Below, one piece after another: positions 1 to 64,000 of a stretch of 64,000 nt of DNA (within the stretch, counting starts at the first letter, position 1; each line of letters begins with the position of its first letter). The position numbers and the translations under genes were made by a program. The stretch lies in NCBI GenBank assembly GCA_013416635.1, contig JACCHT010000002.1:620001-684000 (forward strand), in the 5' to 3' direction. Under the pieces are notes generated by a model, which was not told the DNA's origin, did no database searches, and worked only from the letters and a program-made list of their open reading frames with translations. This DNA comes from Candidatus Thiodubiliella endoseptemdiera. GTDB lineage: Bacteria > Pseudomonadota > Gammaproteobacteria > PS1 > Pseudothioglobaceae.

Positions 1-1531
1 TCCTTATTCTTGATTTCGGTTCGCAATACACACAATTAATTGCCCGTCGTGTGCGTGAAATCGGTGTTTATTGTGAATTATTTCCTTATGATGTTGACGA
101 CAGTTTTATTAAGGCATTTAATCCAAAGGGTATCATTCTTTCAGGTGGTCCTGATACCGTTACTTTGGATGATTCTGCCAGAGCACCGAAAATTATTTTT
201 GACCTTGATATACCGATATTGGGCATCTGCTACGGCATGCAAACGATGGCAACGCAACTCGGTGGCTTGGCAGTGTCAGCGGATAAACACGAATATGGTT
301 TTGCCAAAGTGCGTGCGCGTAATCACAATTTACCGGGATACTGATGAACCACATAATGAAGGAACGGACTTTGGAGTGTGGATGAACATGCATTAAGTGC
401 AAAATTACCCGAAGGATTTAAACTGATTGCTTCTACTGATAATTGTGAAATTGCGGGTTTTGCGAATGTGGAAAAACATTATTACGGCATACAATTTCAG
501 CCAGAAGTTACACACACCAAACAAGGGGAACATATTTTAAATCGCTTTGTTACAGGTATTTGTGAATGTGAAAAAAATTGGACAACGGATAATATTATTG
601 CCAATTTGGTGCAAAATTTAAAAGAACAGATTGGTGATGGCAATGTTTTACTTGGGCTATCAGGCGGTGTAGATTCATCTGTCGTTGCCGTGCTGTTACA
701 CGAAGCTATTGGTGACCAACCACTTGTGTATTCGTTGATAACGGGCTATTACGACTGAATGAAGGTGATGAAGTCATGCAAACTTTTGCTGACAATATGG
801 GTGTGAAAGTTATCCGTGCCAACGCCCAAGATAAATTTTACAACGCCTTAGCCGACGAATCCGAGCCAGAAGCAAAACGCAAAATAATCGGTCATGCCTT
901 CATCGAAGTATTTGAAGAAGAAGCCCGTCATCTTGATGACATTAAATTTTTAGCACAAGGCACGATTTACCCTGATGTGATTGAATCTGCAGGGGCAAAA
1001 TCAGGCAAAGCCAAAGTCATTAAATCTCATCATAATGTCGGTGGATTGCCGATGATTTAGCATTTGAATTAGTCGAGCCACTCAAAGAATTATTTAAGAC
1101 GAAGTCCGCACCATCGGTGTCAAACTCGGCATTCCTGCCCATATGCTTTACCGCCACCCCTTCCCAGGACCAGGTTTAGGTGTGCGTATTTTAGGGCAAG
1201 TTAAAGCAGAATATGCTGATATTTTGCGTGAAGCTGATGCTATTTTTATGGATGAATTATATAAAAATGATTTATACGATAAAGTCAATCAAGCCTTTGC
1301 CGTATTCTTGCCAATTAAATCAGTTGGTGTTACTGGCGATGAACGCCGTTATGATTTTGTCATTGCCCTGCGTGCTGTTGAAACCGTTGACTTTATGACG
1401 GCTCGATGGGCAAGATTGCCGTATGATTTTTTAGACATCGTTTCTAATCGCATCATCAACGAAATCCCCGAATTTCTCGGGTAGTGTATGACATTTCAGG
1501 TAAGCCTCCCGCCACGATTGAATGGGAATAA
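1..1531 (+). CDS. guaA: GMP synthase (glutamine-hydrolysing), 5'-partial and frameshifted
   Basis: Converts XMP to GMP with glutamine in purine synthesis. The first codons lie outside the window; the visible protein begins in [17 protein letters not shown]. The class I amidotransferase part (CYGMQ nucleophile near 230, FQPEVTH near 495) is followed by the PP-loop [10 protein letters not shown] (near 655) and the C-terminal [10 protein letters not shown] and TIEWE end. The frame changes near 340, 384, 733, 1049, 1098 and 1475. Protein similarity continues across each change, and all but the first are explained by one missing base (the first by two missing or one extra). The final GAATGGGAATAA ends at 1531 and overlaps the tadA start. 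GuaA is normally essential, so sequence error is more likely than decay. Confidence 0.93.
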
Positions 1532-1998
1532 TCACAGATAAAGAATGGATGACACTCGCTATCCAACAAGCAAAACTCGCTGAAAAAATAGACGAAGTCC
1601 CCGTCGGTGCAGTGCTAGTCCAAGACGGGCAACTCATCGCTCAAGCCCACAATCAACCTATTAACAATAATGACCCGACCGCTCACGCAGAAATTCAACT
1701 ATTGCGTCAAGCAGGCAAAAAACTCGGCAATTACCGCCTGCCGAACACGACTTTATATGTCAGTTTAGAACCTTGTACAATGTGTTTAGGAGCAATGATT
1801 CACGCCCGAGTTTCTCGTATTGTGTTTGGTGCTTATGATGAAAAAACAGGGGTTTGTGGCTCATGCCAAGACTTATCAAAGAGTGATTGTTTTAATCACA
1901 CTATTGAAGTTGAAGGTGGCATACTCGCTGATGAATGCAGGGATTTATTACAACAGTTTTTAAACACCGTCGCTAAACTGTATACATTCCACCATTGA
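1522..1998 (+). CDS. tadA: tRNA adenosine(34) deaminase TadA
   Basis: Deaminates A34 to inosine in tRNA-Arg(ACG). The 158-residue protein has the zinc-deaminase signature: HAE in NDPTAHAEIQ near residue 55 and PCTMC in SLEPCTMCLGAMIHAR near residue 90. The ATG at 1522 overlaps the end of guaA by 10 bases, which implies translational coupling. The 3' end overlaps the convergent fabG by 26 bases. Length and motifs are normal for the family. Confidence 0.95.
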   Translation: MGIITDKEWMTLAIQQAKLAEKIDEVPVGAVLVQDGQLIAQAHNQPINNNDPTAHAEIQLLRQAGKKLGNYRLPNTTLYVSLEPCTMCLGAMIHARVSRIVFGAYDEKTGVCGSCQDLSKSDCFNHTIEVEGGILADECRDLLQQFLNTVAKLYTFHH

Positions 1999-2719
1999 TG
2001 TGAAGCGTCTGTGCAGTGATATATGAACCGCCATCCCCTGCTAAAAATAACACAGCATCAGCAATCTCTTCTACCGAGCCCAATCTACCCATCGGAATTT
2101 GCTTTGCCAACGCATCTTTTTGCTCTTCTGGTAATGCATTGGTCATATCAGTTTCAATAAAACCAGGTGCCACTGCATTCACGGTAATGCCACGAGTGCC
2201 AACTTCACGAGCAAGCGACTTAGTAAAACCCATAATGCCCGCTTTTGCAGCAGCATAGTTAGTTTGCCCAGCATTACCCATTGCACCAACAACTGAAGCG
2301 ATTGAAATAATACGACCTGCTTTTTTCTTCATCATACCCCGTAAAACAGCTTTTGACATTTTATAAACAGACGCTAAATTAGTGTTCATAATATCGTCCC
2401 ATTCATCTTCTTTCATACGCATCAATAAATTATCACGAGTGATACCAGCATTGTTAATTAAAATATCAACTACGCCATAAGTATCAGTGATAGATTTCAT
2501 TACCTCAGAAATTTGGTCATTATTAGTAACATTGAGTGCCATTCCTACACCTACAACACCATTTTCTTTAAGCGTTACACTGATTGCATCTGCACCTTTA
2601 TCGCTGGTTGCTGTGCCGATAATGGTAGCACCTGCTGCACCTAAAGTTAAAGCGATTGCTTGTCCAATACCACGGCTTGCACCTGTCACTAAAACGATTT
2701 TTCCTATTAGGTTATTCAT
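1973..2719 (-). CDS. fabG: 3-oxoacyl-ACP reductase FabG
   Basis: NADPH-dependent ketoreductase of type II fatty acid synthesis. The 248-residue short-chain dehydrogenase has the TGASRGIGQA cofactor loop near residue 13, NNAGITRDNLL near 87, the catalytic Ser/Tyr/Lys set (IISIASVVG then QTNYAAAKAG) and a C-terminal LHINGGMYTV. Start and upstream fabD stop overlap as TAATG, so the two genes are coupled. Confidence 0.95.
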   Translation of the reverse strand: MNNLIGKIVLVTGASRGIGQAIALTLGAAGATIIGTATSDKGADAISVTLKENGVVGVGMALNVTNNDQISEVMKSITDTYGVVDILINNAGITRDNLLMRMKEDEWDDIMNTNLASVYKMSKAVLRGMMKKKAGRIISIASVVGAMGNAGQTNYAAAKAGIMGFTKSLAREVGTRGITVNAVAPGFIETDMTNALPEEQKDALAKQIPMGRLGSVEEIADAVLFLAGDGGSYITAQTLHINGGMYTV

Positions 2720-3648
2720 TATTTTATCTCCTCTAAAGTTGCTGCAACGCTTATTGTGTCTAAAATAGCGTTTACTGTTAATGCTTTTTCAATTCTACGC
2801 GTCAAGCCAGTTAATACTTTTCCTGGTCCTGACTCAATCAATTTTTCTACACCCATACTGTGCATTGCTTGCACCGTGCCTGTCCATAAAACTGGCTTAT
2901 GTAATTGTGCTACTAATTTAGCACGCATATCATCTACATCTATTGCTATTTTTGCATCTACATTGTGCAATACATCCACACTGCCCATCTTAAAATTTAC
3001 ATTTTTCACCGCATTTGCAAAAACAGTCGCTGCATCATTCATTAAAGAACAATGTGAAGGTACACTCACTGGCAATACTACGGCTCGTTTTGCACCTGCT
3101 GCTTTCATCAAATCACAAGTTGCATCTACGGATTCTTTATTACCTGCAATCACTACCTGTCCATTAGCATTAAAATTCACCGCTTCAACAACACCTTCAC
3201 CTGGGTAATTTGCACAAACTTTAACCACAGTTTCATCATCCAAGCCTAAAATTGCTGCCATCGCACCTACACCCACAGGCACTGCAGATTGCATCAATTC
3301 TGCACGCTTACGAACCAATTGAATGCCGTCAGAAAATCCAAGTGAACCCGCAGCAACTAAAGCTGTATATTCCCCCAAACTATGCCCTGCCATACAAACT
3401 GGTGATAAATTCATTTCATTACTCAACACTCGATAAGTTGCATAACCTGCTGCCAACATTGCTGGTTGCGTATTCTGCGTTTGATTAAGTCCGTCCTGAT
3501 CTTCTTGCGTGAGTTTCCATAAGTCAAAACCCAAAACATCACTCGCTTCTTCAAAAGTCGCCTTAACCGAAGCAAAGTTGTCCGCCAAATCAGACAGCAT
3601 ACCAAGAGATTGTGAGCCCTGTCCAGGGAATATAAGTGAATATTTCAT
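2719..3648 (-). CDS. fabD: Malonyl-CoA:ACP transacylase FabD
   Basis: Loads malonyl groups onto acyl carrier protein for fatty acid elongation. The 309-residue protein starts KYSLIFPGQGSQSLGM and contains the nucleophile elbow GHSLGEYTAL near residue 93 and the SVPSHCSLM histidine region near 200. It is first in a fabD-fabG pair. An AGGACTT ribosome site precedes the ATG. acpP and fabF are not visible downstream. Confidence 0.95.
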   Translation of the reverse strand: MKYSLIFPGQGSQSLGMLSDLADNFASVKATFEEASDVLGFDLWKLTQEDQDGLNQTQNTQPAMLAAGYATYRVLSNEMNLSPVCMAGHSLGEYTALVAAGSLGFSDGIQLVRKRAELMQSAVPVGVGAMAAILGLDDETVVKVCANYPGEGVVEAVNFNANGQVVIAGNKESVDATCDLMKAAGAKRAVVLPVSVPSHCSLMNDAATVFANAVKNVNFKMGSVDVLHNVDAKIAIDVDDMRAKLVAQLHKPVLWTGTVQAMHSMGVEKLIESGPGKVLTGLTRRIEKALTVNAILDTISVAATLEEIK

Positions 3649-3687
3649 AAATAAGTCCTTTAAATTATGGGTATTATTTTAAGCAAT

Positions 3688-3714
3688 AAAAAAGCACCCG
3701 AAAGTGCTTTTTTT
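3688..3714 (-). terminator. Rho-independent terminator after rpmA
   Basis: A stem AAAAAAGCAC / GTGCTTTTTT with a short CCGAAA loop lies between the end of rpmA and the start of fabD. Read on the minus strand it is a hairpin followed by a T run, placed to end rplU-rpmA transcription. Confidence 0.75.
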
Positions 3715-3735
3715 AAATACTGTGTAATCAATAAA

Positions 3736-3991
3736 TTATGCAGCTTCAATAGAAACGGTTTGACGCATAAATTTACCTTTTTAGCAAAAACCACTTTACC
3801 GTCTGCAGTTGCAAATAAAGTATCGTCTTTACCTTTGCGGACATTAGTGCCTGGATGAAATTTAGTGCCTCTTTGACGCACTAAAATGTTGCCAGCTAAC
3901 ACAACTTGGCCACCAAATCTTTTAACGCCTAATCTTTTTGATACGGAATCTCTACCGTTATTAGTACTACCGCCTGCTTTTTATGTGCCAT
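3736..3991 (-). CDS. rpmA: 50S ribosomal protein L27 (two single-base frameshifts)
   Basis: Large-subunit protein near the peptidyl transferase centre. Read through two shifts, the protein begins [19 protein letters not shown], continues [20 protein letters not shown], and ends [10 protein letters not shown]. Both shifts fall in A runs, near 3978 (after MAHKK) and near 3781 (after FAKK), and each is cured by adding one A. The corrected length is 85 residues, as expected. It follows rplU with a 12-base gap. A broken rpmA would be very unusual, which supports sequence error. Confidence 0.92.
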
Positions 3992-4003
3992 GGTATTTCT
4001 CTC

Positions 4004-4315
4004 CTACGAATTAATTTTGGTAATTTCAATCTCAGTGAACAACTGTCTGTGTCCTTGTTGCTTCATTGAGTGCTTACGACGACGGAATTTAAGGATATGT
4101 ACCTTTTTACCTTTGCCTTGCGAAACTACTTTTGCCACAACAGTTGCTTTTGCAACAGTTGGCGCGCCAATTTGAACCTTATCACCATCAGCAACCATTA
4201 ACACCTCGTCAAAGGTAATACTCTTGCCTGGTTCAACTTCTAATTTTTCAACTTTTAATGTGGTGCCTTGTTCAACTTTAAATTGTTGTCCACCTGTTTT
4301 AAATACTGCGTACAT
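4004..4315 (-). CDS. rplU: 50S ribosomal protein L21
   Basis: Large-subunit 23S rRNA-binding protein, 103 residues, starting [17 protein letters not shown] and carrying the [17 protein letters not shown]-terminal basic segment typical of L21. It is first gene of the rplU-rpmA pair, which is a conserved bacterial order. It is divergent from the cyclophilin gene; the roughly 97-base gap must hold both promoters. Confidence 0.96.
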
Positions 4316-4412
4316 AATAAATCTACTTGTGTTTCTTAAAAATGGGCAATTATACGCTAAGGGGCTTACCTATGAAAGGTATAATTTGCATTTTTTCTAT
4401 AAACACATTGAT

Positions 4413-5072
4413 ATGATTATTCTTAAAACTAATATAGGCGATATTCACATTGAATTAGACACCAAAAAAGCACCAAAAACTGCTAAAAATTTTACTGCCT
4501 ATGTCAAAGATGGCTTTTACGACGGCACAATTTTTCACCGTGTAATTAGAAACTTTATGGCACAAGGTGGCGGATTTACCGAAGAAATGAAAGAAAAATC
4601 GACCAAAAAAGAAATTGAAAATGAAGCAAAAAATGGCTTAAAAAATACCAAATACACGGTAGCAATGGCAAGAACAATGATGCCTCACTCGGCAAGTTCA
4701 CAATTTTTTATCAATACTTCAGATAATAGTTTTTTAGATTATCCTGGGCAAGATGGCTGGGGCTATTGCGTATTTGGCGAAGTGATAAAAGGTTTTGATG
4801 TGGTTGATGCGATGAATAAAGTGAGTACTGGCAATAAAGGTGGGCACGCTGATGTGCCAGAAGACACGATTATCATCAAAAAAGCGACTGTAAAAACCGC
4901 TGCCAAGAAAAAACCTGCGGTTAAAAAGACAATGGCAAAGAAAACTGCCACCAAAAAACCCGTAACCAAGAAGGTGACTAAAAAGCCTATTACTAAGAAA
5001 ATAGTAGCCAAAAAAGTAGTAAAAAAGAAGCCTACTGCAAAGAAAACGACAAAAAAGGCCGCCAAAAAATAA
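4413..5072 (+). CDS. Cyclophilin-type peptidyl-prolyl isomerase with lysine-rich C-terminal tail
   Basis: Proline cis-trans isomerase. Residues 1 to about 160 form a short PpiB-like cyclophilin (start [58 protein letters not shown]). Residues from about 160 to 219 are a low-complexity Lys/Ala/Thr tail built from KK-TAKK/KKPVTKK-like units, resembling histone H1-like or AlgP tails. PpiB normally stops near residue 164, so the tail is an extra of about 60 residues. I chose the ATG at 4413 because upstream codons in the same frame do not belong to the family. It has no clear signal peptide, so it is probably cytoplasmic and possibly nucleic-acid binding. Confidence 0.88.
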
Positions 5073-5082
5073 CTGAGTTATT

Positions 5083-5790
5083 ATGCCACAAACCTTATTG
5101 ATTGCAGATTTACATCTTATTTCTGATGAGAGCGAGAAAACCAATCTATTTATCAAGTTTTGTCAAGAACAGGCAACTCAGGCGAATCAACTTTTTATTT
5201 TGGGTGATTTATTTAACACTTGGCTGGGTGATGATTTATCTATCGATGCTTATTCAAGTGTTATTTCAGTATTAAAAATGCTGAGTAAAACCACCGAGAT
5301 TTTTATCACAGGGGGAAATCGTGATTTTCTTCTGGGTGATGAATTTGTCAAACAAACAGGTTGTGTTTTATTAAAAACCCCTTACCTGCTTGAAACTGAA
5401 TATAAAGATTATGTGCTAATTCACGGCGATGAATTGTGCACTGATGATACCAACTATCAAAAATTAAAATCCATTTTACAACACCCAGTTACCAAGTTCA
5501 TTTTCTTGCATCTGCCAACCCAAACTCGCCTAAAACTCAGCGGACAATTACGCAATAAAAGCATAGAAGCACAACAATATAAAACCCGTGAAATTATGGA
5601 TGTTAGCCAAGCTACTACGGATAAATTAATGCAAAAATACCCAAATGCAGATTTAATTCACGGACACACACATCGTCAAAATATCCACATAGGTGGGCAA
5701 TATACGCGTTTTGTTTTGGGTGATTGGGATACTGACAAAGGTAATGCCATCGTCATTGACAAACAATTAAGCCATCTTGAAATTAGATAA
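5083..5790 (+). CDS. lpxH: UDP-2,3-diacylglucosamine diphosphatase LpxH
   Basis: Membrane-peripheral metallophosphatase that makes lipid X in lipid A synthesis. The 235-residue protein carries the calcineurin-like motifs in order: IADLHLISDE at residue 6, LGDLFNTWLGDD near 41, GGNRDFLLGDEF near 77, LIHGDELCTDD near 112 and HGHTHRQNIH near 194. It begins 10 bases after the cyclophilin gene (ppiB-lpxH order is common) and overlaps the convergent exoribonuclease gene by 8 bases. Confidence 0.93.
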   Translation: MPQTLLIADLHLISDESEKTNLFIKFCQEQATQANQLFILGDLFNTWLGDDLSIDAYSSVISVLKMLSKTTEIFITGGNRDFLLGDEFVKQTGCVLLKTPYLLETEYKDYVLIHGDELCTDDTNYQKLKSILQHPVTKFIFLHLPTQTRLKLSGQLRNKSIEAQQYKTREIMDVSQATTDKLMQKYPNADLIHGHTHRQNIHIGGQYTRFVLGDWDTDKGNAIVIDKQLSHLEIR

Positions 5791-7594
5791 CTTTAAAGCT
5801 GACTGATTTTTCTACTAAATTTACTCGGCCGACTTTTAGTTGCATTTCTTCGTCTAATTCTGGCAATTTTTTAAACTTAATCTGATCCATCATTCCCAAT
5901 TCAGGAATCATAAACAAAGCTTTATCGCCCCGTATATCAACCACGATACCTGTGCCTGTCCAATCGGAATTTTGCATTAAATAAATACATTTAAAATGGT
6001 CTTTACTAAAACGGTCAACTCTGCCAACATCTGCTAACGCCATATTCACTGAGCCAATAATTTCTTTAATTCGACCAACAGACAACATTGGCTTATTATT
6101 AATAAAATTAATAATTTGCTGATGTGCCAGTAAATCATAATAACGACGCATCGGGCTGGTAACGCGTAAATATGCTGATAGTCCCAAACCATAATGCAAA
6201 AGTGGCTTTACCGAAGTGGCTGAACGCTTAAAATTTTTAATGGCTAAGAAAGACTCGCTCAATGTTAAGTTGTCTTTTTTGGCTAAAAATTCTTCAGTGA
6301 ACGAACCTTTATCTTGTAAGGCATACGGCACAGGAATAAGGTTTTCACTGGTCCATTGTGCCATTGTCCGCCCTGCCATCACCATCATTTCAGCCACCAA
6401 ATCACGGCTATCGCTGGTGGCTTGTGGGGCAACAGATACTTTGCCATCAATGAAATTCACATCAACACTGGGTAAATGTAGGTTGATAGCACCTTGATTG
6501 TTACGAAATTTTTTATGTAACTCGCCAATCGCTTTAATCTGTGTCAATTCTGTATTTGAACCTTCTTGCAAAAGTACATCCACTTCATTATAGGTGGTGT
6601 TAGTCACACAAATCACACTTTGCATTACTTTGATATTATTAATATGCTCTCCGTCAAATTCAAAACTGAATGATAAGGCATCTGATTTATCACTTGCACC
6701 CAATGCCGATGCTTTTGTTACTGAAACAGGCAACATATGAATAATCTCATTCGGCAGATAAAAATTAGCACCCCGTTCTTGCGCATACACATCCAAGTCC
6801 GAACCAGACGGCACGATATTTGCCACATCTGCCACATGCACCCACAAAGTATCACCCTCAATACTAATCGCATCATCAGCATCGTTTGAGCCGTCATTGT
6901 CAATCGCATAACAAGTAAGATGAGTTAAATCAACCCGCTCAATCGTTGGCACTTGCACGGCAATTTCTTCATCTTTTGGAATGTCAAAGCGTGCAGGATA
7001 CGGATTAAAATTGGGTTCAAAATAATTAATTTTCAACAACAGTTGATACGCTGCATCAGGGCTATTTTCTACGCCAATATGGCTTAAAATTTTCGCCGTT
7101 TTTGATTGGTTGAGTGCCACTCGGCTAATCTCTTTTAGATAAGGCTCATCTTGTTTATCAAAAGTATGTTTAGATAAATTATCTATACAATGTGCCAAAC
7201 TTTCAGCCACCATTTTCTCTGCATCTCGCTTGGCTTGCACGCTTTCAACCTGCGAAGTCGGACGCACAAAAATACTGTCTTTCTGCCAATAAAAATACAG
7301 CCCATCTTCCACCAGTAAACACACACACCACGCATTTTGTGCAGTATATTCATTAAATAACCACTCGGTAATTTCTTGCAAGGACAAAGTTTCTTCTTGA
7401 AATTCTGCCAGAATAGACAAGTCTGTCTGTAAACAATCTTCAGTAACCTGAGTAAATTCAGGGTGAATAAAACGAAAGTCTTTTTCTCGTACTTTTAGCG
7501 TTGAACCATCGGCAAATTCCAACTCAAACTTGCTTTCAATAATATTGGCAATACGCGCAGGTTTGCTCTTGTAGGCAACCAGAGAATTATTCAT
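5783..7594 (-). CDS. RNB-domain exoribonuclease (RNase II family)
   Basis: A 603-residue 3'-5' exoribonuclease-like protein. The RNB core is recognisable from YAIDNDGSNDADDAISIEG near residue 230, with the aspartate cluster that binds Mg2+, followed by VHVADVANIVPSGSDLD, RGANFYLPNEIIHMLP and the later YLRVTSPMRRYYDLLAHQQ. The S1-like C-terminus is short. The protein matches the shorter RNB proteins of gammaproteobacteria better than canonical Rnb or Rnr, so I give no symbol. It is convergent with lpxH and just downstream of gcvH. Confidence 0.87.
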   Translation of the reverse strand: MNNSLVAYKSKPARIANIIESKFELEFADGSTLKVREKDFRFIHPEFTQVTEDCLQTDLSILAEFQEETLSLQEITEWLFNEYTAQNAWCVCLLVEDGLYFYWQKDSIFVRPTSQVESVQAKRDAEKMVAESLAHCIDNLSKHTFDKQDEPYLKEISRVALNQSKTAKILSHIGVENSPDAAYQLLLKINYFEPNFNPYPARFDIPKDEEIAVQVPTIERVDLTHLTCYAIDNDGSNDADDAISIEGDTLWVHVADVANIVPSGSDLDVYAQERGANFYLPNEIIHMLPVSVTKASALGASDKSDALSFSFEFDGEHINNIKVMQSVICVTNTTYNEVDVLLQEGSNTELTQIKAIGELHKKFRNNQGAINLHLPSVDVNFIDGKVSVAPQATSDSRDLVAEMMVMAGRTMAQWTSENLIPVPYALQDKGSFTEEFLAKKDNLTLSESFLAIKNFKRSATSVKPLLHYGLGLSAYLRVTSPMRRYYDLLAHQQIINFINNKPMLSVGRIKEIIGSVNMALADVGRVDRFSKDHFKCIYLMQNSDWTGTGIVVDIRGDKALFMIPELGMMDQIKFKKLPELDEEMQLKVGRVNLVEKSVSFKVI

Positions 7595-7604
7595 TAGAAA
7601 GTTT

Positions 7605-7979
7605 TTAGTCGAGTGTTTCGCTATACGCCGCTGAGTCTATCAAGCCGTCAATACTGTCCGCCTTAAATTTCACCAGCCAACCGTCGTCATAACAACTGGT
7701 ATTTACCAATTCTGGCTCACTATCAAGTGCATCATTGGCTTCAACCACTTCCAAATCAGTCGGTGCATATACACCACTCGCTGCTTTCACAGATTCTACC
7801 ACGCAAAACTCGTCTTCGGCGCTCACTTCATCACCTTCTCCTGGCAATTCCACAAATACCATATCACCCAATAACGCCTGAGCATGGTCGGTAATGCCCA
7901 TTGTGTAAGTGCCATCGCCGTTATCCAAAATCCATTCATGGGTTTCAGTGTATTGTCTATCCTCTCTAATATCGCTCAT
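7605..7979 (-). CDS. gcvH: Glycine cleavage system H protein
   Basis: Lipoyl carrier that shuttles the aminomethyl group between the P, T and L proteins. The 124-residue protein has the family start (YTETHEWI) and the lipoylation site [16 protein letters not shown] with its central lysine near residue 65. It lies 12 bases after gcvT. gcvP is not in the window; lpdA further on could supply the L protein. Confidence 0.95.
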
Positions 7980-7991
7980 ACTCTCATTCTC

Positions 7992-9067
7992 CTAAACTAA
8001 AATTGTTCCATTACGCACAAAAGGCGGTTTGACTATTTTAGCCGATACCTGTTTGTTACGCATCTCAATTTCACACAATCCTGTACTGCCTTTTGGCACA
8101 CTGGCTAACGCAATCGCTTTGCCCATTGTTGGTGAAAATGTGCCTGATGTTACTTCGCCATCGCCTAGATTGGTCGTTACTTTTTGATGATTACGAATAA
8201 CGCCTTTGCCCTCTAATACCAAACCGACAATGGTTTTTTCTGTACCTTGTGCCTTTAAATTTTCCAACGCCTCACGACCAACAAAAGCACGGTTCTCATT
8301 GATAAATCCACCGTCCAAGCCAACGCCGCCTCCAAAGGAGACACCGTTTCATTCATCTCCGAACCATACAAACTCATCCCTGCCTCTAAACGCAAAGTAT
8401 CCCTTGCACCTAATCCACAAGGCTTTACCCCTGCTTCAAGCAACATTTTCCAAGTAAACTCAGCCGATTTTTCAGGCAACATAATTTCAAACCATCCTCC
8501 CCGTATAACCCGTTCTGGCAATAAATAAATTCCCCACACTGGCAGCATTAAATGGCTTTAATTCGCCACAAATTTCCTCTACACCCCCCATTGCCTGATA
8601 CACTTTTTCCCGTGCATTGGGCCCTTGTACCGCAATCATTGCCAAATCAAGTTTTGGCTCAACACACACATCAAAACCCTCTGCCTGCCTATTAATCCAA
8701 GCAATGTCCTTTTCTGTCGTGCCTGCGTTAATCACCATCCGATAATCCGTATCATTTTGATAATACACAATTAAATCATCCACTACGCCACCCGCTTCAT
8801 TCAACATGCAACTATAAAGTGCCTTGCCTGGCGTTTTGAGTTTATCCACATCGTTGGCAATCAAAGTTTGCAAGAATTTTTTTGCCTCGCCTCCCTTAAA
8901 ATCCACCACTGTCATATGCGACACATCAAACATCCCGCATCATCACGCACTTGATTATGTTCTTCTAATTGTGAACCGTAATTAAGTGGCATCTCCCAGC
9001 CACCAAAATCCACCATTTTCCCGCTAGCATTTAAATGTGCCTGATATAAAGGAGTTTGTTTTATCAT
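7992..9067 (-). CDS. gcvT: Glycine cleavage system T protein, aminomethyltransferase (four frameshifts)
   Basis: Transfers the methylene group from H protein to tetrahydrofolate. It starts [20 protein letters not shown] at 9067. Family segments follow: [58 protein letters not shown] and [16 protein letters not shown]. Shifts occur near 8938 (GGG run before FDVSH), two near 8493-8500 (GGGG and GG/TTT in the YTGEDGFE stretch) and one near 8318. The frame order down the minus strand requires one missing base each time. The reading resumes with conserved sequence after every shift. Confidence 0.9.
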
Positions 9068-9068
9068 A

Positions 9069-9730
9069 TTATTTATCCTTAATGTGTTTTGATATCATTG
9101 CCACAGTGATTAAAATCAACACCAAAGTCAACCCCATCGTGCCAAAAAGTTTAAAGTCAACCCAAGATTCTTCCGCTTGTTGTGCTAGTAAGCACAAATT
9201 TGGTTTAGAATTTTCAAGACAATTAAGCCCACTTAAACCAAAACGCTCTCCATCGCCAAAAAAATTGGCATTTGCCTGAATAGAAGGCAATACATAATAA
9301 TAAGCGTTAATAATAGCAATGCCAATAAAACCCAAACCCCAAAGCCAAGTTATCCTAGTCCAGATGATATTTGGCAAATGCATCTCTTTACCCAGCATAC
9401 GCTGCAATAAACTTTTATTACCAATCCATAAACTAGCAATTAAAACTAAGGCAAAAACAATATACAAAACACTGACCTTCCACATAATAAAAATCGGATT
9501 ATCAATATAAATAGTCAAACTACCAAATCAAGCAAAAATGCTAAGCCCACTACTTGTGCTTTTTCGAATTTTCCGCTACGAATACGAGTGATGGCAATTT
9601 GCAGTAATACCGCAATACTCATTGCAATAATTGCGGAATACAGCCCTTCTTGTTGATAAAAATGCAAAGTTTTATTTTTATAAACAATAAAAAATAACGC
9701 AATCGGGAAAAAATCTAATAAAAATTTCAT
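9069..9730 (-). CDS. yciB: Septation protein A / inner membrane YciB (one frameshift)
   Basis: Multi-pass inner membrane protein of the YciB/IspZ family, linked to septation and envelope synthesis. It starts [14 protein letters not shown] at 9730; AAGGAG sits five bases before this ATG, inside the upstream gene. The frame breaks near 9522 in a TT(T) run: FLLD must continue as [20 protein letters not shown]. It ends with [18 protein letters not shown]. Four to five hydrophobic segments are visible. The start overlaps the stop of the preceding gene as ATGA. Confidence 0.87.
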
Positions 9731-9930
9731 AAACACTCCTTAGAACAATAAATTTTACCATCTTGCATAATCGCCTCATCCTCAGGAATGTGCGTTTTAC
9801 AAGTGCTACATGCTACCATCTTATTGCTTGATGGCTGTTGCTCCGTAACACTGCTCGGTTTTCTATATTTTTTAAACAAATAAAACCCTAAAAATACCAA
9901 TAAAACAACTGCAATAAATCTAATACCCAT
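9727..9930 (-). CDS. Small membrane protein with C-terminal zinc-ribbon-like motif (PP0621-like)
   Basis: A 67-residue protein with one N-terminal membrane helix (IRFIAVVLLVFLGFYLF) and a C-terminal CSTCKTHIPEDEA ... IYCSKEC Cys4 motif, the pattern of PP0621-family proteins. I chose the ATG at 9930 because GGAG lies six bases upstream. It overlaps yciB by four bases, so the two are co-translated. Function unknown. Confidence 0.75.
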   Translation of the reverse strand: MGIRFIAVVLLVFLGFYLFKKYRKPSSVTEQQPSSNKMVACSTCKTHIPEDEAIMQDGKIYCSKECL

Positions 9931-10008
9931 AACATACTCCAAAAGAATGGAATTTTACCCACGCTTAGTATATAATTTCCCCTTTTTATGTATCTATATT
10001 TATTCATT

Positions 10009-10095
10009 GCCCGGGTGGTGAAATTGGTAGACACACAGGACTTAAAATCCTGCGCCTTCATCGGCGTGCCGGTTCGATTCCGGCCCCGGGCACCA
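10009..10095 (+). tRNA. tRNA-Leu (anticodon UAA)
   Basis: An 87-base tRNA with acceptor arms GCCCGGG and CCCGGGC, an encoded CCA end, a long type II variable arm, the GGTTCGATTCC T-loop, and anticodon stem CAGGA/TCCTG enclosing CTTAAAA (anticodon TAA). A terminator follows directly. Confidence 0.95.
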
Positions 10096-10101
10096 TATAT
10101 T

Positions 10102-10135
10102 AAAAAAAAGCCTGCATTATTGCAGGCTTTTTTTT
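10102..10135 (+). terminator. Rho-independent terminator after tRNA-Leu
   Basis: GCCTGCA / TGCAGGC stem with a TTAT loop, an A run before it and a nine-T run after it. It can act in both directions. Confidence 0.85.
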
Positions 10136-10141
10136 GGAGTA

Positions 10142-10176
10142 AACCCATTGACAAGGTCGAACCTTGTCAATGGGTT
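10142..10176. repeat. REP-like palindrome 1 (downstream of Y1 transposase)
   Basis: A perfect 16-bp stem, AACCCATTGACAAGGT and its complement, around a CGA loop. It reaches the stop codon of the Y1 transposase gene. The inner TTGACAAGGT arm recurs at 10645, 10840 and 10872. Confidence 0.85.
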
Positions 10177-10825
10177 AGAACTCAAAGTCTTTGAGGGATA
10201 GAATGATATTTTTATTGTTTGCAAATGCAATAGATGCTTGTTTGATGTATTTTTTATACTCATTTAAGCCGTTAGACTCACAAATAATGTTGTCAATCTC
10301 AGTTTGGCTGCAAATACCATCGCCAAAATCCGTGTCTAAATATTCCGATAAGCTTGATTTAACTAAATTCTTATTAGCATCAATTTTGTGATGCTTGTGA
10401 TTTAGATTCACATAAGCAGATAGCGTTGGCAACGCAAAATCGCCATCAAGATGATTAGATTTGAACTTGCCTTGAAACAAAGCCCCATTTCTGCCCTCTT
10501 GTTTATTAAAAAACATTGTATAAGAAGTACCTAATTTTTGCATAAATTTTGCAATGCCATTATCCACATTTTGTTTTAATAATAAATGAAAATGATTTGG
10601 CAACAAAGCATAAGCAACAACAATAACCAACTTCTCATCTCCATTGACAAGGTCGAACCTTGTCAGGGATTGGCCTTTGGATTTGGAGGTGGTATTGAGC
10701 AGGGGGATACTTTTGAAAAAGTAATTGAGTTGTTCTTTGTTGGAAAAAATGTTTCTCTTATCTACACCACGATTAAAGATATGGTAGTACTCGCCATTAG
10801 TTAAAGGTATTTTTCTTGTTCCCAT
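10175..10825 (-). CDS. REP-associated tyrosine transposase (Y1/HUH, TnpA_REP-like)
   Basis: A 216-residue single-strand DNA transposase of the RAYT type. The fold signature GEYYHIFNRGVDKRNIF is near residue 10, the HUH metal motif is in LLPNHFHLLLKQ near residue 90, and the likely nucleophile tyrosine is in GTSYTMFFNKQEGRNGALF. I placed the start at the MGTRKIPLT methionine because upstream codons are only palindrome sequence. A palindrome of the same family (10645-10665) lies inside the gene and encodes TRFDLVN in frame. The gene stands alone between a tRNA and a porin gene. Confidence 0.87.
   Translation of the reverse strand: MGTRKIPLTNGEYYHIFNRGVDKRNIFSNKEQLNYFFKSIPLLNTTSKSKGQSLTRFDLVNGDEKLVIVVAYALLPNHFHLLLKQNVDNGIAKFMQKLGTSYTMFFNKQEGRNGALFQGKFKSNHLDGDFALPTLSAYVNLNHKHHKIDANKNLVKSSLSEYLDTDFGDGICSQTEIDNIICESNGLNEYKKYIKQASIAFANNKNIILSLKDFEF
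10645..10665. repeat. REP-like palindrome 2 (inside the Y1 transposase gene)
   Basis: TGACAAGGT / ACCTTGTCA stem around CGA, lying inside the transposase reading frame and kept in frame. Confidence 0.85.
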
Positions 10826-10839
10826 AACTTGTATTATAA

Positions 10840-10894
10840 TGACAAGGTTCGACCTTGTCAAGGGTGGGGGATTGACAAGGTCGAACCTTGTCAA
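10840..10894. repeat. REP-like palindromes 3 and 4 (upstream of the Y1 transposase)
   Basis: Two copies of the TGACAAGGT stem. Copy 3 (10840-10860) has loop TCG; copy 4 (10872-10894) has loop CGA, so it is the opposite orientation. They are separated by AGGGTGGGGGA and bracket the promoter side of the gene. Confidence 0.85.
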
Positions 10895-10901
10895 GGGGGT
10901 G

Positions 10902-10935
10902 AAAAAAAACCCCAGACTAGAGCCTGGGGTTTTTT
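10902..10935 (-). terminator. Rho-independent terminator after the porin gene
   Basis: AACCCCAG / CTGGGGTT stem with flanking A and T runs, 47 bases past the porin stop on the minus strand. Confidence 0.85.
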
Positions 10936-10981
10936 AAGTGAGATTTAAAACCGAAATTTTAAATCAGACTTCTAACTAAGA

Positions 10982-12013
10982 TTAGAACTTAACATCAAAT
11001 CTAAGACCTTTGTTAGTAGCATTCAAAACATCATTATCAGTGTTTGCACCACTAACTTTGCCTAAGTTAGCTGTTAACATACCACCAGATAAAGGACGAG
11101 TAAGGATTAACTCCATGCCTGTAACTTTATCTTCAACGGTACTGATAGCTGCACCAGCAAACAATGTGTTCTTAGTAAAGATAGCTTTAACAGTGTTACC
11201 CGCTAACTTAGTTTTTACTGCAAGACCTAAGATTTTAGAGAACTGACCAACATTAGCTGCTGCAGTAGTTGTACCACCACGAGCACCTTTACCAATAAGC
11301 ATAGAGCCTAATGGTGCAAGCTTAGAGTTGTTCTTTGCAGAGGCGAATCCAGTAGCAGTCTCATCGTTCTTAAGTTGTGCGATATCCCAGTTAACACCAG
11401 CTACTTTACCACCAACATGGATTAAAGTAACATCTTTATTTTCTTTTGAATCGTGGTTTTCAGCTGCAACTGAAATACCGTTAAAAGTACCTTTAACCAT
11501 TAAGTTAGTCCAACCTTTGGCTGAATGAGCATTATGTTGAAGTTTAACTGTTGTACCTGCAACCTTAGTAGAGACGAAGATGTCTGTTGAACCAGTTTTA
11601 GTAGCACTATCATGTGTGTACACGCCAACTTTAGCAGGACCAATTTTAGTTGACAACATTAAAGCATCAGTCTTAGATTCACTCTTAGAGAATGCACCTA
11701 AACCAACTGTGCCATAGAAGTCACCTGCTTTAATATCAACAGGACCTACTTTAGTTGTAATGTAGAACTGGTGAAGGCTGAGTTTGCTAGTACGAGTGTC
11801 AACATCTTGGTCATCTCCACGAGCACTGGCAATTACAGTTGTAGCACCTGATTTACCTTTAAAGTTGATGTTAACACGCTTAGCGTTTTTAGTATTTACA
11901 TCACTAATACCATTATCAGCATAAGCGATATACGCGTCACCTGTGATAGAAATGTCAGCCATAGAAACTGACGCCATTGTTGCAGCAACTGCTGCGATCA
12001 TAATTTTTTTCAT
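10982..12013 (-). CDS. Outer membrane porin
   Basis: A 343-residue Gram-negative porin. It has a signal peptide (MKKIMIAAVAATMASVSMA) followed by DISITGDAYIAYADNG, alternating beta-barrel sequence with glycine turns, and the C-terminal LRFDVKF ending in Phe that BAM-inserted proteins need. It resembles the general diffusion porins abundant in marine sulfur-oxidising gammaproteobacteria. It is a single-gene unit with its own long leader and strong terminator, suggesting high expression. Confidence 0.85.
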   Translation of the reverse strand: MKKIMIAAVAATMASVSMADISITGDAYIAYADNGISDVNTKNAKRVNINFKGKSGATTVIASARGDDQDVDTRTSKLSLHQFYITTKVGPVDIKAGDFYGTVGLGAFSKSESKTDALMLSTKIGPAKVGVYTHDSATKTGSTDIFVSTKVAGTTVKLQHNAHSAKGWTNLMVKGTFNGISVAAENHDSKENKDVTLIHVGGKVAGVNWDIAQLKNDETATGFASAKNNSKLAPLGSMLIGKGARGGTTTAAANVGQFSKILGLAVKTKLAGNTVKAIFTKNTLFAGAAISTVEDKVTGMELILTRPLSGGMLTANLGKVSGANTDNDVLNATNKGLRFDVKF

Positions 12014-12296
12014 TATATTATCCTTTGTTGTTAAAAATACCCCGCAAAATTGCGTAAGATGGTGTCATTATAGCCACTTGTTTTTAAATGTCAACACTTA
12101 TTTGCAAAAAAAATACAAAAATTAGTAAATTTGATAATTATTACTGATTTTTCGTGGCTATATTGTGATGTTTAGCCTTTTATATCAATGGTTTTGTGAT
12201 TTTGTTGTTTTTATACAACATTTTTATTGTATTTTACTTATTACAATAAGTAGATGCAGTAAAATTCAGTCATATTTATCACTTAGAGAGTTATAT
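12014..12296. promoter_or_regulatory. Divergent intergenic region, porin / ridA
   Basis: 283 AT-rich bases between two divergent starts. No gene, repeat or convincing operator is visible; it must contain both promoters and the porin leader. Confidence 0.5.
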
Positions 12297-12683
12297 ATGC
12301 AAAAAGACATCATTTCAACGGATAAGGCACCGCAGGCTATTGGCACTTATTCACAAGCAATCTCAGTGATGGGCGGGACGACGGTTTATCTGTCGGGGCA
12401 AATCCCTTTAATACCTGAGACGATGGAAATGGTTGAAGGTGATATTAGCACTCAAATTCATCAGGTGTTTAAAAACTTAACGGCGGTGTGTGAAGCGGCG
12501 GATGGGGATTTGAATAATATTGTAAAACTCAATATTTTCTTGACAGATTTGGGTCATTTTCCGATTGTGAATACCATTATGGCACAATATTTTGCGCAGC
12601 CTTATCCTGCTCGTGCGGCAGTGGGTGTCAAAGAATTGCCAAAGGCAGCACAAGTGGAAATGGACGCTGTTTTCGTTAAATAG
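12297..12683 (+). CDS. ridA: RidA family reactive intermediate/imine deaminase
   Basis: Hydrolyses reactive enamine/imine products of PLP enzymes. The 128-residue protein begins [20 protein letters not shown]; it has [19 protein letters not shown], the [13 protein letters not shown] segment with the catalytic-site arginine, and the VEMDAVFVK end. I chose the ATG at 12297 because the family starts there and GAGAG precedes it. The stop is directly followed by the recG ATG. Confidence 0.93.
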
Positions 12684-14742
12684 ATGACGCTGTCTGATCC
12701 TATTATTTCAATTCACGGATTAGGTCCTAAGGCACGAGATACTCTGAATGCGATTGGCATTTATAATTTGGAGCATTTATTGTTTCATCTGCCATTTCGC
12801 TATCAAAATAAAACTCACTTTACCAAATTAAATAAAGCCTGTGTGGGTGATGAAATTTTGGTGCAATTGACGATTGACGATGTGCAAATTATTCCATCAC
12901 GAACGCATCAAATGCTGTGTTATTTGTCAGGTGAAAATGGGCAACGATTGTTGTTGCGGTTTTTTCATTTTAATCAATATCAGCGAGAGCAACTGACGCG
13001 GGGTGATATTATTCAGTGTTTTGGTGAGGTAAAAATCGGCAAAGATGGCTTGGAAATGCACCATCCTGAATATCGGCTGATTTCCAAAGGACAAGCCACT
13101 TTATTGGATAAAACACTCAGTCCGATTTACCCATTGACAGGCAATATTCATCAACCGCAGATGAAAAAATGGGTGGATGTTGCCATGGATGCGTTGAAAA
13201 ACTCTCCATTAGTGGATAATTTTGAGCAGTTTGCTCATTCTATGCCATCACTGAAACAGGCATTATCAACCTTGCACCACCCACAGGAAGATGAAGATTT
13301 GGAGAAAATTGCCCAATTTCGTCATATTGCACAGCAACGATTGATTATTGAAGAGCTCTGCGCACAGCAACTCAGTTTGCTCAAACTCAAAGAACAACGC
13401 AAGCAGAAAGTTGCCAATGTTTTTACCATTAAAGATACACTTTCAATCAATTACACCAATATTTGGGTTTTGATTTGACACAGGCACAACGACGCAGTAT
13501 TGCAGAAATCAATGTTGATTTATCGTCTAATCATCCTATGTTGCGATTGTTGCAGGGTGATGTTGGTTCAGGTAAAACTATTGTTGCGGTGTTTGCGTGT
13601 TTACAGGCAGTAGAAAATGGATTTCAGGCGGTGATTATGGCACCGACTGAAATCCTGCTCATCAACATTTGCAAGGGTTTTCTGATTATTTAAATCCACT
13701 CAATATTGAAGTGGCATTTTTGACAGGTTCACAAAATGCTTCTACTCGCAGAGAGCAATTAGAAAAAATCCAATCAGGTGGTGCACAGGTGGTGGTCGGC
13801 ACACATGCTTTATTTCAAGAGTCGGTAGAGTTTAGCAAACTTGGTTTGGTGATTATTGACGAGCAACATAAATTTGGTGTGCATCAACGCTTGTCTTTGG
13901 CACAAAAAGCCCACAATACCCCGCATCAATTAGTGATGACAGCCACCCCAATACCGCGTTCATTGACGATGAGCGCTTATGCTGATTTGGATTCATCTAT
14001 CATTGATGAACTGCCCCCTGGAAGAACGCCCGTGCAAACCGTAGCACTCAGCAATGAACGAAAAGGTGAAGTGATTGATAAAATCAAGCAAGTGTGCGAT
14101 GCTAATAATCAAGTATATTGGGTGTGTACTTTGATTGACGAATCGGAAGTATTGCGTGCTGAATCTGCTACCAATACGCATCTTCATTTGCAAGAAAATT
14201 TACCTGGATTGTCGGTAGTTTTAATTCACGGTAGAATAAATAAAGACGAAAAAACGGCAATTATGCAACAATTTGAACAAGGGGAAATTAATGTATTAGT
14301 GGCAACCACGGTGATTGAAGTCGGTGTAAATGTGCCGAATGCCTCATTAATGGTGATTGAAAACTCAGAACGACTAGGTCTTGCACAATTACACCAGTTG
14401 CGTGGGCGTGTCGGGCGGGGTAGTGATAAAAGTATTTGTATTTTAATGTATCAACCGCTGTTAAGTCGCAATGCCACCCAGCGTTTAGATATTCTTAGAA
14501 AAACTAATGACGGCTTTGCCATTGCCAATAAAGATTTAGAACTTCGAGGTCCAGGCGAAATCCTTGGCACTCAGCAAACGGGTGTTGCCGATATGAAAAT
14601 TGCGAATGTGGTGCGTGATGGATATTTAATTGAAAAAGCGCGTTCTTATTGTGAACAATTTATGCAAGAAGATACAATCAAGCAACAAGCTTTAATCCTG
14701 CGTTGGATTAGCGATGATAAAAGTCAGTATGCCAATACTTAA
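12684..14742 (+). CDS. recG: ATP-dependent DNA helicase RecG (two frameshifts)
   Basis: Branch-migrating helicase that remodels stalled forks. The N-terminal wedge (LSDPIISIHGLGPKARD, then LFHLPFRYQNKT) is followed by Walker A GDVGSGKT near 13560, the Walker B DEQHKFGVHQR box near 13860, TATPIPRSL, and the C-terminal LRGRVGRGSDKS and LRGPGEILGTQQTG. Shifts near 13465 (YTQYLGFDLTQAQRR) and near 13665 (TEILAHQHLQGF) each need one added base. Together the parts give a normal-length RecG. Its stop codon lies in the target duplication of a MITE. Confidence 0.92.
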
Positions 14743-14743
14743 A

Positions 14744-14904
14744 GAGACCTTTGCATAAATATGAATAATCATCAAAACGCCATCTTTCATCAAATTACAA
14801 ACTTTTTAAAAACACCCTTAGCCCTGCTAGGAGTGGATTTAAAAAATTTCCAATTTAATAAAATCTGTCATTTTGCTAATCATCCCTATTTATGCAAAGG
14901 TCTC
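14744..14904 (+). mobile_element. 161-bp MITE, copy 1 (TSD TTAAA)
   Basis: Ends GAGACCTTTGCATAAATA and its exact complement; the two halves can pair along most of their length. It is flanked by TTAAA on both sides. It contains no transposase. The short reading frame starting MNNHQNAIFHQ is common to all copies in this orientation and is not taken as a gene. Confidence 0.9.
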
Positions 14905-14923
14905 TTAAAGTAAAATACCCTCT

Positions 14924-15391
14924 ATGAATACTGAAAATCTCATTTGGAAAAATTTAGACACGCAAACAGGCATACCTGCATTGGTGAAACCGTGGCTGAT
15001 TGATGATACTTCGCTGACTAAAAAACTTAAACAAAATTTTGCAAATTTTGCCGTTACTGTGCTGTCGCAAACACAAGGGAAAGCACAGAATAACGAGATG
15101 GGTTTAATTCATTCGAATGCTGATTGCATTATTCGTGAAGTGGAATTATTAGGCAATCAACAAGCGGTGGTTTTTGCGCGTTCTATTATCCCAATTACTA
15201 ACGACACAAAGGATTTGATTGCCATTGGCTCTAGGCCATTGGGGGAAATTTTGTTTAATAATCCTGATATTGTGCGTGGCAAATTGCAAATTACACAATC
15301 GGGTAATATTTGGGGTAGGCGTTCCACTTTTACTATTGGGAAAACGCAATTATTAGTTAGTGAGTTCTTTTTGGAGCGTCTTTATGCGTGA
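14924..15391 (+). CDS. ubiC: Chorismate lyase UbiC
   Basis: Converts chorismate to 4-hydroxybenzoate, the first step of ubiquinone synthesis. The 155-residue protein shows the family pattern REVELLGNQQAVVFARSIIP near residue 70, then IGSRPLGEILF and the late IWGRRSTF. It lies 19 bases after a MITE and overlaps cmoA by 8 bases. Confidence 0.87.
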   Translation: MNTENLIWKNLDTQTGIPALVKPWLIDDTSLTKKLKQNFANFAVTVLSQTQGKAQNNEMGLIHSNADCIIREVELLGNQQAVVFARSIIPITNDTKDLIAIGSRPLGEILFNNPDIVRGKLQITQSGNIWGRRSTFTIGKTQLLVSEFFLERLYA

Positions 15392-16097
15392 TGAAATTTT
15401 TACCAAGAAAAATGATTTGGTAGATTTCACTTTTGATGCCAGTGTTGCGGCTGTGTTTGATGATATGGTGCGTCGTTCAGTACCTGGTTATCAATCAATG
15501 ATTGAGATGATTGGCTTGATGGTGGGAAAATATGGGCAGGATAATTCTCAATATTATGACCTTGGTGCTTCCACTGGTGCCACTTCTATTGCGCTTGGTA
15601 TCAATAATCTACGGCAGGGTAATCGTATTATTGCGGTGGATAATTCCATAGAAATGACAAAAAAATGTGCAGACAATTTGACGGGTAAGATAGAGAATTT
15701 TAAAGTGGTTTGTGCTGATATTGAAGACATTGTTATTCAAAATGCTTCAGTTGTGGTGCTTAATCTTACTCTACAATTCATCAAACCTGAACAAAGACAA
15801 GCGTTAATTAATAAGATTTACCAAGGCTTAAATAAAGGCGGCGTGCTGATTGTGTCAGAAAAAATTCACTTTAACGATACACAAAAACAAGAGGAAATTG
15901 CCAAATTGCATTTAGATTTTAAACGCGCAAATGGTTATAGCGAGATGGAAATTGCTGCCAAAAGACAATCGATTGAAAATGTATTAATAACTGATGATGA
16001 GCAAACCCATTTTGGGCGTTTTAGCGCCGCAGGATTTGTAAATAGCCTGTGTCATTTTCAATGTCTTAATTTTGCGTCTTTCTTAGCGGTTAAATAA
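15384..16097 (+). CDS. cmoA: Carboxy-S-adenosyl-L-methionine synthase CmoA
   Basis: Uses prephenate and SAM to make carboxy-SAM for wobble uridine modification of tRNA. The 237-residue Rossmann methyltransferase starts MRDEIFTKKNDLVDFTFDA and has YDLGASTGATSIALG as the SAM loop, then VVLNLTLQFIKPEQR. I chose the ATG at 15384 because it matches the family start and follows TTGGAGCG. The partner cmoB is not in the window. Confidence 0.92.
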   Translation: MRDEIFTKKNDLVDFTFDASVAAVFDDMVRRSVPGYQSMIEMIGLMVGKYGQDNSQYYDLGASTGATSIALGINNLRQGNRIIAVDNSIEMTKKCADNLTGKIENFKVVCADIEDIVIQNASVVVLNLTLQFIKPEQRQALINKIYQGLNKGGVLIVSEKIHFNDTQKQEEIAKLHLDFKRANGYSEMEIAAKRQSIENVLITDDEQTHFGRFSAAGFVNSLCHFQCLNFASFLAVK

Positions 16098-16191
16098 ATT
16101 TGCAAAAAAAAACTTGTATAATTCAACCATATCCGTAAGCTTGTAGGCAAGCATAATATATGACCCCTACTTGAATTTAGAAAAATTAGGA
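16098..16191. other. Short intergenic leader upstream of trpG, split by a MITE
   Basis: Contains a TATAAT-like box near 16117 and a small hairpin (GCTTG / CAAGC) near 16140. The MITE at 16192 separates it from the trpG start, so the original promoter and leader may be displaced. Confidence 0.35.
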
Positions 16192-16352
16192 GAGACCTTT
16201 GCATAAATAGGGATGATTAGCAAAATGACAGATTTTATTAAATTGGAAATTTTTTAAATCCACTCCTAGCAGGGCTAAGGGTGTTTTTAAAAAGTTTGTA
16301 ATTTGATGAAAGATGGCGTTTTGATGATTATTCATATTTATGCAAAGGTCTC
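16192..16352 (-). mobile_element. 161-bp MITE, copy 2 (TSD TAGGA)
   Basis: Same element as copy 1 in the opposite orientation, with a perfect TAGGA duplication at 16187-16191 and 16353-16357. It lies 33 bases before the trpG start. Confidence 0.92.
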
Positions 16353-16385
16353 TAGGACTAACCTTTTTAAGAAGAGATAATTACT

Positions 16386-16964
16386 ATGCTTTTAATGATT
16401 GACAATTACGATTCCTTTACCTATAACCTAGTTCAGTATTTTGGTGAGTTGGGGCAGGAGGTTGTCGTCTATCGGAATGATGAAATTAGCGTAACAGAGA
16501 TTGAAAAACTCAATCCTGAGTTTTTGGTTATTTCGCCTGGTCCTTGCACACCTAATGAAGCGGGGATTTCTATTGAGGCGATTAAATATTTTTCGGGTAA
16601 AATTCCGATGCTTGGTGTGTGCTTGGGTTTTCAGGCGATGACACAGGCATTTGGTGGCAAGGTAATTGGGGCTAAAAAAATTATGCACGGCAAGGTGTCG
16701 TTGGTGCATCACATTAATAAAGGATTATTTTCTGATTTGAAAAATCCTTTGAATGCCACGCGTTATCATTCTTTGGTGGCTGAACAATCCAGTTTGCCTG
16801 AGTGTTTTGAAATTACTGCTTGGACGCAAAATGAGCAAGGGGAAATAGATGAAATTATGGGTATTCGGCATAAGGAAATGATGATTGAAGGGGTGCAATT
16901 CCACCCAGAGTCTATTTTGACCGAGCAGGGACACGAGATGTTAAACAACTTTTTAAATCAATAA
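16386..16964 (+). CDS. trpG: Anthranilate/aminodeoxychorismate synthase glutamine amidotransferase subunit
   Basis: Class I glutamine amidotransferase that supplies ammonia to TrpE or PabB. The 192-residue protein starts [19 protein letters not shown]; the catalytic triad is in [11 protein letters not shown] (Cys near 79) and [14 protein letters not shown] (His and Glu near 170). In this group one TrpG/PabA often serves both pathways; its partner subunit is not in the window. A GAAGAGA ribosome site precedes the ATG. Confidence 0.92.
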
Positions 16965-16973
16965 GGATTAAGT

Positions 16974-17396
16974 ATGGAACTTTTAGAATTTTTACTCAAT
17001 GACGACCAAATATTTACCACGATTACGCTGGTGGTTTTAATCGCCTTGTTTATCGGCAATCTTGTCGCTGACAAGTTAAGAAAATATGAAGAAATTACAG
17101 CAACTGAGGCGATTACGCTAATGGATGAAAAAGATTTAATCATCTTGGATGTGCGTGAAGATAAAGAACGAAAGTCGGGTTTTATTGCCAAAGACACGCA
17201 CATTCCATTAGGGCAGGTCAAGAATAAATTGGGCGAGTTGGATAGCACTAAAAAAATATTGGTTTATTGTCGTAGTGGTTCTCGTTCAGCACATATTGCA
17301 GGTATGCTCACTCGCAATGAGTTTGAGCATGTTTACAGTTTAAAAGGCGGTATCAACGCTTGGAAAAAGGCTAATTTTCCTATCAAAATAAAATAA
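16974..17396 (+). CDS. Membrane-anchored rhodanese-like sulfurtransferase (YibN-like)
   Basis: A 140-residue protein with one N-terminal transmembrane helix (FTTITLVVLIALFIGNLVA) and a single rhodanese domain with the active-site loop VYCRSGSRSAH (Cys near 101). It sits between trpG and grxC, an order resembling the yibN-grxC-secB-gpsA cluster of other gammaproteobacteria; secB is missing here. Confidence 0.88.
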   Translation: MELLEFLLNDDQIFTTITLVVLIALFIGNLVADKLRKYEEITATEAITLMDEKDLIILDVREDKERKSGFIAKDTHIPLGQVKNKLGELDSTKKILVYCRSGSRSAHIAGMLTRNEFEHVYSLKGGINAWKKANFPIKIK

Positions 17397-17405
17397 AAGG
17401 ACACT

Positions 17406-17657
17406 ATGAAAAAGAATTATATTTATTGCTCTGATACTTGCCCATTTTGCCAAAGAGCCTATCAATTATTGGAAAACAAAGGCATTCCATTCAAAAAGCG
17501 TTATGTCAAAGACCAAAATGATTGGAACGAAGTGATGGAAATAACGGGCAGAAATACTGTGCCGCAAATATTCATCAATGGTACGCATATTGGGGGTTTT
17601 GATGATTTATACGCTGCCGACCAATCGGGTAAATTAGACGATATCCTCAATGGCTAA
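17406..17657 (+). CDS. grxC: Glutaredoxin 3
   Basis: A small glutathione-dependent disulfide reductase of 83 residues. The active site is CPFC in YCSDTCPFCQRAYQLL near residue 12, followed by the TVPQIFINGTHIGGFDDL glutathione-binding segment. It overlaps gpsA by 8 bases. Confidence 0.93.
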   Translation: MKKNYIYCSDTCPFCQRAYQLLENKGIPFKKRYVKDQNDWNEVMEITGRNTVPQIFINGTHIGGFDDLYAADQSGKLDDILNG

Positions 17658-18621
17658 TCTTTCCATTATTGGTGCAGGTGCTTGGGGTAGTGCGTTGTCC
17701 ATCGCCCTGTCTGATAATTTTGATACTATTTATCTGCATACGCATACGCAAGATGAGGTGACTACTTTGCAAGCACAGCACCCTGCTTTATCGGTGAATT
17801 ATGCTGAGAATGTAGAACTGACCTTTGATTTGTCCAAGATTCAGCATACTGATGGGGTTTTAATTGCCGTGCCGAGTATTGGTTTTTCCGCTACCCTGAA
17901 AGCCATTAAACCTTTTTTAAGTCATCAGGCGGTTGCTTGGGTTACTAAAGGGTTTGATACAAATGCGGGTTGTTTTTTGCATCAGAGTTTTGAGTCTATT
18001 TTGTGTGCGTATTCGCCTTGTGTGATTTCTGGGCCCAGTTTTGCTTTGGAGGTTGCTAATCGTAAACCGACTGCTTTGGTTGTGGCTTCTAAGGATAAAG
18101 AAATGCGGGATTATTGGGCGCGGGCATTTAATGCTAATGCACTTAGGGCTTATACCAATGATGATGTGATTGGTGTGGAGGTTGGTGGGGCAGTTAAGAA
18201 TATTTTGGCTATTGCTTCGGGGATTGCTTCGGGGTTGGGTTATGGTGCGAATACGCAGGCGGCTTTAATTACACGGGGGTTGGCTGAGATGATTCGCTTG
18301 GGCGTGGCTTTAGGGTCGCAATTGGCTACTTTTAATGGGTTGTCGGGATTGGGCGATTTGGTGTTAACTTGTTCTGATGATTTGTCGAGGAATCGTCGGT
18401 TTGGCAAGGAATTGGCGAATAATCAGAGTGCGGAACAGGCGTTAAAGAATGTGGGGGCGACGGTTGAAGGGGTGAATACTTTGGCGTTAGTTTTGTCTAT
18501 TGCGCGGAAGAATAGTATTGAGATGCCAATTTGTGAGCAAGTTGCACAAGTGATTAATGGTAAATCTACGCCAACTGAAGCGGTTAATTACTTAATGTCA
18601 AGAGTGCAAATTCAAGAATGA
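17650..18621 (+). CDS. gpsA: Glycerol-3-phosphate dehydrogenase [NAD(P)+]
   Basis: Makes sn-glycerol-3-phosphate for phospholipid synthesis. The 323-residue protein has the GAGAWGSALSIAL dinucleotide loop at residue 8, VISGPSFALEVA near 125, GGAVKNILAIASG with the catalytic lysine, and GLSGLGDLVLTC. Start and end overlap grxC and the phosphatase gene, so this is one operon. plsY, which acts downstream of it, is at 46 kb. Confidence 0.95.
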   Translation: MANLSIIGAGAWGSALSIALSDNFDTIYLHTHTQDEVTTLQAQHPALSVNYAENVELTFDLSKIQHTDGVLIAVPSIGFSATLKAIKPFLSHQAVAWVTKGFDTNAGCFLHQSFESILCAYSPCVISGPSFALEVANRKPTALVVASKDKEMRDYWARAFNANALRAYTNDDVIGVEVGGAVKNILAIASGIASGLGYGANTQAALITRGLAEMIRLGVALGSQLATFNGLSGLGDLVLTCSDDLSRNRRFGKELANNQSAEQALKNVGATVEGVNTLALVLSIARKNSIEMPICEQVAQVINGKSTPTEAVNYLMSRVQIQE

Positions 18622-19148
18622 CTCTTAATTTATTAAGACATGGTGAACCTGAAGGTGGTCGCTTATATCGTGGCAACTTAGTCGATAATCCACTTACCGA
18701 AAAAGGCTGGCAACAGATGCTAACATCAACTGCTGGTAAGCAGTGGGATTTTATTGCCACTTCACCGATGATCCGCTGTCGGGCATTTGCCCAACATTTA
18801 TCACAAACACAAAACATTGAGATGAAAATCTTTGAGCAACTAGAAGAAATTGGCTTTGGTGATTGGCAGGGACGCAGTGCACAAGAGATTGGGCAAAAAA
18901 TAGTTGAAGAATTTAAACAAAATCCGATAAAAAATCGCCCAAAGGGGGCAGAAAATTTATTGAATTTTCAAAAACGCGTGTTGTCAGTATTTAAAAAAAT
19001 CATACGGATAAAAAACAATCAATCGGTTTTAATTATTGCCCACGCAGGAGTAATTAGAGTGATTAAATCTCATTTACTTAACTTGCCGATTGAAAAAATG
19101 TTTACAATCAAAGTTATTTCTGCCTCTTGTGAGCGGTTTAAATTATGA
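18618..19148 (+). CDS. Histidine phosphatase family protein
   Basis: A 176-residue phosphoglycerate-mutase-superfamily protein. The RHG motif LLRHGEPEGG is at residue 4, a second catalytic Arg is in TSPMIRCRAFAQ, the Glu is in EEIGFGDWQGRSAQE, and the second His is in LIIAHAGVIR. It is most like alpha-ribazole phosphatase (CobC), but no cobalamin genes are nearby, so I leave the substrate open. It overlaps gpsA by four bases. Confidence 0.82.
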   Translation: MTLNLLRHGEPEGGRLYRGNLVDNPLTEKGWQQMLTSTAGKQWDFIATSPMIRCRAFAQHLSQTQNIEMKIFEQLEEIGFGDWQGRSAQEIGQKIVEEFKQNPIKNRPKGAENLLNFQKRVLSVFKKIIRIKNNQSVLIIAHAGVIRVIKSHLLNLPIEKMFTIKVISASCERFKL

Positions 19149-19852
19149 ACTTTAAAAAAATAATTTTGGCACTGACTATGACTTGTACTATTACTGCACA
19201 GGCAGGTAATACTTGGCGTATCACTTCTTTAATTAATTCACTCAATACGCCAAAATTTGATGAAATAAAAAACATTAAACAAATGAAAATTGCATTTTTT
19301 AATTATTTATTGCCGATAGTGGAAGAAGAAAATAACAAAATTAAAGTTGCTCGTTCTTTGATTAAAAATAACCAATTTAGCAAATTTCAGATGAAAAAAA
19401 TAGCTCAAAAATATCATCTTAAAAAAGTGGATAAATCTGCCTTGTTAACAATGGTAGATATCGTTCCTACTTCTTTAGTATTAGCACAAGCAGCGATTGA
19501 ATCTAATTGGGGTAGGTCACGGTTTGCTAAACGCTGGAATAACTATTTTGGTATTTGGTGTTTCAGCAAAGGCTGTGGTGTCATGCCTAAAAATCGCAAC
19601 AAAGGTGCTAAGCACGAAGTAATGAACTTTGCTTCAACTAATAAATCAATCGAATATTACTTGCTCAATCTAAACCGCAACCATGCTTATAAATTGCTCA
19701 GACAAATCAGAGCTTACAAACGCAAGCACGGACTAAAACTTACAGGTAAAAGTCTATCCGAAGGCTTGGATAAATATTCAGCGGTTGGCTATGAGTATAT
19801 TGAATTGATACAAAGCATTATTCGAAAAAACAATTTAACGCGTTTTGATTAA
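19145..19852 (+). CDS. Secreted Bax-like glucosaminidase domain protein
   Basis: A 235-residue protein with a signal peptide (MNFKKIILALTMTCTITAQAG) and a glucosaminidase-type core: VLAQAAIESNWGRSRFAKRW near residue 117, then NNYFGIWCFSKGCG and the YSAVGYEYIELIQSII end. It matches the E. coli Bax family thought to cut peptidoglycan. It overlaps the previous gene by four bases and ends at a terminator. Confidence 0.87.
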   Translation: MNFKKIILALTMTCTITAQAGNTWRITSLINSLNTPKFDEIKNIKQMKIAFFNYLLPIVEEENNKIKVARSLIKNNQFSKFQMKKIAQKYHLKKVDKSALLTMVDIVPTSLVLAQAAIESNWGRSRFAKRWNNYFGIWCFSKGCGVMPKNRNKGAKHEVMNFASTNKSIEYYLLNLNRNHAYKLLRQIRAYKRKHGLKLTGKSLSEGLDKYSAVGYEYIELIQSIIRKNNLTRFD

Positions 19853-19867
19853 GCCAAAAAGTAGACA

Positions 19868-19900
19868 ATAAAAAACTCGCAAAGTTTGCGGGTTTTTTTT
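19868..19900. terminator. Bidirectional terminator between bax-like gene and rpsI
   Basis: CTCGCAAA / TTTGCGGG stem with A run before and T run after, between two convergent genes. Confidence 0.85.
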
Positions 19901-19919
19901 ATAATCATTTGAATCGAGA

Positions 19920-20315
19920 TTAACGCTTTGAATACTGCTCGCTCTTACGCGCTTTCTTATGACCCACTTTCTTACGCTCTACAACTCTTGCATCACGAGT
20001 AACAAAGCCTGCTTTACGCAAATCAGGGCGTAAATCATTGTTATATTCCATCAATGCACGGGTAACGCCTAAACGAATTGCACCCGCTTGACCTGTATCG
20101 CCACCACCTTTAACAATGATGTTGAAGTCAAATTTGTCTCTCATCTCAACCGTGTCTAACGGCTGATTGATAATCATAGATGAAGTTTCGCGTCCGAAGT
20201 ACTCGCTCATTGGGCGTTTATTGACGGTAAACACACCTTTACCTTTGGTCATATAAACACGCGCTACCGAGGTTTTTCTTCTGCCTGTTGCATAAAATGT
20301 TTCTGTCTTTGCCAT
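19920..20315 (-). CDS. rpsI: 30S ribosomal protein S9
   Basis: Small-subunit protein whose C-terminal tail contacts the P-site tRNA. The 131-residue protein has [34 protein letters not shown] and the basic [13 protein letters not shown] tail. It is the second gene of rplM-rpsI. Confidence 0.97.
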
Positions 20316-20336
20316 AATCTTTTTATTACCTTAAAA

Positions 20337-20765
20337 TTAAATCTCTAGAAGTTGGGGTTGTTGTGCACCATGGGTATGTTCAGCACCTACAAACACTTTC
20401 ATCTTTCTGAACATATCTCTACCCAAAGGACCTTTTGGCAACATACCTCTCACTGCCTTATTAATAATCTCTTCGGGTTTCTTTGCTTGTAAATCTTTAA
20501 AGGCAATTGATTTTAAATTGCCCACATAACCTGTGTGGTGGTGATACATCTTATCGTCAAATTTCTTACCCGTTACCGTTACCTTTTCTGCATTGATAAT
20601 AACAATGTAATCACCTGTATCTGTATGCGGTGTGAACTCGGGCTTATGCTTGCCACGAAGACGAGATGCAACTTCTGTTGCCAAACGGCCTAATGTTTTG
20701 CCATCAGCATTCACTAACAACCAATCTCTTTTCACTTCATGTGCTTTAGCGCTAAATGTTTTCAT
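20337..20765 (-). CDS. rplM: 50S ribosomal protein L13
   Basis: Early-assembly large-subunit protein of 142 residues. Family segments: [40 protein letters not shown], and [20 protein letters not shown]. It lies 21 bases before rpsI in the usual order. Confidence 0.97.
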
Positions 20766-20873
20766 ATGTCTGTATTCTTACAAAATAATCGGACTATTAT
20801 AATCATTTTTGAAGTTGAGTGTTGATTATCTCTTAATAATTTATTAATAGAGACCTTTGCATAAATAGGGATG

Positions 20874-22196
20874 TATAAAACCCCAACAATTTCAGACAAC
20901 AATCTAAACTTTCTTATTTCAAACCCGTTAAACTAAACAAAAAAAATCGGAGTAAAAAAATGAGTAAAAAACGAACCAAATACACCTCAGCATTTAAAAC
21001 AAAATTAGTGCTTGAGTTATTACAAAATGAAAGTACCTTGGTACAGATTGCTAGCAAGCATAACATCCTTCCACAAAACCTACAAAACTGGAAGAAAACC
21101 TTCCTTGCTAATGCTGAAATTGCCATGGAGCCATCCAAGGCGGTTAAAGAATACAAAGAAGAGCTTGTTAAATCACAAAAACAAAATGAGCGCTTAACAG
21201 CTCTGGTAGGTAAGGTAACCGTAGAGAAGGAATGGTTAGCAAAAAAGCTAAAAAGCTTGGGCTTATCTAATCTTAAACAATTAGTTGACTTCAAGCCGTC
21301 TTCAACATCTGCAACACAACCTTTATCAATTAATCAACAATGCCAACTGTTGAGCATTAACAGGAGTGGCTTATATTACACACCGCGTACCAATGTGCGT
21401 AAAGATAAAATTAAATCTCATATCACCAAGGTGTTTGAACAAATACCTATTTACGGTGAGAAAAAAGTGCATCAACAACTACTTGAAGACGGTTACAAGG
21501 TAAGTTTAAACACAGTGGCTCGTTATCGCCAAGCGTTGGGGTTAAAAGCGGTGTTAGCGGTTAAACAGGTTAATACAGCCATACCAATCAAAGCACATAA
21601 AAAATACAGTTATAAGCTTCGAGGTCTTGGTATTAACCACGCTAATCAAGTTTGGAGTACAGACATCACCTACATTAAGATTGCGGGAGGTATGGCGTAT
21701 ATGGCTGCTATTATTGATTGGCATTCCAAGGCTGTTTTATCACACAGAATATCCAACACAATGGATTCACAGTTAGTGATGAGCGTACTCAACGATGCTT
21801 TAGAAAAATACCCGCACCCAGAGATATTTAATACCGATCAAGGCAGTCAATACACCAGTGAGGTGCACACCAAGCGACTCAAAAAACTGGGTATTACTAT
21901 CTCAATGGACGGCAAAGGCAGAGCCACAGATAATATCTGCATTGAACGCTTCTGGAGAAGTGCTAAATGTGAAAGGATTTATTTAAACGAATACCAAACT
22001 ATCAGTGAGTTAACCACGGATGTAGATGATTATATTGAGTTTTATAATCACCAAAGATTCCATGAAACATTGAAATATAAAAAACCAATGGATGTGTATC
22101 AAGAAAGTATAAAATTGAATCAGAAAAGAAGAGGGCTTCTTAGGGTTTGCTATATAAGAAAATTTAGAAAGTTGTTTGAGGTTTTGGGGTAATGTA
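20874..22196 (+). mobile_element. IS3-family insertion sequence (1,323 bp)
   Basis: Imperfect inverted ends of about 40 bp: the left end runs ACCCCAACAATTTCAGACAAC and the complement of the right end ACCCCAAAACCTCAAACAAC. A 3-bp ATG duplication flanks it. It encodes one transposase and sits inside a MITE. Confidence 0.87.
20960..22192 (+). CDS. IS3-family transposase, single reading frame
   Basis: A 410-residue DDE transposase. The N-terminal helix-turn-helix (KRTKYTSAFKTKLVLELLQ ... LQNWKKTFL) and a coiled-coil-like linker are followed by the HTH_21 region, IYGEKKVHQQLLEDGYKVS. The rve core has its DDE residues in VWSTDITYIK, IFNTDQGSQYTS and TDNICIERFWRSAKCE. OrfA and OrfB are usually joined by a programmed -1 frameshift; here they are one continuous frame. 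Confidence 0.93.
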   Translation: MSKKRTKYTSAFKTKLVLELLQNESTLVQIASKHNILPQNLQNWKKTFLANAEIAMEPSKAVKEYKEELVKSQKQNERLTALVGKVTVEKEWLAKKLKSLGLSNLKQLVDFKPSSTSATQPLSINQQCQLLSINRSGLYYTPRTNVRKDKIKSHITKVFEQIPIYGEKKVHQQLLEDGYKVSLNTVARYRQALGLKAVLAVKQVNTAIPIKAHKKYSYKLRGLGINHANQVWSTDITYIKIAGGMAYMAAIIDWHSKAVLSHRISNTMDSQLVMSVLNDALEKYPHPEIFNTDQGSQYTSEVHTKRLKKLGITISMDGKGRATDNICIERFWRSAKCERIYLNEYQTISELTTDVDDYIEFYNHQRFHETLKYKKPMDVYQESIKLNQKRRGLLRVCYIRKFRKLFEVLG

Positions 22197-22355
22197 ATGA
22201 TTAGCAAAATGACAGATTTTATTAAATTGGAAATTTTTAAATCCACTCTAGCAGGGCTAAGGGTGTCTTTAAAAAGTTTGTAATTTGATGAAAGATGGCG
22301 TTTTGATGATTATTCATATTTATGCAAAGGTCTCTAATAAAGTATCATACTCACT

Positions 22356-23030
22356 ATGATTAATTCACATGCACATCTTGATTTTGAGGAAGTAACTGGT
22401 ATTGTCGAAAATGCAGTCGCTATTGTTCCGAGTGTTGGTAGTCAAAATTGGACGGCTGTGCAATCGTATCCCTATTTTGCATTAGGTATTCATCCTTGGA
22501 TGGTGGAATACCACGAGCAACAGGATTTAGAGCAGTTGGAATATCTGATTAAATGTAATAATCCCATTGCTATTGGTGAGTTTGGCTTAGATTATGCACG
22601 AGATATTGACAAAAAAGAACAATTGCATTTTTTTACTTCACAATTAAAATTAGCACAACGCTATGACTTGCCAGTGATTATTCACGCGGTTAAATCTACT
22701 GAAGATGTGATTTTTCTCTTGAAAAAATATCCAAAGGTGGTGGGGGAAATCCACGGTTTTTCAGGTAGCGAACAACAAGCAATTACTTTAATCTCAATGG
22801 GTTTTTATTTGGGCTTTGGACTACAAGTTACTAATCCAAAATCGACTCGTTTGCAAAAAATTGTAAAAGCCCTACCGATAGAATCACTGCTTATTGAAAC
22901 TGATGACCATCCCAATGCACAAGATTTATCCTTAGTTGCTGAAACCATTGCTGAAATTAAACAAATTTCAGTGGAAAAATTGGTTACACAATGTGATAAT
23001 AACGCTATCTCACTTTTTAGGTTGCAGTAA
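22356..23030 (+). CDS. TatD-family metal-dependent hydrolase
   Basis: A 224-residue TIM-barrel hydrolase. Metal ligands are visible in INSHAHLDFEEV (residues 2-9), AIGEFGLDYARD near 92, LPVIIHAVKS near 120, GEIHGFSGSE near 145 and LLIETDDHPN near 194. It is shorter than E. coli TatD, like the YjjV-type compact members. The start codon lies 21 bases after the MITE/IS3 composite, so its promoter may have been replaced. It overlaps tcdA by one base. Confidence 0.87.
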   Translation: MINSHAHLDFEEVTGIVENAVAIVPSVGSQNWTAVQSYPYFALGIHPWMVEYHEQQDLEQLEYLIKCNNPIAIGEFGLDYARDIDKKEQLHFFTSQLKLAQRYDLPVIIHAVKSTEDVIFLLKKYPKVVGEIHGFSGSEQQAITLISMGFYLGFGLQVTNPKSTRLQKIVKALPIESLLIETDDHPNAQDLSLVAETIAEIKQISVEKLVTQCDNNAISLFRLQ

Positions 23031-23767
23031 TGGGTGGAAGTTGTGCACGCACAGAAATATTACTCGGTCAGCAAGGCTTGGCTCGTTTAGCAGAATCGCA
23101 CATACTTATTGCTGGATTGGGCGGTGTGGGTGGTGCTTGTGCTGAAGCACTCTGTAGGGCGGGGGTTGGCACTTTGACTTTGGTGGACTTTGATATTATT
23201 GAACGCACCGACTTAAATCGACAATTAGTGGCACTCAATTCAACGCTCGGACTCAACAAAATTGATGTCCTTGCCGATAGACTACACGATATCAGCCCCG
23301 ATACTATGATTATCAAACGCAACGAATTTATTGACCGTAACAAAGCACAAGCCATCGCAGTAGCAGAAGATTTGGATTTTGTCGCAGATTGTATTGATGC
23401 AATTGCCTACAAAACGGTATTGATTAACAGTTGCAACCAGTCAGGCAAACCGATTATTTCCAGTATGGGTGCAGGCGGACGATTAGACCCGACCAAAGTT
23501 AAAATCTCACACATGGATAAAACCGAAAACTGTGCCTTAGCACGAGAAATGCGCAAACAGCTGCGACGCATCAGAGCATCAATGAAATTTCCCGTTGTGC
23601 ATTCCACCGAAGTGCCAATTAAGGCATTACCCCATCAAGCAGTTACTGCCACCGACACTGCCCCAACAGGAAGACCAAGGGCTGTGAATGGTGCTATTTC
23701 TTATATGCCAAATATTTTTGGTTTAATGATGGCAGGACATATAATACAAACTTTAATAAAAGGATAA
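23030..23767 (+). CDS. tcdA: tRNA threonylcarbamoyladenosine dehydratase TcdA
   Basis: E1-like enzyme that cyclises t6A to ct6A at tRNA position 37. The 245-residue protein has the ATP loop GLGGVGGACAEALCRAG near residue 28, VDFDIIERTDLNRQL near 52, CIDAIAYKTVLI near 120 and a late GAISYMPNIFGLMMAG. Start overlaps the stop of the TatD-like gene as TAATG. Confidence 0.92.
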   Translation: MGGSCARTEILLGQQGLARLAESHILIAGLGGVGGACAEALCRAGVGTLTLVDFDIIERTDLNRQLVALNSTLGLNKIDVLADRLHDISPDTMIIKRNEFIDRNKAQAIAVAEDLDFVADCIDAIAYKTVLINSCNQSGKPIISSMGAGGRLDPTKVKISHMDKTENCALAREMRKQLRRIRASMKFPVVHSTEVPIKALPHQAVTATDTAPTGRPRAVNGAISYMPNIFGLMMAGHIIQTLIKG

Positions 23768-23772
23768 TAACA

Positions 23773-24342
23773 ATGGTAAGCACTGAAACTCCAATTTGTG
23801 ACTTCAATATTCCTGCGATTGATTTTAATCTCAAAGGTACTGATGGAAAAATATACAATTTAGCCAGTTGCCAAGGTGAGAATGGATTGCTAATAATGTT
23901 TATTTGTAATCACTGCCCGTATGTCAAAGCCATTATTGACCGTATTATTCGTGACACCAAAGAACTCAAAAAATCAGGTCTGAATGCTGTAGCAATTATG
24001 TCAAACAACCCTGATGAATATGAAGCCGATTCTTTTGGTAATATGCAAAAAATTGCCAAAGAAATGGATTTTCCTTTCCCTTATTTAGTGGATGAAACTC
24101 AAGAAGTTGCCAAAGCCTACGGTGCAGTTTGCACTCCAGATTTTTTTGGCTATAACGCCAATTTAGAATTACAATACCGTGGCAGACTTGATGCATCACG
24201 CAAAGAATCCGCGGACGCTGATGTGAAACGCGATTTGTTTGAAGCTATGCACCAAGTGGCAACTACAGGGCAAGGTCCAAAACAACAAAGCCCTTCAATA
24301 GGATGTTCGATTAAATGGAGACCTTTGCATAAATATGAATAA
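23773..24342 (+). CDS. Thioredoxin-fold redoxin with MITE-derived C-terminus
   Basis: A 189-residue AhpC/TSA-like redoxin with FICNHCPYVKAIIDRI near residue 45 and YGAVCTPDFFGYNANLELQYRGR near 117. The family usually ends a few residues after PSIGCSIKW. Here the MITE begins right after this point and supplies the last seven codons (RPLHKYE) and the stop. The protein is therefore probably functional with a replaced tail. Confidence 0.87.
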   Translation: MVSTETPICDFNIPAIDFNLKGTDGKIYNLASCQGENGLLIMFICNHCPYVKAIIDRIIRDTKELKKSGLNAVAIMSNNPDEYEADSFGNMQKIAKEMDFPFPYLVDETQEVAKAYGAVCTPDFFGYNANLELQYRGRLDASRKESADADVKRDLFEAMHQVATTGQGPKQQSPSIGCSIKWRPLHKYE

Positions 24343-24478
24343 TCATCAAAACGCCATCTTTCATCAAATTACAAACTTTTTAAAAACACCCTTAGCCCTG
24401 CTAGGAGTGGATTTAAAAAATTTCCAATTTAATAAAATCTGTCATTTTGCTAATCATCCCTATTTATGCAAAGGTCTC
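24318..24478 (+). mobile_element. 161-bp MITE, copy 4 (no direct target duplication)
   Basis: Complete element in the copy 1 orientation. The flanks are AAATG on the left and CATTT on the right, which are inverted, not direct, so the usual 5-bp duplication is missing. It overlaps the end of the redoxin gene. Confidence 0.9.
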
Positions 24479-24483
24479 CATTT

Positions 24484-24515
24484 TAAAAAGACCACCTCAA
24501 GGGTAGTCTTTCATT
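24484..24515 (+). terminator. Rho-independent terminator-like hairpin
   Basis: AAAAGACCACC / GGGTAGTCTTT stem with a TCAA loop, between the redoxin-MITE junction and the convergent ccoP. Confidence 0.6.
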
Positions 24516-24533
24516 CTCTTTAACTATAGAATA

Positions 24534-25412
24534 CTAATTATTACGGCTTAACCAAGCTGTTAATAACTTAATTTGTAATGGTGTTAATCTATTTTTATGT
24601 GCTGGCATGACACCGTTTCTACCTTTGGTAATAGTCGTTTTAATACTGTCTAAATCACCCCCGTAAATCCAAGCGCTGTCACCTAGATTAGGTGCGCCAA
24701 CTATTGGATTTCCTTGTAAATTTGCACCATGGCAAGCGATACAGAATTGCTGAAATTTTGCCTTTCCAGCGACATGTTGACCCTTAACATAGGTATTGTC
24801 GGCAATACTTTTTACATAATTAGCAACCTTATTAACACCCTCTTCACCCAATACGGGGCCCCACGATGGCATTATCGCCTTTCTTCCATGGGTAATAGTT
24901 TGCGTAATTTGTTCAACTGAACCACCCCAAATCCAAGCGTTATCCATTAAATTAGGGAAATTCATTTGACCTTCTGCACTATCAGTATGACAAGAGGCAC
25001 AATACTGTGCAAAAGTATTGCTCGCCAACTTCATTGCATCGGCATTAAATTGCAAAGCAACCATATCTGAACGCTTTAACATATCAAGCTCTTTGTAATA
25101 TTCATCATCAATATTTTCTTTATGCTTAACATACTCTTTTACATTACTTGAACCAAGCAGACCTTTATAATTACCAAAACTTGGGTAAAAAATCATATAT
25201 ATTATTGCAAAAATTGCCGCACTAATGCCCAACCAAAACCACCATGCTGGTGCTGGATTAGTGCCCTCTTCTAAGGTCTCATCCCAACTCACATCATGAA
25301 CATCTGATGCTTTACTAAAATAGATACTAATACCCAATGTTAATAAATAAATTAAACCACCAGCCGTTAATATAACGACGACACTCTGCCAAAAAAAAGG
25401 TAAATTAGCCAT
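24534..25412 (-). CDS. ccoP: Cytochrome cbb3 oxidase subunit III (dihaem)
   Basis: Electron-entry subunit of the high-affinity terminal oxidase. The 292-residue protein has two N-terminal membrane segments (VVVILTAGGLIYLLTLGI and WWFWLGISAAIFAIIYMIF) and two periplasmic c-type haem sites, CASCH near residue 137 and CIACH near 223, each with a downstream Met ligand region (AIMPSWG and GVMPAHK). It is last in ccoNOQP and overlaps ccoQ by 8 bases. Confidence 0.95.
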   Translation of the reverse strand: MANLPFFWQSVVVILTAGGLIYLLTLGISIYFSKASDVHDVSWDETLEEGTNPAPAWWFWLGISAAIFAIIYMIFYPSFGNYKGLLGSSNVKEYVKHKENIDDEYYKELDMLKRSDMVALQFNADAMKLASNTFAQYCASCHTDSAEGQMNFPNLMDNAWIWGGSVEQITQTITHGRKAIMPSWGPVLGEEGVNKVANYVKSIADNTYVKGQHVAGKAKFQQFCIACHGANLQGNPIVGAPNLGDSAWIYGGDLDSIKTTITKGRNGVMPAHKNRLTPLQIKLLTAWLSRNN

Positions 25413-25563
25413 GTTTCTCTCCTGTTACTTCTTCCTCGTCAAATAAAGGAATATTCATACAATAATCTTGCGCTTCTTTGCTTTGTTTCATTGACATCCG
25501 CATAACCAAGGCAATCATAAACCCCATGGCTACTATATCACCAATCAAAATAAACTGCCACAT
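25405..25563 (-). CDS. ccoQ: CcoQ/FixQ-like small cbb3 oxidase subunit
   Basis: A 52-residue protein starting MWQFILIGDIVAMGFMIALV with one membrane helix and an acidic tail containing CMNIPLFDEEE. Start overlaps the ccoO stop as TAATG and its end overlaps the ccoP start. Position and topology fit CcoQ, which helps stabilise CcoP. Confidence 0.85.
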   Translation of the reverse strand: MWQFILIGDIVAMGFMIALVMRMSMKQSKEAQDYCMNIPLFDEEEVTGEKHG

Positions 25564-26165
25564 TAGCGAAAAGTCCCTAACACTTGTAAATAGGCAATCA
25601 CTGCCTCTAACTCTGTCTTACCGCTAATCGCCTGCTCTGCTTGTTCAATTTCTGCGTCCGTGTAAGGGTGTCCATACCACTTAAGTAATTCCAATTTGGC
25701 AGTAATATCCTTTGCATCAACCTTATTTTTAGCCAACCAAGGGTAAGCAGGCATAATAGAGGCAGGCACAACCGATCTCGGGTTAGTCAAATGCAATTCA
25801 TGCCATTTATCACTATATTTACCGCCCACTCTGCCTAAGTCAGGTCCTGTGCGTTTCGAGCCCCACAAAAATGGTCTGTCATAAATATGCTCGCCCGCCA
25901 CTGAAGCCTGACCATAACGCATTACTTCTGCCACCAAAGGTCTAATTTGCTGGGAGTGACAACCGACACAACCTTCACGAATATAAATATCTCTACCTGT
26001 TAATTGTAAAGCGGTATAAGGTTTCACATTTTCTGTACCTTTGTGCAAAGACTCATCAAATAAATTCGGTACAATTTGTACAAAGCCACCAATCATGGAG
26101 ACAATCAAAATACCAAACATTAATAAGGCTGAATTACTTTCAATAGTTCTGTGTAGTTTTAACAT
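25563..26165 (-). CDS. ccoO: Cytochrome cbb3 oxidase subunit II (monohaem)
   Basis: A 200-residue membrane-anchored c-type cytochrome. The N-terminal helix is ALLMFGILIVSMIGGFVQI, and the haem site is CVGCHSQQIRPLVAE near residue 67 with YDRPFLWGSKRTGPDLGRVGG after it. An AGGAG ribosome site precedes the ATG, 11 bases after ccoN. Confidence 0.95.
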   Translation of the reverse strand: MLKLHRTIESNSALLMFGILIVSMIGGFVQIVPNLFDESLHKGTENVKPYTALQLTGRDIYIREGCVGCHSQQIRPLVAEVMRYGQASVAGEHIYDRPFLWGSKRTGPDLGRVGGKYSDKWHELHLTNPRSVVPASIMPAYPWLAKNKVDAKDITAKLELLKWYGHPYTDAEIEQAEQAISGKTELEAVIAYLQVLGTFR

Positions 26166-26175
26166 TTAAACTCTC

Positions 26176-27615
26176 CTAAATTTCGTTGCCTGGGTGGACT
26201 TTTGGTATTTTCACCAAAACGGGTAAATTATGCTTGCTCATAGCGTAAGTCCGATACAAATTATAAGTCATTAACAATGCACCTGACAAGAACATCAAGC
26301 CACCAGCTAAACGCATCCAGTGATAAGGGATAGTCGTCAGCATAATATCAACAAAACTATAACTTAATTGCCCATAATCATCAATCGCTAAATTCATAAT
26401 GCCTTGTGCTACACCTGATGCCCATAACGCGACAATATAAACCAGAACACCCATCAATGCTAACCAAAAATGTATATTTGCCAAACGCTTACTGTATAAA
26501 CCAGTTGCACCCACCAACTTAGGCACTAGAAAATAAATCGTGCCAAAGGTAACAAAGGCGTTCCAGCCAAGTGCCCCTGAATGCACATGTCCTACTGTCC
26601 AATCGGTGTAATGACTGATAACATTCACACTTTTGATTGCCAACATCGGACCTTCAAAAGTAGATAAGGCATAAAAAATCATTGATACCACAACAAACTT
26701 CATTCCTGGATCGGTGCGTAATTTATCCCAAGCGCCACTCATGGTCATTACCGCATTCAACATCGTTGCCCAAGAAGGTAGGATTAAAATTATACTCATT
26801 ACTAATGCTACAGTCATTAGCCAATCAGGGATTGAAGTGTAATGTAAGTGATGTGGTCCTACCCAAATATAGGTATAAACAAATGCCCAAAAAGCAATAA
26901 CTGATAGACGATAACTCCAAACAGGTCTGCCCGCTTGTTTTGGCAATGTGTAATAAAACATACCTAAAAAGCCTGCCGTTAAGAAAAATCCCACTGCGTT
27001 ATGCCCATACCACCATTGTACGATTGCATCTTGTGCACCTTCGTAAACAGGATATGCTTGAGTCCAGCTATAAGGTATTGCCAAATTATTTACAATATGC
27101 AACATTGCTATCACAATAATTAATGCACCATAAAACCAATTAGACACATAAATTGGGCGAATTTTTCGAGTAGCGAGTGTACCGAAAAATACAATGCCAA
27201 AACTTACCCAAACAATAGCAACGGCAACATCAACTGGCCATTCAAACTCAGCATATTCTTTAGTAGAGGTGTAACCCATTAACAAACTGGCGACACCTAC
27301 TGCCACACCAATTTGCCAACCAATTGCTACAACCCATGCTAATTTTGGCGAAAACAAACGCACATGACAGGTGCGTTGCACACTATAAAATGCAGTTGCA
27401 ATCAATGCTGAACCGCCAAAACCAAAAATAACCGCATTGGTATGGAACGGACGCAAACGCCCAAAGGTAATTTCTGCAATATCAAAATTCAACCATGGCA
27501 TCACCAGTTCAGATGCCAAATAAGCACCTGCACTCATACCAATAATCGCCCAAATCATGGTGCAAAATATCAGGAAAACAGTGGCAGAATCCGTATAGTA
27601 AATATCTTTATTCAT
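26176..27615 (-). CDS. ccoN: Cytochrome cbb3 oxidase catalytic subunit I
   Basis: Catalytic 12-helix haem-copper oxidase subunit, 479 residues. Copper and haem ligands are visible in FHTNAVIFGFGG, WWYGHNAVGFFLTAGFLG, GPHHLHYTSIPDWL and the DWTVGHVHSGALGWNAF helix. An AGGAG site precedes the ATG. It heads ccoNOQP with a membrane-protein gene four bases upstream. Confidence 0.96.
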   Translation of the reverse strand: MNKDIYYTDSATVFLIFCTMIWAIIGMSAGAYLASELVMPWLNFDIAEITFGRLRPFHTNAVIFGFGGSALIATAFYSVQRTCHVRLFSPKLAWVVAIGWQIGVAVGVASLLMGYTSTKEYAEFEWPVDVAVAIVWVSFGIVFFGTLATRKIRPIYVSNWFYGALIIVIAMLHIVNNLAIPYSWTQAYPVYEGAQDAIVQWWYGHNAVGFFLTAGFLGMFYYTLPKQAGRPVWSYRLSVIAFWAFVYTYIWVGPHHLHYTSIPDWLMTVALVMSIILILPSWATMLNAVMTMSGAWDKLRTDPGMKFVVVSMIFYALSTFEGPMLAIKSVNVISHYTDWTVGHVHSGALGWNAFVTFGTIYFLVPKLVGATGLYSKRLANIHFWLALMGVLVYIVALWASGVAQGIMNLAIDDYGQLSYSFVDIMLTTIPYHWMRLAGGLMFLSGALLMTYNLYRTYAMSKHNLPVLVKIPKVHPGNEI

Positions 27616-27619
27616 AAAA

Positions 27620-28189
27620 TTAAACTCCTAAATTAGGGCCGATACCGTGAACCCAAGCAATGGCACTAATGCCTAATAAAGAGATACCAGCAGTTGATAT
27701 AAAACCAAACAGCGAACATCCCATAAAAATACCTCGATCATAATCCGTTTTTAATAACACAGGAATGGAAGCAAATATCAAGTAACCACTTAATGCAAAA
27801 ATGGGGGAAAGCACAATGACATGGAATAAAATTGAAGGATATAAATGCGCTATACCGCCTAACATAATCGGTGTGGTAACCACGGTAACCACAGCAAAAG
27901 CATCTTTTAAAGTTGCCTTAGGTGCATAGACAGTGGACATCCATTTAATTGTCAATGCGGTAATAAAAAAACCAGCAATAAGGGCTAAGAAATAAAAAAT
28001 AGCAATAGCGATTGATTCTGTCAAAGACAAGAGAATCGGGTCACCAATACCTAACGACCAACCGTGATAATGCATACCAAAGAAAGCACTCACGGGTGGG
28101 ATAAGAATTAACCAAAACGAAAACCCAAAAAATAATTGGGCTGGCGAATATTGTGAATCTGCTAAATATTTAATGCTTTTTTGAATCAT
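27620..28189 (-). CDS. Yip1-like multi-pass membrane protein upstream of ccoN
   Basis: A 189-residue protein with about five hydrophobic helices, a TPIMLGGIAHLYPSI stretch and LLGISAIAWVHGIGPNL at the end. It resembles Yip1/DUF1282-type membrane proteins. Only four bases separate it from ccoN, so it is probably cotranscribed and may assist the oxidase; that role is inference. A TTGA-N6-ATAAA box at 28209-28222 weakly resembles an FNR site but is not convincing. Confidence 0.65.
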   Translation of the reverse strand: MIQKSIKYLADSQYSPAQLFFGFSFWLILIPPVSAFFGMHYHGWSLGIGDPILLSLTESIAIAIFYFLALIAGFFITALTIKWMSTVYAPKATLKDAFAVVTVVTTPIMLGGIAHLYPSILFHVIVLSPIFALSGYLIFASIPVLLKTDYDRGIFMGCSLFGFISTAGISLLGISAIAWVHGIGPNLGV

Positions 28190-28467
28190 AACCTTACCCT
28201 CTAAATGGTTGAATACGATAAATTATATATCAGAAAGAATAGAATAATAATAATAATAATTTAAAAAAGGGGTAAAAAACATTACCTTCTAAACTTCTGA
28301 TGTGAGACATTAATTATATTAGTTTAAATAATTTAAATAAACAACATAGGTTACTTTTACTTAAAAAATATCTAAAAACTTACTCCGCTTACCTATTTTA
28401 AGAATAGCTGACACTAATTATTTTTTTATTACTTACTATTAAGTAAGTGCAATATATATATCAACTG

Positions 28468-28745
28468 CCTAAATATGCCCAACAGAACTTTTTGATACAC
28501 CTAAATTAAAACATCTTATTGAGACCTCTGCATAAATAGGGATGATTAGCAAAATGACAGATTTTATTAAATTGGAAATTTTTTAAATCCACTCCTAGCA
28601 GGGCTAAGGGTGTTTTTAAAAAGTTTGTAATTTGATGAAAGATGGCGTTTTGATGATTATTCATATTTATGCAAAGGTCTCTTATTGTAAAAATAGGCGA
28701 TGAAACTTGGGAAATACCCTTCCCTTTCCAGAAGCAATTAGCAGG
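28468..28745 (+). pseudogene. Possible coding remnant split by a MITE
   Basis: If MITE copy 5 and one TTATT repeat are removed, a frame reads CPTELFDTPKLKHL then IVKIGDETWEIPFPFQ ending QLAG-stop. It has protein-like composition but no start codon. I do not recognise the family, and chance is possible. Confidence 0.3.
28521..28681 (-). mobile_element. 161-bp MITE, copy 5 (TSD TTATT)
   Basis: Complete element, reverse orientation; the left end carries one substitution (GAGACCTCTGCA). TTATT is present on both sides. Confidence 0.92.
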
Positions 28746-29522
28746 CTAAATAAATTGACGAAAGGGTTCTTCAATTAAATCAATATCAAATTGTGCAATG
28801 TCGGATAGACTTTCTTCATCAATTACCCGCATTTTCTTACGCCCACAAGTAAGTAAGCCCTGTTCTTTGAAACCCGCAATCACCCTATTAACATGCACCT
28901 TGGTCAAACCTAATGCATCCCCCATATCTGCCTGATTGAGTGGGAAAAATGCTTCCCCTGTGGCAAAATTAAAGTCGTCAGGGGATTGAACGCGAATGCG
29001 TGAATACAATTCCATAATTAAATAAGCCACACTTTCAGTAGCATTTTTTTGCCCTAAATTTAATACTCTTTGTTGGCACAAACTCATTTCATGCGATTGC
29101 AAATCGATGAGTCTTTTGGCAATTTCAGAGTTCTCATTAATCATCTTAGTAACATTATCATCAAAAAATAAACAGATACCTGAATCTGTCTCTGCTTTAA
29201 TGGAATACAGCAATTCACCCTTATTATTACGACTAAAACCAACAAAATCACCTGGCAATACGACTCTTAAAATCTGTCGTTCTCCACTATCTAAATAGTT
29301 GTATAAAATAAGGCAACCAGTGCGTAAAGTAAATGCATAATCAATACTATCTCGTTCATTGTGTATGACTTCTCCTGCTGAAAATCTACAATACTTATCA
29401 CGATATTTCTGCGTCATACGCATCTTACTTTCATCTACCGTCCCGAATAAAGAACGCGACCTGATTGTGCATTGACTACAATCGGCAGTTTTTGAATGGG
29501 CAATATTATTTTCGGTTATCAT
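28746..29522 (-). CDS. Crp/Fnr-family transcriptional regulator
   Basis: A 258-residue cAMP-receptor-fold regulator with a C-terminal winged helix (LNQADMGDALGLTKVHVNRVIAGF). The N-terminus has CSQCTIRSR. FNR needs four cysteines; here the CxxC pair is present but the third cluster cysteine position is Ser, and the recognition helix has VHVNR instead of the FNR ExxSR pattern. It is therefore unlikely to be a classical FNR. Its position beside ccoNOQP suggests control of respiration. I preferred the ATG at 29522 over an in-frame GTG six bases earlier. Confidence 0.82.
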   Translation of the reverse strand: MITENNIAHSKTADCSQCTIRSRSLFGTVDESKMRMTQKYRDKYCRFSAGEVIHNERDSIDYAFTLRTGCLILYNYLDSGERQILRVVLPGDFVGFSRNNKGELLYSIKAETDSGICLFFDDNVTKMINENSEIAKRLIDLQSHEMSLCQQRVLNLGQKNATESVAYLIMELYSRIRVQSPDDFNFATGEAFFPLNQADMGDALGLTKVHVNRVIAGFKEQGLLTCGRKKMRVIDEESLSDIAQFDIDLIEEPFRQFI

Positions 29523-29630
29523 GTTCACAACGATACCCTAATTACGCCTCTGTATCAATATATAATGAAAAACTAATATTTACTTAAATTAGAGTATAAT
29601 AACTTTTCGTTGCCCGAAAAATTACCCTAT

Positions 29631-31474
29631 ATGTCTGACACTCAAGAAAAAAATAAACCCCAAGCCAAATTCAGCGATTTAGGTCTATCCGATTCTATTT
29701 TAAGCGTCTTAGATTCAATCGGCTACGAAACCCCATCACCTATTCAAGAACAATGTATTACTTACTTGCTAAACGGCAAAGATGTCATCGGTCAAGCACA
29801 AACAGGCACAGGTAAAACGGCTGCTTTCGCCTTGCCATTATTAGACAAAATCGACTTAAATCTCAACGCGCCACAACTATTAATCTTAGCACCGACACGC
29901 GAATTAGCTATTCAAGTGTCAGAAGCAGTGCAAACTTACGCACGGGGTATGAAAGGCTTTCATGTATTGCCAATTTACGGCGGACAATCTTACGATGTGC
30001 AATTACGGCCATTAAAACGAGGCGTTCACGCAGTTGTTGGCACGCCAGGGCGAGTGATGGACCACATTAAGCGAGGCACTTTAAAATTAGATAAATTACA
30101 GTCTTTTGTTTTAGATGAAGCCGATGAAATGCTAAAAATGGGTTTCATTGATGATATTAAATGGGTGATGGAACGCATCCCTGAGCAACGACAAATCGCT
30201 TTATTCTCTGCCACGATGCCAACTGTGATTAAAAAAGTGGCAGAAAAATTCTTAAACGAGCCAAAATCGTCAAAGTTAAAAACAAAACTGAAACGGCTTC
30301 AACCATTACTCAAAAATATATGATGGTAAGCAATATGGCACAAAAACTGGATGCACTGACACGCATCCTTGAAGTTGTTTCGTTTGATGCAATGATTGTG
30401 TTTGCACGCACAAAAACCATGACCGTTGAATTGGAAGAAAAACTCTCGGCTCGTGGCTTTTCCGCTGCTGCAATTAATGGTGACATTGCCCAAAATCAAC
30501 GGGAACGCATTATCAATAACTACAAAAAAGGTAAAATTGACATTTTAATTGCCACCGATGTAGCCGCCCGTGGTTTAGATGTGCAACGCATTTCTCATGT
30601 GGTCAATTACGACATTCCACAAGACGCAGAAACCTATGTTCACCGTATCGGCAGAACAGGGCGTGCGGGGCGTGAAGGCGAAGCGATTTTATTTGTGTCT
30701 AATCGTGAAAGGCGTATGCTCAGTAACATTGAACGAGTTACTCGTCAAAAAATTGAGCCAATTGAATTGCCAACGGCAAAAATTATTAATGCCAAGCGGA
30801 TTGAAACTTTCAAAAACAACATTGCAGATACCATTAACAATCAAAGTTTAGAAGTATTTGAAAAATTAGTCACTGAATTTCAAGAAGCCAACCCGGAATT
30901 AGAATCAATAAAAGTGGCTGCTGCTTTGGCGTTTATTGCACAGGGTAAAGAGCCATTATTGATTTCCGATAAACCACAAAGTTTTGGCAGAACACAAAGA
31001 CAAGGGGAGGCAAAAACGATTTCAATTGAAGCATCACCCCTCAAAGACAATCCACAAATTCCAATGTTGCGTTATCGTGTTGATGTTGGTAATAACAACA
31101 GTGTTAAGCCTGGTAATATCTTGGGTGCGGTGGCGAATGAGGCGGATATTGACAGTGAATATATCGGTTCAATTCAGATTTTTGACAACTTCTCAACCGT
31201 TGATTTACCCAATGAAATGCCAAAAGAAGTATTGGATATGCTACAAAAAACAGTGGTTTGTGGCAAACGCCTCAATATGTCAGCACTCACAGATAAAAAT
31301 AACAAAGCTACAATAGGTGGCTCCAATACAGAGGGTGGCGATGGACGCAAATTTGGTCGTAAGAAATTCTCAAAAGACCGCAACCGCAAAAGTGGAAACG
31401 CAAACCGAAAAAGGCAAGGTGGTGGCGATGAAAGGAACAATAGACGCAGTAAAAAACCAAAATTTTCACGATAA
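29631..31474 (+). CDS. deaD: DEAD-box RNA helicase DeaD/CsdA (one frameshift)
   Basis: Cold-shock RNA helicase for ribosome assembly and mRNA decay. Motifs in order: AQTGTGKTAAFALPLL, LAPTRELAIQV, VGTPGRVMDHI, LDEADEMLKMGF, LFSATMP, then ATDVAARGLDVQ and VHRIGRTGRAGREG. A DbpA-type RNA-binding domain follows (VGNNNSVKPGNILGAVANEA) and the tail is basic and Gly/Arg/Lys-rich. The frame breaks near 30262 in an A run: NEPK must continue IVKVKNKTETASTITQKY. The start MSDTQEKN is used; an in-frame TTG exists 21 bases upstream. Confidence 0.93.
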
Positions 31475-31477
31475 ACA

Positions 31478-33208
31478 ATGAACTTTAAACACTTTTTTCC
31501 GTTTTTGGCATGGTTTAAACTTGTTACCAAGGATACCCTTAAAGCAGATTTAATTGCAGGATTAACCGGTGCTGTTATCGTCCTGCCTCAAGGCGTAGCA
31601 TTTGCAACTATTGCTGGACTGCCTCCTGAATATGGGCTTTATACCGCAATGGTCACACCAATCATTGCTGCCTTATTTGGCTCATCGCTACATCTAGTTT
31701 CAGGCCCAACCACGGCGATTTCTATCGTGATTTTTCCGCTATTTCTCATCACGCTGAGCCAGGCACCGCTGAGTTTGTTTCTCTAACACTCACACTGACT
31801 TTCCTTGCAGGTGTGTATCAATTAGCTTTTGGCTTGGCACGATTAGGTGCAATGGTTAATTTCGTATCACATACTGTGGTTATCGGTTTTACCGCAGGTG
31901 CGGCTATCTTGATTGCCAGCACACAACTGAAACACATCACGGGTATTTTTGTTCCTAAAGGCGAGTCTTTTATCCATACCCTAGTAGACTTGTATCAGGG
32001 TTCAAGTGATACTAATTTTTATCTTGTTACTATCGCTTTAGTAACTTTGATTACAGCAGTTTTAGTCAAAAAATTCTTACCTAAATTACCTAACCTATTA
32101 CTTGGTATGATTGTTGGTAGTGTGCTTGCTTTATACTTCAAAGAATTCACCTCTGACATTAGATTGGTCGGTGAAATTCCCGCACATTTACCACCGTTGT
32201 CAATGCCAAACTTTTCCTTTGCTACTATTCAAATGTTAGCACCTGAAGCCTTTGCTGTCGCTCTACTAGGTCTCATTGAAGCTGTTTCAATCAGTCGTGC
32301 TATTGCCACCAAATCCAATCAATGTATTAATTCTAATCAAGAGTTTATTGGGCAAGGTATGTCAAATATGCTGGGTAGTTTTATGTCAAGTTACGCAGGC
32401 TCTGGCTCATTTACCCGTTCAGGATTAAATTATGCTTCTGGTGCAAAAACACCGTTATCTGCCATTTTTGCAGCCATTATTTTGATGGCAGTTGTGTTAT
32501 TAATCGCACCTTTGATGGCGTATTTACCCATTGCTGCTATGGCAGGAGTTATCTTAGTTGTTGCCTATAACCTCATTGATTTTCATCACATTCGCACAAC
32601 TTTAAGTTTTAGCATAGAAGAATCTGCTGTTTTAATTGCCACTTTTTAGCCACCCTTTTCCTTGAATTAGAATTTGCTATTTATCTAGGTGTTTTACTTT
32701 CATTGGTGCTATTTCTTGGCAAAACCTCCACACCCTCCATTCCTACTTTGTCCTTAGATAACACCCAAGCCAATGGTAAAAAGAAATTAATTGACATCAA
32801 TGAAAAGCCACTCAAGCAATGTCCGCAATTAAAAATTATCCGTATTGATATGTCAATTTATTTTGGTTCAGTCAATCATATTCAAAACGCATCGCTACCA
32901 TTTCGGAAAATCAACGCATTAACCATATTCTAATTGTTGCCAGTGGCATTAACTTCATTGACTTAGCAGGCACAGAAGCACTAATTTCGGAAAATAATCG
33001 TTTAGTTAGAAATACGGGTGGGCTATATTTTGTCGGATTAAAACCTTCTGTATATGAATTTGCCGCTAAATCACACTTCATTCAGCAAATAGGCGTATCA
33101 CATTTTTTGATACAAAAACAAGCCTTTAATTATATTTATAAGAAATTAGACCGAGAAACTTGTGCCACTTGTCCAGCACTTATCTTTAATGAGTGTCAAG
33201 CTAAATAA
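31478..33208 (+). CDS. SulP-family anion transporter with STAS domain (three frameshifts)
   Basis: Inner-membrane sulfate/bicarbonate-type transporter. It has the SulP signature LPQGVAFATIAGLPPEYGLY near the N-terminus, PTTAISIVIF, then many helices and a cytoplasmic STAS domain (IRIDMSIYFGSVNHIQ ... GINFIDLAGTEAL). Shifts near 31780, 32645 and 32888 each need one added base. The protein ends CATCPALIFNECQAK. It begins three bases after deaD. In an autotroph it could carry sulfate out or bicarbonate in; I cannot tell which. Confidence 0.87.
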
Positions 33209-33378
33209 ATTTTTATCAATAATCTTTACACAAACCCCTTAATTGTCATTAAAATACTCAGTGCTGGTAAGAATACAGCTGCTGTTTATTATTTGTACTT
33301 GATGCTCTGCATCAGCCCTGATTTATAAAAGTGGTCTAGTTTTTTTCGGTATTTTTTTTATAATATATAGGAGACATT

Positions 33379-33582
33379 ATGTCTACAACAGGAAAAGTCA
33401 AATGGTTTGACGCAAAAAAAGGTTTTGGTTTTATTGAGCAAGAGAGTGGTGATGATGTATTCGTTCACTTCCGTGCTATTGAAGGTGATGGTTATAAATC
33501 ACTAGACGAAGGTCAAGAAGTTGTTTTCGATTTAGAAGACGGTGCTAAAGGTCCTCAAGCAGCAAATGTAATTCCACAGTAA
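33379..33582 (+). CDS. Cold shock protein (CspA family)
   Basis: A 67-residue single cold-shock domain with RNP1 KGFGFIEQ and RNP2 [19 protein letters not shown] precedes the ATG. The 170-base leader before it may carry the structured 5'UTR usual for csp genes. A strong terminator follows. Confidence 0.95.
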
Positions 33583-33601
33583 ATAATATTTACTTAGAAT
33601 T

Positions 33602-33633
33602 TAAAAAACCCGGCTTAATTGCTGGGTTTTTTA
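33602..33633 (+). terminator. Rho-independent terminator after csp
   Basis: AAAAAACCCGGC / GCTGGGTTTTTT stem with a TTAATT loop. Confidence 0.88.
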
Positions 33634-33673
33634 TGTGTAAAGCCCACTCAAAACATTTATAATTAACACTAAT

Positions 33674-35098
33674 ATGAAAACATTCTATTGGTATGACTAC
33701 GAAACTTTTGGTATTAACCCAAAAATAACACGCATTTCACAATTTGCAGGTATTCGCACAGATGAAAATCTAAATATTTTAGACGAACATATGTTTTATT
33801 GTAAACCCACTAACGATTGTTTACCGTCGCCAGAAGCCTGTGCAGTAACAGGCATATCGCCACAACTTTGTGAACAAAAAGGAATGATTGAGCACGAATT
33901 TATTAAAAAAATTCACGCTGAATTTTCCACACCTGATACCTGTGTGGCTGGCTACAACTCTATTCGCTTTGACGATGAATTTACGCGTTATACTTTGTAT
34001 CGTAATTTTATTGACCCTTACGCTTGGCATTGGAAAAATGGTAATACTCGCTGGGATATCTTGGATGTGGTGCGTTTGTGTTACGCCCTAAAAAAAGACG
34101 ATTGTTTGAAATGGGTGTACGATGAAAATGACAAACCTATTTTCAGACTTGACCAACTTGCCCCTGCAAATGGCATTGAACATAGCGATGCTCACGATGC
34201 GTTAGCCGATGTTCGCGCTACGATTGCAATCGCAAAAATTATTAAGGACACGCAACCACAATTATTTGCATATGCATTTAGTTTGAGAGAAAAGAAAACG
34301 GTGGAAAGTAAAATCAAACTGTTTGAACCAATGTTACACACTTCGGGAATGTATCCTGCGACACTTTCTTGCACGCGTTTGTGCGTTGCACTGGCATATC
34401 ATCCAGAATATAGCGACCGTGCCATTGTATTTAATTTAGATCAAGACCCATCTATTTTGTTGAAATTGAATACCGACGAATTAAAAAAATTGATGTTTAC
34501 TAAACAAGCAGAGCTGCCAAAGGATGTGGAGCGACTGCAAATCAAAGATTTAATTTTTAACAAAAGCCCAATGTTTGTACCCAATGTTTCTAAACTTAAC
34601 CCTAAAATTGTTGAGCAATTACAATTAAATATGGATATTTGCCTGCAAAGATTAGCATTTATTGAAAGTAATCAAATTGCGTTGAAAAATATTGCACAAA
34701 ATTTATATAAAAATAACGACAAGCTAACACCAAGTCTTGATGTTGAACAAACATTGTATGATGGCTTCATGGACAATGCAGACAGGCGTATTAGTGATGA
34801 AATTCAAAAGCTTTCTGTGACACAATTAAAAAACTTTCATCCGAAATTTAAAGCGGAAAAACTCAACACACTATTAATCCATTTTAAAGCCAGAAATTAT
34901 CCCGAATCTTTAACTAAAGATGAGCAGGAAAATTGGCTTTCCACTGTACAAGGTCGTGTTCAAAAAGGAGAAAATGGCTATTTATCAATTGGTGAATATT
35001 CTGATTCTATCAATGCAATGCGTAAAGCATATCCCGACCAAGAAGATCTGTGGAAAAAATTAGAAAAATATGCAGAATATTTTCTTATAAAACACTGA
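33674..35098 (+). CDS. sbcB: Exodeoxyribonuclease I
   Basis: Processive 3'-5' single-strand DNA exonuclease. The 474-residue protein has the DnaQ-fold acidic residues in WYDYETFGINP (residues 7-11), GYNSIRFDDEFTRY near 95, and EHSDAHDALADVRATI near 172, followed by the SH3-like and C-terminal domains typical of ExoI. Full length and apparently intact. Confidence 0.93.
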   Translation: MKTFYWYDYETFGINPKITRISQFAGIRTDENLNILDEHMFYCKPTNDCLPSPEACAVTGISPQLCEQKGMIEHEFIKKIHAEFSTPDTCVAGYNSIRFDDEFTRYTLYRNFIDPYAWHWKNGNTRWDILDVVRLCYALKKDDCLKWVYDENDKPIFRLDQLAPANGIEHSDAHDALADVRATIAIAKIIKDTQPQLFAYAFSLREKKTVESKIKLFEPMLHTSGMYPATLSCTRLCVALAYHPEYSDRAIVFNLDQDPSILLKLNTDELKKLMFTKQAELPKDVERLQIKDLIFNKSPMFVPNVSKLNPKIVEQLQLNMDICLQRLAFIESNQIALKNIAQNLYKNNDKLTPSLDVEQTLYDGFMDNADRRISDEIQKLSVTQLKNFHPKFKAEKLNTLLIHFKARNYPESLTKDEQENWLSTVQGRVQKGENGYLSIGEYSDSINAMRKAYPDQEDLWKKLEKYAEYFLIKH

Positions 35099-35180
35099 TA
35101 GAGCCTATTATAGAACGGTTTTGCTATTCATTTAATATTAAGGTATAATGTTCGCTCAATCAAATAGATACGTGAAATAA

Positions 35181-35819
35181 ATGAACGCCGAAACACGCAG
35201 TGAAATATTTGGCAGGTTATTGAAAAAAATACCTGACCCAACAACAGAATTAAATTACTCAACTCCATTTGAATTACTCGTAGCAGTAACTCTATCGGCA
35301 CAAGCGACAGATAAAAGTGTCAATAAAGTGACTGAGAAATTATTCCCATTGGCCAACACACCTGAAACAATTTATGAACTGGGTGAAGATGTAGTACGAA
35401 ATACCATTAAAACCATCGGTTTGTTCAATTCAAAAGCCAAGCATATCATTCAAGCTTGTAAAATTCTTATTGATAAATATGATTCCAAAGTACCTGAAAC
35501 TCGCAAAGAGTTAGAAGCGTTGCCTGGTGTCGGCCGTAAAACAGCCAATGTAGTGCTTAACACTGCTTTTGGTCACCCTACTATTGCCGTTGATACGCAT
35601 ATTTATCGTGTTGCCAATCGCACAGCGATTGCCAGTGGTAAAACGGTTTTAGAAGTTGAGAAAAAATTAGTCAAATTCATTCCCGATGAGTATCGTGTAC
35701 CTGCACACCACTTGATGATTTTGCATGGTCGTTACACTTGCAAGGCGCGTTCACCATTATGCTCAGAGTGTATTTTGCTTGACTTATGCGAATACGAAGA
35801 AAAGAATTTAAATTCTTAA
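35181..35819 (+). CDS. nth: Endonuclease III
   Basis: DNA glycosylase/AP lyase for oxidised pyrimidines. The 212-residue protein has the helix-hairpin-helix LEALPGVGRKTANVVLN with the catalytic Lys, AVDTHIYRVANR with the catalytic Asp, and the 4Fe-4S loop CKARSPLCSECILLDLC. Confidence 0.95.
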   Translation: MNAETRSEIFGRLLKKIPDPTTELNYSTPFELLVAVTLSAQATDKSVNKVTEKLFPLANTPETIYELGEDVVRNTIKTIGLFNSKAKHIIQACKILIDKYDSKVPETRKELEALPGVGRKTANVVLNTAFGHPTIAVDTHIYRVANRTAIASGKTVLEVEKKLVKFIPDEYRVPAHHLMILHGRYTCKARSPLCSECILLDLCEYEEKNLNS

Positions 35820-35822
35820 CCT

Positions 35823-36242
35823 TTGCTTTACACTCAAGATAGAACCGAGCAACGCCAATTCCTCGCCAATGCTTGGCAAAAATTCTTAGACAAAAAACCA
35901 CTCGACCCACTCGAAGACCAACTCACGCAAGTGATTGAAATGCACCCTGAATATCACACTTATATTAATGATATAAAATCCGATTATTTCCCCGAACAAG
36001 GTGAAGTCAATCCATTTTTACACATCAATTTGCACTTGTCGTTAAGAGAACAATTATCCATCAACCAACCCACAGGCATTCAAAGTTATTATCAAAAAAT
36101 AATCAATAAACTCAAAGACCCGCACGAAGTAGAACACAAAATGATGGATTGTATCGCTGAAATGATTTTTTCTTCCCAAAAAAATAACACGCCAATGAAT
36201 CATCAAGCCTATATTCATTGCTTAGAAAAGCAATCTTATTAA
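35823..36242 (+). CDS. DUF1841 family protein
   Basis: A 139-residue soluble protein starting LYTQDRTEQRQFLANAWQKF. It has the DUF1841 pattern DPLEDQLTQVIEMHPEYH and NPFLHINLHLSLREQL, and C-terminal HEVEHKMMDCIAEM. The start is a TTG three bases after nth. Its stop codon is in the TAATA duplicated by MITE copy 6. Function unknown; it is commonly next to nth. Confidence 0.82.
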   Translation: MLYTQDRTEQRQFLANAWQKFLDKKPLDPLEDQLTQVIEMHPEYHTYINDIKSDYFPEQGEVNPFLHINLHLSLREQLSINQPTGIQSYYQKIINKLKDPHEVEHKMMDCIAEMIFSSQKNNTPMNHQAYIHCLEKQSY

Positions 36243-36244
36243 TA

Positions 36245-36405
36245 GAGACCTTTGCATAAATATGAATAATCATCAAAACGCCATCTTTCATCAAATTACA
36301 AACTTTTTAAAAACACCCTTAGCCCTGCTAGGAGTGGATTTAAAAAATTTCCAATTTAATAAAATCTGTCATTTTGCTAATCATCCCTATTTATGCAAAG
36401 GTCTC
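36245..36405 (+). mobile_element. 161-bp MITE, copy 6 (TSD TAATA)
   Basis: Complete element with TAATA on both sides (36240-36244 and 36406-36410). It separates DUF1841 from a TfoX C-terminal-like remnant. Confidence 0.92.
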
Positions 36406-36640
36406 TAATAGGCATTATGGGGAATTAGCAAAACTACGCGGCTTGGGTAAAAAATCTGAACAGCAATTGAATAAAATTGGCATTTACACACAGATTAGTT
36501 TACAAAAAATAGGCTCAATAGCTGTTTATATCAAACTCGGCAAACCACATTTATGTTTTTTTGTATGCGCTAGCAGGTACACTTGAAGATAGAAGTTGGT
36601 GAGATATAAAACAAGGCTTATTATTGAACTGGATAATTAC
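36406..36640 (+). pseudogene. TfoX C-terminal domain-like remnant
   Basis: The frame reads HYGELAKLRGLGKKSEQQLN, then KIGIYTQISLQKIGSIAVYI, as in TfoX_C helix-hairpin-helix domains. After GKP it must shift to HIYVFLYALAGTLEDRSW, and a TGA follows that tryptophan. No start codon lies between the MITE and the domain. It looks like a decayed stand-alone TfoX_C gene whose start region was hit by the MITE. Confidence 0.65.
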
Positions 36641-36648
36641 AAAAATAT

Positions 36649-37269
36649 TTAATCAATATTCCAATTCACAAAATTTTTCAACAATTGTAAACCATCATGT
36701 TGGGATTTTTCAGGGTGAAATTGCACTGCAAATAAATTATCTTTAGCCACTGCACAAGTGAAGTCAATTCCATAATTACTTGCTCCAGTAATGATATTCG
36801 TCTCAGAGGTTGCTACAAAATAACTGTGAACACTATAAAAGCGTGCATTGTCTTCAATATTATGCCAAAGTGGATGTTCTGATACTTGTTTGACGGTATT
36901 CCAGCCCATGTGTGGGATTTTTAGTGCATTTTTTGGAAAATGAACTACATCACCTTCAAGAATAGATAAACCTTCAACACCCCCATTTTCTTGAGAATGA
37001 TCAAATAAAAGCTGTAGCCCAAGACAAATACCTAAAAAAGGTTTTTTGCGGGCAGACTGTTTAACCACTTCCACCAAATTATGCTTATTCAATGCTTGCA
37101 TACATGCACCAATTGCCCCCTGTCCAGGAAATACAATGCGGTCTGCATTACGAATTAACTCGGCATTATCGGTTAGGAAAATATTATCATTAGGTGCAAC
37201 ATGTGCTAACGCTTTTTGTACACTACGGACATTACCCATGCCATAATTAACAATCGCAATACTTTGCAT
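36649..37269 (-). CDS. hisH: Imidazole glycerol phosphate synthase, glutamine amidotransferase subunit HisH
   Basis: Supplies ammonia to HisF in histidine synthesis. The 206-residue protein has VNYGMGNVRSVQKAL near the start, FLGICLGLQLLFD with the nucleophile Cys near residue 80, HMGWNTV, and FAVQFHPEKSQHDG with the His and Glu. It lies two bases after hisB. hisF and hisA are not in the window. Confidence 0.95.
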   Translation of the reverse strand: MQSIAIVNYGMGNVRSVQKALAHVAPNDNIFLTDNAELIRNADRIVFPGQGAIGACMQALNKHNLVEVVKQSARKKPFLGICLGLQLLFDHSQENGGVEGLSILEGDVVHFPKNALKIPHMGWNTVKQVSEHPLWHNIEDNARFYSVHSYFVATSETNIITGASNYGIDFTCAVAKDNLFAVQFHPEKSQHDGLQLLKNFVNWNID

Positions 37270-37271
37270 TT

Positions 37272-37853
37272 TTATAGACTGCCTTTGGTCGATGGAATTA
37301 CACCCACTTGTCGTTCATCAAGTGTTACTGCCATACGCAATGCCCTGCCAAATGCTTTGAAAATCGTCTCAGACTGATGGTGAGAATTAACGCCTTTAAG
37401 ATTGTCAATGTGCAGAGTAATTAAGGCGTGATTAACAAAGCCTTGAAAGAACTCTGAGATTAAATCCACATCAAACGAGCCAATCATTGCCCGAGTAAAA
37501 TTTACATTAAGTTCCAAACCAGGGCGACCTGATAAGTCTAGCACCACACGAGATAGTGCCTCGTCCAACGGCACAAAAGCGTGTCCATAACGAGCCAAGC
37601 CTGCTTTGTTACCCACGGCTTTAGCGAATGCCTGGCCTAATGTAATACCGATATCTTCCACACTGTGATGGTCATCAATTTCGGTATCGCCATCACATTT
37701 AATGATTAAATCCATTAAGCCATGTCGTGCAATTTGGTCAAGCATATGGTCTAAAAATGGCACGCCTGTATCTATATCTGCTTTGCCTGTGCCATACAAA
37801 TTCAATTCAACACTAATATCAGTTTCGTTAGTTTTTCTGGATACTTTTATCAT
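37272..37853 (-). CDS. hisB: Imidazoleglycerol-phosphate dehydratase HisB
   Basis: Manganese enzyme of histidine synthesis, 193 residues from the ATG at 37853 ([18 protein letters not shown]). Metal-binding signatures are [15 protein letters not shown] and [31 protein letters not shown] is also present. It is the single-domain form without the phosphatase part found in enterobacterial HisB. Confidence 0.94.
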
Positions 37854-37854
37854 A

Positions 37855-38097
37855 TTATTTTGCAAGTTCAATTATCTTTTTATTATAACTGTTAGTTGCA
37901 ATAACCGCCCAGATAATGCAAATAATATAAGGAATGAATAATCCAAAACCGAAAGTAATAAAACCAACTATAGCGGTAACGACTAACATAATCAACGCAC
38001 CAATCACACTGGTATAGAATAAACCAATTGGTCCTAAAAATATTGTCAGAAGAATGGCAACAATAAAACTTTTGGTTGGTAATTTTTGTAATGACAT
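37855..38097 (-). CDS. Small membrane protein, TM2-like
   Basis: An 80-residue protein with two or three hydrophobic segments ([19 protein letters not shown] and [20 protein letters not shown]). The GPIGLFYTS turn resembles TM2-type proteins. It sits between asd and hisB with almost no gaps, so it is probably cotranscribed. Function unknown. Confidence 0.65.
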
Positions 38098-38100
38098 AAT

Positions 38101-39126
38101 TTATAGATATTCTTCAATCAAAATTTCAGCAATTTGAATGGTATTCAATGCCGCACCTTTGCGAATATTATCAGAAACTACCCAAAGATTAAGCCCTTTT
38201 TCATAAGAAATATCTTCACGAATACGACTCACAAAAGTATCATCGTGGTTCATCGCATCAGTAAATGGCGTCGCATACCCCCCATCTTCACGAATATCCA
38301 ATACCGTTACACCACTCGCTTTTGACAAAATTTCAGTCGCCTCGGTGGCGGTAATTTTCTTCTTAGTTTCGATGTTAATTGCCTCAGAATGCCCATAAAG
38401 AACTGGCACACGCACTGCTGTTGGGTTGACTAAAATATTGTCATCTTCAAAAATCTTTTGCGTTTCCCATACCATTTTCATCTCTTCTTTGGTATAGCCA
38501 TTCTCTTGAAATACATCAATATGCGGGATCACATTAAACGCAATCTGTTTTGGATACACCTCAACATCAATATCAGTATTACCGCCCAATAATTTAGCAC
38601 TTTGGTCGGTTAATTCCGTAATTGCTTCCTTACCCGAACCTGATACTGCCTGATAAGTTGCCACATTAATGCGTTCAATACCTACCGCATCATAAATCGG
38701 CTTCAACGCCACCAGCATTTGAATGGTTGAACAATTCGGATTAGCGATAATATTGCGTTGCGTATAACCCGCAATCGCATGAGGATTAACTTCTGGCACC
38801 ACTAATGGAATATCTTTATCACGACGAAAATGTGCCGTATTATCAATCACCACACAGCCTGCTTCTGCTGCAATTGGTGCATATTTTTCAGAAATACTGC
38901 CACCTGCTGAAAATAAACCAATTTGTGCTTGTGAAAAATCAAACGACGCCAAATCCTGCACCGTCCACTGTTTCCCTTGACACATTATCTTCTTACCCGC
39001 AGAATTAGCACTTGCTAGTGGGTATAAATTATTAATCGGAAAATTTCGCTGTTCTAAAATCGAAAGAATCGTCTCACCCACAGCACCTGTTGCGCCAACC
39101 ACACAAACATCAAACTTTTTGCTCAT
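38101..39126 (-). CDS. asd: Aspartate-semialdehyde dehydrogenase
   Basis: Makes aspartate semialdehyde for lysine, threonine, methionine and diaminopimelate. The 341-residue protein has VVGATGAVGETILSIL near residue 9, the catalytic NPNCSTIQM near 131, and AVSGSGKEAI near 160. It is first in a possible asd / small membrane protein / hisB / hisH transcription unit. Confidence 0.95.
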   Translation of the reverse strand: MSKKFDVCVVGATGAVGETILSILEQRNFPINNLYPLASANSAGKKIMCQGKQWTVQDLASFDFSQAQIGLFSAGGSISEKYAPIAAEAGCVVIDNTAHFRRDKDIPLVVPEVNPHAIAGYTQRNIIANPNCSTIQMLVALKPIYDAVGIERINVATYQAVSGSGKEAITELTDQSAKLLGGNTDIDVEVYPKQIAFNVIPHIDVFQENGYTKEEMKMVWETQKIFEDDNILVNPTAVRVPVLYGHSEAINIETKKKITATEATEILSKASGVTVLDIREDGGYATPFTDAMNHDDTFVSRIREDISYEKGLNLWVVSDNIRKGAALNTIQIAEILIEEYL

Positions 39127-39171
39127 AATATAAAAATGTTAAAGATTATAAAACCGTAGCATTATACTTGA

Positions 39172-39443
39172 TTATTGATATCAATCAATTGGTGCTTAAA
39201 ACCAAACTTATCACTCAAATGTTGACACAGGGCTTGCACGCCATAGCGTTCGGTGGCGTGGTGTCCTGTGGATATGAAAGTGATATTGTTTTCTTTGACA
39301 ATCGCTGGGATTTTCTCGGATACTTCGCTAGTGATAATGTCATATTAACTTCCCCTCGCCAAACTAGCGTATCGCCAATGGGTTTAGGATTTTTTTATGC
39401 CAAAACGCTGTGCAAGTTGGATGTTGTTGCCCACTGTTGCGTG
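39172..39443 (-). pseudogene. Decayed partial copy of the nif3 3' end
   Basis: Near-identical in nucleotide sequence, and in the same orientation, to the 3' part of the Nif3-family gene at 42,058-42,490. About 152 bases are missing between two GTGATAA repeats, and the similarity ends near 39,443 at a low-complexity tract. It is a non-functional duplicate. Confidence 0.87.
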
Positions 39444-39497
39444 TGCATCCAGGCAAACATCAACTTTTTTGTTTATTTTTACTTCTTCTCTTATTTT

Positions 39498-39568
39498 CTT
39501 ATTTTCTTTATTTTCTTTATTTTCTTTATTTTCTTTATTTTCTTTATTTTCTTTATTTTCTTTATTTT
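39498..39568. repeat. 9-bp tandem repeat (CTTTATTTT)n
   Basis: Seven perfect 9-base units from 39506 to 39568, preceded by one 8-base unit missing a T. It lies between the nif3 remnant and the IS256-type element. It is a likely slippage (VNTR) tract. Confidence 0.9.
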
Positions 39569-39585
39569 TATGTTTCGGTATAAAG

Positions 39586-40945
39586 GAGAGCGTAAATTAA
39601 ACTGTGTAAATCCTTAAAAAGCTTTTGATCCTATAAAATCAAAAGCATTAAAAATACAAGGAGAAACACAAATGAGTTTAATCAACCACAACGAACTAAA
39701 AAGACAAATCCAAACAGGGGAATTTACCTCCCTTGATAACATCGCAGATGAATTTAAAAACATAATGCGAGAGGTTATTCAAACTGCTAGCGAAGAAGAA
39801 CTATCAAGCCATCTTGGCTATCAAAAAAATCAGTTATCACTAAAAGATAACGACGGTCGTAATTATCGCAATGGGCATAACAAAAAGACTTTAAAATCCA
39901 AGTATGGCAATATAGATGTCGCCATCCCCAGAGATAGGCAAGCCAGTTTTGAGCCACAACTAGTCAAAAAGCGTGAAGTCATTTTAGACGGCAGTGAGGA
40001 TTTAATCTTGTCTCTTTATACCAAAGGCATGAGCGTTAGAGACATTCAAAATCATCTTGATGATTTGTATGGTTATGAGCTATCTACCACCACCATATCC
40101 AACATTACCGAGAAGATTATGGTTAAGGTAGATGAGTGGCAGCATCGTCCTTTAGAGGCGATTTATCCCATCATATTTATGGATGCTACCGTACTTAAAA
40201 TCAAGATTGATTCTGTGGTTAAAAACATTGCTGTGTATATTATGCTGGGTGTAAGTCTTGAAGGTAAAAAAGAGATTATTGGATTTTGGATAGGTGAAAA
40301 CGAAACATCTAAGTACTGGCTCACAGTGTTAAACGATATTAAAAAGCGTGGTATTAACGATGTTTTAATCTTTGCTATTGATGGATTAAATGGCTTTAAT
40401 AAAGCAATAGAGGCTGTTTACCCAAAAGCTGAGGTTCAGCGCTGCATTGTTCACCAAATCCGCTCATCGCTAAGATTTGTGTCTTGGAAAGACACAAAGG
40501 CAGTTGCTAAAGATTTAAAAGCTGTTTACACGGCTTTAAACGAAGAGCAGGCATTATTATCACTAGATGAATTTAAACATATTTGGGATAAAAAATACCC
40601 TAATATTGCCAAATCATGGCATAACCATTGGAGTGAGCTATCAACATTCTTTAAGTATCCGCAAAGCGTTAGAACATTGATATACACAACTAACCCAATA
40701 GAATCATTAAATGCTATTATCAAGAAGAAAACTAAATCTAAGGGCTCATTCCCAACACAAGGATCAGCGCTTAAAATGGTATACTTGGCAACACAACAAA
40801 TACAGGAAAAATGGCAAAGAACTAGAGTTAGAAACTGGGGTGAGATTTACCCTCAATTATGTATATTTTTTGATGAGATTATGGAAAAATACGAGAAATA
40901 GTTAAGAGTGAAAAGGCGGATTTACACAGTTTAATTTACGCTCTC
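39586..40945 (+). mobile_element. IS256-family insertion sequence (1,360 bp)
   Basis: Inverted ends of about 28 bp (GAGAGCGTAAATTAAACTGT... and complement). Flanks are GTATAAAG on the left and GTATAAG on the right, consistent with an 8-bp duplication with one A lost. It contains one intact transposase gene. Confidence 0.9.
39672..40901 (+). CDS. IS256-family (Mutator-type) transposase
   Basis: A 409-residue DDE transposase. It has MREVIQTASEEELSSHLGYQ near the N-terminus, the first catalytic Asp in YPIIFMDATVLKIK, the second in VLIFAIDGLNGFNKAIEAV, CIVHQIRSSLRFVSWKD, and the TNPIESLNAIIKKKTKSKG Glu region. Full length, with GGAG upstream of the ATG, so the element is probably active. Confidence 0.95.
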   Translation: MSLINHNELKRQIQTGEFTSLDNIADEFKNIMREVIQTASEEELSSHLGYQKNQLSLKDNDGRNYRNGHNKKTLKSKYGNIDVAIPRDRQASFEPQLVKKREVILDGSEDLILSLYTKGMSVRDIQNHLDDLYGYELSTTTISNITEKIMVKVDEWQHRPLEAIYPIIFMDATVLKIKIDSVVKNIAVYIMLGVSLEGKKEIIGFWIGENETSKYWLTVLNDIKKRGINDVLIFAIDGLNGFNKAIEAVYPKAEVQRCIVHQIRSSLRFVSWKDTKAVAKDLKAVYTALNEEQALLSLDEFKHIWDKKYPNIAKSWHNHWSELSTFFKYPQSVRTLIYTTNPIESLNAIIKKKTKSKGSFPTQGSALKMVYLATQQIQEKWQRTRVRNWGEIYPQLCIFFDEIMEKYEK

Positions 40946-41454
40946 GTATAAGTATTAGTATCGTCAATACTTTTTATAAACATTTTACTTTCTGAAATAA
41001 TAGTCTTTAAAAATCTCTTTTTTTGTCTCACATTCCAGAGTAACCCCAAAAATGCAGCAATATAAATAATAATCGACAATAAATTTATAGATAAAATCCA
41101 TTTTATGGATATAGAAAGGTCGAATACTCCACTAGATAGCGTTACAAGTATAGAAATAGCAGATAAGAAAATGACTAGAAATAAAGCATAATATTCCCAA
41201 AAAATATTTGTTGAAAGATTTTCATACTTAGTTTTCAATATTTGGGTATTGTTTCCCAAAATATCTAAAACTGCATCATCGCATGCTTTTTCTTTATTAT
41301 CTAATTCTTTAATTGAGTCATCGCATGACTTGGCGTCAGACTGAATGGAATCTATAATATATTTAAAAACAACCAAGGCTGTAGAAGATAATACAACTAG
41401 CGTCGTTGTAGTGATACCATAAAAAATATTAATCTCGGGAATGGTACTACCCAC
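40936..41454 (-). CDS. Unrecognised membrane protein of a two-gene module
   Basis: A 172-residue protein with three hydrophobic helices (near residues 13-34, 82-103 and 113-140), a charged cytoplasmic-looking stretch with two cysteines between the first two, and a basic C-terminal segment (NVRQKKRFLKTI). Its last codons (YTRA) and stop come from the right end of the IS256 element, so the natural C-terminus is probably lost. It begins directly after the stop of the 175-residue gene. I do not recognise the family. Confidence 0.65.
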   Translation of the reverse strand: MGSTIPEINIFYGITTTTLVVLSSTALVVFKYIIDSIQSDAKSCDDSIKELDNKEKACDDAVLDILGNNTQILKTKYENLSTNIFWEYYALFLVIFLSAISILVTLSSGVFDLSISIKWILSINLLSIIIYIAAFLGLLWNVRQKKRFLKTIISESKMFIKSIDDTNTYTRA

Positions 41455-41982
41455 TTAGGATAAAAGGCTTATCTTATTTTTAATCTCATCAAATAGAACA
41501 GATAAAAAACTACCTCGCATACGCCCGTTAAACGAGGCATCGGCTGTTTTCAAAGCGTCACTTTTTTCATCGCGATAGGCGGATTCACCTGCTAAAACGA
41601 AATGAGAAACGCCGATATCTTGACTTGCGTTAATATTTAAAATTTCGCCGTTATCATCATCACCAACTAGTGCTTGAAACCTACCTTCTTCACATTGTTT
41701 TTCGCAAATAATTGAGATTTTTTGTGTTTTTAATAGGGTCCTGGCTTGTTTCAAAAACTTGTCATAGAAATTTGCTTTAAGTCTGCCTGTAAAAATTTTT
41801 ATATCTGTCTTATTTTCAATGGCATACTTAAACAAATACTCAGTAACAACTTCAGCATGTGCAATCGATGAATTATCAAACTCAATAATTTCTTTTTCTT
41901 TTCTTTGGTAATGTTTTTCTACCATCTCTCTGTATGCGTTTATTTCAGCATCAGATTGGTAATTACTTTTATTTTTTTTCAT
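41455..41982 (-). CDS. Unrecognised soluble protein of a two-gene module
   Basis: A 175-residue charged protein without signal peptide. Distinct segments are AHAEVVTEYLFKYAIENKTD, IKIFTGRLKANFYDKFL, and a C-terminal ASFNGRMRGSFLSVLFDEI. Its stop is immediately followed by the ATG of the membrane protein, suggesting they act together. Soluble-plus-membrane pairs of this size are common among defence and toxin modules, but I cannot assign a function. Confidence 0.65.
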   Translation of the reverse strand: MKKNKSNYQSDAEINAYREMVEKHYQRKEKEIIEFDNSSIAHAEVVTEYLFKYAIENKTDIKIFTGRLKANFYDKFLKQARTLLKTQKISIICEKQCEEGRFQALVGDDDNGEILNINASQDIGVSHFVLAGESAYRDEKSDALKTADASFNGRMRGSFLSVLFDEIKNKISLLS

Positions 41983-42057
41983 GATAGATTAATTTTAGCA
42001 CATTAAAATTTACAAGGTTGCGAATTATAAAGTTATTACACTTTTTTGTCAAAATTA

Positions 42058-42798
42058 TTACACTTTGTTATCAATATCAACAAATTGATGCTTAAGACCA
42101 AACTTATCACTCAAATGTTGACACAGGGCTTGCACGCCATAGCGTTCGGTGGCGTGGTGTCCTGCGGATATGAAAGCGATATTGTTTTCTTTGGCAATCG
42201 CTGGAATTTGCTCGGATACTTCGCCAGTGATAAAGGCATCTGCACCTACTGCAATAGCGTGTTCAATATAGCTTTGTGCGCCGCCTGTGCACCATGCAAT
42301 ATGTTTTAATGCTTTATCGTCATCACCAAAAACTAAAGGCGCTCGGTTAAGTGCTTGCTTAATGGTATTTGAGAGTTGTGATAATGTCAGATCAACTTCC
42401 CCTTGCCAAACTAGTGTATCGCCAATGGGTTTAGGATTTTTTATACCAAAACGCTGTGCAAGTTGGATGTTATTGCCCACTGTTGTGTGTGCGTCAAGTG
42501 GTAAGTGGTAGGCGAATAAATTAATGTTATTGTCTAGTAGAGCTTTTATGCGGTTTTTTTTGACGCCTGTAATGCGTTGGTCTTCGCCTTTCCAAAAGAA
42601 ACCGTGGTGGACAAATAAGGCATCGGCTTTTTCATCTATGGCACGGTCGATTAAATCTTGGTTAGCGCTAACGCCAGAAATGATATTTTGGATGTCAGAT
42701 TTACCTTCAACTTGCAAGCCATTTGGGCAATAATCTTTGAATCTATCAACTTTTAGATAGTCGTGGCAATAGCTGGATAGTGTTTTGTTATTGACCAT
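42058..42798 (-). CDS. Nif3-like dinuclear metal centre hexameric protein (YbgI family)
   Basis: A 246-residue Nif3/YbgI protein. Metal-ligand histidines are in ALFVHHGFFWKGED near residue 65, LFAYHLPLDAH near 96 and FISAGHHATERYG near 217. The start MVNNKTLSSYCHDYL at 42798 is the family start; codons upstream belong to hisC. It overlaps hisC by 11 bases. A decayed copy of its 3' part lies 2.6 kb away. Confidence 0.9.
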   Translation of the reverse strand: MVNNKTLSSYCHDYLKVDRFKDYCPNGLQVEGKSDIQNIISGVSANQDLIDRAIDEKADALFVHHGFFWKGEDQRITGVKKNRIKALLDNNINLFAYHLPLDAHTTVGNNIQLAQRFGIKNPKPIGDTLVWQGEVDLTLSQLSNTIKQALNRAPLVFGDDDKALKHIAWCTGGAQSYIEHAIAVGADAFITGEVSEQIPAIAKENNIAFISAGHHATERYGVQALCQHLSDKFGLKHQFVDIDNKV

Positions 42799-43851
42799 AG
42801 AATTGCTCCACAATATTGATGAATTGTTGATTTTCTTTACTAGTACCAATGGTAACACGCAGGCAATCGGTGAGTTTTGGAGTGTTGGCTAGGTTTTTAA
42901 TGAGAACACCATTTTGTTTGAGATTTTCAAATAATTGATTGGCCTTAGGGGCTTTAAATAAGAGGAAATTTGCCTGCGATGGATAGACTTTTAAGCCATC
43001 AATTGCCTTTAAGGCGGACGATAATTTACTGCGTTGTTGTAGGATGGTTTTTGCATTGGCATCAATATCTGCGCGTTCGCTTAATAAAAAATTGGCACTC
43101 ACTTGAGTTAAGGTATTGATATTATAAGGTAAACGCAATTTATCTAATTGCTCCACAGTATCTTGTGCGCCGATTAATAAGCCTAAACGCAAGCCTGCAA
43201 AACCAATTTTGAGATGGTTCTGAGCAAAACTAAGTTAGGGTATTTTGCAATATCGGCTAAAAAACTATCATCGGCATACGCATAATATGCCTCATCCAGC
43301 ACCACCATTGCAGTGGTTGAAGTGATGATTTTTTCAATCGTTGCCCTATCAAAAGAATTACCAGTCGGATTATTTGGGTAGGCAATAAAAATCAGTTTTG
43401 GTTGATGAGTTGCAATTGCCGATAGCATCACAGGCAAATCAATTTCGAACTCATCGGTTAAATCCACGCCTTGGTAATTCAGGTGGGTGAATTTTGAAAT
43501 CATATCATACATCACAAAACTCGGCTCGACGCTCAAAATGGTGTCGCCCGCCTCACACGCTAAGGCTAATAATTGGATTAATTCATCAGAACCATTGCCT
43601 AATAACACACCGAATGCATCAGGAATATTCATTAATTCACGCAACGATTGTTGCAATTCTAGTGCGTTAGGGTTTGGATAACGATTCAAATCTGCATCGG
43701 CTAAATATGCCAAATATTGACCAATTAAATCCTCTGCTAAAGGAAAAGGAGACTCCATCGCATCCAACTTTACCATATTTTCCGAGGGGGGTACATGGTA
43801 GGCGTTAATTGCTTGAATATCGCTGCGAAGCCAATTGTTGATAAAACTCAT
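42788..43851 (-). CDS. hisC: Histidinol-phosphate aminotransferase (one frameshift)
   Basis: PLP enzyme of histidine synthesis. It has LGNGSDELIQLLALA, FIAYPNNPTGNSFDRATIE and VLDEAYYAYADDS. The PLP lysine is in RTISK just before the break. The frame shifts near 43205 in an AAAA run: ISK must continue IGFAGLRLGLLIG. The rest of the C-terminal domain is conserved. The start overlaps the thiD stop by four bases. Confidence 0.92.
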
Positions 43852-44603
43852 AGGGGTTTCCTGTTAGGGTGTTTTTGCATTTTACCAATACTTTTGGCAT
43901 TTAACAAAGTTTGATAAGTGTAGTCTAATGCTTGTTGACAAATATCTTCCATAGATAAATCTTGTGCAACCAAACTCGCAATCGCACTCGACAAAGTGCA
44001 ACCAGAGCCGTGATAATTGCCTAGTAATTTGGCATAAGTATAACTTTTTATTAAATTTCCACACTGATATAAACGATGCTCTATTTCACTATCTGACACA
44101 TCTGTTGTCGTTACCAGCACCCATTCACAAGGTAAGGAAGTGACTTTTTGCTGTTCGTTTTCGCCCACAGCCAATGCTGATAATTCAGCAGAATTCGGGG
44201 TAAGAATATGCACCAAAGGCAACAAATCGTTTTTTAAAGTTGCGATCGCCTGTGTCTGCAACAACACATCATCAGTACTTGATTTAATAATTGGATCTAA
44301 GACAACAGTGAGCACTTGATTCTTTAACAATTCAACAATCACCTGAATTTGCATCGCAGAAGAAAGCAACCCAATCTTAACTACCTGCAGCTCAATATCC
44401 ATTTGCAGATGCTGAAATTGTTTGGCAATTAATGCATTATCTATCGCCTGAATTTCCGCAACCGACTGTGTATTTTGCACTGTTAGCACCGTCGCAATCG
44501 GCAATGGCGTTAAACCAAATTGATTAATGGTTTCAATATCAGCGCTGAGTCCCGCACCTCCGCAAGGATCAAGCCCTGATAAAACTAAAACAGTGTCATT
44601 CAA
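43848..44603 (-). CDS. thiD: Hydroxymethylpyrimidine/phosphomethylpyrimidine kinase
   Basis: Thiamine-pathway kinase of the ribokinase fold, 251 residues. It has [20 protein letters not shown] near the N-terminus, [30 protein letters not shown], and the ATP-site [20 protein letters not shown]. It overlaps dsbA and hisC at its two ends. Confidence 0.92.
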
Positions 44604-45210
44604 TCTTGCTTTCTTTTTTGATTAAAAAATCTACCACTTCAAGCATTCTACTGTGTGTTCCTGCGTGGGTAGCATCTGTCCAATATTTGCCATTAACCAC
44701 AATCACTGGTACACCTTTAATCTTATATTTAGTGGAGTTGAGTGTGGCTTTATTGAGCTTAATGCGAACGGCAAAAGATTTAAATGCTTTTTCTACCTTT
44801 TCCTTGTTCACACCGAAAGAAACTACCCAATTAATAAAACTTGTTTTAGAATTGAAATTTTTATTTTTTGCATGAATGGCGCTGAATAATGGCTCATGTA
44901 ATTTACCAAGTAGGTCTAATTCTTCTAAGACAAAGTAAAAAATAGCCCCTTTCTTCCAACGCTTAGAAAACACCGCGGGCTGTTGCACAAATTCAGCATT
45001 GGCAGGTAATTTTTTTAACCATGCATGTAGCACCGGCTCAAGATTATAACAATGTGGGCAGTAATACCAAAATAACTCCCGCACTTCAATTTTATCTCCT
45101 GTGGTAGTTTTAACAGGTTTCTCAAGTGCAATATAATCAATACCTTCATCATAATCAGCATACACAAAAGTGGTGAATGCCAGTAGCAGTCCTAATACTA
45201 TATTTTTCAT
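44596..45210 (-). CDS. dsbA: Thiol:disulfide interchange protein DsbA-like
   Basis: Periplasmic disulfide oxidase. The 204-residue protein has a signal peptide ([18 protein letters not shown]), a CPHC active site in [17 protein letters not shown] near residue 50, and the cis-Pro loop [15 protein letters not shown]. Its order between folK and thiD is compact, with one-base and eight-base overlaps. Confidence 0.9.
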
Positions 45211-45707
45211 TATTTCTCCTTTTCCAAAATGTTGATATTATACGATTGCAATGCATCCATCGTGGCACTCAATTGCGTATAAGTTTTCTGTTCAATCGGG
45301 TGCATACCGTCAGGATTGAGTTGTGCAAGGGGTGCAAGTACAAAATTGTATTTCAAAATATCATCTCTTGGCAAATTATACATCTCATCAATTACTGCAT
45401 CATATAGTACTAAATCCAAATCCACGCTTCGTGAAGAAAATTTTGGCTGCGATCTGTCACGCCCTTGCTTATCTTCAATCGTGTGTAACACACTAATCAC
45501 ATCAACCACGCTCAAATCCGTCGTCGCATTCACACCCACATTGTAGAAATCATCACCTTCAAATCCTGCTGACACACTCTCAAAAATATCCGAGCACTCA
45601 ATGTCAAAAAAATTCAGTCGCAACCCATCTATCGCCTGTGCCACATTGTGGCTGCGATTTTCGTTTGAGCCAATATTGATGTGAATATTAGCCACAACTA
45701 CGCTCAA
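45210..45707 (-). CDS. folK: 2-amino-4-hydroxy-6-hydroxymethyldihydropteridine pyrophosphokinase
   Basis: HPPK of folate synthesis, 165 residues. It has [20 protein letters not shown] near the start, [20 protein letters not shown], and the signature [12 protein letters not shown] with the two Mg-binding aspartates. It overlaps folB by 20 bases; a GTG at 45695 is an alternative start. Confidence 0.9.
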
Positions 45708-46041
45708 TAATTACGCCCACGCCCTTAGCCCCTGTAATTGCCTCGCCTTTATTCAGCGTTAACTTCACTTTTTCTACGCCAAATTCATTGATAATAATTT
45801 GCGTAATTTTCTCTGCCAAAGTTTCCACTAATTGAAATTCACTATTTTGCACAAAATCAATCAAGCGTTTAGAGACCGCCTTATAATCAAGCGTTTGGTC
45901 AATATGGTCCGTCTCACTCGCCGCTTTAATATCCGCCGACATTTCAATATCCAACACAATATCTTGGCGAATTTTACGCTCCCAATCGTAAATACCAATC
46001 ACGCAATCAATCTTTAAACCTTGTATAAATACAATATCCAT
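45688..46041 (-). CDS. folB: Dihydroneopterin aldolase
   Basis: Folate-pathway aldolase of 117 residues. It starts MDIVFIQGLKIDCVIGIYDW; LDYKAVSKRLIDFVQNSEF and LVETLAEKITQIIINEF match the family, with the catalytic-site KGEAITGAKGVGV at the end. It heads a folB-folK-dsbA-thiD-hisC-nif3 run with overlapping ends. Confidence 0.92.
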   Translation of the reverse strand: MDIVFIQGLKIDCVIGIYDWERKIRQDIVLDIEMSADIKAASETDHIDQTLDYKAVSKRLIDFVQNSEFQLVETLAEKITQIIINEFGVEKVKLTLNKGEAITGAKGVGVIIERSCG

Positions 46042-46077
46042 AGTAACATTTAATTTTTTTCGTTAAATAAGGGTGCT

Positions 46078-46655
46078 ATGTTACCTATTTTGATTATTAT
46101 CGGTTACCTAATCGGCTCAATTTCCAGTGCAATTTTAGTTTGCAAAGCCTTCGGACTCCCCGACCCTCGCACTCAAGGCTCAAACAACCCTGGCGCAACC
46201 AATGTTCTACGCATCGGTGGCAAAAAAGCTGCTGCCATCACCCTTATCGGTGACGGTACAAAAGGTGCTATCCCTGTTCTCATTGCGCATTATTTTGGTG
46301 TTGATTTATTCACATTAACCTTGGTGGCGTTGGCCGCATTTTTAGGTCATGTCTACCCAATTTTCTTTAACTTTAAAGGGGAAAAGGTGTGGCAACACTT
46401 TTAGGTGCTTTATTCGCACTCAATTATTTAGTTGGCCTAAGTTTTGTATTTATTTGGGTTTTTGTTGCCAAAGTATTAAAAATTTCATCATTATCTGCAC
46501 TCATTGCTACTATATTGATGCCCATAATTTTTTACCTTTTAAGTCAAGATTTAAATGCTACTTATATCATTACGCTTATCTGCATTTGGGTTTTTTATAC
46601 TCACAGAGGAAATATTCAAAGACTGCTTCATAATAAAGAAGGGAAAATCAATTAG
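46078..46655 (+). CDS. plsY: Glycerol-3-phosphate acyltransferase PlsY (one frameshift)
   Basis: Inner-membrane acyltransferase that uses acyl-phosphate. It has the PlsY loops [33 protein letters not shown] (residues 13 to about 45) and [14 protein letters not shown]. The GGGG run near 46380 has lost a base: FKG must continue [14 protein letters not shown]. Several membrane helices follow. The TAG stop shares its G with the first base of a degenerate MITE. Confidence 0.9.
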
Positions 46656-46745
46656 AGACCTTTGCATAATGTAGAGATGATTAACAAAATAACAAATTTT
46701 ATGTATTGAGATTTTTTTAAATCTGCTCCAGAAGAACTGCAACTA
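46655..46745 (-). mobile_element. Degenerate, truncated MITE (copy 7)
   Basis: Matches the left half of the 161-bp element (GAGACCTTTGCATAA, GATGATTAACAAAATAACA, AAATCTGCTCC) with many differences; the right half and right terminus are not recognisable. Confidence 0.7.
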
Positions 46746-46773
46746 TAGCCATTTCCCAGGGAGGGTAAGTGCC

Positions 46774-47532
46774 TCAAGTTTTAACATTGACACCTTTTTT
46801 AAGCAAATAAAGCGATAACATTGTCAGCACAAAAATCATCACTATTAGCACAAAAATTGAAGTGAAAAAATTAGTAGTGCTGGTACCTAAAAATCCCAAT
46901 CTAAAACTATCCACCATGTAATAAATCGGGTTAAATTGACTAACACTTTGCCAAAATTCAGGCAAGATTTCAACGCTATAAAACATCCCTCCAAGATAAG
47001 TCATTGGCATCAGAATAAAAGTAGGAACGATAGAAATATCATCAAAAGACTGGGCAAATATTGCGTTAATAAAACCTGCTAAAGAAAATAAAATGGCTGT
47101 TAATAGAAAGGTAATAAGTGTGACTGGTAAAGAATAAATTTGAAAATCTATAAAGAGTGAAACTGCAATAAACACCCCAATACCCACAAAAAAACCTCGT
47201 GCCACACCACCCGAAATATAACCCAATAAAATTACCCAATACGGCACAGGAGAAACCAACATTTCCTCAATGCTGTGATTAAATTTTGCCAAAAAAAACG
47301 AAGAAACCGTATTGGCATAAGAGTTCTGGATAACCGTCATTAAAATAATACCAGGGATGATAAATTGCAAATAACCCACACCCTGCATTTGCCCAATTCT
47401 CTCACCCATCAAACCGCCAAAAATCAATAAATAGAGCGAAGTGGTAATAATGGGCGGGAATATTGTTTGCACCCAAATCCGAGAAAATCGCAGAATTTCT
47501 TTGATAACAATGGTTTTATATTGAACCCACAT
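46774..47532 (-). CDS. yadH: ABC-2 type transporter permease (YadH-like)
   Basis: A 252-residue inner membrane permease with six hydrophobic segments and the ABC-2 signature region MPMTYLGGMFYSVEILP followed by FNPIYYMVDSFRLGFLG. It starts two bases after the ATPase gene. The pair resembles E. coli YadG-YadH; the substrate is unknown. Confidence 0.88.
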   Translation of the reverse strand: MWVQYKTIVIKEILRFSRIWVQTIFPPIITTSLYLLIFGGLMGERIGQMQGVGYLQFIIPGIILMTVIQNSYANTVSSFFLAKFNHSIEEMLVSPVPYWVILLGYISGGVARGFFVGIGVFIAVSLFIDFQIYSLPVTLITFLLTAILFSLAGFINAIFAQSFDDISIVPTFILMPMTYLGGMFYSVEILPEFWQSVSQFNPIYYMVDSFRLGFLGTSTTNFFTSIFVLIVMIFVLTMLSLYLLKKGVNVKT

Positions 47533-47534
47533 AA

Positions 47535-48446
47535 TTATTTATTCACCAAATTTAAAAATAAAGTTTCCAAGCGATTTTGTGCACTCCTTACATGAGTAAT
47601 TTCGATATCGTTCTGAGCCAATGTTTGCAATACCTGGGTAATGCCGATACCTGATTCCACCGATGCTTCCAATGAATATTCATCTAATTGTGTGATTGAA
47701 AATTCTAATTCAGCTGGGATGTTGGTTAGTTTCTTCGCGCTTTCTAAAATCAAAACTTGTTGCGATACTTGCGCCAATAATTGCTTCATACTCGTCTGTT
47801 CAACGATTTTTCCATCATTGACAATGGCAATATTACGACATAAAGACTCTGCCTCTTCTAAATAATGCGTAGTCAAAATAATCGTCATTCCATCTTTATT
47901 AAGTTCTTTCAGAAACTGCCACATTGAACGACGGATTTCCACATCCACCCCCGCACTTGGTTCATCCAAGATCAGAATTTTAGGCTTATGAACAAGTGCC
48001 CTTGCCAACATTAAACGCCTTTTCATCCCGCCTGAAAGTGACTTTGCCATATCATGGCGTTTATCCCACAGTTCTACGCGCTTTAACAATGCTTTGGCAT
48101 TTTTTCGTGCTTGATTGCGTTCAATTCCGTGATAACCCGCTTGGTTAATCAAAATTTCTTCAATCGGTTCAAATGGATTAAAATTAAACTCCTGTGGCAT
48201 CAAACCAATCAAACTTTTTACCTTTGCAACATTCTTAGATTGTTCTAAACCCAGCACACTAATGTTACCCGCTGTTTTTTCTAACAATCCACAAATAATC
48301 CCAATCATCGTGGTTTTCCCTGCACCATTACTGCCCAATAGAGCAAAAAAATCACCTTCTGCCACCGATAAATTTATCCCTTTCAAGGCGTGAAAATCAT
48401 TGGCATAGGTTTTGGTTAACGATTGAATTTTGAGTGCTTTTGACAT
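47535..48446 (-). CDS. yadG: ABC transporter ATP-binding protein (YadG-like)
   Basis: A 303-residue ATPase with Walker A GSNGAGKTTMIGIICG, VPQ-type Q-loop MPQEFNFNPFEPIEEI, signature LSGGMKRRLMLARAL, Walker B ILILDEPSAGVD and H-loop LTTHYLEEAE. The NFNPFE and NQAGYHGIER segments are YadG-like. An ATG six bases further upstream is possible. Confidence 0.9.
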   Translation of the reverse strand: MSKALKIQSLTKTYANDFHALKGINLSVAEGDFFALLGSNGAGKTTMIGIICGLLEKTAGNISVLGLEQSKNVAKVKSLIGLMPQEFNFNPFEPIEEILINQAGYHGIERNQARKNAKALLKRVELWDKRHDMAKSLSGGMKRRLMLARALVHKPKILILDEPSAGVDVEIRRSMWQFLKELNKDGMTIILTTHYLEEAESLCRNIAIVNDGKIVEQTSMKQLLAQVSQQVLILESAKKLTNIPAELEFSITQLDEYSLEASVESGIGITQVLQTLAQNDIEITHVRSAQNRLETLFLNLVNK

Positions 48447-48526
48447 GGGCATATATTATCCACTTTTAATACGCTATCAGTGATATTTATGCGATAATTA
48501 CCCACTTTATAATTACACTGTGTCCT

Positions 48527-50044
48527 ATGTCTGAAATTAAAAATGTACCATTACCTGATATTGGCGACTTTGATGAAGTTGAAGTCATTGAGATTTTAGT
48601 CGCTGTTGGCGACACAGTTGCAGAAGATGATGGCATAATAACGCTTGAAAGCGATAAGGCTTCAATGGAAATCCCCGCCCCTTTTGCAGGAGTTATTGCT
48701 GAAATCAAAGTAACATTAGGCGATAAAATTAAACAAGATGACATCATTTTATCCATCAAAAGTGTAGGAAATGATGCGGAAATTGTCGAAGAAGTAGCGA
48801 AGGTAGTTAGTGCAGAACCCAAAATACTACCCGTCGTTGTGCCAGATATTGGTGATTTTGACGAAGTTGAAGTCATCGAAATCTTGGTGAATGCAGGTGA
48901 TGTATTATCCGAAGAAGATGGCATTATCACCCTTGAAAGCGATAAAGCCTCAATGGAAATCCCAACCCCCCTCGCAGGTAAAGTTATTGATATTAATGTT
49001 GCTTTGGGTGACAAAGTTAAATTAGGCGATTTAATTCTTAATATTAAAAGCACCAGCGTTGAAGCCGTAGTAACAAAAGACACCGCGCCAAAACCAACCG
49101 CTGCTCCCGCACCAAAACCTACAAACACACCAGCACCACAAACTCTAGACCAATCAGTATCAACGACCCCCAAAGGAGACTCTCACGCTTCCCCTTCTAT
49201 CCGCAAATTGGCACGAGAACTCGGCGTTGATTTATCCAATGTTACTGGCACAGGACAAAAAAGTAGAATACTAGACACTGACCTTAAAGGCTATGTAAAA
49301 CAAATCATCACCTCAGGCGGTACAGGCGGATTGCCTAAAACCCCAGTGATTGACTTCTCTAAATTTGGACTGCTAGAGATTCAACCTCTTACAAGAATCA
49401 ACAAACTTTCAGGCAAACATTTAACCGCCTGCTGGCTCAATATCCCTCATGTTACTCAGTTTGACGAAGTCAATATCGACAAAATGGAAACCTATCGACA
49501 AGAACAAAAAGCTAACGGCGTTAAATTAACCCCTTTAGTATTCATTATGAAAGGGGTAGTGCAAGCCTTACAAGCACATCCACGCTTTAATGCCTCATTA
49601 GATGAGTCGGGTGAAAACTTAATCATCAAAAAATACTTCAATCTCGGTATCGCCATGGATACGCCAAATGGCTTAGTCGTCCCCGTCATCAAAGATGTTG
49701 AACAAAAATCCTTACTTGAACTTGCCACAGAATTAGCACAAACTTCCGCCAAAGCCCGAAATGGCAAACTCAGCCCTAAAGATATGCAAGGCGCAGGCTT
49801 TACCATTTCCAGTCTTGGCGGCATCGGTGGCACCCAATTCACCCCCATTGTCAACGCCCCAGAAGTTGCCATTTTAGGCGTATCTCGTTCATTCAACAAA
49901 CCAAGTTGGAACGGCAAAAACTTCGTGCCAGAATTAACCCTGCCACTTGCCTTGTCTTATGACCACCGAGTGATTGACGGTGCACAAGGTGGTCGTTTTA
50001 TGGCAGAACTTAACAACATCTTAAGCGAGGCAAATTATGATTAA
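48527..50044 (+). CDS. aceF: Pyruvate dehydrogenase E2, dihydrolipoyl acetyltransferase
   Basis: E2 core of the pyruvate dehydrogenase complex, 505 residues. Two lipoyl domains each carry LESDKASMEIP (first lipoyl lysine at residue 44, second near 145). An Ala/Pro/Thr/Lys linker follows, then the peripheral-subunit-binding domain (ASPSIRKLARELGVDLSNV) and the acetyltransferase domain ending with SYDHRVIDGAQGGRF, where the catalytic His is found. aceE is not upstream, so E1 is encoded elsewhere or lost. It overlaps lpdA by 8 bases. Confidence 0.94.
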   Translation: MSEIKNVPLPDIGDFDEVEVIEILVAVGDTVAEDDGIITLESDKASMEIPAPFAGVIAEIKVTLGDKIKQDDIILSIKSVGNDAEIVEEVAKVVSAEPKILPVVVPDIGDFDEVEVIEILVNAGDVLSEEDGIITLESDKASMEIPTPLAGKVIDINVALGDKVKLGDLILNIKSTSVEAVVTKDTAPKPTAAPAPKPTNTPAPQTLDQSVSTTPKGDSHASPSIRKLARELGVDLSNVTGTGQKSRILDTDLKGYVKQIITSGGTGGLPKTPVIDFSKFGLLEIQPLTRINKLSGKHLTACWLNIPHVTQFDEVNIDKMETYRQEQKANGVKLTPLVFIMKGVVQALQAHPRFNASLDESGENLIIKKYFNLGIAMDTPNGLVVPVIKDVEQKSLLELATELAQTSAKARNGKLSPKDMQGAGFTISSLGGIGGTQFTPIVNAPEVAILGVSRSFNKPSWNGKNFVPELTLPLALSYDHRVIDGAQGGRFMAELNNILSEANYD

Positions 50045-51440
50045 AACACAAGTGGTCGTTATCGGCTCTGGCCCTGGTGGTTACACTGCTGCCTTTCGTG
50101 CTGCAGATTTAGGCAAAAAAGTTGTCCTGATTGAACGCTATGAAAACCTCGGCGGTGTATGCCTAAATGTCGGCTGCATCCCTTCAAAAGCACTACTACA
50201 CACCGCAGAAATCATTAATGAAGCCGCACAGGCACAACACCTTGGCATCACTTTTAACGAGCCAGAAATTGACATTGACGCTGTGCGACAAAATAAAGAC
50301 GATGTGGTGAGTAAATTAACAGGTGGCATCAAAGCCCTAGCAAAAGCAAGAGGTGTGCAAGTCGTTACTGGTTATGGCAAATTTATCTCCAATACCCAAA
50401 TCAAAATTGCAGACACCGATGAAATTATCGAATTTGAACACGCTATTATTGCCGCTGGCTCACGCGTTACTAAAATCCCAGCCTTCCCATTTGATGACTC
50501 GCGCGTTATGGATTCAACCGATGCCTTAGACTTAGAAAATGTGCCAAAACGCCTGCTCATCGTCGGCGGCGGCATTATCGGCTTAGAAATGGCAACTGTA
50601 TATGACGCACTCGGTAGTGAAATCACCGTAGTTGAATTAGCCGATCAACTTATTGCCGCTGCCGATAAAGACATTGTTAATCCATTATTCAGACGCATTA
50701 ACAAACAATACGCCAATATTTTCCTAAACACCAAAGTCATTAGTATGGACGCACAAACTGACGGCATCAAAGTCGGCTTTGAAGGTAAAAATGCCCCCAG
50801 TATTGACACTTTTGATAAAGTTTTAGTCTCTATTGGACGCTCGCCTAATGGCAAACGCATTGACTGCGAAAAAGCAGGTGTGAATGTTGATGACTGGGGT
50901 TTTATCAAAGTCGATAAACAAATGAAAACCAACATCCAAAATATCTACGCCATTGGTGACATCGTCGGACAACCCATGCTCGCCCACAAAGCCGTGCATG
51001 AAGCCAAAGTCGCCGCCGAAGTTATCTGCGGACACAAATCAGGTTTTGACGCTTTAACCATCCCCTCTGTCGCCTACACCGACCCCGAAGTCGCTTGGAC
51101 AGGCAAAACTGAAAAACAACTCAAAGCCGAAGGCATCGCATACGAAGTTGGCAAATTCCCTTGGGCAGCCTCAGGCAGAAGCCTCAGCATCTCTCGAGAC
51201 GAAGGCGTTTCAAAAGCCCTATTCGATAAAAAAACCCACCGCATTATCGGCATGGGCATCTGCGGCACCAACGCTGGCGAGTTAATTGCCGAGCCAACCT
51301 TAGCCATCGAAATGGGCTGCACAATGAGCGACATCGCCCTCACCATCCACGCCCACCCCACCCTCAGCGAAACCACCGCCTTCGCCGTGGAAATGGCAGA
51401 AGGTACTATTACCGACCTGCTGCCGCCAAAGAAAAGATAA
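50037..51440 (+). CDS. lpdA: Dihydrolipoyl dehydrogenase
   Basis: FAD-dependent E3 of pyruvate dehydrogenase and probably of the glycine cleavage system. The 467-residue protein has VIGSGPGGYTAAFRAADLG, the redox-active cysteines 42 and 47 in GGVCLNVGCIPSKALL, the NAD loop VGGGIIGLEMATVYDALG, and the C-terminal HAHPTLSE with the catalytic His. Confidence 0.96.
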   Translation: MIKTQVVVIGSGPGGYTAAFRAADLGKKVVLIERYENLGGVCLNVGCIPSKALLHTAEIINEAAQAQHLGITFNEPEIDIDAVRQNKDDVVSKLTGGIKALAKARGVQVVTGYGKFISNTQIKIADTDEIIEFEHAIIAAGSRVTKIPAFPFDDSRVMDSTDALDLENVPKRLLIVGGGIIGLEMATVYDALGSEITVVELADQLIAAADKDIVNPLFRRINKQYANIFLNTKVISMDAQTDGIKVGFEGKNAPSIDTFDKVLVSIGRSPNGKRIDCEKAGVNVDDWGFIKVDKQMKTNIQNIYAIGDIVGQPMLAHKAVHEAKVAAEVICGHKSGFDALTIPSVAYTDPEVAWTGKTEKQLKAEGIAYEVGKFPWAASGRSLSISRDEGVSKALFDKKTHRIIGMGICGTNAGELIAEPTLAIEMGCTMSDIALTIHAHPTLSETTAFAVEMAEGTITDLLPPKKR

Positions 51441-51442
51441 TA

Positions 51443-51765
51443 ATGGCTGAAAAAATCACAACTGTTTGAAGATTTTAAAATCTGCTGTCATTTTGAGACC
51501 TTTGCATAAATATGAATAATCATCAAAACGCCATCTTTCATCAAATTACAAACTTTTTAAAAACACCCTTAGCCCTGCTAGGAGTGGATTTAAAAAATTT
51601 CCAATTTAATAAAATCTGTCATTTTGCTAATCATCCCTATTTATGCAAAGGTCTCATTTTGATAAAAAACAAGAAAAATGGTTTTTCTTAGTTATTGATA
51701 TTGTTACAGTTTTGACCGAACAGCACGATTATAAAAAGCTAAAAAAAATTATTGAAATGTTTTAA
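51443..51765 (+). pseudogene. BRO-N/antirepressor-like gene remnant split by a MITE
   Basis: Removing MITE copy 8 and one ATTTT repeat joins KSQLFEDFKICCHF to DKKQEKWFFLVIDIVTVLTE, then QHDYKKLKKIIEMF and a stop. This resembles the start of BRO-N antirepressor-like proteins. The presumed start ATG (MAEK) at 51443 is out of frame by an A-run change. The rest of the domain is missing. It is a small relic, perhaps of phage or cassette origin. Confidence 0.55.
51495..51655 (+). mobile_element. 161-bp MITE, copy 8 (TSD ATTTT)
   Basis: Complete element with ATTTT at 51490-51494 and 51656-51660. It interrupts the BRO-N-like remnant. Confidence 0.92.
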
Positions 51766-51854
51766 AACACAGTCTATCAAAGGAAAATTTTCAATTTCTT
51801 ACAAACTGTAAGCAACTGAAATTACCAGCCACTATTTTTTACTTTTTAAGGTCT

Positions 51855-53015
51855 TTATTTATCCCAGTATTTAGTTTCAATACTATGACCTAAGTCTGCC
51901 TCAATCAACCGTGAACGCACTTTAAGTAACTTCTCAATCAATGCAGGCTCAGCCTGTTCATAAGCCTCTGCATCAGGCACACGCTTGACAACAACGCCTA
52001 ATAATTCAGTGATGGCATTGCCAATTGAATTTTGCGAGATGGTAACAATTAACCGACCTTGATCATCACGATAGATAAGTTGTTTAAAGGCGGGTTGCCA
52101 TCGAATGTCTGAGGCATATTTTGCGTCGCTTAGACATTTATCACGCACTTGTTTGGCGGCAGATAAAAAATCATTATTAAACAACAGTGTTTTTTCGATT
52201 TCTTTGGCGAAGTAAGCATTTTTTGGCACACCTGAATTTCTGCTAGACACTTGTGCAAAAAAAGTGCGGTAAAAATCTAAAAAGCCTTTAAGAATTTGAT
52301 CGTATTCGTGCCAAAAACCGATGTTTTTTAAACTCTCAATACCGCCCTGTATTTCCCAACTGGTTAAGCCTTGTGGATAGCCAGTGAGTGAAAGACTGGA
52401 TGATTCTCCGACCACGGGCTTAAGGATTTCAAGGTCTAGTGAGGACAAAAATTCCACATACACATCTTTCATATAAGCCGCAAAGACAGAATGTTGTCCA
52501 CCATCGGTTAAGTTAGGATTGTTGGCATCAGTTAATTTAGCGTCTTTGAGTTGTTGCTTATCAAATACGATAAAATGGTTGTGTAGCATACGAATACTCG
52601 GCACACCCGGTGAAGTGATTGGCCAAGTAGAATCCAACGATGCTTCACCAGCCAAAATAAGATGCTTGGCTGGATCAGGATATTGTTCCAACATAAAGCC
52701 AATGATAATTTGGTTCATACGATTCCAAACATTCTTGACATTATCAGGCACTTGAGTGCGTCTAACGGGTCTGCCCAATGGGTTTAGAATTTTTTGCGAT
52801 GTGTTATAAATGATAGAACAATCAAACTCGTTTGAATGCCCTAACGCTTTTCTATAAAGCAATAAATCCTCATCATTGGTGAGCAGACCGTTATTGTCGG
52901 CTAAATCGGCTAAATTTTCCGGTGAATTAAAAAACTCATTCGGTTTCATTCCCTCAGGCACTTCTAATGGGATGGGGCGGAAAGGGGTGTTAATTTCTCT
53001 TGGACCAGTTGGCAT
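51855..53015 (-). CDS. Hypothetical protein (unrecognised, 386 residues)
   Basis: A soluble 386-residue protein without signal peptide or membrane segments. Notable segments are PTGPREINTPFRPIPLEVPE at the start, ILAGEASLDSTWPITSPGVP, RMLHNHFIVFDKQQLKDA, SLTGYPQGLTSWEIQGGIES and LIVTISQNSIGNAITELLGV. The Trp/His-rich middle could bind metal or a cofactor, but I do not recognise the family. MITEs lie on both sides, and the gene is a single unit. Its codon use looks like the core genome. Confidence 0.75.
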   Translation of the reverse strand: MPTGPREINTPFRPIPLEVPEGMKPNEFFNSPENLADLADNNGLLTNDEDLLLYRKALGHSNEFDCSIIYNTSQKILNPLGRPVRRTQVPDNVKNVWNRMNQIIIGFMLEQYPDPAKHLILAGEASLDSTWPITSPGVPSIRMLHNHFIVFDKQQLKDAKLTDANNPNLTDGGQHSVFAAYMKDVYVEFLSSLDLEILKPVVGESSSLSLTGYPQGLTSWEIQGGIESLKNIGFWHEYDQILKGFLDFYRTFFAQVSSRNSGVPKNAYFAKEIEKTLLFNNDFLSAAKQVRDKCLSDAKYASDIRWQPAFKQLIYRDDQGRLIVTISQNSIGNAITELLGVVVKRVPDAEAYEQAEPALIEKLLKVRSRLIEADLGHSIETKYWDK

Positions 53016-53030
53016 ATTTTTCTCTCTTTA

Positions 53031-53191
53031 GAGGCTTTTGCATAAATAGAAATGATTAGCAAAATGACAGATTTTATTAAATTGGGAATTTTTTAAATTC
53101 ACTCCTAGTAGGGCTAAGGGTGTTTTTAAAAGATTTTCAATTTGATGAAAGATGGCGTTTTGATGATTATTCCTATTTATGCAAAGGTCTC
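53031..53191 (-). mobile_element. 161-bp MITE, copy 9
   Basis: Complete but diverged element, with left end GAGGCTTTTGCATAAATAG and right end GCAAAGGTCTC. Flanks share TTTA but not a clean 5-bp duplication, so it looks older. Confidence 0.87.
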
Positions 53192-53258
53192 TTTATATTA
53201 ATAAAAAGGGTCTATGTTACTTATGCAACATAGACCCCCTTAAATTTTGCGTTAAAAA

Positions 53259-54503
53259 TTAAACTTCAAAAGTCGGTAATTTTTTCGCAACCATTTCTTT
53301 TTTCATTACCACATAATCTGGTAAACCATTCTTGTACGGCGGATAGTCTTCCCCCTCAATTAGTGGCTGTAAATACTCACGACAGGCATCAGTAATACCA
53401 AAACCGTCCTTAGTAATGTAATCCATTGGCATCATTTTCTCAACATTAGCGATGTCTTTCAACTCACCCATACCAATTTCCCAAGTATATGGGTTGTTTG
53501 AGGTGCGAATAATGGCAGGCATGACAGAGTTTTTACCTTCCATTGCCAAGTTAACCGCTGCTTCGCCTAATGCGTATGCTTGTTCAACATCGGACTTAGA
53601 CGCCAAATGACGCGCTGCACGCTGTAAATAGTCTGCAACAGCCCAGTGATATTTGTAACCCAAAGCGTCTTTAATTAAGTTAGCAACAACGGGTGCTGCG
53701 CCGCCAAGTTGTGCGTGACCAAAGTCATCACGCGTGCCTTGTTCGGCAAGGAAACGACCATCTGGCCATTGTGTGCCTTCAGACACTACGATTGTGCAGT
53801 AGCCAAATTCTTTAACATTGGCATCAACCTTAGCAAGGAATGCCTTTTCATCAAATTCAATTTCTGGAAATAAAATCACTACCGGAATTGAATCATCAAC
53901 CAAACCACCTGCTGCTGCAATCCAACCTGCATGACGACCCATCACTTCTAAAACGAAAATTTTAGTCGAAGTGGCAGCCATTGATGCAACATCAAAACTG
54001 GCTTCCATCGTGGAAACTGCAATGTATTTTGCCACCGAACCAAAACCTGGGCAATTGTCCGTTACTGGCAAATCATTATCAACCGTTTTAGGCACATGAA
54101 TTGCTTGGATGGGGTAACCCATAGACTCCGATAATTGTGAAACTTTCAAACAAGTGTCAGCAGAATCACCCCCCCCATTGTAAAAGAAATAACCAATGTC
54201 GTGTGCTTTAAACACTTCAATCAATCTTTCGTATTCTGCCTTATTTGCCTCTAAAGATTTCATCTTATAACGACAAGAACCAAAACCACCCGAAGGCGTG
54301 TGCTTCAACGCAGAAATATCCGCATCAGACTCTTTAGAAGTATCAATTAAATTTTCCATTAAAGCACCAATAATGCCATTTTGACCTGCGTAAACCGTGC
54401 CGATTTTGTCCGGAAATTTGCGTGCAGTTTCAATAACACCACAAGCCGAAGCGTTGATTACGGCTGTTACACCACCAGATTGTGCATAAAAAGCATTTTT
54501 CAT
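53259..54503 (-). CDS. pfp: Pyrophosphate-dependent 6-phosphofructokinase
   Basis: Reversible PPi-dependent phosphofructokinase of 414 residues. The substrate loop is PKTVDNDLPVTDN, where Lys replaces the residue found in ATP enzymes, and YFFYNGGGDSADTCLKVSQL is the phosphate-donor loop. FEVMGRHAGWIAAAGG and the EGTQWPDGRFLAEQGTRDDF region are also present. In chemoautotrophic symbionts this enzyme has been proposed to replace fructose/sedoheptulose bisphosphatase in the Calvin cycle; that role here is inference. Confidence 0.93.
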   Translation of the reverse strand: MKNAFYAQSGGVTAVINASACGVIETARKFPDKIGTVYAGQNGIIGALMENLIDTSKESDADISALKHTPSGGFGSCRYKMKSLEANKAEYERLIEVFKAHDIGYFFYNGGGDSADTCLKVSQLSESMGYPIQAIHVPKTVDNDLPVTDNCPGFGSVAKYIAVSTMEASFDVASMAATSTKIFVLEVMGRHAGWIAAAGGLVDDSIPVVILFPEIEFDEKAFLAKVDANVKEFGYCTIVVSEGTQWPDGRFLAEQGTRDDFGHAQLGGAAPVVANLIKDALGYKYHWAVADYLQRAARHLASKSDVEQAYALGEAAVNLAMEGKNSVMPAIIRTSNNPYTWEIGMGELKDIANVEKMMPMDYITKDGFGITDACREYLQPLIEGEDYPPYKNGLPDYVVMKKEMVAKKLPTFEV

Positions 54504-54781
54504 TAGTTATATTCCTTTAATTTAAAAAAAAGATAATTATACAGTGCAGGCATATGAATTATTAATGAAAATTACACCCTAATCCAAAAGTAGAGATTGC
54601 AAAGATAGTGCTATCCCTTACCTCATCTGTGTTTGCAAAAAATATTAGTCCCACCCATAGGTTCGACAACTATTTTTTATCAATTCAAACGGAGCAAGTG
54701 CTAACCCCAACACTCCCTGCACGCCGCTCAATAAAGCCATCCAACACCCAGCCACACTTATTCGTAGTTTTTTATCTCTAA
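54504..54781. other. Intergenic region upstream of pfp
   Basis: 278 bases with no convincing gene, repeat or operator. It must contain the pfp promoter and marks the edge of the accessory region. Confidence 0.5.
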
Positions 54782-54942
54782 GAGACCTTTGCATAAATAT
54801 GAATAATCATCAAAACGCCATCTTTCATCAAATTACAAACTTTTTAAAAACACCCTTAGCCCTGCTAGGAGTGGATTTAAAAAATTTCCAATTTAATAAA
54901 ATCTGTCATTTTGCTAATCATCCCTATTTATGCAAAGGTCTC
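54782..54942 (+). mobile_element. 161-bp MITE, copy 10 (TSD TCTAA)
   Basis: Complete element with TCTAA at 54777-54781 and 54943-54947. A loose right end (TATGCAAAGGTCTC, ending 55124) follows 180 bases later without its body. Confidence 0.92.
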
Positions 54943-55199
54943 TCTAACACTAAAATAATAACCCTTATTCCTAAAAGTAACATCTACCGCAATATTTCTA
55001 ACATCCACCGCAAAACTTTTAAAAACCATCGCAAAACTTCTGCCACCCATCCCAAAACTTTGGTATAAAAAGCAATGGATTTGTCCATATCCCCGACGCG
55101 TAACATTGTATGCAAAGGTCTCTAGGGTAAAGAAATAATGAATAAATTACACTCTGACCCTAATTATTCCTAAAAAGTAGCCTGTCCCCATTATTACAT
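54943..55199. other. Repeat debris between MITE copy 10 and the IS3 remnant
   Basis: Holds a loose MITE end (55111-55124), a CACTCTGACCCTAATTATT repeat (55150-55168) and a GTAGCCTGTCCCCATTATT repeat (near 55177-55195) like those bordering the Y1 elements. No gene seen. Confidence 0.55.
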
Positions 55200-55504
55200 T
55201 ATTATCAACAAACCTACCAAACCAGAGCACAAGCAACAAGTGCAGTCTTTGAATATATTGAAGTGTTTTACAACAAGATTAGACGACATTCAACGAATGG
55301 TTATTATTCACCCAATGATTATGAACAAGCGTTTTATAAGGAGAATTACCCAACTTAACAAAAGCCTTTTAGGCTTAAGTTGGGTTGGCTTCGCCAATTT
55401 GGGGCAAGCCCCAAACCCCATTGTTCAATCAAAAAGAACAAGGGTATAATTTATTGAAGTGGTGTCCAGTCAAGTGGGGGAACCGCACTCTGACCCTAAT
55501 TATT
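55150..55504. repeat. 19-bp direct repeats flanking an IS3 transposase fragment
   Basis: CACTCTGACCCTAATTATT occurs at 55150-55168 and 55486-55504, enclosing the IS3-type fragment. It may be a composite target repeat. Confidence 0.7.
55200..55358 (+). pseudogene. IS3-family transposase C-terminal fragment
   Basis: The frame reads TYQTRAQATSAVFEYIEVFY, then NKIRRHSTNGYYSPNDYEQA, the conserved end of IS3-group OrfB, and stops at 55358. The rest of the element is absent. Confidence 0.8.
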
Positions 55505-55549
55505 GTGTAATTATTGTGTTGTGTGTTGTAATTATTTATTGTTATGTGT

Positions 55550-55975
55550 TTACCCAACTATGGACTCACACTTTTCGGTAAAGAAATATGCTTGCCTGAT
55601 GGTTTCTTCGAATACTTCGTCATATTCCCTTTTTGGAATACCGTGATATTCCTTTTCATATGGTTCCTTATAGTACTGATGAACTATTTTGTTTCTGAGA
55701 GAGTTGAACTTCTTGAAGTTGGTAAACTCTTCCGTGCTAATCTGGTTCAGTATTCGCAGTACTTTTAATGTATCATTTAAAGAGATAGTGTCTGATAAAT
55801 CCCACGTTTCACTTTGCTCAGATTTGAAGTGAACACACCCCACAAGCATTAAAAAAGATCTTGCCTGATTTTCGAGCCAGCCATGTATTACTTGGATAGC
55901 TTCAATATAGTAACCATCATCATGTGCCTTTTTTGCAAGTTCATCGGGCATCCCCTTAGGCTTTATATATTCCAA
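55550..55975 (-). CDS. HEPN-like protein in a cassette
   Basis: A 141-residue all-helical-looking protein. LRNKIVHQYYKEP contains an R-x4-H motif of the HEPN type, which in toxin and abortive-infection RNases forms the active site. GWLENQARSFLMLVGCVHF and EYDEVFEETIRQAYFF are the other conserved-looking helices. The start is a TTG with AAGGAG six bases upstream, and it lies about 20-25 bases inside a cassette boundary. Downstream, CATAACAAT after the stop could be the beginning of a truncated attC. Confidence 0.68.
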   Translation of the reverse strand: MEYIKPKGMPDELAKKAHDDGYYIEAIQVIHGWLENQARSFLMLVGCVHFKSEQSETWDLSDTISLNDTLKVLRILNQISTEEFTNFKKFNSLRNKIVHQYYKEPYEKEYHGIPKREYDEVFEETIRQAYFFTEKCESIVG

Positions 55976-55991
55976 TCGTGACTCCTTGACA

Positions 55992-56046
55992 CATAACGCC
56001 TGAAATCACCTGATGCGTCAGTGGTCAGGTGGAATGATTTGTTAGA
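55992..56046 (-). other. attC-like recombination site A
   Basis: Read on the minus strand: ATCTAACAAAT at the left end, arms CACCTGA / TCAGGTG around CCACTGACGCA, and GGCGTTATG at the right end. This fits RYYYAAC ... GTTRRRY. It separates the HEPN cassette from the small membrane-protein cassette. Confidence 0.78.
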
Positions 56047-56150
56047 TGGTTTTTATGGCTTGGAAATTTATGATTAAGCATTTGAAATGCAATAGTAATT
56101 AAGCCAAAAATAAACACAATAATTGCTGATATAAGTAAATATTCACCCAT
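56025..56150 (-). CDS. Small single-helix membrane protein (41 residues)
   Basis: It starts MGEYLLISAIIVFIFGLITI with one membrane helix and ends SHKNHLTNHST, with the stop inside attC-like site A. GGAGGAATTATAAA precedes the ATG as a strong ribosome site. It begins one base after the stop of the 75-residue gene. Function unknown. Confidence 0.62.
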   Translation of the reverse strand: MGEYLLISAIIVFIFGLITIAFQMLNHKFPSHKNHLTNHST

Positions 56151-56151
56151 T

Positions 56152-56379
56152 TTATAATTCCTCCAATCTATCTAATTTTTTAAAAACTTTACGGTTAATC
56201 AATACAATTATAGCAATAACTACAACTATAGTAATCCAGCATAAGACCAATATAATAGGCTTTGCTATTGCATAATTTTCCACAAGCCACGCTAATAATG
56301 AGATACATGTTGCCATTAAAATAGCGAATGCAACTTTATACCAACCTATCTCTTCTTTAATTCTGCTTTCTTCAGACAT
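56152..56379 (-). CDS. Small two-helix membrane protein (75 residues)
   Basis: Two hydrophobic helices (VAFILMATCISLLAWLVENY and IILVLCWITIVVVIAIIVLI) between charged ends (MSEESRIKEE, KVFKKLDRLEEL). It is directly upstream of the 41-residue gene and probably shares a cassette with it. Function unknown. Confidence 0.62.
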   Translation of the reverse strand: MSEESRIKEEIGWYKVAFAILMATCISLLAWLVENYAIAKPIILVLCWITIVVVIAIIVLINRKVFKKLDRLEEL

Positions 56380-56432
56380 AGGTTGATTTTAACATATTTT
56401 CAAAATAGTGTACTGAAATAGCTTGTTTGATT

Positions 56433-56522
56433 TTATCGAACACCTTTTTGACTGTCTGTATCGTAGCTAGTGTCATAAATATATTCACCAACTCCTCTTT
56501 CAAAGTCTTCGGCTTTATCCAT
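56433..56522 (-). pseudogene. Truncated cassette gene end
   Basis: The frame MDKAEDFERGVGEYIYDTSY ends DTDSQKGVR. It is protein-like but cut off upstream by the GGGGACAGGCTAC repeats of the Y1 element. Confidence 0.4.
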
Positions 56523-56538
56523 GTAACCATCTACAGGG

Positions 56539-57314
56539 AATAAATGGGGACAGAATAAATGGGGAGAATAAATGGGGACAGGCTACTTTTATCATAGTTT
56601 TTTCTTATTTTTTGGTCTTCCTCTAGCCTTTAGAGTTGACAGCAAACCATGCTTCTTTGCCATTTTTATAACCCAGTTTTCATTGCCAAGTGGTGCTTGT
56701 CTATTAATACTGTTTCTGATTTTATCTATTTCTTTTTTGAGTTTGTGGCGTATTGACATATTCCACCCAGTTATCTAGTTCTCCATAAGGCTTGTTCAAT
56801 ATCTTTCTATTTCTAAAAACTCTTTCTGATAATGACCCGTATTGCCAATCTTGTGCTGTTTTGCTTAAATCAGCCCTTAACGCATTAGCCTCTATATAGC
56901 GCATCAAAGTTAGATAATAACTGTCTTTTTCAACAATAAAACTTTTAAATCTACCTTGCCAAATATGTCCTGAGGTTTTGTTTTTCTTATGATAATAACG
57001 CACATGAGAAGTCATCACCCATTGCATAAATTTACTCAGACTATTTTCACCTTGTGGTACAAGTAATAAATGAAAGTGATTAGGCATTAGACAATAGGCG
57101 TGTAACTCAATATTCTCTCTTTCTAGCCCTGTTTTTAATAATTTTAGGAAAAACTCGTAATCATCCTCATCATCAAAAACTTGCATACGCATATTTCCTC
57201 TATTGATAATATGATAGATTCCGCCTTGGGTTTGACCTCTTGGTATGCGTGGCATTTTAGTGTTGGGGTAAAAGTGGGGAATTATATCATAAAAAGTAGC
57301 CTGTCCCCATTATT
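56539..57314 (-). mobile_element. Y1-transposase element, copy 1, with REP-like ends
   Basis: The left side has three spaced AATAAATGGGGA repeats ending GGGGACAGGCTACTTTT. The right side has the complement AAAAGTAGCCTGTCCCC followed by ATTATT. It encloses one HUH transposase gene. Near-identical to the element at 60.45-61.24 kb. Confidence 0.82.
56592..57255 (-). CDS. REP-associated tyrosine transposase, copy 1 (C-terminal frameshift)
   Basis: HUH single-strand transposase. Start MPRIPRGQTQGGIYHIINRG; HUH motif in CLMPNHFHLLLVPQGENS near residue 60; nucleophile region TSHVRYYHKKNKTSGHIWQG. Compared with copy 2 it has extra T in the run near 56735, so the protein stops at 56722 after QTQKRNR instead of continuing EIDKIRNSINRQAPLG to about 56592. 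The N-terminal catalytic part is intact. Confidence 0.85.
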
Positions 57315-57315
57315 C

Positions 57316-57352
57316 TCATTTTGCTAATCATCCCTATTTATGCAAAGGTCTC
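57316..57352 (+). mobile_element. Truncated right end of the 161-bp MITE
   Basis: The last 37 bases of the element (from TCATTTTGCTAATC to GCAAAGGTCTC), cut on its left by the Y1 element's outer repeat. Confidence 0.85.
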
Positions 57353-57539
57353 TAAATATTTTTTGCATATGCCATAAGAGTAAATTTAAGCAAATAAGCC
57401 AATACCATTCCCAAGGCTAAAACACATAAAATAATTTATGGTTTAGTGGACTTTTTACCTTAAAAATTTTAAGCACTCCAAAAGAAAAAGCAACCCCAAA
57501 AAGTGCGGCTATTCCTCCAAATATTCCTGCATCCATCAT
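57352..57539 (-). CDS. Small membrane protein (one frameshift)
   Basis: It starts MMDAGIFGGIAALFGVAFSF and continues GVLKIFKVKSPLNHK. A shift near 57440 then gives ILCVLALGMVLAYLLKFTLM and a stop at 57352 that uses the terminal base of a MITE fragment. About 62 residues with two helices. It begins about 30 bases left of attC-like site B, so it would be the first gene of the next cassette. Function unknown. Confidence 0.5.
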
Positions 57540-57566
57540 TTTATCAATCACTACTGCCCCTTAGTT

Positions 57567-57623
57567 TTATAACGCCCAAGTTCAGCGGCTGCGTTAGCAG
57601 TCCGCTGGAACGCTTTGTTAGGC
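57567..57623 (-). other. attC-like recombination site B
   Basis: On the minus strand: GCCTAACAAAGCG, arms CAGCGG(A)CTGC / GCAG-CCGCTG around a TAAC loop, with one extra-helical A, and GGGCGTTATAA at the end. This is close to a canonical attC. It lies ten bases after the stop of the 455-residue gene. Confidence 0.87.
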
Positions 57624-57632
57624 TCTTTTCCT

Positions 57633-59000
57633 TTACAAAGGATTATCATCAGGTATTTTTCCTGTATCTAAATCGTTTTCGTTTTTCTTGGTGGTGATAT
57701 TGCTTGATATCCTCTGTATTTGGCTGTCAATATTAAAATAACTGCTTGAAATATAAACTTGTTCATCTTTAATAAATTTTAGAATATCTAATGACACTTG
57801 ATAATCAGGCAATATATCAATTAGTTGTTTGATGATTCTATCAATGCCTTGTCTTAAATTATCATTTTTGCTAAATAAAAATATTGCTCTAAACTCAGTC
57901 AGTGCTTTAAATACTTTTGGGTCGTCAATGCGAATTACATCAGTTAATATTTGTAATAATTCTTGCTCTCTACCAAGTAAAAAGGTGTACATGTTTTCAA
58001 CCATGCCTGCGTATGTCGGCATTCTTAGTATAAATTCATGTTTGTAGGGTTGTGATATTTTATTAAATTGGAAATTTATAAATTGAGCCTTTTGCTGGTA
58101 GCCACTAAAAGTAGTTACTTTGGCTTGCATCCATAAAACATAATGTAGTGGGTCGGTTCCTGCAATTGGTTCTTTTAATTGCTCTCGTAAAAAATCACTA
58201 CCTCCAGTTACATCAGAGCCGTCAGAGGATTTTGCTAAAACACCCAGCATATCTTGTGTTCTTTTTTTGAGTTTTTCTTTGGATATGTGTTTTTCCACCT
58301 CTTTTGATAGACTGCCAGAATAAGGGTCTTTTCCTTCTAGAATAGAAGAATTAGTATAACTATTTAACATTCTAGATTTACTATTATCATCAAAAGAATA
58401 CCCATATTGATTATATATGCTTTCTATTTCGTTTGAATTTAGTAAAAATCTCATTTCAGTCAAAACTTTATTTTTAATTTCTTCATTTTGAACCATTTTA
58501 ATAATGAGTTTTTTAATTTCCTCATGTTGTTCTTGTGTTGGCTTAAATGCTCCATCACTATTAGAATCATACATTTCAAAAAACAAATTTATCAACTCCT
58601 TTCTTAAATCATTATTATTCTCATTCATTATGAGATTATAAAATTCATTATGATAACCAATTATATTGATATTTTTTTCAACTAATTTACCAAGCACTTC
58701 AAACCTTTTTTCAAAAGATTTATTTTTCATTTCAGAAAAAAAACTATTCATAAACTCCTTTAAGTCTTGCTCAGAGTCTTTTTTTATATTTTTATTATTA
58801 GTTTTGGTATTTATTTTATTACTTATATTTATTGATTTATGAGTATTGGTATCTACTTCTTTAATAGCAGGTGTAGTTATTATGCTTGTTACTATTTGTT
58901 TATCGGAAATGTTTGTTTCTTGTTTTTCTAAAAACAAATATACAAGTACAGCAAAGATAACAACTATTGTTACTATAATTAATGATTTTTTAGTTTTCAT
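57633..59000 (-). CDS. Signal-anchored hypothetical protein in a cassette (455 residues)
   Basis: N-terminal membrane anchor (MKTKKSLIIVTIVVIFAVLV) followed by an Asn/Lys/Ser-rich linker and a largely helical region, probably periplasmic. I chose the ATG at 59000 because TGGAGAAAAT precedes it; the longer open frame upstream reads through repeat sequence. Segments such as GGSDFLREQLKEPIAGTDPL and LHYVLWMQAKVTTFSGYQQK do not match a family I know. Strong A/T bias and the site B attC point to a mobile cassette gene. Confidence 0.7.
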   Translation of the reverse strand: MKTKKSLIIVTIVVIFAVLVYLFLEKQETNISDKQIVTSIITTPAIKEVDTNTHKSINISNKINTKTNNKNIKKDSEQDLKEFMNSFFSEMKNKSFEKRFEVLGKLVEKNINIIGYHNEFYNLIMNENNNDLRKELINLFFEMYDSNSDGAFKPTQEQHEEIKKLIIKMVQNEEIKNKVLTEMRFLLNSNEIESIYNQYGYSFDDNSKSRMLNSYTNSSILEGKDPYSGSLSKEVEKHISKEKLKKRTQDMLGVLAKSSDGSDVTGGSDFLREQLKEPIAGTDPLHYVLWMQAKVTTFSGYQQKAQFINFQFNKISQPYKHEFILRMPTYAGMVENMYTFLLGREQELLQILTDVIRIDDPKVFKALTEFRAIFLFSKNDNLRQGIDRIIKQLIDILPDYQVSLDILKFIKDEQVYISSSYFNIDSQIQRISSNITTKKNENDLDTGKIPDDNPL

Positions 59001-59028
59001 ATTTTCTCCATATAAAAACACCACTAGA

Positions 59029-59065
59029 ATAAATGGGTAGATAAATGGGGACAGGCTACTTTTAT
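59029..59065. repeat. Solitary GGGGACAGGCTACTTTT repeat
   Basis: AATAAATGGG-TAG-ATAAATGGGGACAGGCTACTTTTAT without a transposase. It is a free-standing copy of the Y1-element end. Confidence 0.8.
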
Positions 59066-59202
59066 CTTGGCTTTGGTTTCGGAAGTTGGTTTTACCGATA
59101 TATGATATTTTTTGTTTAATCAGAGCATGGGCTGATTGTATTGGTATTTTTGGGAATTGATAGGTGGGATTTTTAGAGGTTAAAAAATATAAAAATATCT
59201 CT

Positions 59203-59867
59203 TTATGAGGCAAGTAATTTGCCACAACCAGAACACCTACTACCATCTTCTTTTCCATTCTCTCTTTCACAATTATTACACTTGAATATATTTTGATAGG
59301 AAGGTTTTAAGTTTTCTTTGGAATATTTTTGATCGTTGCCATCTGATTGATATTGATACTGACACTCTGGGTTTGTTTTGTAAACTAATTGCTCAAGAAA
59401 AACAGAAAATATCTTCTGATGTTTTTCTGGCTTAATTCCCTCTTCACTTAAAGCCTCTAATATATCTAAATAAGAATGCTCAGATAAAAATATAGGATTA
59501 GATACTACAAAATCTTCATTATCTTGTTGATGAATAACAGACCTTTCTAAAGCAATTAAAGATATATCAAAAGCAATTACTGCATTAATATCACATTCTG
59601 CTAATTCCTTTGAAAAACTATATTTAGGAAGCTGGGTTTTATTGGCTTGAATGCCAAGAACCAGCTTAGAAAGTTAGATATCTTTTTAAAAGAACTGGCA
59701 TCATCAATACCACCAATGTGAGGAAACGGGAAGCGCATACCTTCTATTACTTTCTCCATCTCTTCTATGTTAATTTGCAATTGGTCAATAGGTAGTTTTG
59801 AAACATACCCATCAATATATGAAAGTATATTAATTAGATCGTCTTTTTTATTTTCATTAAATATCAT
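59203..59867 (-). CDS. Hypothetical protein with C-terminal zinc ribbon (one frameshift)
   Basis: It starts MIFNENKKDDLINILSYIDG. After KKISNF the frame shifts near 59671 to KLVLGIQANKTQLPKYSFSK, continues KELAECDINAVIAFDISLIA, and ends with a zinc ribbon KCNNCERENGKEDGSRCSGC then GKLLAS. About 222 residues. Its start lies 25 bases after a terminator that follows a small gene. Function unknown. Confidence 0.6.
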
Positions 59868-59891
59868 AAGCGTTTTCTTTTTAAGATGATT

Positions 59892-59919
59892 AAAAAACGC
59901 CTTGAAAACGAGGCGTTTA
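59892..59919 (-). terminator. Rho-independent terminator in the cassette region
   Basis: AAACGCCT / AAGGCGTTTTTT stem around CGTTTTC on the minus strand, just after the 58-residue gene. Confidence 0.8.
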
Positions 59920-59942
59920 TTGAGTTTATAAGGACTACTTTA

Positions 59943-60118
59943 TTATGCAAAAATAGACGCTCTAACTTCTGCAATTTGTCTAACCAAATTTGGAGACTTC
60001 TCAGAAATACTGCCTTTAGAATTTTTCTAACGCCAGACTTTGCAGGTTTTACTACAATGCTATCTTCCGAAGAATTTCCTGTTGCTACCAAATTTTTAAA
60101 TACAATTTTATTACTCAT
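59943..60118 (-). CDS. Small protein of 58 residues (one frameshift)
   Basis: It starts MSNKIVFKNLVATGNSSEDS with GGAGACAATC before the ATG, and reads IVVKPAKSGVRK. After a shift in an AAAAA run near 60024 it continues NSKGSISEKSPNLVRQIAEV and RASIFA. A terminator follows directly. Unknown function. Confidence 0.55.
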
Positions 60119-60332
60119 GATTGTCTCCATCTCCTAATTAAAAATCTATATTAACACTTTCACTTTGTTATATAGATTGCAAATTTTATAAATCGGCAGA
60201 TTATACTTTATTATCTTTCTTAACGCAAGAACAATAAGTTAATAAAATATGCCTGTGTAAAATGATACACTTTTTATTCTTGTGTAATTATAATATAAAA
60301 AATATTTTTTAACAAAAATACTAGTTTTTGGC
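60119..60332. other. AT-rich intergenic stretch
   Basis: No gene recognised. It must hold the promoter of the 58-residue gene and has no clear attC. Confidence 0.45.
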
Positions 60333-60446
60333 TTAATAGATGTTTAGTCCCACAATCTTATGGTTAGGGTTTTCTCTAAAAAATTGCTTGTCATTATTAT
60401 AACATTGTTGTATTAATTCCCAAGGTGTTTTAAATTTCAACGACTT
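60333..60446 (-). pseudogene. Transposase C-terminal fragment (IS481/IS3-like)
   Basis: Reads KSLKFKTPWELIQQCYNNDK, then QFFRENPNHKIVGLNIY and a stop, the typical end of rve-type transposases. It is cut upstream by the Y1 element's repeats. Confidence 0.65.
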
Positions 60447-60449
60447 AAA

Positions 60450-61236
60450 AATAAATGAAATAAATGGGGACAAAATAAATGGGGACAGGCTACTTTTATC
60501 ATAGTTTTTTCTTATTTTTTGGTCTTCCTCTAGCCTTTAGAGTTGACAGCAAACCATGCTTCTTTGCCATTTTTATAACCCAGTTTTCATTGCCAAGTGG
60601 TGCTTGTCTATTAATACTGTTTCTGATTTTATCTATTTCTTTTTGAGTTTGTGGCGTATTGACATATTCCACCCAGTTATCTAGTTCTCCATAAGGCTTG
60701 TTCAATATCTTTCTATTTCTAAAAACTCTTTCTGATAATGACCCGTATTGCCAATCTTGTGCTGTTTTGCTTAAATCAGCCCTTAACGCATTAGCCTCTA
60801 TATAGCGCATCAAAGTTAGATAATAACTGTCTTTTTCAACAATAAAACTTTTAAATCTACCTTGCCAAATATGTCCTGAGGTTTTGTTTTTCTTATGATA
60901 ATAACGCACATGAGAAGTCATCACCCATTGCATAAATTTACTCAGACTATTTTCACCTTGTGGTACAAGTAATAAATGAAAGTGATTAGGCATTAGACAA
61001 TAGGCGTGTAACTCAATATTCTCTCTTTCTAGCCCTGTTTTTAATAATTTTAGGAAAAACTCGTAATCATCCTCATCATCAAAAACTTGCATACGCATAT
61101 TTCCTCTATTGATAATATGATAGATTCCGCCTTGGGTTTGACCTCTTGGTAGTTTGACCTCTTGGTATGCGTGGCATTTTAGTGTTGGGGTAAAAGTGGG
61201 GAATTATATCATAAAAAGTAGCCTGTCCCCATTATT
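60450..61236 (-). mobile_element. Y1-transposase element, copy 2, with REP-like ends
   Basis: AATAAATGGGGACAAAATAAATGGGGACAGGCTAC-type repeats on the left (two units) and AAAAGTAGCCTGTCCCC plus ATTATT on the right. Internal sequence is almost identical to copy 1. Confidence 0.82.
60499..61177 (-). CDS. REP-associated tyrosine transposase, copy 2 (N-terminal duplication frameshift)
   Basis: Same protein as copy 1 with an intact C-terminus (INRQAPLGNENWVIKMAKKH, then GLLSTLKARGRPKNKKKL). Near 61140-61165 a 16-base tandem duplication (the TTTGACCTCTTGGTAG unit) shifts the frame after MPRIPRGQT. An internal ATG at 61098 (MRMQVFDDEDD) could give a 199-residue protein that lacks the first strand but keeps the HUH motif. 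Confidence 0.85.
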
Positions 61237-61263
61237 CGTATCCACTATTGCTATATTTTTCAT
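61237..61263 (-). pseudogene. Start of a cassette gene truncated by the Y1 element
   Basis: GAGAGAAT-ATG followed by KNIAIVDTN, then the reading runs into the element's outer repeat. It begins about 20 bases inside the cassette boundary at site C. Confidence 0.45.
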
Positions 61264-61281
61264 ATTCTCTCAGTATTGTAT

Positions 61282-61389
61282 GCCTAACGCCGCATCACAG
61301 GCTGCCGTAAGTGGTGCGTCTTTTGCGGCTTTTTCTTTTCGCAAAAGGCGTGACGCTTACGGCAGTCCTAGTGCATGCGATTGTTATAT
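61282..61389 (-). other. attC-like recombination site C
   Basis: On the minus strand: ATATAACAATCGCATGC, arm CTGCCGTAAG and complement CTTACGGCAG, a GC-rich loop with CGCAAAAG / TTTGCG pairing, and GCGGCGTTAGGC at the end (GTTAGGC matches GTTRRRY). Length of about 108 bp is within the attC range. It starts about 12 bases after the restriction endonuclease stop. Confidence 0.88.
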
Positions 61390-61401
61390 GATTAAGCCTG
61401 T

Positions 61402-63120
61402 TTACCTTGCTTTATCTTTAAGTATTGTCTTTGCTTCTTTAAGATCTATTTTTGCTTCATGCCCATGTTTTTCGAGCAAGTGTAATAAATTACTACCATT
61501 CAACAATGTTAACGGTTTATCCTTTGCAAAGGAATATGAGTCAGGCCCAAATTCAGCCGTTGTTACTAAGATACCTTTTGTTGCACCTTCATTTAATACA
61601 GTTCCATACAAGTCTCGTACAGCTGCCACTCAACAGTATTTGTGTAGCGCTTAGCTTGTATAACTATTTTTCCGCCTCGTATTGGGTCTGGGTCAAAAGC
61701 AATTGCATCTACACCACCATCAGATGATGCCTGAGTAACTTTTACTTCACCTCCATTTTGAGCAAATTCTTTCTCAAAAATTTCTCGAACTAAATGCTCA
61801 AAGTCTTCCCAGTCCATTGCAGCAAGATTACTTCTACTATCAACTTTTGATGCTACTTCATAGTGATCTGTAAAAGCGTTTGTCAGATTTGTCTAATTCA
61901 AGTATCGGCCTTACAGCTGTCATTGAACTTAATTTGGCACAACCAATTCCTTGAGGGATTTAAAACATTGTTTTGGATCAATCATTGATAGATTGATTTC
62001 ATTAAACTCTTCTTTTAAAACTTGGATTGAAATAATGCAATTTGATTCTATATGTCCTGTGGAAGTGTTAACTGCATTAACAATGCCATTGAAATTTACA
62101 CTTTGAATTGCTTCAATGACATCTGCTTCGAATATTTCATGGATTGTCCTTAAAGCAATTTGGTAGATAGCAGAATCAAATAACTTTAGATGTGCTGTAT
62201 GACTTAAGTTTTTCTCTGTAAATTCATCTCTTGATTTTACATATTTTACAATATTTAAATTGGGAATATCTTCTATACTTGGTAGGATATAGTCAATCAA
62301 TAGCATGTTATTAGCTGATTTGTATTGAAGCTCAAAATCCTTTGGAAAAGTATCTGGATACATTGAGCTATTCAATACTATTTCACAATATTCTTCTATT
62401 GCTTCTTCATCTTTATTCGTATAGCACTCTTTAAGTTTATCTATTTTTATTAAAAGCACTTTGTTCGTCTAAATACTCATGCTCTCTATTTTTCCAATCA
62501 CTGAGTGCTATTTTATACTCTTCCTCTCTCCTATCATTTTCTTCTTTGATTAATTGTTTTTTATCTTCCCATTCTGATATTGCTTTGTTATAAGCAGCTT
62601 TTTGTTTCGTTATGATTTTCTTTTTTTGCCTAAAATCACCATAAAAATGAAACCGCTATAAAAACTTTCTCTTTCTGGTTTTAGGTGACTGTTTCTTTTG
62701 GTTTTAATGGACACCCATTGCTTTCATTAAATTTAATATATTCGTGTTTTGTTACAATTTCAGTATATGAGGTAGTATTCTTGATAGATGTCCAATCTAC
62801 GGCATCATCAATATCTAGCGTGTGAGAAAGTATTTTTCAATCTGAGTGAGTGCTTGAATTGCTTTTCTGTTCTCTCTTCAGCCAAATCACTTTTGGCAAC
62901 TGTCTCCATCCTTATTTTTCTTTATTTTTTATTTCAATCTTCTTTTGCCATTTATTCTCCCAAGCTACTACTTGGTTATGTATTTTACCGTTAAGAATAT
63001 CTGTATCTCGTGCAAAAGATGCTTGATTTCATTTAGCCCATCATGTCTCAGTTTAATCTCATACCCTGAGTGTTTCCCTGTAGATGTGTACCTATTATTG
63101 AGAGAACCTTTTTCGATCAT
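61402..63120 (-). CDS. Mrr-type restriction endonuclease in a cassette (multiple frameshifts)
   Basis: The pieces are collinear with one large restriction endonuclease family. N-terminus MIEKGSLNNRYTSTGKHSGY, EIKLRHDGLNE; then a coiled-coil stretch and LDIDDAVDWTSI; NKAISEWEDKKQLIKEEN; KYVKSRDEFTEKNLSHTAHL, IYQIALRTIHEIFEADVIEA; NLAAMDWEDFEHLVREIFEK; and the Mrr catalytic core SSDGGVDAIAFDPDP ... KIVIQAKRYTNTV (D ... QxK), with VRDLYGTVLNEGATKGILVT. Frame changes occur near 61605, 61880, 61935, 62447 and several more upstream. It sits exactly between two attC-like sites with its start 45 bases inside. Decay or sequence error both possible. Confidence 0.82.
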
Positions 63121-63164
63121 TCATTTTTCCTATATATACAATTACACAGCTAAACTATTTTTTC

Positions 63165-63255
63165 ATATAACGGCGTGGCAATAACCCGCCTAGTAATTTA
63201 TTTAGAGTTTACTCTATTTTAAATTCTCTAGGTCGGGTTGATTGGCTTGTTAGAC
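63165..63255 (-). other. attC-like recombination site D
   Basis: On the minus strand: GTCTAACAAGCC, arms CAACCCG-ACCTAG / CTAGGCGGGTT around an AT-rich loop, ending GCCGTTATATG. It marks the start of the restriction endonuclease cassette. Confidence 0.8.
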
Positions 63256-63329
63256 GCCGCAGGCGGATAACGAGTTAATCCATTATTGCCACGCCGTTAG
63301 AGCCGACCGCTCTGCGGTTGGCTCTAACG
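63256..63329. repeat. ORF-less mini-cassette with hairpins
   Basis: Contains TTATTGCCACGCCGTTA (63283-63299), the complement of the start of site D, and a hairpin CGTTAGAGCC / GGCTCTAACG (63295-63329) combining GTTAGAG and CTCTAAC. No reading frame. Confidence 0.65.
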
Positions 63330-63416
63330 TTCTCAGCGGCAGTTTAAAGTGGCACGTTTTTGCGAATGCAAAACAAGTGACGCTTTAAACTGTCCGCTGG
63401 AGCTATTTGTTAGCAT
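63323..63416 (-). other. attC-like recombination site E
   Basis: On the minus strand: TGCTAACAAATAGC, arms CAGCGG(A)CAGTTTAAAG / CTTTAAACTG-CCGCTG with an extra-helical A, a long loop with TTTTGC / GCAAAA, and GAACGTTAGAG at the end. It overlaps the stop codon of the TIR-like gene. Confidence 0.88.
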
Positions 63417-63910
63417 TAATTGTTTGCTTTACTATTCTTATAGCTTCATCAATCCAATCCTCAATATTATCAGCGATGTACCCATAAACCCCTTTGCTAG
63501 TAGTTCTTGGCGGGTCATAAGTTTTAGCAATTGTAGATAGTCTCTTCTTTGTTGGTCCGTGCGTTACATAATATAGCGGATTTGAACCTTTTGAACTCTG
63601 CTTGTCGTTGCTATCAGTTATATTGTGGATATGAATGGCTAATACTCCCATCCCTTCATTCCACGACTCTTTGATTTCATGATTAATCCATTCTCTATCA
63701 GCCGTGTTTGAACCGACTAAGATAACTGTACATGTTCTTCCTTTCATTTGACCCGCTATCCAGTCTTTTATTTTTTTCACCTCCACCAGTTACCGTTTCC
63801 CAGTCATTATCTGATGCGGGTTTGTTTCCTTCTACTGCGCCGATATTTCGTATTTTGAAACGCGCCAGTTATCAGGTACATAGTGAAAACTGTAAAACAT
63901 TTTCTAGCCA
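63403..63910 (-). CDS. TIR-like domain protein (DUF1863/ThsB-like) in a cassette (N-terminal frameshifts)
   Basis: About 170 residues. With shifts corrected the N-terminus reads MARKMFYSFHYVPDNWR, RNIGAVEGNKPASDNDWETV, TGGG; then the intact part KIKDWIAGQMKGRTCTVILV, GSNTADREWINHEIKESWNE, GMGVLAIHIHNITD. This matches the MTH538 TIR-like family that includes Thoeris ThsB, which makes a nucleotide signal after phage infection. Shifts lie in A runs near 63780, 63857 and 63903. The ATG at 63910 has GGAGGCTCATA before it. The stop lies within attC site E. Confidence 0.8.
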
Positions 63911-64000
63911 TTATGAGCCTCCGTGAGTAAAGAAAAACAACTTACAATTGCAAAAGCAATTATTATTGAGAAGTAAAACCAACAAACAGACCAAGAGAGT
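63903..64000 (-). CDS. C-terminal end of a membrane protein (partial)
   Basis: An open frame entering from beyond the window reads SWSVCWFYFSIIIAFAIVSC, then FSLLTEAHNG and stops at 63903. One membrane helix is visible. It overlaps the start of the TIR-like gene by 8 bases, so the two are probably translated together. Confidence 0.5.

Follow-up and report, generated by a model that had tools for sequence, protein, structure and literature searches.

The window, a 64,000-nt stretch of the genome of Candidatus Thiodubiliella endoseptemdiera, contains on its minus strand a coding sequence at 10175-10825 (216 aa plus stop, with the ATG at 10825) whose product is a RAYT-like (TnpA-REP-like) HuH/Y1 single-strand DNA transposase. 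The protein matches PF01797, and the best PDB match of its AlphaFold2 model (pLDDT 89) was 4er8, the E. coli RAYT with bound REP hairpin (Foldseek E 8.6e-6; 9% identity over the aligned part), followed by the IS608 and ISDra2 transposases; a sequence profile search against the PDB returned no relevant match. Both the HuH motif H78-F79-H80 (10586-10594, minus strand) and the catalytic tyrosine Y138 (10412-10414, minus strand) are invariant in 83 of 83 relatives. The closest named relatives belong to SUP05/Thioglobus, Bathymodiolus symbionts and Patescibacteria, and four members of the family scored 24-30 bits with NCBIfam NF047646 (REP-associated tyrosine transposase), well below the curated cut-off of 80 bits, indicating a distant branch. 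The gene is present in single copy, the other Y1 genes of the genome reaching no more than about 43% identity over the matched region. Several similar PF01797 genes occur separately from it, including those at 56887-57219 and 60793-61125 of the window (both minus strand), which are about 39% identical to the RAYT, with the top score equal in four copies.

The original prediction had described a Y1 transposase of the RAYT type with its own palindromes, and both the nature of the protein and the flanking and in-frame position of the palindromes were borne out. Four copies of the TGACAAGGTtcgACCTTGTCA palindrome cluster on the gene, and no further copy was found in the window. The copy at the stop (10142-10176; pattern match at 10149-10169) overlaps the stop codon and forms the perfect 16-bp stem that had been predicted, with arms at 10142-10157 and 10161-10176 and a 3-nt loop. 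The internal copy (10645-10665; 9-bp stem, 3-nt loop) lies in frame at codons 54-61 and encodes LTRFDLVN, which includes the predicted peptide TRFDLVN. Its sequence equals the core of the downstream copy, and the two have 25 nt in common, extending beyond the palindrome. Upstream of the gene, a proximal copy (10840-10860), with a loop orientation opposite to that of the internal and downstream copies, and a distal copy (10872-10894; pattern match at 10873-10893) constitute a REPIN-like inverted pair of 22 bp copies spaced by 10 nt (fold of -25.5 kcal/mol), in agreement with the opposite orientations noticed originally. The start at an upstream TTG given in the list of open reading frames was rejected because homologues begin at the ATG at 10825, and consequently both upstream palindromes are non-coding. 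As single strands, all four copies fold far more strongly than shuffled sequences (z -5.4 to -11.7). On the other side of the stop, the interval 10009-10135 contains a tRNA-Leu (taa) and, after it, a symmetrical terminator hairpin flanked on either side by runs of A and T; the convergent RAYT gene could use this hairpin as well.

The proximal upstream palindrome coincides with the -35 box and spacer of a predicted sigma-70 promoter (TTGACA-17-TATAAT, 10833-10861, minus strand) that matches the consensus at 12 of 12 positions. The ATG begins 8 nt after the -10 box, and a leaderless mRNA is therefore predicted. This arrangement recurs in the relatives: in 54 of 82, against 15.8 expected, the interval from -26 to -7 contains a -10 box. 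Nearly all of these boxes begin between -15 and -10, and in most cases the palindrome is centred 10-29 bp further upstream. Genome-wide, a -10 box stands in register with just 1 of the 51 palindrome strand-copies, which is about the number expected by chance, indicating that the promoter belongs to the gene and not to the repeat; a role of the REP as a general mobile -35 element was discarded on the same count. The earlier proposal that the TTGACA in each arm resembles a -35 box holds for the promoter-proximal copy and is literally true for no other, and the promoter overlap fits the idea of a domesticated regulatory hairpin that had been put forward with it.

The genome-wide count suggested by the original prediction yielded 24 exact copies and 2 with one mismatch (about 26 in total) in the 2.37-Mb genome, with zero matches to a reversed control pattern. 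The palindrome is dispersed; its copy number is 26 in this genome and ranges from 3 to 34 in relatives, compared with the more than 100 usual under the broad TnpA-REP criterion. Besides the RAYT gene, the only recognisable gene with the palindrome inside is that of GcvP (glycine dehydrogenase), which carries two copies as an in-frame inverted pair of 19+7+19 nt (L017:2053-2097; G000:C9, about 294650-294700). The GcvP linker that holds the pair is hypervariable and of similar length in 11 relatives, so passive insertion into linkers does occur. Three intergenic copies (L002, L019 and L020) are preceded by the same repeated sequence, reading HSNGIEGTLRWKF and then a stop, which suggests that some copies spread via duplication of a longer segment.

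A scan of 90 related genes for upstream, downstream and internal palindromes found the same design repeatedly. Matching upstream and downstream palindromes were present in 51 of the 90 genes, against 3.1 expected when downstream regions were swapped between genes, and 34 internal palindromes matching the flanks of their own gene were detected in 32 genes, against 2.3 genes expected on swapping. Under the criterion for an internal match the 8-nt arm could contain up to 2 mismatches, yet the 34 are all free of them, and each is identical to a flank copy, in either orientation, over a 17-nt core that includes the loop; 27 distinct cores were counted among them. Internal stems of 8 or more were observed in 37/90 genes vs 6/90 after codon shuffling, and this control, together with the swaps, ruled out chance palindromes. 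An assembly artefact is unlikely, since single-contig genomes (G002, G011) show the pattern, as do many independent assemblies. Ten more internal palindromes failed the criterion, two of which, in gene L126, nearly match its flanks, and L043 (from G011), L092 and L134 were added by a subsequent search that tolerated mismatches. Decayed copies in palindrome-free relatives were limited to a few (L043, L092, L134, L135 and perhaps L113). The downstream palindrome of the relatives lies at about -8 to +20 of the stop. The orientation bias between internal and promoter copies was weak (21 vs 11), and an orientation rule between copies was dropped on those numbers.

The anatomy and the recurrence of this three-part hairpin design are solid. 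Judged by comparison of sequences, hairpins that differ from relative to relative appear in the same arrangement in two distant bacterial groups (SUP05/Bathymodiolus symbionts and Patescibacteria), and the internal copy appears to be a recurring built-in part rather than a one-off accident. It is absent from many relatives and hence not essential. The original prediction had regarded an internal palindrome as unusual for a RAYT, which does not agree with its presence in 32 of 90 relatives. The comparison of orthologues that it proposed found close relatives in which the peptide is missing or another palindrome occupies its position, and none with the same peptide encoded by non-palindromic DNA. 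A RAYT homologue with the same three-part design, at L041:1400-2250 (G007; also L074, from the Bathymodiolus heckerae symbiont BHECKSOX2), has a frameshift near the gene start. In genome G002, the palindrome cognate to the RAYT of G011 occurs as exact copies at C1:896865 and 1470118, and the G002 RAYTs seen here carry other palindromes.

Internal copies occupy two places. Site A is the loop that connects helix 30-43 to the strand preceding the HuH motif, and site B follows the catalytic tyrosine; the internal copy of the window gene is at site A. The internal copy changes together with the flanks. Genes L123 and L130 carry ACTTGGAAAC hairpins at site B as well as on each flank, whereas their near relative L138 has ACTTGGAAGT-type hairpins on its flanks and a site B changed likewise, with one mismatch. 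In the clade of L102, L107, L108 and L125, stems or loops vary, in every case with the same change in the internal copy. The natural reading of these sequence changes is that the hairpins co-evolve with the RAYT, which is consistent with what had been published on flanking REPs (PMC2817692). G011, a complete genome of 2.8 Mb, contains 5 palindrome copies, 3 of them on its RAYT, and G105 contains the RAYT-matching palindrome 4 times, all within 1.3 kb, so that a large repeat pool is not needed for the internal match. G105, a Patescibacterium, has in addition a second hairpin family, ACTTGGTAGTCGGAGTACCAAGT, on C1, C4 and C7, some copies of which are 24 bp apart.

In-frame internal REPs as such are already known from another RAYT subclass. 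The expectation that RAYTs have REPs only at their flanks had been superseded in 2018, when Quentin et al. described REPs lying in frame within tnpA-REP genes as a feature unique to subclass 2.4 (PMC6006769). Those REPs have GT[AG]G feet and are located in the interval from HuH to Y, and the authors viewed them as insertions that do no harm because the region is peripheral. The window family resembles subclass 2.4 (RAYT group 4) in that REPs flank the gene and lie in frame within it, but its internal sites are before HuH or after Y, and its HuH-Y interval has a median of 58 aa (range 55-62), compared with a median of 88 aa in subclass 2.4. Enrichment of GT[AG]G feet was absent (9/318 feet, 2.8%, vs 3.5% in random windows). 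This foot is missing also from subclasses 2.6 and 3 of the superfamily (PMC6006769), and it is therefore not defining for the broad TnpA-REP family. With the exception of the internal REP, the window family fails the subclass 2.4 features that were tested. The data set of PMC6006769 presumably predates most Patescibacteria genomes, and a literature search with partial coverage of subscription journals found no paper on REPs in RAYTs of this branch. The group 3 TnpA-REP/REPtron of Stenotrophomonas maltophilia shares with the window family a cognate site that consists of a short, perfect palindrome whose loop is 3 nt long, and differs from it by a GTAG foot; no internal copies are described in the text consulted (PMC8266576).

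Among other systems, the E. coli TnpA-REP (4er8) is the closest solved fold and likewise a HuH/Y1 enzyme acting on REP hairpins, and IS200/IS605 elements (IS608, ISDra2) have in common with the window family the HuH/Y1 fold and hairpins at both gene ends. E. coli REPs, unlike the window palindrome, are long and bulged, carry GTAG and number hundreds of copies. IS200/IS605 elements are multi-copy insertion sequences, whereas the window family is represented by a single copy and diverged relatives per genome. Rickettsia palindromic elements are much longer and reside in unrelated host genes, and we know of no transposase of their own. As in the window family, their palindromes lie in frame within coding genes, according to a work cited in PMC3733652.

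On these data, it is probable, though far from certain, that the gene is a RAYT in a REPtron arrangement whose co-evolving cognate hairpins at the promoter, in a coding loop and at the stop form a regular component of the gene. For the internal copy, autoregulation or auxiliary binding is the preferred reading, and passive insertion into a linker its main rival. This rival proposes that the RAYT scatters its hairpin, that the hairpin survives where a flexible loop tolerates it, that identity to the flanks reflects recent insertion, and that the internal copy is functionless. It would agree with the nature of sites A and B, both hypervariable loops: the linker at site A that contains the internal palindrome (residues 45-65; 10631-10693, minus strand) lies between helix 30-43 and strand 67-74 and is predicted to be disordered, with pLDDT <50 at residues 50-56 in the AlphaFold2 model. 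It would agree as well with the patchy presence of the internal copy on the tree, where at least 16 state changes were counted at site A and at least 5 at site B; this was a quick tree, built without the palindrome columns, in which gain and loss are indistinguishable and many forks are weak. Its best support is the in-frame inverted pair in the variable GcvP linker of the same genome, and it corresponds to the interpretation given by Quentin et al. (2018) for subclass 2.4 (PMC6006769).

Nevertheless, the distribution and length of the internal copies argue against passive insertion. Linkers with and without a palindrome are of equal length (median 26 aa), which indicates that the palindrome replaces linker sequence without lengthening it and is not a plain insertion; an empty site denoting a clean insertion was found in relatives neither for RAYT nor for GcvP, both loops being length-neutral. 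Internal copies reach densities of 3.4 per kb at site A and 1.7 per kb at site B, compared with 0 copies in 20 kb of the remaining coding sequence of these genes and 0.07 copies per kb in the flanking 2.5 kb on either side, intergenic DNA included, where they are about 40 times rarer than in the loops; given the kinship of the genes, these densities and counts are not independent trials. The near emptiness of the flanking 2.5 kb gives no support to local hopping of REPs around the gene. Moreover, internal copies are kept in genomes nearly devoid of other copies (G011, G105), and they last in clades and yet shift in step with the flanks. The original alternatives of a tolerated self-insertion or a domesticated hairpin thus fared differently: the promoter overlap fits the latter, whereas the former, in its simple form, is made unlikely by the unchanged loop length and by the concentration of the copies in two loops and not in nearby DNA generally. 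All in all, we regard passive insertion as an unlikely, although serious, explanation of the internal copy.

A less probable explanation, to which we give little credit, is gene conversion or template switching between the flanking and internal hairpins of the gene, as a neutral by-product of replication with no role for the protein. The exact identity of the copies, the length-neutral replacement and the 25 nt shared by the internal and downstream copies of the window gene are compatible with it, but it leaves unexplained the arrival of the first copy in the loop, the patchy state changes on the tree and the tracking of RAYT identity by flank and internal copies in every lineage. Finally, retention of the internal segment for its peptide, with an incidental palindrome, is highly improbable and mostly refuted by the variety of reading frames and wholly different peptides among genes, which shows that the DNA and not the peptide recurs, and by the predicted disorder of the region, despite the conservation of KLQGRTL in L113 and L114 where the L113 palindrome has decayed.

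Returning to the preferred reading, the protein probably recognises its own hairpins, and we infer that those at the promoter, in the coding loop and at the stop would be recognised alike. As either the specificity of the protein or the repeat drifted, all copies would follow, either because the transposase re-copies or converts them, or because binding is selected for, or both. A protein bound at the promoter palindrome would block RNA polymerase. With less certainty, the protein on the promoter hairpin may turn the gene down, and the internal and terminal hairpins might act as extra binding sites in cis, by analogy with the auxiliary lac operator inside lacZ. Autoregulation of the RAYT through its own hairpins is likely. 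The TnpA-REP proteins studied act on single-stranded hairpins and on one strand or orientation only (PMC8266576), and this counts against repression via a double-stranded promoter site. The most specific version, in which the internal hairpin would be a functional recognition site within the coding sequence and the RAYT would bind its own gene at promoter, loop and stop, is put forward tentatively, as a possibility more doubtful than the general arrangement.

The long retention of RAYTs and their benefit to the cell are a standing question in the field. The matched sites at promoter, loop and stop, available in 27 natural versions, may allow the code between protein and hairpin to be read by comparison alone, and they make two ideas directly testable, namely RAYT autoregulation via its own REP and the concerted change of a binding site that lies within the gene for its own binder, in the coding sequence. 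If the internal site were functional, specificity, operator and coding sequence would be locked together and would have to change at once, and a loop of the protein would be written by the DNA-binding specificity of that same protein.
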